Part shown: positions 1-8,536 of the stretch, piece after piece
Layout: the number at the start of each line of letters is the position of its first letter
Numbering within the stretch: the stretch's first letter is position 1
Source of the DNA: an uncultured Sphingobacteriales bacterium
GTDB taxonomy: Bacteria; Bacteroidota; Bacteroidia; Chitinophagales; Chitinophagaceae
DNA: 8,536 bases
NCBI GenBank assembly: GCA_946479435.1
Contig: CAMLFX010000111.1
Span: 1 to 8,536 of the forward strand
Direction of reading: 5' to 3'
Notes under the pieces: model-generated
The model's database searches: none
Seen by the model: only the letters and a program-made list of their open reading frames with translations
Told to the model about the DNA's origin: nothing
Program-made: the position numbers and the translations under genes

Positions 1-5
1 ACCAT

Positions 6-23
6 TGAAGGCGGTCGCCTTCA
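6..23. repeat. Short perfect inverted repeat at the left edge
   Basis: TGAAGGCG and CGCCTTCA form a perfect 8-base inverted repeat around a 2-base centre. As RNA it would fold as a 7-bp stem with a GGTC tetraloop. No run of T follows, so it is not a convincing intrinsic terminator. It could be the end of an upstream gene's hairpin, a protein-binding palindrome, or chance. The window edge prevents a decision. The rest of bases 1-70 shows no gene I can defend. Confidence 0.35.
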
Positions 24-70
24 TTACTGCCGAGTAAAAGGTATGCGGTATTCACTAATTTTATGAAAAT

Positions 71-550
71 ATGGATGCAAAGATATTTTATTACAATTCT
101 GCCCCTGCAATATTTTTTGTCGCAATATTAGGTTTTATGATGTTACCTCTCGTTATACTTAAAGACCTGCGTTTTCTCGAAATAGCGTCATTATCAATAT
201 GTTTACTTCTAGGGCTTGTTATTGGTAAAATGTTATTGTTTTTCATTGCAAAACGACCAGCGATAGCTGTTAGTAATGAAGGTGTAGAATTTGCAAATGG
301 TTTAAAAGTCGGATGGCAGAATATTAAACGTTTTGACGTAATTGATGATCGTTATGGAACGTTTGTAAAATTTAAGGTATTTGATGCCAAAGCAATTTTA
401 GATACAAAAAGGAGCATTGTCTACTCTTTGTTATTTAGCTTATTTAAAGACGAGATAACTATAAGACGTAATCTTTTATTTATAAAAGGGAAAAATAAAG
501 AGATCATTAGAATTCTTCGTGATTATCAAAGCCGCTATTCTTTTAATTAA
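71..550 (+). CDS. Small two-helix membrane protein, STM3941-like family
   Basis: This 159-residue protein has two hydrophobic segments, at about residues 12-30 and 36-58, followed by a soluble C-terminal part. The soluble part has a beta-rich pattern (A64-I-A-V-S-N-E-G-V-E-F, then G81-W-Q-N-I and a run of short strands). This arrangement resembles the STM3941 family of uncharacterised bacterial membrane proteins, whose soluble part looks like a pleckstrin-homology fold. The assignment is by overall pattern, not by catalytic residues, and the function is unknown. The ATG at 71 is chosen because the hydrophobic segment follows directly; another ATG at 63 is in a different frame and soon stops. 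No Shine-Dalgarno sequence is visible. The gene is much more AT-rich than its neighbours: sampled 60-base lines have about 25-28% G+C, against about 50% in a sampled line of sppA. This suggests recent acquisition or relaxed selection. Confidence 0.7.
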   Translation: MDAKIFYYNSAPAIFFVAILGFMMLPLVILKDLRFLEIASLSICLLLGLVIGKMLLFFIAKRPAIAVSNEGVEFANGLKVGWQNIKRFDVIDDRYGTFVKFKVFDAKAILDTKRSIVYSLLFSLFKDEITIRRNLLFIKGKNKEIIRILRDYQSRYSFN

Positions 551-563
551 GTTTTACCGATAA

Positions 564-589
564 ATACCTGCTATTCACCGAATAGGTAT
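564..589 (+). terminator. Hairpin behind the membrane protein gene, possible weak terminator
   Basis: ATACC (564-568) pairs with GGTAT (585-589), and TATTC (572-576) pairs with GAATA (580-584). Three unpaired bases, TGC, bulge on the left side and the loop is ACC. The hairpin lies 14 bases after the stop codon, which fits a transcript end. No T-run follows, so termination would be weak or factor-dependent. It could also be an mRNA-stabilising 3' structure. Confidence 0.35.
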
Positions 590-613
590 CCATACATTGT
601 ATAGGAACGCACG

Positions 614-621
614 TATATTTG
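614..621 (+). promoter_or_regulatory. Candidate sppA promoter, -7 element
   Basis: TATATTTG fits the Bacteroidota -7 consensus TAnnTTTG exactly and lies 35 bases before the sppA start codon. A TTG at 597-599 could act as the -33 element, but the spacing of 14 bases is shorter than the usual 19-21 or so. The -33 part is therefore weak, and the call rests on the -7 match and the position. Confidence 0.4.
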
Positions 622-656
622 TGCCTGCCATACAATAAATATGATGGCTTTACAGC

Positions 657-2444
657 ATGAAACAATTTTTTAAGATGTTCTTCGCCTCAATGCTGGCGAT
701 GATTGTTACAGGGGTTATCATTGTGGGTATATCGATAGGTCTCATTGTAGGCGCTGTCAGCAAAGCTACTACCCCCGATTCTGAACCAAGTACTGTTAAG
801 GCAAAAAGTGTATTGGTTGTTGACCTGAACCGCAATTTTCATGAATTGGGCGAGCGCAATTCATTTGCCGTATTCAACAAGGAGAATGCTTATACCGCAG
901 GTTTGTACGATGCCTTAAGGGCTATAGAGTATGCTAAAAGCGATGATCATATTAAAGGTGTATTGATAAAACTCGCCCCAAGCCCCAATGGCTGGGCTAC
1001 TATGCAGCAACTGCGCCAGGCCATTCAAAGTTTCAGGCTGGCTAATAAGTTTGTATATGCGTATGGCGAAAATATAACACAGGGGGCCTACTTTGTAGCA
1101 TCGGCTGCCGATAGTGTGTATTTGAATCCAGTTGGTGATTTTGACCTTAAGGGCTTTGCCACTACCATACCTTTCTTTAAGGGTACGCTTGAAAAGCTGG
1201 AGATACAACCCGAAATATTTTATGCAGGCAAGTTCAAAAGCGCTACAGAGCCTTTGCGTGCCGATAAAATGAGCGATCCCAATCGTGAGCAGGTTACCGA
1301 ATTTCTTTCTGATTTCTGGAGCGCTTATTTAAATGCGGCATCGGAGCATACACATGCTGATACGACTACTATACACCAGTGGGCAGCTACAGGTGCTATA
1401 CTTTTCCCCACCGATGCATTGAATCATAAATTAGTAGATGGCCTTTTGTACTGGGATGAAGTAGAAAAGCGCATGCGCGCAAAAACCGGCACTAAAGAAG
1501 ACGATGAGATAAACTATGTAAAGCTGGATGAATATGCCGATAACGTGCGCAGAAAACATAAAACTAACGATGATAAGATAGCCGTATTGTTTGCTGAAGG
1601 CGATATAGTAAGTGGCGATGGTAATGACAATGCACAGATCATATCGTCGGAAGGTATGACGGAGCAGATACGCAAGCTGGCAAAGAATGATAAGGTGAAA
1701 GCTGTGGTATTGCGCGTAAACTCTCCCGGTGGCAGCGCATTGGCATCGGAAGTGATACTGCGCGAGCTGAACCTGCTACACGAAAAAAAGCCGGTAATTG
1801 TTTCTATGGGCGATGTAGCAGCTTCAGGTGGTTACTATATCTCTTGCCAGGCCGATAGCATTTTTGCTATGCCTAATACTATAACAGGCAGTATTGGTGT
1901 ATTTGGTATCATGTTCAATGCATCGAACCTGATGAAAAATAAACTGGGTGTAACATTCGACGGTGTTAAAAATACGCCTTATGCCGACTTTCCTTCACCT
2001 GCCCGTGCTATGACCGCCGATGAAATGCAACGTATGCAACGCTCGGTTGATAATACTTATGAGATATTTAAAAGCAGGGTGGCAAAAGGCCGTGGCATGA
2101 GCATGGAAAATGTGGACAGTATAGCCCAGGGCCGCGTATGGACAGGTAGCGACGCCAAAGATTTGGGTCTGGTTGATGGTCTGGGCGACCTCGACAGGGC
2201 TATTGAAAGTGCATCGAAACTGGCCAAGCTGAAAGATTACCAAATTGTTACTTATCCTTCACCTACCGACAGGTTTGAAAAAATGGTACAAAGCATGCAA
2301 CGTTTTTCATCTTCGGCTATGCTAAAGGCGGCCTTGCAGGAAGAGATGGCACCCGAATATGAATATTTAAAAGAGGTAAAAAGCTTATACAACATGAATG
2401 GTAAAACAATGATGGCTTTACCGTTTAAAGTGAAAGTTTACTAA
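657..2444 (+). CDS. sppA: Signal peptide peptidase SppA, 67K type (serine protease IV)
   Basis: Membrane-anchored serine protease of family S49 that degrades signal peptides left in the membrane after secretion. The 595 residues match the long, duplicated form (E. coli SppA has about 618). One hydrophobic helix near the N terminus (about residues 8-33) anchors it, with the catalytic part expected outside the inner membrane. The N-terminal repeat covers about residues 50-290 and carries the general-base lysine K194 in G-K-F-K-S-A-T-E-P. The C-terminal repeat covers about 305-535 and carries the nucleophile S390 in G-D-V-A-A-S-G-G-Y. The N-R-V-type strand is V351-L-R-V-N-S-P-G-G-S, and G411-S-I-G-V-F-G is also conserved. 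Both members of the Ser-Lys dyad are present, so the enzyme should be active. The ATG at 657 directly precedes the positively charged start of the anchor. The gene has its own candidate promoter and a strong terminator, so it is probably transcribed alone. Confidence 0.95.
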   Translation: MKQFFKMFFASMLAMIVTGVIIVGISIGLIVGAVSKATTPDSEPSTVKAKSVLVVDLNRNFHELGERNSFAVFNKENAYTAGLYDALRAIEYAKSDDHIKGVLIKLAPSPNGWATMQQLRQAIQSFRLANKFVYAYGENITQGAYFVASAADSVYLNPVGDFDLKGFATTIPFFKGTLEKLEIQPEIFYAGKFKSATEPLRADKMSDPNREQVTEFLSDFWSAYLNAASEHTHADTTTIHQWAATGAILFPTDALNHKLVDGLLYWDEVEKRMRAKTGTKEDDEINYVKLDEYADNVRRKHKTNDDKIAVLFAEGDIVSGDGNDNAQIISSEGMTEQIRKLAKNDKVKAVVLRVNSPGGSALASEVILRELNLLHEKKPVIVSMGDVAASGGYYISCQADSIFAMPNTITGSIGVFGIMFNASNLMKNKLGVTFDGVKNTPYADFPSPARAMTADEMQRMQRSVDNTYEIFKSRVAKGRGMSMENVDSIAQGRVWTGSDAKDLGLVDGLGDLDRAIESASKLAKLKDYQIVTYPSPTDRFEKMVQSMQRFSSSAMLKAALQEEMAPEYEYLKEVKSLYNMNGKTMMALPFKVKVY

Positions 2445-2463
2445 AATAAAAGTCAGGTTTTGT

Positions 2464-2500
2464 TAGCCCCTTGAATGTAAAATTCAAGGGGCTATTTTTT
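2464..2500 (+). terminator. Strong intrinsic terminator after sppA
   Basis: A perfect 13-bp stem (2464-2476 with 2482-2494, core AGCCCC/GGGGCT) encloses the 5-base loop GTAAA. It is followed at once by six T (2495-2500). It begins 19 bases after the sppA stop codon. The stem is symmetric, but the T-run on the + strand favours the sppA direction. Confidence 0.92.
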
Positions 2501-2558
2501 AGTAGTTCTCAAAAACCGTTTTCAATAACATGCCGTAAGTGTATATGTAAACAATTTT

Positions 2559-2585
2559 AAAGAAAAACAAACAAAACAAAATTTT
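2559..2585 (+). promoter_or_regulatory. A-rich untranslated leader of the fasciclin gene
   Basis: Before the ATG at 2586 lies a stretch made almost entirely of A with scattered C and G (for example AAACAAACAAAACAAAA-like sequence), then TTTT. There is no GGAGG-like Shine-Dalgarno sequence. Unstructured A-rich leaders are common before well-translated Bacteroidota genes and are thought to help ribosome entry without Shine-Dalgarno pairing. I see no good TAnnTTTG promoter in 2501-2558; TATATG at 2542-2547 is the nearest AT-rich candidate and is weak. Confidence 0.4.
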
Positions 2586-3143
2586 ATGAAACGTATCTTT
2601 TTGATTCCCGTAATGGCAATAGCAATGTTAGGTTTTAATGTTACTAACAGTATTGCACAGGAAAAAACCGTGATGGTAGGTGGCGCAGCAATGTACCCTT
2701 CTAAAAACATTGTTGAGAATGCTGTTAATTCGAAAGACCATACCACTTTAGTTGCCGCCGTAAAAGCCGCCGGCCTGGTTGAAACACTGCAAGGCGATGG
2801 CCCTTTCACAGTATTTGCACCCACCAATGCTGCATTTGATATGTTACCTAAAGGAACGGTTGATAACCTTGTGAAACCCGAAAATAAAGCCCAACTTACA
2901 GGTATACTTACCTACCACGTGGTTGCCGGCAAAATGAATGCAAAAGATCTTAAAGCGAAGATCAAAAAAGGCAATGGTATGGCTAAGCTTAAAACTGTAC
3001 AGGGTGAAGAGCTTACGGTAATGGAAAAAGGAGGCAATATCTGGGTGAAAGATGCGAAAGGAAACACCGCGAAAGTTACAATTGCCGATGTAAACCAGAG
3101 CAATGGTGTGATACATGTGGTAGATCATGTACTAATGCCATAA
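2586..3143 (+). CDS. Secreted fasciclin (FAS1) domain protein
   Basis: This 185-residue exported protein has a signal peptide at residues 1-24 (K2-R3, hydrophobic core 4-17, likely cleavage between N-S-I-A24 and Q25). A single FAS1 domain runs from about residue 41 to the end. The FAS1 landmarks are all present: the first box G72-P-F-T-V-F-A-P-T-N-A-A-F, the Y110-H111 motif in L-T-Y-H-V-V-A-G, and the second box N173-G-V-I-H-V-V-D-H-V-L at the C terminus. FAS1 domains mediate adhesion or protein and polysaccharide contacts at the cell surface. No enzymatic activity is expected. There is no lipobox cysteine and no C-terminal sorting domain, so the protein is probably periplasmic or released. 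It is flanked by terminators on both sides, which indicates a one-gene transcript. Its exact role in this organism cannot be read from the sequence. Confidence 0.93.
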   Translation: MKRIFLIPVMAIAMLGFNVTNSIAQEKTVMVGGAAMYPSKNIVENAVNSKDHTTLVAAVKAAGLVETLQGDGPFTVFAPTNAAFDMLPKGTVDNLVKPENKAQLTGILTYHVVAGKMNAKDLKAKIKKGNGMAKLKTVQGEELTVMEKGGNIWVKDAKGNTAKVTIADVNQSNGVIHVVDHVLMP

Positions 3144-3182
3144 GTATCTGCTGGAAAAAAGCGTTTTTTATTAGCTTCATAG

Positions 3183-3190
3183 TATCTTTA
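3183..3190 (+). promoter_or_regulatory. Candidate sdaA promoter, -7 element overlapping the upstream terminator
   Basis: TATCTTTA matches the Bacteroidota -7 consensus TAnnTTTG at all fixed positions except the last. Its final A is also the first base of the terminator stem. Transcription would start about 5-8 bases downstream, inside the hairpin, leaving a leader of roughly 30 bases before the TTG start at 3230. The expected -33 region (around 3163) is T-rich but has no clear TTG, so the call is tentative. Confidence 0.35.
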
Positions 3191-3222
3191 GGGGGAAATT
3201 CTTTTCCCCCTTTTTAATTTTT
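3190..3222 (+). terminator. Strong intrinsic terminator after the fasciclin gene
   Basis: AGGGGGAAA (3190-3198) pairs perfectly with TTTCCCCCT (3203-3211) around the loop TTCT. The T-rich tail TTTTTAATTTTT ends the structure. It lies about 46 bases after the fasciclin stop codon and only 7 bases before the sdaA start codon. Confidence 0.9.
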
Positions 3223-3229
3223 ATATCCT

Positions 3230-4654
3230 TTGAAGAAAGAGAGTATTTCGGTATTCGATATTTTTAAGATTGGCGTTGGTCCCAGCAGCTCTCATACTCT
3301 TGGTCCCTGGCGTGCAGCCATGCGTTTTGTTGATACTGTAAAAGAGCGTGGTATTGACAATGTAGTCTCGGTAAAAGCTTTATTATACGGTTCTTTGGCT
3401 AAAACAGGCAAGGGTCATGGCACCGATGTAGCTGTAATACTTGGCTTGAATGGAGAAGATCCCGTTACTTTCGATGTGAATGAGATAACGCCAAGAATGC
3501 AGCAAATAGCTACCGAAAAAAAGCTGAACCTCGGGCTGGGAAAAGTTATCAGCTTTGACCCCGCTGCAGATGTTGTTTTCCTGATGGATGAAAGTTTGCC
3601 GTATCACCCTAACGCGGTTACATTTTTATGCTCATTTAGCAATGGAGAAGAAATAGCCGAAACATTTTATTCTATAGGTGGCGGTTTTGTAATAAAAGAA
3701 GGGGAAGAAGGTGGTGCAGGCAATGAAGTTGAGCTGCCTTTCCATACCGATAATGCTGCCGACCTGTTGCATTGGTGCCGCAAAACTGGCTTGAATATCT
3801 CTGAAATAGTAATGGAGAATGAGCATGCCTGGCGCAGTGAACAGGCTACAAAGGAGGGATTATTGAAAATATGGGGGGTAATGCGCGATTGTATCTATAG
3901 GGGGGCGCATATCGATGGTGTGTTACCCGGTGGTTTGAATGTAATACGCCGTGCTGCCAAACTGAATAAGAGATTACTGAAAGATAAAACATACAGTAAC
4001 CATAAAGAATGGGTCGATGCTATTCGCAGTGGTGGACAAAGTTTCCAATATACGCTCGACTGGGTTAGTTGTTTTGCACTGGCGGTTAATGAAGAGAATG
4101 CTTCTTTTAGCCGTGTAGTAACTGCACCTACCAACGGAGCTGCGGGTGTTGTGCCTGCAGTATTGCAATATTTTATTGCTTTCTGCGATGGGTACGACGA
4201 AGAAAAGATCATCCATTTTTTGCTTACTGCATCAGAAATTGGCAGCATCTTTAAAAAAGGTGCTACGCTATCGGCAGCTATGGGTGGTTGCCAGGCAGAG
4301 ATAGGTGTATCGTCGGCTATGGCTGCAGCAGCACTTACCGAAAGTCTTGGTGGTACTGCCAGGCAAGCTATGCAAGCCGCTGAAATAGCTATGGAGCATC
4401 ATCTGGGCCTTACCTGCGACCCGGTTGGCGGGCTGGTGCAAGTGCCCTGCATAGAACGTAATACTATGGGTGCTATCAAAGCTATCACGGCATCGCAACT
4501 GGCATTACAAAGTAATCCTGATAATGCAAAAGTGTCATTGGATGCTGTGGTAAATACCATGTGGGAAACTGCCCTGGATATGAATCATAAATACAAAGAA
4601 ACCGCTGAGGGGGGCTTGGCTACCAATATTCCGCAGAGCTTACCAGAATGTTAA
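3230..4654 (+). CDS. sdaA: L-serine ammonia-lyase (L-serine dehydratase), iron-sulfur type
   Basis: Cytoplasmic enzyme that deaminates L-serine to pyruvate and ammonia using a [4Fe-4S] cluster. The 474 residues contain both domains in one chain: the beta domain (about residues 5-160, starting S6[16 protein letters not shown]) and the alpha domain (about 190-468, with A299[10 protein letters not shown]). The likely cluster cysteines are C354 (G-G-C-Q-A-E), C397 (T-C-D-P-V-G-G) and C407 (V-P-C-I-E-R-N). The last residue is C474, matching the C-terminal cysteine that caps the cluster in the Legionella enzyme. The start is TTG at 3230: an in-frame stop lies at 3215, no other start codon lies between, and the next ATG (residue 31) would remove the conserved S-S-S-H-T motif. 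The gene lies directly behind a terminator, with a possible promoter overlapping it. Only 23 bases separate it from waaA, so some co-transcription is possible. Confidence 0.96.
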
Positions 4655-4666
4655 CAAATGACTTAC

Positions 4667-4674
4667 TATCTTAA
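4667..4674 (+). promoter_or_regulatory. Weak -7-like element just before waaA
   Basis: TATCTTAA resembles TAnnTTTG at six of eight positions and ends 3 bases before the GTG start of waaA. If used, the transcript would begin at or within a few bases of the start codon, giving a leaderless mRNA. No -33 element is evident. The alternative is that waaA is transcribed through from sdaA. Confidence 0.18.
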
Positions 4675-4677
4675 GGC

Positions 4678-5919
4678 GTGCAATTACTGCTTTACCGGAT
4701 ATTTTTATTTCTCTATAGATTAGGCATACGTGTCGCATCCAACTTCAATCCTAAAGCAAAAAAATGGAGGGAAGGCAGGAAACATTTGTTCGATAAGATA
4801 GCTACGGAAATGATCCGGCATGGGGAGCGGAGAATATGGATACACTGCTCATCGTTGGGCGAATTTGAACAGGGGCGGCCTATAATGGAAGCACTTCGTC
4901 GCGACTACCCACAATATAAAATTGTACTTACCTTCTTCTCGCCATCAGGCTATGAAGTGCGTAAGGATACACCGTTGGCCGATTATGTTTTCTACATGCC
5001 GCTCGATGGTAAGAAGAAATCAAAACGTTTTCTGGAGCTGGTAGATCCTGTAATGACCATTTTCGTGAAGTATGAGTTTTGGTATTACTACCTCTGCTAT
5101 TTAAGCACAAGAAAATCCCCCGCATTTATTATATCAGCTGCTTTCCGAAAAGAACAAGGATTCTTCAAATGGTATGGTGGTTTGTTCCGTAAAATGCTGC
5201 GCAACTTCAATCACATCTTCGTACAAGATCAGCAATCAAAGGATTTGCTTGCGGGAATTGACCTTAAGGATGCAATAAGTGTTTCAGGAGATACCCGTTA
5301 CGACAGGGTGGCTGAGATAGCTGATAACGTTAAACAATTTCCTATTGTAGAACAGTTTGCGGCAGGCAATAAATTACTGGTAGCAGGCAGTACCTGGCCC
5401 GATGATGAAAATATATTGAAAGAGAGTTTGTCAACTTTACTGAAAGGTTGGAAGCTAATCATCGCTCCTCACGAAATAGATACGCCGCATATCAAGCAGG
5501 TACAAGACCTGTTTGGCGATGCTTGTACGTTATATTCAAATCCAATAGATGCAGCCAACAAAAAGGTCTTGATCATTGACAATATCGGTATGCTTTCCAG
5601 CCTGTACAGCTATGGTTCAATAGCTTTTGTAGGTGGTGGTTTTCAGAAAGGTGGTATACACAACGCTTTAGAGCCTGCAATATTCGGCTTACCTGTGCTT
5701 TTTGGCCCTGTTTACGAGAAGTTTATCGAGGCAAAAGAACTGGTAGCAAATGGTTATGCTTTCCCTGTACATAACGCTTCGGAATTTAACAATTCATTGC
5801 AGCGCCTTACTGCTCAAGATCTTGAAAAGCTGCAAAGCGAAATAAAGGTCTATATGCAGGCCCATACTGGCGCTACTGGTAAAATTATGAGCCATTTATC
5901 GGCTAACTACCTGCGTTAG
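4678..5919 (+). CDS. waaA: 3-deoxy-D-manno-octulosonic acid (Kdo) transferase WaaA/KdtA
   Basis: Inner-membrane glycosyltransferase (family GT30) that transfers Kdo from CMP-Kdo to the lipid A precursor on the cytoplasmic side. The 413 residues are close to the usual length of about 425. A hydrophobic N-terminal anchor spans about residues 2-19. The catalytic glutamate is E62 in S59-L-G-E-F-E-Q-G-R-P. The C-terminal nucleotide-sugar site shows A236-G-S-T-W-P-D-D-E, A263-P-H-E-I-D and the signature F317-V-G-G-G-F, then G326-I-H-N-A-L-E-P-A-I-F-G-L-P-V, F-G-P. S203-G-D-T-R-Y-D-R is also typical. The start is GTG at 4678, because an in-frame TAA at 4672 leaves only one codon between and the hydrophobic anchor follows at once. 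AAGG sits too close to the start to be a normal ribosome site. The number of sugars added cannot be told from the sequence. Because kdnA and kdnB follow, its donor may be CMP-Kdo8N. Confidence 0.95.
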   Translation: MQLLLYRIFLFLYRLGIRVASNFNPKAKKWREGRKHLFDKIATEMIRHGERRIWIHCSSLGEFEQGRPIMEALRRDYPQYKIVLTFFSPSGYEVRKDTPLADYVFYMPLDGKKKSKRFLELVDPVMTIFVKYEFWYYYLCYLSTRKSPAFIISAAFRKEQGFFKWYGGLFRKMLRNFNHIFVQDQQSKDLLAGIDLKDAISVSGDTRYDRVAEIADNVKQFPIVEQFAAGNKLLVAGSTWPDDENILKESLSTLLKGWKLIIAPHEIDTPHIKQVQDLFGDACTLYSNPIDAANKKVLIIDNIGMLSSLYSYGSIAFVGGGFQKGGIHNALEPAIFGLPVLFGPVYEKFIEAKELVANGYAFPVHNASEFNNSLQRLTAQDLEKLQSEIKVYMQAHTGATGKIMSHLSANYLR

Positions 5920-5959
5920 CCTACCTCCTTCAGTACATACACTATCCGTATATAATGCT

Positions 5960-5967
5960 TACTTTTG
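5960..5967 (+). promoter_or_regulatory. Candidate promoter of the kdnA-kdnB-kdsA operon, -7 element
   Basis: TACTTTTG fits the Bacteroidota -7 consensus TAnnTTTG exactly. It lies 22 bases before the kdnA start codon, in the 70-base gap after waaA, which is the expected place. The -33 region around 5937-5941 has no clear TTG. The leader from about 5973 to 5989 would be short and AT-rich, without a Shine-Dalgarno sequence. Confidence 0.5.
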
Positions 5968-5989
5968 CGGTCTAATTTTTTATATACTT

Positions 5990-7198
5990 ATGCCCGGAAC
6001 CGAACTATTTGGAGCAGAAGAAAGGAAAGAAGTAAATGATGTACTGGAAACAGGCATCCTTTTCCGTTATGGCCATGATGCACAACGCAACGGCCACTGG
6101 AAAGCCAAAGAATTTGAAAACGAAGTAAAAAAGATAACAGGCGCTAAATATGCGCATGCAATGAGCAGCGGTTCTACTGCGGTTGCAGCAGCGTTGGCAG
6201 CAGCAGGTATTGGTGCGGGCGATGAGGTAATTGTTCCTCCGTTCACATTCATAGCTACTATCGAAGCGGTATTGTTTATAGGTGCCTTGCCTGTATTTGC
6301 TGAAATAGACGAAACCCTTTGCCTGAGCGCAGAGGGTATCAAAAAAGCCATCACACCTAAAACCAAAGGTATTTGCCTGGTGCACATGTGCGGCGGCATG
6401 GCCGATATGGATGCCATTATGCAAGTGGTAAATGAACACAACCTGATATTGGTAGAAGATGCCGGACAGGCGTTTGCCGCATCGTACAAGGGCACCCCAA
6501 CAGGTTTGTTTGGGAAAGCAGGTAGTTATTCTTTCGATTTCTTTAAGATAGCTACAGCAGGCGAGGGTGGTGTATTGGTTACTAACGACGAGGAAACTTA
6601 CAACAAAGCAGATTATTATTCCGACCACGGACATAGCCACGTAGGTGCTAAACGTGGTATGGAGCAACATCCGATATTAGGCTTCAATTACCGTATAGGT
6701 GAGCTAAATGCCGCTGTAGGTGTAGCCCAAACACGCCGTGTGCCACAAATACGCGAAACGAACCGTAAGTACAAGAAGATGCTGGTTGACCTGCTTTCAC
6801 AAACGGAAGGTATTGGCTTTGCTAAGCTGGCTGACCCTGATGGTGACTCAGCAACATTCCTGAATTTATTAATGCCTGATACGGCTACCGCACAACGTGT
6901 AGTGGAAGAGTTCAACAATGCTGGTGTAGCAGGTTTCGATTACTGGTTCCTGAATATGTATCACTTCATTAACCAGTGGGATCATATCAAGGAAATGCGT
7001 ACGGCTTCTAAACTGGCTATCGAAGTATTGGGTGCACCACAAGATTATGCTAACCTGCAATTACCAAAATCGCAGCAAGTATTGGGGCGCCTGATATCAT
7101 TTGGTATCCGCTGCACATGGACTGAAGAAGACGTAAAGATCCTCGCAGCCAAAATATCCGATTGCGTTAAAAAAGTAGTTTCGGTAGCACATGCATAA
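5990..7198 (+). CDS. kdnA: 8-amino-3,8-dideoxy-D-manno-octulosonate transaminase KdnA
   Basis: PLP-dependent aminotransferase of the DegT/DnrJ/EryC1/StrS family (402 residues). In Shewanella oneidensis KdnA transfers an amino group from glutamate to the 8-aldehyde of oxidised Kdo, giving Kdo8N. The sequence follows the Shewanella protein as I remember it: the start M-P-G-T-E-L-F-G-A-E-E, F25-R-Y, A76-G-D-E-V-I-V-P-P-F-T-F, F103-A-E-I-D-E-T-L-C-L-S, V131-H-M-C-G, S211-D-H-G-H, D283-P-D-G-D-S-A and the Y318-W region. The PLP lysine is K186 in S181-F-D-F-F-K. D157 in the V-E-D-A motif should hold the pyridine nitrogen, and S60-G-S-T lies at the phosphate site. The next gene is its partner kdnB, overlapping by 8 bases, which strongly supports this function over a generic sugar aminotransferase. 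A candidate promoter lies 22 bases upstream. Confidence 0.9.
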   Translation: MPGTELFGAEERKEVNDVLETGILFRYGHDAQRNGHWKAKEFENEVKKITGAKYAHAMSSGSTAVAAALAAAGIGAGDEVIVPPFTFIATIEAVLFIGALPVFAEIDETLCLSAEGIKKAITPKTKGICLVHMCGGMADMDAIMQVVNEHNLILVEDAGQAFAASYKGTPTGLFGKAGSYSFDFFKIATAGEGGVLVTNDEETYNKADYYSDHGHSHVGAKRGMEQHPILGFNYRIGELNAAVGVAQTRRVPQIRETNRKYKKMLVDLLSQTEGIGFAKLADPDGDSATFLNLLMPDTATAQRVVEEFNNAGVAGFDYWFLNMYHFINQWDHIKEMRTASKLAIEVLGAPQDYANLQLPKSQQVLGRLISFGIRCTWTEEDVKILAAKISDCVKKVVSVAHA

Positions 7199-8270
7199 GA
7201 ATTTTAAGAACATTGAGAAAGTAGTTTACGGTCGCGGTAGTTTCGATACTATGGAGGGCATACTTGCTCCCGTACGCGAACAGAACGATCATTTCTTTTT
7301 ATTTATAGTCGACGATTATTTCAACGGCAAAGAATTGGCTAAACGCCTGCCTGCAACAGAAGCAGATGTTATCAAATTCATAGACGTTGATCCGCACGAA
7401 CCAACAACCGAGCAAATAGACAACCTGCGCGATGAAATATTGTCAAGCAAAGGTTTGCCATCAGGCGTTATAGGTATTGGTGGTGGCAGCATTATGGATA
7501 TTGCGAAAGCCATATCACTTATGTTTACGAACGAAGGTTCATCAACTTTATACCAGGGCTTGAACCTTATAAAAAAACCGGGCATCTATCACTTGGGTGT
7601 ACCAACTATTTCAGGTACAGGAGCAGAGGTTTCTATGACCGCAGTATTGACTGGACCCCAAAAGAAGCTAGGTCTTAAATGTGATTGGACTGTATTCAAC
7701 CAGGTGATACTGGATCCTGAATTAATAGCAAGCGTACCAACCGGTAAATGGTTCTACACAGGTATGGATACTTATATCCATTGCATAGAATCAGAAAGCG
7801 GTATCCTGAACAATGCATTTAGTCATGCGTATGCAGAGCAATCATTAAAGCTTTGCCGCGATATATATACGGGCCCTGATGCAGGACAAACACCGGAGAA
7901 TGATGATAAGCTGATGGTAGCCTCGTTAATGGGCGGTCTTAGTCTTACTTATTCTGAAGTAGGTGTATGCCATGCGTTGTCTTACGGCTTGTCAAAAATA
8001 TTAGGCGAAAAGCACTGCTATGCTAACTGTATCGCCTTTCAGCATTTGGAAGATTATTATGGCGATGCACTGATAGAGTTCAACGCTATGCTAAAGAGAC
8101 ACAATGTAACGCTGCCACAAGGCTTAGCTAAGAACTGGAGCGACGAGCAGATAACGGCTATGGCGCATGTAGCATATAATCTGCCACACATGTGGAACCA
8201 CGCCATTGGCCCCGATTGGAAAGAAAAAATATCTATTGATACTATAAAAGCGCTGTACCAGCGTATGTAA
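7191..8270 (+). CDS. kdnB: 3-deoxy-D-manno-octulosonate 8-oxidase KdnB
   Basis: Metal-dependent, NAD-linked alcohol dehydrogenase of the iron-type (group III) family, 359 residues. In Shewanella oneidensis KdnB oxidises the C8 hydroxyl of Kdo to the aldehyde used by KdnA. The start K3-N-F-K-N-I-E-K-V-V-Y-G-R-G-S-F is typical. The nucleotide site shows G97-G-G-S with D103, then P138-T-I-S-G-T-G-A-E. The metal ligands expected for the family are D193 and H197 (Y-T-G-M-D-T-Y-I-H-C), H261 (V-C-H-A-L-S-Y-G-L) and H275 (G-E-K-H). All four are present, so the enzyme should be active. Y121-Q-G with L126-I-K-K-P, and the F-Y-T-G-M-D stretch, are close to the Shewanella protein. Its ATG lies inside the end of kdnA (ATGCATAA, another frame), which suggests translational coupling. 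kdsA starts 2 bases after its stop. Confidence 0.9.
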   Translation: MHKNFKNIEKVVYGRGSFDTMEGILAPVREQNDHFFLFIVDDYFNGKELAKRLPATEADVIKFIDVDPHEPTTEQIDNLRDEILSSKGLPSGVIGIGGGSIMDIAKAISLMFTNEGSSTLYQGLNLIKKPGIYHLGVPTISGTGAEVSMTAVLTGPQKKLGLKCDWTVFNQVILDPELIASVPTGKWFYTGMDTYIHCIESESGILNNAFSHAYAEQSLKLCRDIYTGPDAGQTPENDDKLMVASLMGGLSLTYSEVGVCHALSYGLSKILGEKHCYANCIAFQHLEDYYGDALIEFNAMLKRHNVTLPQGLAKNWSDEQITAMAHVAYNLPHMWNHAIGPDWKEKISIDTIKALYQRM

Positions 8271-8272
8271 TT

Positions 8273-8536
8273 ATGAGCGCAAAAAAAATTGCAGTAGGAA
8301 ATATTAGTGTAGGTGCCGATGAGTTATTCCTTATCTCAGGCCCTTGTGTTATAGAAGATGAGCTGACCATGATGAAAACAGCAGAAATGCTGAAAGAAGT
8401 GGGCGAGCGTATGAACCTGCCTATCATCTACAAATCATCTTTTCAAAAAGATAACCGCAGCAACCTGAGCTATTACGATGGGCCTGGTTTGGATAAAGGC
8501 ATAAAAATACTGGCGAAGATCAAAGAACAATTTGGC
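8273..8536 (+). CDS. kdsA: Kdo-8-phosphate synthase KdsA, N-terminal part (cut by window edge)
   Basis: Cytoplasmic enzyme that condenses phosphoenolpyruvate with D-arabinose 5-phosphate to Kdo 8-phosphate, the committed step of Kdo synthesis. Only the first 88 residues of about 270-280 are in the window. Family marks are S22-G-P-C-V-I-E, Y53-K-S-S-F-Q-K-D-N-R-S-N and G70-P-G-L-D-K-G-I-K-I-L. C25 aligns with the metal-binding cysteine of the Aquifex aeolicus enzyme (C11); the metal-free E. coli type has asparagine there. A metal-dependent enzyme is therefore predicted. The usual F-D-K-A-N-R-S-S motif is altered to F-Q-K-D-N-R-S-N, but K59, N61 and R62 are kept. The start ATG is 2 bases after the kdnB stop, so the gene belongs to the kdn operon. 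The related DAHP synthase is less likely because the K-x-N-R-S motif is of the Kdo-8-phosphate type. Confidence 0.93.
   Translation, partial: MSAKKIAVGNISVGADELFLISGPCVIEDELTMMKTAEMLKEVGERMNLPIIYKSSFQKDNRSNLSYYDGPGLDKGIKILAKIKEQFG

Follow-up and report, generated by a model that had tools for sequence, protein, structure and literature searches.

The window (the whole 8,536-nucleotide stretch analysed here) places a candidate gene pair for 8-amino-Kdo (Kdo8N) among genes for Kdo, raising the question of whether a member of the Bacteroidota has the conversion of Kdo to Kdo8N built into its Kdo pathway. Its nearest named relatives are Flavipsychrobacter, Chitinophagaceae (Chitinophagales, Bacteroidota). 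All of the genes concerned are on the forward strand. The first, waaA (kdtA), encodes a predicted lipid A Kdo transferase at 4678..5919 (GTG start, TAG stop, 413 aa) and is followed after 70 bases by kdnA, for a predicted PLP-dependent 8-amino-Kdo transaminase, at 5990..7198 (ATG start, TAA stop, 402 aa). Next is kdnB, for a predicted Kdo 8-oxidase of the iron-ADH family, at 7191..8270 (ATG start, TAA stop, 359 aa). After 2 bases there is an ATG start for kdsA (Kdo-8-phosphate synthase) at 8273..8536, the window ending inside this gene after its first 88 aa. The 3' end of kdnA and the 5' start of kdnB overlap by 8 bases (7191..7198), which suggests translational coupling. The order waaA, overlapping kdnA-kdnB and then kdsA, as given in the preliminary description, is exact by coordinates.

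Family matches are in keeping with these names. WaaA matches PF04413 (E 1.5e-40) and, below the family's curated cut-off, NCBIfam PRK05749 (E 2e-45). KdnA matches PF01041 (E 4.2e-78), KdnB matches PF00465 (E 1.6e-22) and PF25137 (E 7.3e-10), and the 88 aa KdsA fragment matches PF00793 (E 2.7e-17) and, below the cut-off at this fragment length, PRK05198 (E 4.1e-23). Upstream of kdnA there is an inverted repeat of 8 bases (GTATATAA/TTATATAC). A candidate promoter of the form TAnnTTTG at 5960-5967, also upstream of kdnA, was rejected, there being 8 such sites in the window against 9.57 expected.

The closest solved chain to KdnA is 5k8b (E 2.7e-127, residues 1-388), titled '8-amino-3,8-dideoxy-alpha-D-manno-octulosonate transaminase', with the runner-up chain at 1.8e-50. 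For KdnB it is 5k8c (E 8.7e-123, residues 3-358), titled '3-deoxy-alpha-D-manno-octulosonate 8-oxidase'; a second solved match, 3rf7, is equally close (1.8e-115) and is named just as an iron-containing alcohol dehydrogenase, the third match being at 4.3e-25. Both proteins are homologous to their Shewanella oneidensis counterparts over nearly the whole length. KdnA residue K186, which we take to be the PLP lysine, and D157 and Q160, presumably its partner residues, are each present in 107/107 aligned rows (96/96 distinct). The predicted metal ligands D193, H197, H261 and H275 are all present in the KdnB of the window and presumably form the Asp-His-His-His metal site of iron ADHs. Across the KdnB family they are found in 109/109, 108/109, 108/109 and 109/109 rows, respectively, and 98 of the 99 distinct rows have the full set, which is incomplete only in L100 (genome G122). 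These residue counts are of alignment rows, in which some genomes occur twice, and the distinct sequences are counted separately.

The related loci are the best 80 of 228 stretches and counts made on them therefore favour the lineage of the window. In 79 of these 80 loci kdnA is on the same strand and no more than 1.5 kb upstream of kdnB; in the remaining locus (L016) the sequence ends there, with the end of a kdnA visible. The pairing of kdnA and kdnB is therefore not due to chance. The 8-base overlap is found in 15/79 of the loci, with starts picked automatically. Again among the best 80 of 228, KdsA is downstream in 58 of the 67 loci with sufficient sequence and no kdsA is just downstream in 9, while 23 of 65 have WaaA upstream of kdnA at a distance of at most 1.5 kb and 42 have no waaA just upstream. 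The gene-order search across the Bacteroidota that had been suggested earlier thus shows that kdnA-kdnB-kdsA recurs. The operon of the relatives often continues from kdsA to a transaldolase/FSA-CBS fusion, kdsC and kdsB, and the gene identities and the tie to Kdo synthesis proposed in the preliminary description are strengthened by this. It had also been proposed that kdsB, kdsC and kdsD be sought downstream: kdsC and kdsB are there in many relatives, but kdsD is not in the three that were followed gene by gene, which have the fusion.

In a sample of 296 genomes from the phylum (completeness 90 requested; kdnA at E<=1e-75, KdnB at E<=1e-60), kdnA is present in 19, spread over two lineages. All 19 are among the 22 genomes with KdnB and the 218 with KdsA, and kdnA, kdnB and Kdo synthesis are therefore found in one genome in 19/19 cases; in the window kdsA is adjacent. 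The Fisher values for co-occurrence of kdnA with KdnB (4e-27) and with KdsA (0.005) are uncorrected for kinship and overstate independence, because the sample genomes are related. KdnB, looked at alone, is listed also for Corallincola, Aliikangiella, Hydrogenovibrio and Sulfurivirga. Since KdnA-KdnB is found in two Bacteroidota lineages and KdnB in several gammaproteobacterial genera, an amine adjacent to lipid A may be much more widespread than one would judge from structures; this would bear on outer-membrane charge and endotoxin recognition. The earlier view of Kdo8N as a rare trait, mainly of Shewanella, no longer fits the gene pair, found in these 19 of 296 genomes, but holds for the sugar, which two papers (PMC6357163; PMC3210612) continue to present as a hallmark of Shewanella. 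Within the titles and abstracts searched, which include few subscription papers, no Kdo8N genes are described in the Bacteroidota. The Kdo 8-oxidase label is not itself new, because automatic annotation already gives it to many KdnB proteins.

Gene order, homology, catalytic residues, co-occurrence and the recurring operon are all computed. On these sequence comparisons, the window is quite probably the front of a Bacteroidota Kdo operon with a built-in Kdo-to-Kdo8N step. KdsA would combine arabinose 5-phosphate and PEP into Kdo-8-P, from which KdsC, encoded downstream in relatives, would strip the phosphate. KdnB would then convert C8 of free Kdo to an aldehyde, which KdnA would aminate with glutamate as donor. 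The aminated sugar would be CMP-activated by KdsB and transferred by WaaA to lipid A. We infer that Kdo is the substrate and that Kdo8N reaches the LPS, and likewise the share that it takes there.

The known counterpart is in S. oneidensis, where work by Gattis from 2013 is said to have described kdnA-kdnB, with KdsB, as the Kdo8N genes. The abstract of that work reportedly has KdnB needing metal and O2 and no NAD(P), so that an assay with NAD only could mislead, and the idea that Kdo8N gives peptide resistance is also said to originate there. The two systems share enzymes that are homologous over nearly the whole length, like catalytic residues and a tie to Kdo activation and LPS. They differ in that the pair of the window precedes kdsA and follows waaA, with kdsC and kdsB behind in relatives. 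The window is also in another phylum, with a long KdnB branch of its own and, in its lineage, a KdsB without the Glu that is characteristic of the Shewanella type.

This Glu, located before [IV]DTPED, was defined as the marker of Kdo8N-type KdsB in the present analysis and has no published definition. It is present in 117 of 118 Shewanella-type KdsB and in 14/14 KdsB from the kdnA genomes of the second Bacteroidota lineage, while the KdsB of kdn-free genomes have Gly, Ala, Ser or Pro at the position. Of 43 KdsB from relatives of the window, 42 have Cys at this position and the remaining one has Ser, and the possibility that the Shewanella-type Glu is common to this lineage was therefore rejected. 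Further group-specific changes are found in these KdsB, such as Arg163 to Lys in 41/43. Just one weak column (177, Tyr) unites the KdsB of both kdn lineages against those of kdn-free genomes. The Cys-type KdsB counts against full Kdo8N use in the lineage of the window, and the earlier idea that most or all Kdo may be replaced would have to do without the one sequence marker found for Kdo8N-type KdsB. In genome G122 KdnB lacks two of the ligands, no match for kdnA reaches E<=1e-45 and KdsB is of the Gly type, a combination to be expected if the three travel together. If confirmed, the marker residue would be a fast sequence test for Kdo8N use.

It is possible, if rather doubtful, that Kdo8N is in just part of the LPS, a sub-case compatible with the built-in step, because the KdsB of this lineage would accept Kdo and Kdo8N alike. 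This would be consistent with a marker position that has neither the residues of kdn-free genomes nor the Shewanella Glu, with the change at Arg163, and with the finding of a single KdsB match (E<=1e-25) in four of the five window-lineage kdn genomes of the sample (G095, G150, G194 and G253), the fifth (G003) having two. The absence of the Glu also fits a different substrate altogether. KdnB and KdnA might act on another ulosonic acid, either one akin to Kdo or Kdo that is free and goes to capsule or O-antigen, and the lipid A linkage would then stay ordinary Kdo. In the KdnB tree the clade of the window is on a branch of 0.71 changes/column, apart from the Shewanella-like enzymes (support 92/89), in a tree for which the program flagged a meeting of long branches; a shifted substrate is therefore possible. 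In addition, a distant KdnA-like/iron-ADH pair in genome G288 adjoins a cytidylyltransferase whose best match, under the cut-off, is PseF (E 2.9e-33), as does one in G173, and pairs of this kind may therefore work on other acids. The explanation is nevertheless unlikely, as the pair precedes kdsA, and kdsC and kdsB frequently follow or waaA comes first; kdnA did not turn up in any of the sample's 78 kdsA-free genomes, and identity to the Kdo enzymes runs along the full length.

Both superfamilies are large, and genomes G001-G004 each have 5 to 7 extra DegT matches (<=41 percent identity), as might be expected were the pair a generic iron-ADH and a DegT aminotransferase with an unrelated job that happen to be beside kdsA. 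In these same four genomes, however, kdnA matches at E 3.8e-220 or better and the DegT paralogues at 3.1e-40 or worse. Together with the strict co-occurrence and adjacency of kdnA and kdnB, this makes chance neighbourhood very improbable. The built-in Kdo-to-Kdo8N step is the preferred reading.

The operon may be unusual at its other end also. The transaldolase/FSA-CBS fusion, rather than KdsD, would make arabinose 5-phosphate, for example from glycolaldehyde and glyceraldehyde 3-phosphate, with its KdsD-like CBS pair as a regulator, and the product would be Kdo8N activated by the divergent KdsB. This extended proposal is plausible, if not quite probable. The L001 copy of the fusion has PF00923 TAL_FSA (E 7.5e-34) and CBS domains. 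Its CBS pair is similar to that of KdsD/KpsF (4o9k, E 1.5e-11; TIGR00393 positions 152-265) and its gene is placed among kdsA, kdsC and kdsB, but a transaldolase/FSA domain is present where KdsD has the SIS isomerase domain, of which none was found in this copy. TalC/fructose-6-phosphate aldolase belongs to the same family, and its Schiff-base lysine and N-terminal aspartate are kept in the fusion, whereas TTNP has become TTTP, N-x-T has become NVH and PF[VL]GR has become PLVGR in 71/71 rows (56/56 distinct). Of the set Lys, Asp, Asn, Thr and Phe/Tyr, which we take to be the canonical transaldolase/FSA active site, the last three are therefore Thr, His and Leu; the three solved relatives that were aligned retain N, T and F. 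E. coli FsaA has been used in an aldol reaction in which glycolaldehyde is added to glyceraldehyde 3-phosphate. The fusion may represent a new way of obtaining arabinose 5-phosphate.

In the genomes of the best 80 of 228 loci, the fusion (E<=1e-60) is present in 76, with two matches ending at contig ends (G315 and G342), and KdsD (E<=1e-30) is present in 5. KdsD was not found in 73 of these 76 fusion genomes, most of the genomes being MAGs in which an absent gene may be an assembly gap. Strict mutual exclusion of fusion and KdsD was rejected, as three genomes (G314, G339 and G344) carry both. Two have KdsD without the fusion (G325 and G364) and two have neither at these thresholds (G326 and G345), with a partial fusion gene visible in locus L058 of G326. 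In the sample of 296, four genomes with KdsA have neither (G027, G204, G272 and G288); for the Fisher lists KdsD presence was taken at E<=1e-40, the KdsD tally at the search tool's own cut-off being 208/296. If the fusion does supply arabinose 5-phosphate, it closes a gap in KdsA genomes without detected KdsD, and the lineage would have a second natural route to this sugar as well as an amino group where the core joins lipid A. No such transaldolase-CBS fusion is described in the titles and abstracts searched, few of them from subscription papers.

The second Bacteroidota lineage (L086-L100; e.g. G134, G200 and G230) also has kdnA, kdnB and kdsA in the genome, its KdnB having 43-53 percent identity to that of the window. 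Here the enzymes are linked to kdsB: kdnB is by kdsB (9) or just its HAD neighbour (2) in 11 of the 15 loci, the neighbours in L087, L093 and L099 being confirmed by family scan. The kdnA gene is within 2 kb of the kdnB/kdsB group in 2 of 14 genomes (G033 and G200) and elsewhere in 12. A further difference from the lineage of the window is that KdsD is present in all 14, as is the Glu-type KdsB. Locus L162, from one genome, has the order waaA-kdnA-kdsB-kdnB. Two of the 14 second-lineage KdnA matches, in G033 and G238, cross an in-frame TAA.

The genes of the window, 8536 bases in length, all lie on the + strand. In order, these are an unnamed gene of 159 aa, sppA, a fasciclin gene, the L-serine ammonia-lyase gene, waaA, kdnA, kdnB and kdsA, the last being cut after 88 codons by the window end. 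The preliminary description read the kdn genes as a Kdo8N cassette, with coordinates and spacings that are exact on rechecking of the sequence. The cassette is real and the core of that reading is likely to be right; the trait is wider than the narrow distribution proposed and its setting is odder. The block of sppA, fasciclin, serine ammonia-lyase and waaA before kdnA (window 657-5919) is common to the related loci L001, L005, L009 and L024.

Among solved structures, the window KdnA is matched best by 5k8b, the Kdo8N transaminase of S. oneidensis (E 2.7e-127), the next chain being at 1.8e-50. KdnB is matched best by the Kdo 8-oxidase (5k8c, 8.7e-123), then by 3rf7 (1.8e-115), a chain labelled simply iron-containing alcohol dehydrogenase, with the third match at 4.3e-25. 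The PLP lysine of KdnA and the Asp-His-His-His metal set of KdnB, which are the catalytic residues in these families, are present in the window proteins and are kept in 96/96 and 98/99 distinct aligned sequences, respectively. The KdnB family label is already known, automatic annotation using names such as '3-deoxy-alpha-D-manno-octulosonate 8-oxidase'.

A scan of genome contigs found KdnB relatives encoded on 228 stretches, the best 80 of which were analysed as loci. Their titles are Bacteroidota or a subgroup in 79 cases and Azovibrio in one. This last (L002, titled Azovibrio restrictus) has the Bacteroidota cassette, with a KdnB 86 percent identical, and is probably a mislabelled or mixed MAG. 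The gene order recurs among these 80 loci. In 79 of them kdnA is directly upstream of kdnB, and the 80th is truncated at that point. Of the 67 that extend far enough, 58 have kdsA downstream; waaA precedes kdnA by no more than 1.5 kb in 23/65. Of 296 genomes in a phylum sample, 22 have KdnB (E<=1e-60) and 218 have KdsA (E<=1e-40); the 19 with KdnA (E<=1e-75) have both of the others. The three genomes with KdnB and no KdnA at this threshold are G122, G149 and G173. A KdnA-like protein (40-41 percent) is found in G149 and G173; in G122 no such protein was seen at E<=1e-45, and two of the four metal ligands of its KdnB are replaced (His to Gln and His to Arg).

Window-type KdnB, 72-84 percent identical, occurs in 5 sampled genomes and divergent KdnB (38-53 percent) in 17. 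In the second Bacteroidota lineage kdsB or its HAD neighbour adjoins kdnB in 11 of the 15 loci read, and kdnA is within 2 kb of the kdnB/kdsB group in 2/14 genomes (G033 and G200, the latter ordered waaA-kdnA-kdsB-kdnB) and elsewhere in 12/14. A tree of 68 KdnB-type rows places the window's lineage on one long branch (support 92/89, length 0.71) and the gammaproteobacterial rows on another (96/99). The window's enzymes therefore look like a separate, divergent clade, with the tree program warning that the outgroup's long branch meets that of the window's lineage. A single origin of the second lineage was without support in this tree (43/43).

The residue before [IV]DTPED in KdsB was used as a marker, derived in this analysis and not a published rule. 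It is Glu in 117/118 Shewanella-type KdsB rows with that part, taken irrespective of kdnAB content, many of which are source-named 8-amino-3,8-dideoxy-manno-octulosonate cytidylyltransferase. It is Gly in the five solved KdsB aligned, among 17 matches. Where no kdnA was detected in the genome, KdsB has Glu in only 1/56 cases (36 + 20 rows, leaving out G122, where the residue is Gly). The exception is G164 (L178 / L221), which has the Shewanella-type Glu yet is without kdnA at E<=1e-45. The marker is Glu in 14/14 KdsB of the second lineage, and Cys in 42/43 and Ser in 1/43 of the window's lineage. By this marker, activation of Kdo8N is therefore supported for the second lineage but not for the window's. 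KdsB of the window's lineage has further changes of its own, including Arg163 to Lys in 41/43. The KdnB-like gene of G122 (L100 and L132) has a very long branch and adjoins kdsB with the Gly marker; it may be left over from a Kdo8N pathway that has since disappeared.

Downstream of kdsA, L001, L005 and L009 carry in turn the gene of a 337-aa protein, that of a kdsC-like HAD phosphatase, and kdsB, with a small 23S-IVP gene between kdsA and the 337-aa gene in L001. No kdsD was found downstream in these three, the 337-aa gene (L001:12452-13465, L005:12005-13018 and L009:12019-13032) lying between kdsA and kdsC. Residues 1-211 of the 337-aa protein form a domain of the transaldolase/fructose-6-phosphate aldolase type (TIGR00875, E 8.2e-48, under its cut-off). 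Fused to it is a pair of CBS domains, and the KdsD CBS is among the relatives of this pair (TIGR00393 positions 152-265; 4o9k, E 1.5e-11). Among the 58 loci with 5.5 kb downstream, from the best 80 of 228, this fusion is seen in 42, kdsA, fusion, kdsC and kdsB all in 28, and none of the four in 9. In its active site the Schiff-base lysine and the aspartate are conserved, and three other positions are altered, Asn to Thr, Thr to His and Phe/Tyr to Leu, in 71/71 rows (56/56 distinct); the usual residues at these positions are kept in three solved relatives and the plain TalC of G253.

Full-length fusions are found in 5/296 sampled genomes (G003, G095, G150, G194 and G296), every one of which has KdsA. 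At best, TIGR00393 matches them weakly (E 1e-12 to 3e-19; most KdsD genomes reach 1e-80 to 1e-109), and these matches probably represent the CBS part or else further SIS proteins. The other KdsA genomes have KdsD (E<=1e-40) in 209/213 cases and none in 4/213 (fusion versus KdsD, Fisher 3e-8, ignoring kinship of genomes). For the kdn loci (best 80 of 228), the fusion is present in 76 genomes and KdsD (E<=1e-30) in 5, 3 of which also have the fusion. G253, G325 and G364 have KdsD and no fusion between kdsA and kdsC. From this distribution and position in relatives, the window itself ending upstream of the fusion gene, we infer that the fusion may substitute for KdsD. Each of the five sampled fusion genomes has at least two transaldolase-type matches (E<=1e-25), so the fusion seems to come in addition to the enzymes of central metabolism. 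FsaA has served as an aldolase that makes arabinose 5-phosphate out of glycolaldehyde and glyceraldehyde 3-phosphate (PMC9947464).

The fusion and the kdn genes are separable, since G296 has the fusion and is without KdnB (E<=1e-60) and KdnA (E<=1e-45) in the genome search. Its kdsA-fusion-kdsC genes are located behind the elongation factor G gene (L155:10050-14842); kdsB is away from these, with Gly as its marker residue.

A third, distant set is present in L219:4462-9531 (G288) and L220:8202-11232 (G173), with a KdnA-like aminotransferase (40-41 percent), a distant iron ADH and a cytidylyltransferase nearest to PseF. This set perhaps serves another amino-ulosonic acid. An LPG_synthase_TM protein is also part of it in G288, and the same kind of KdnA-like protein occurs in G149.
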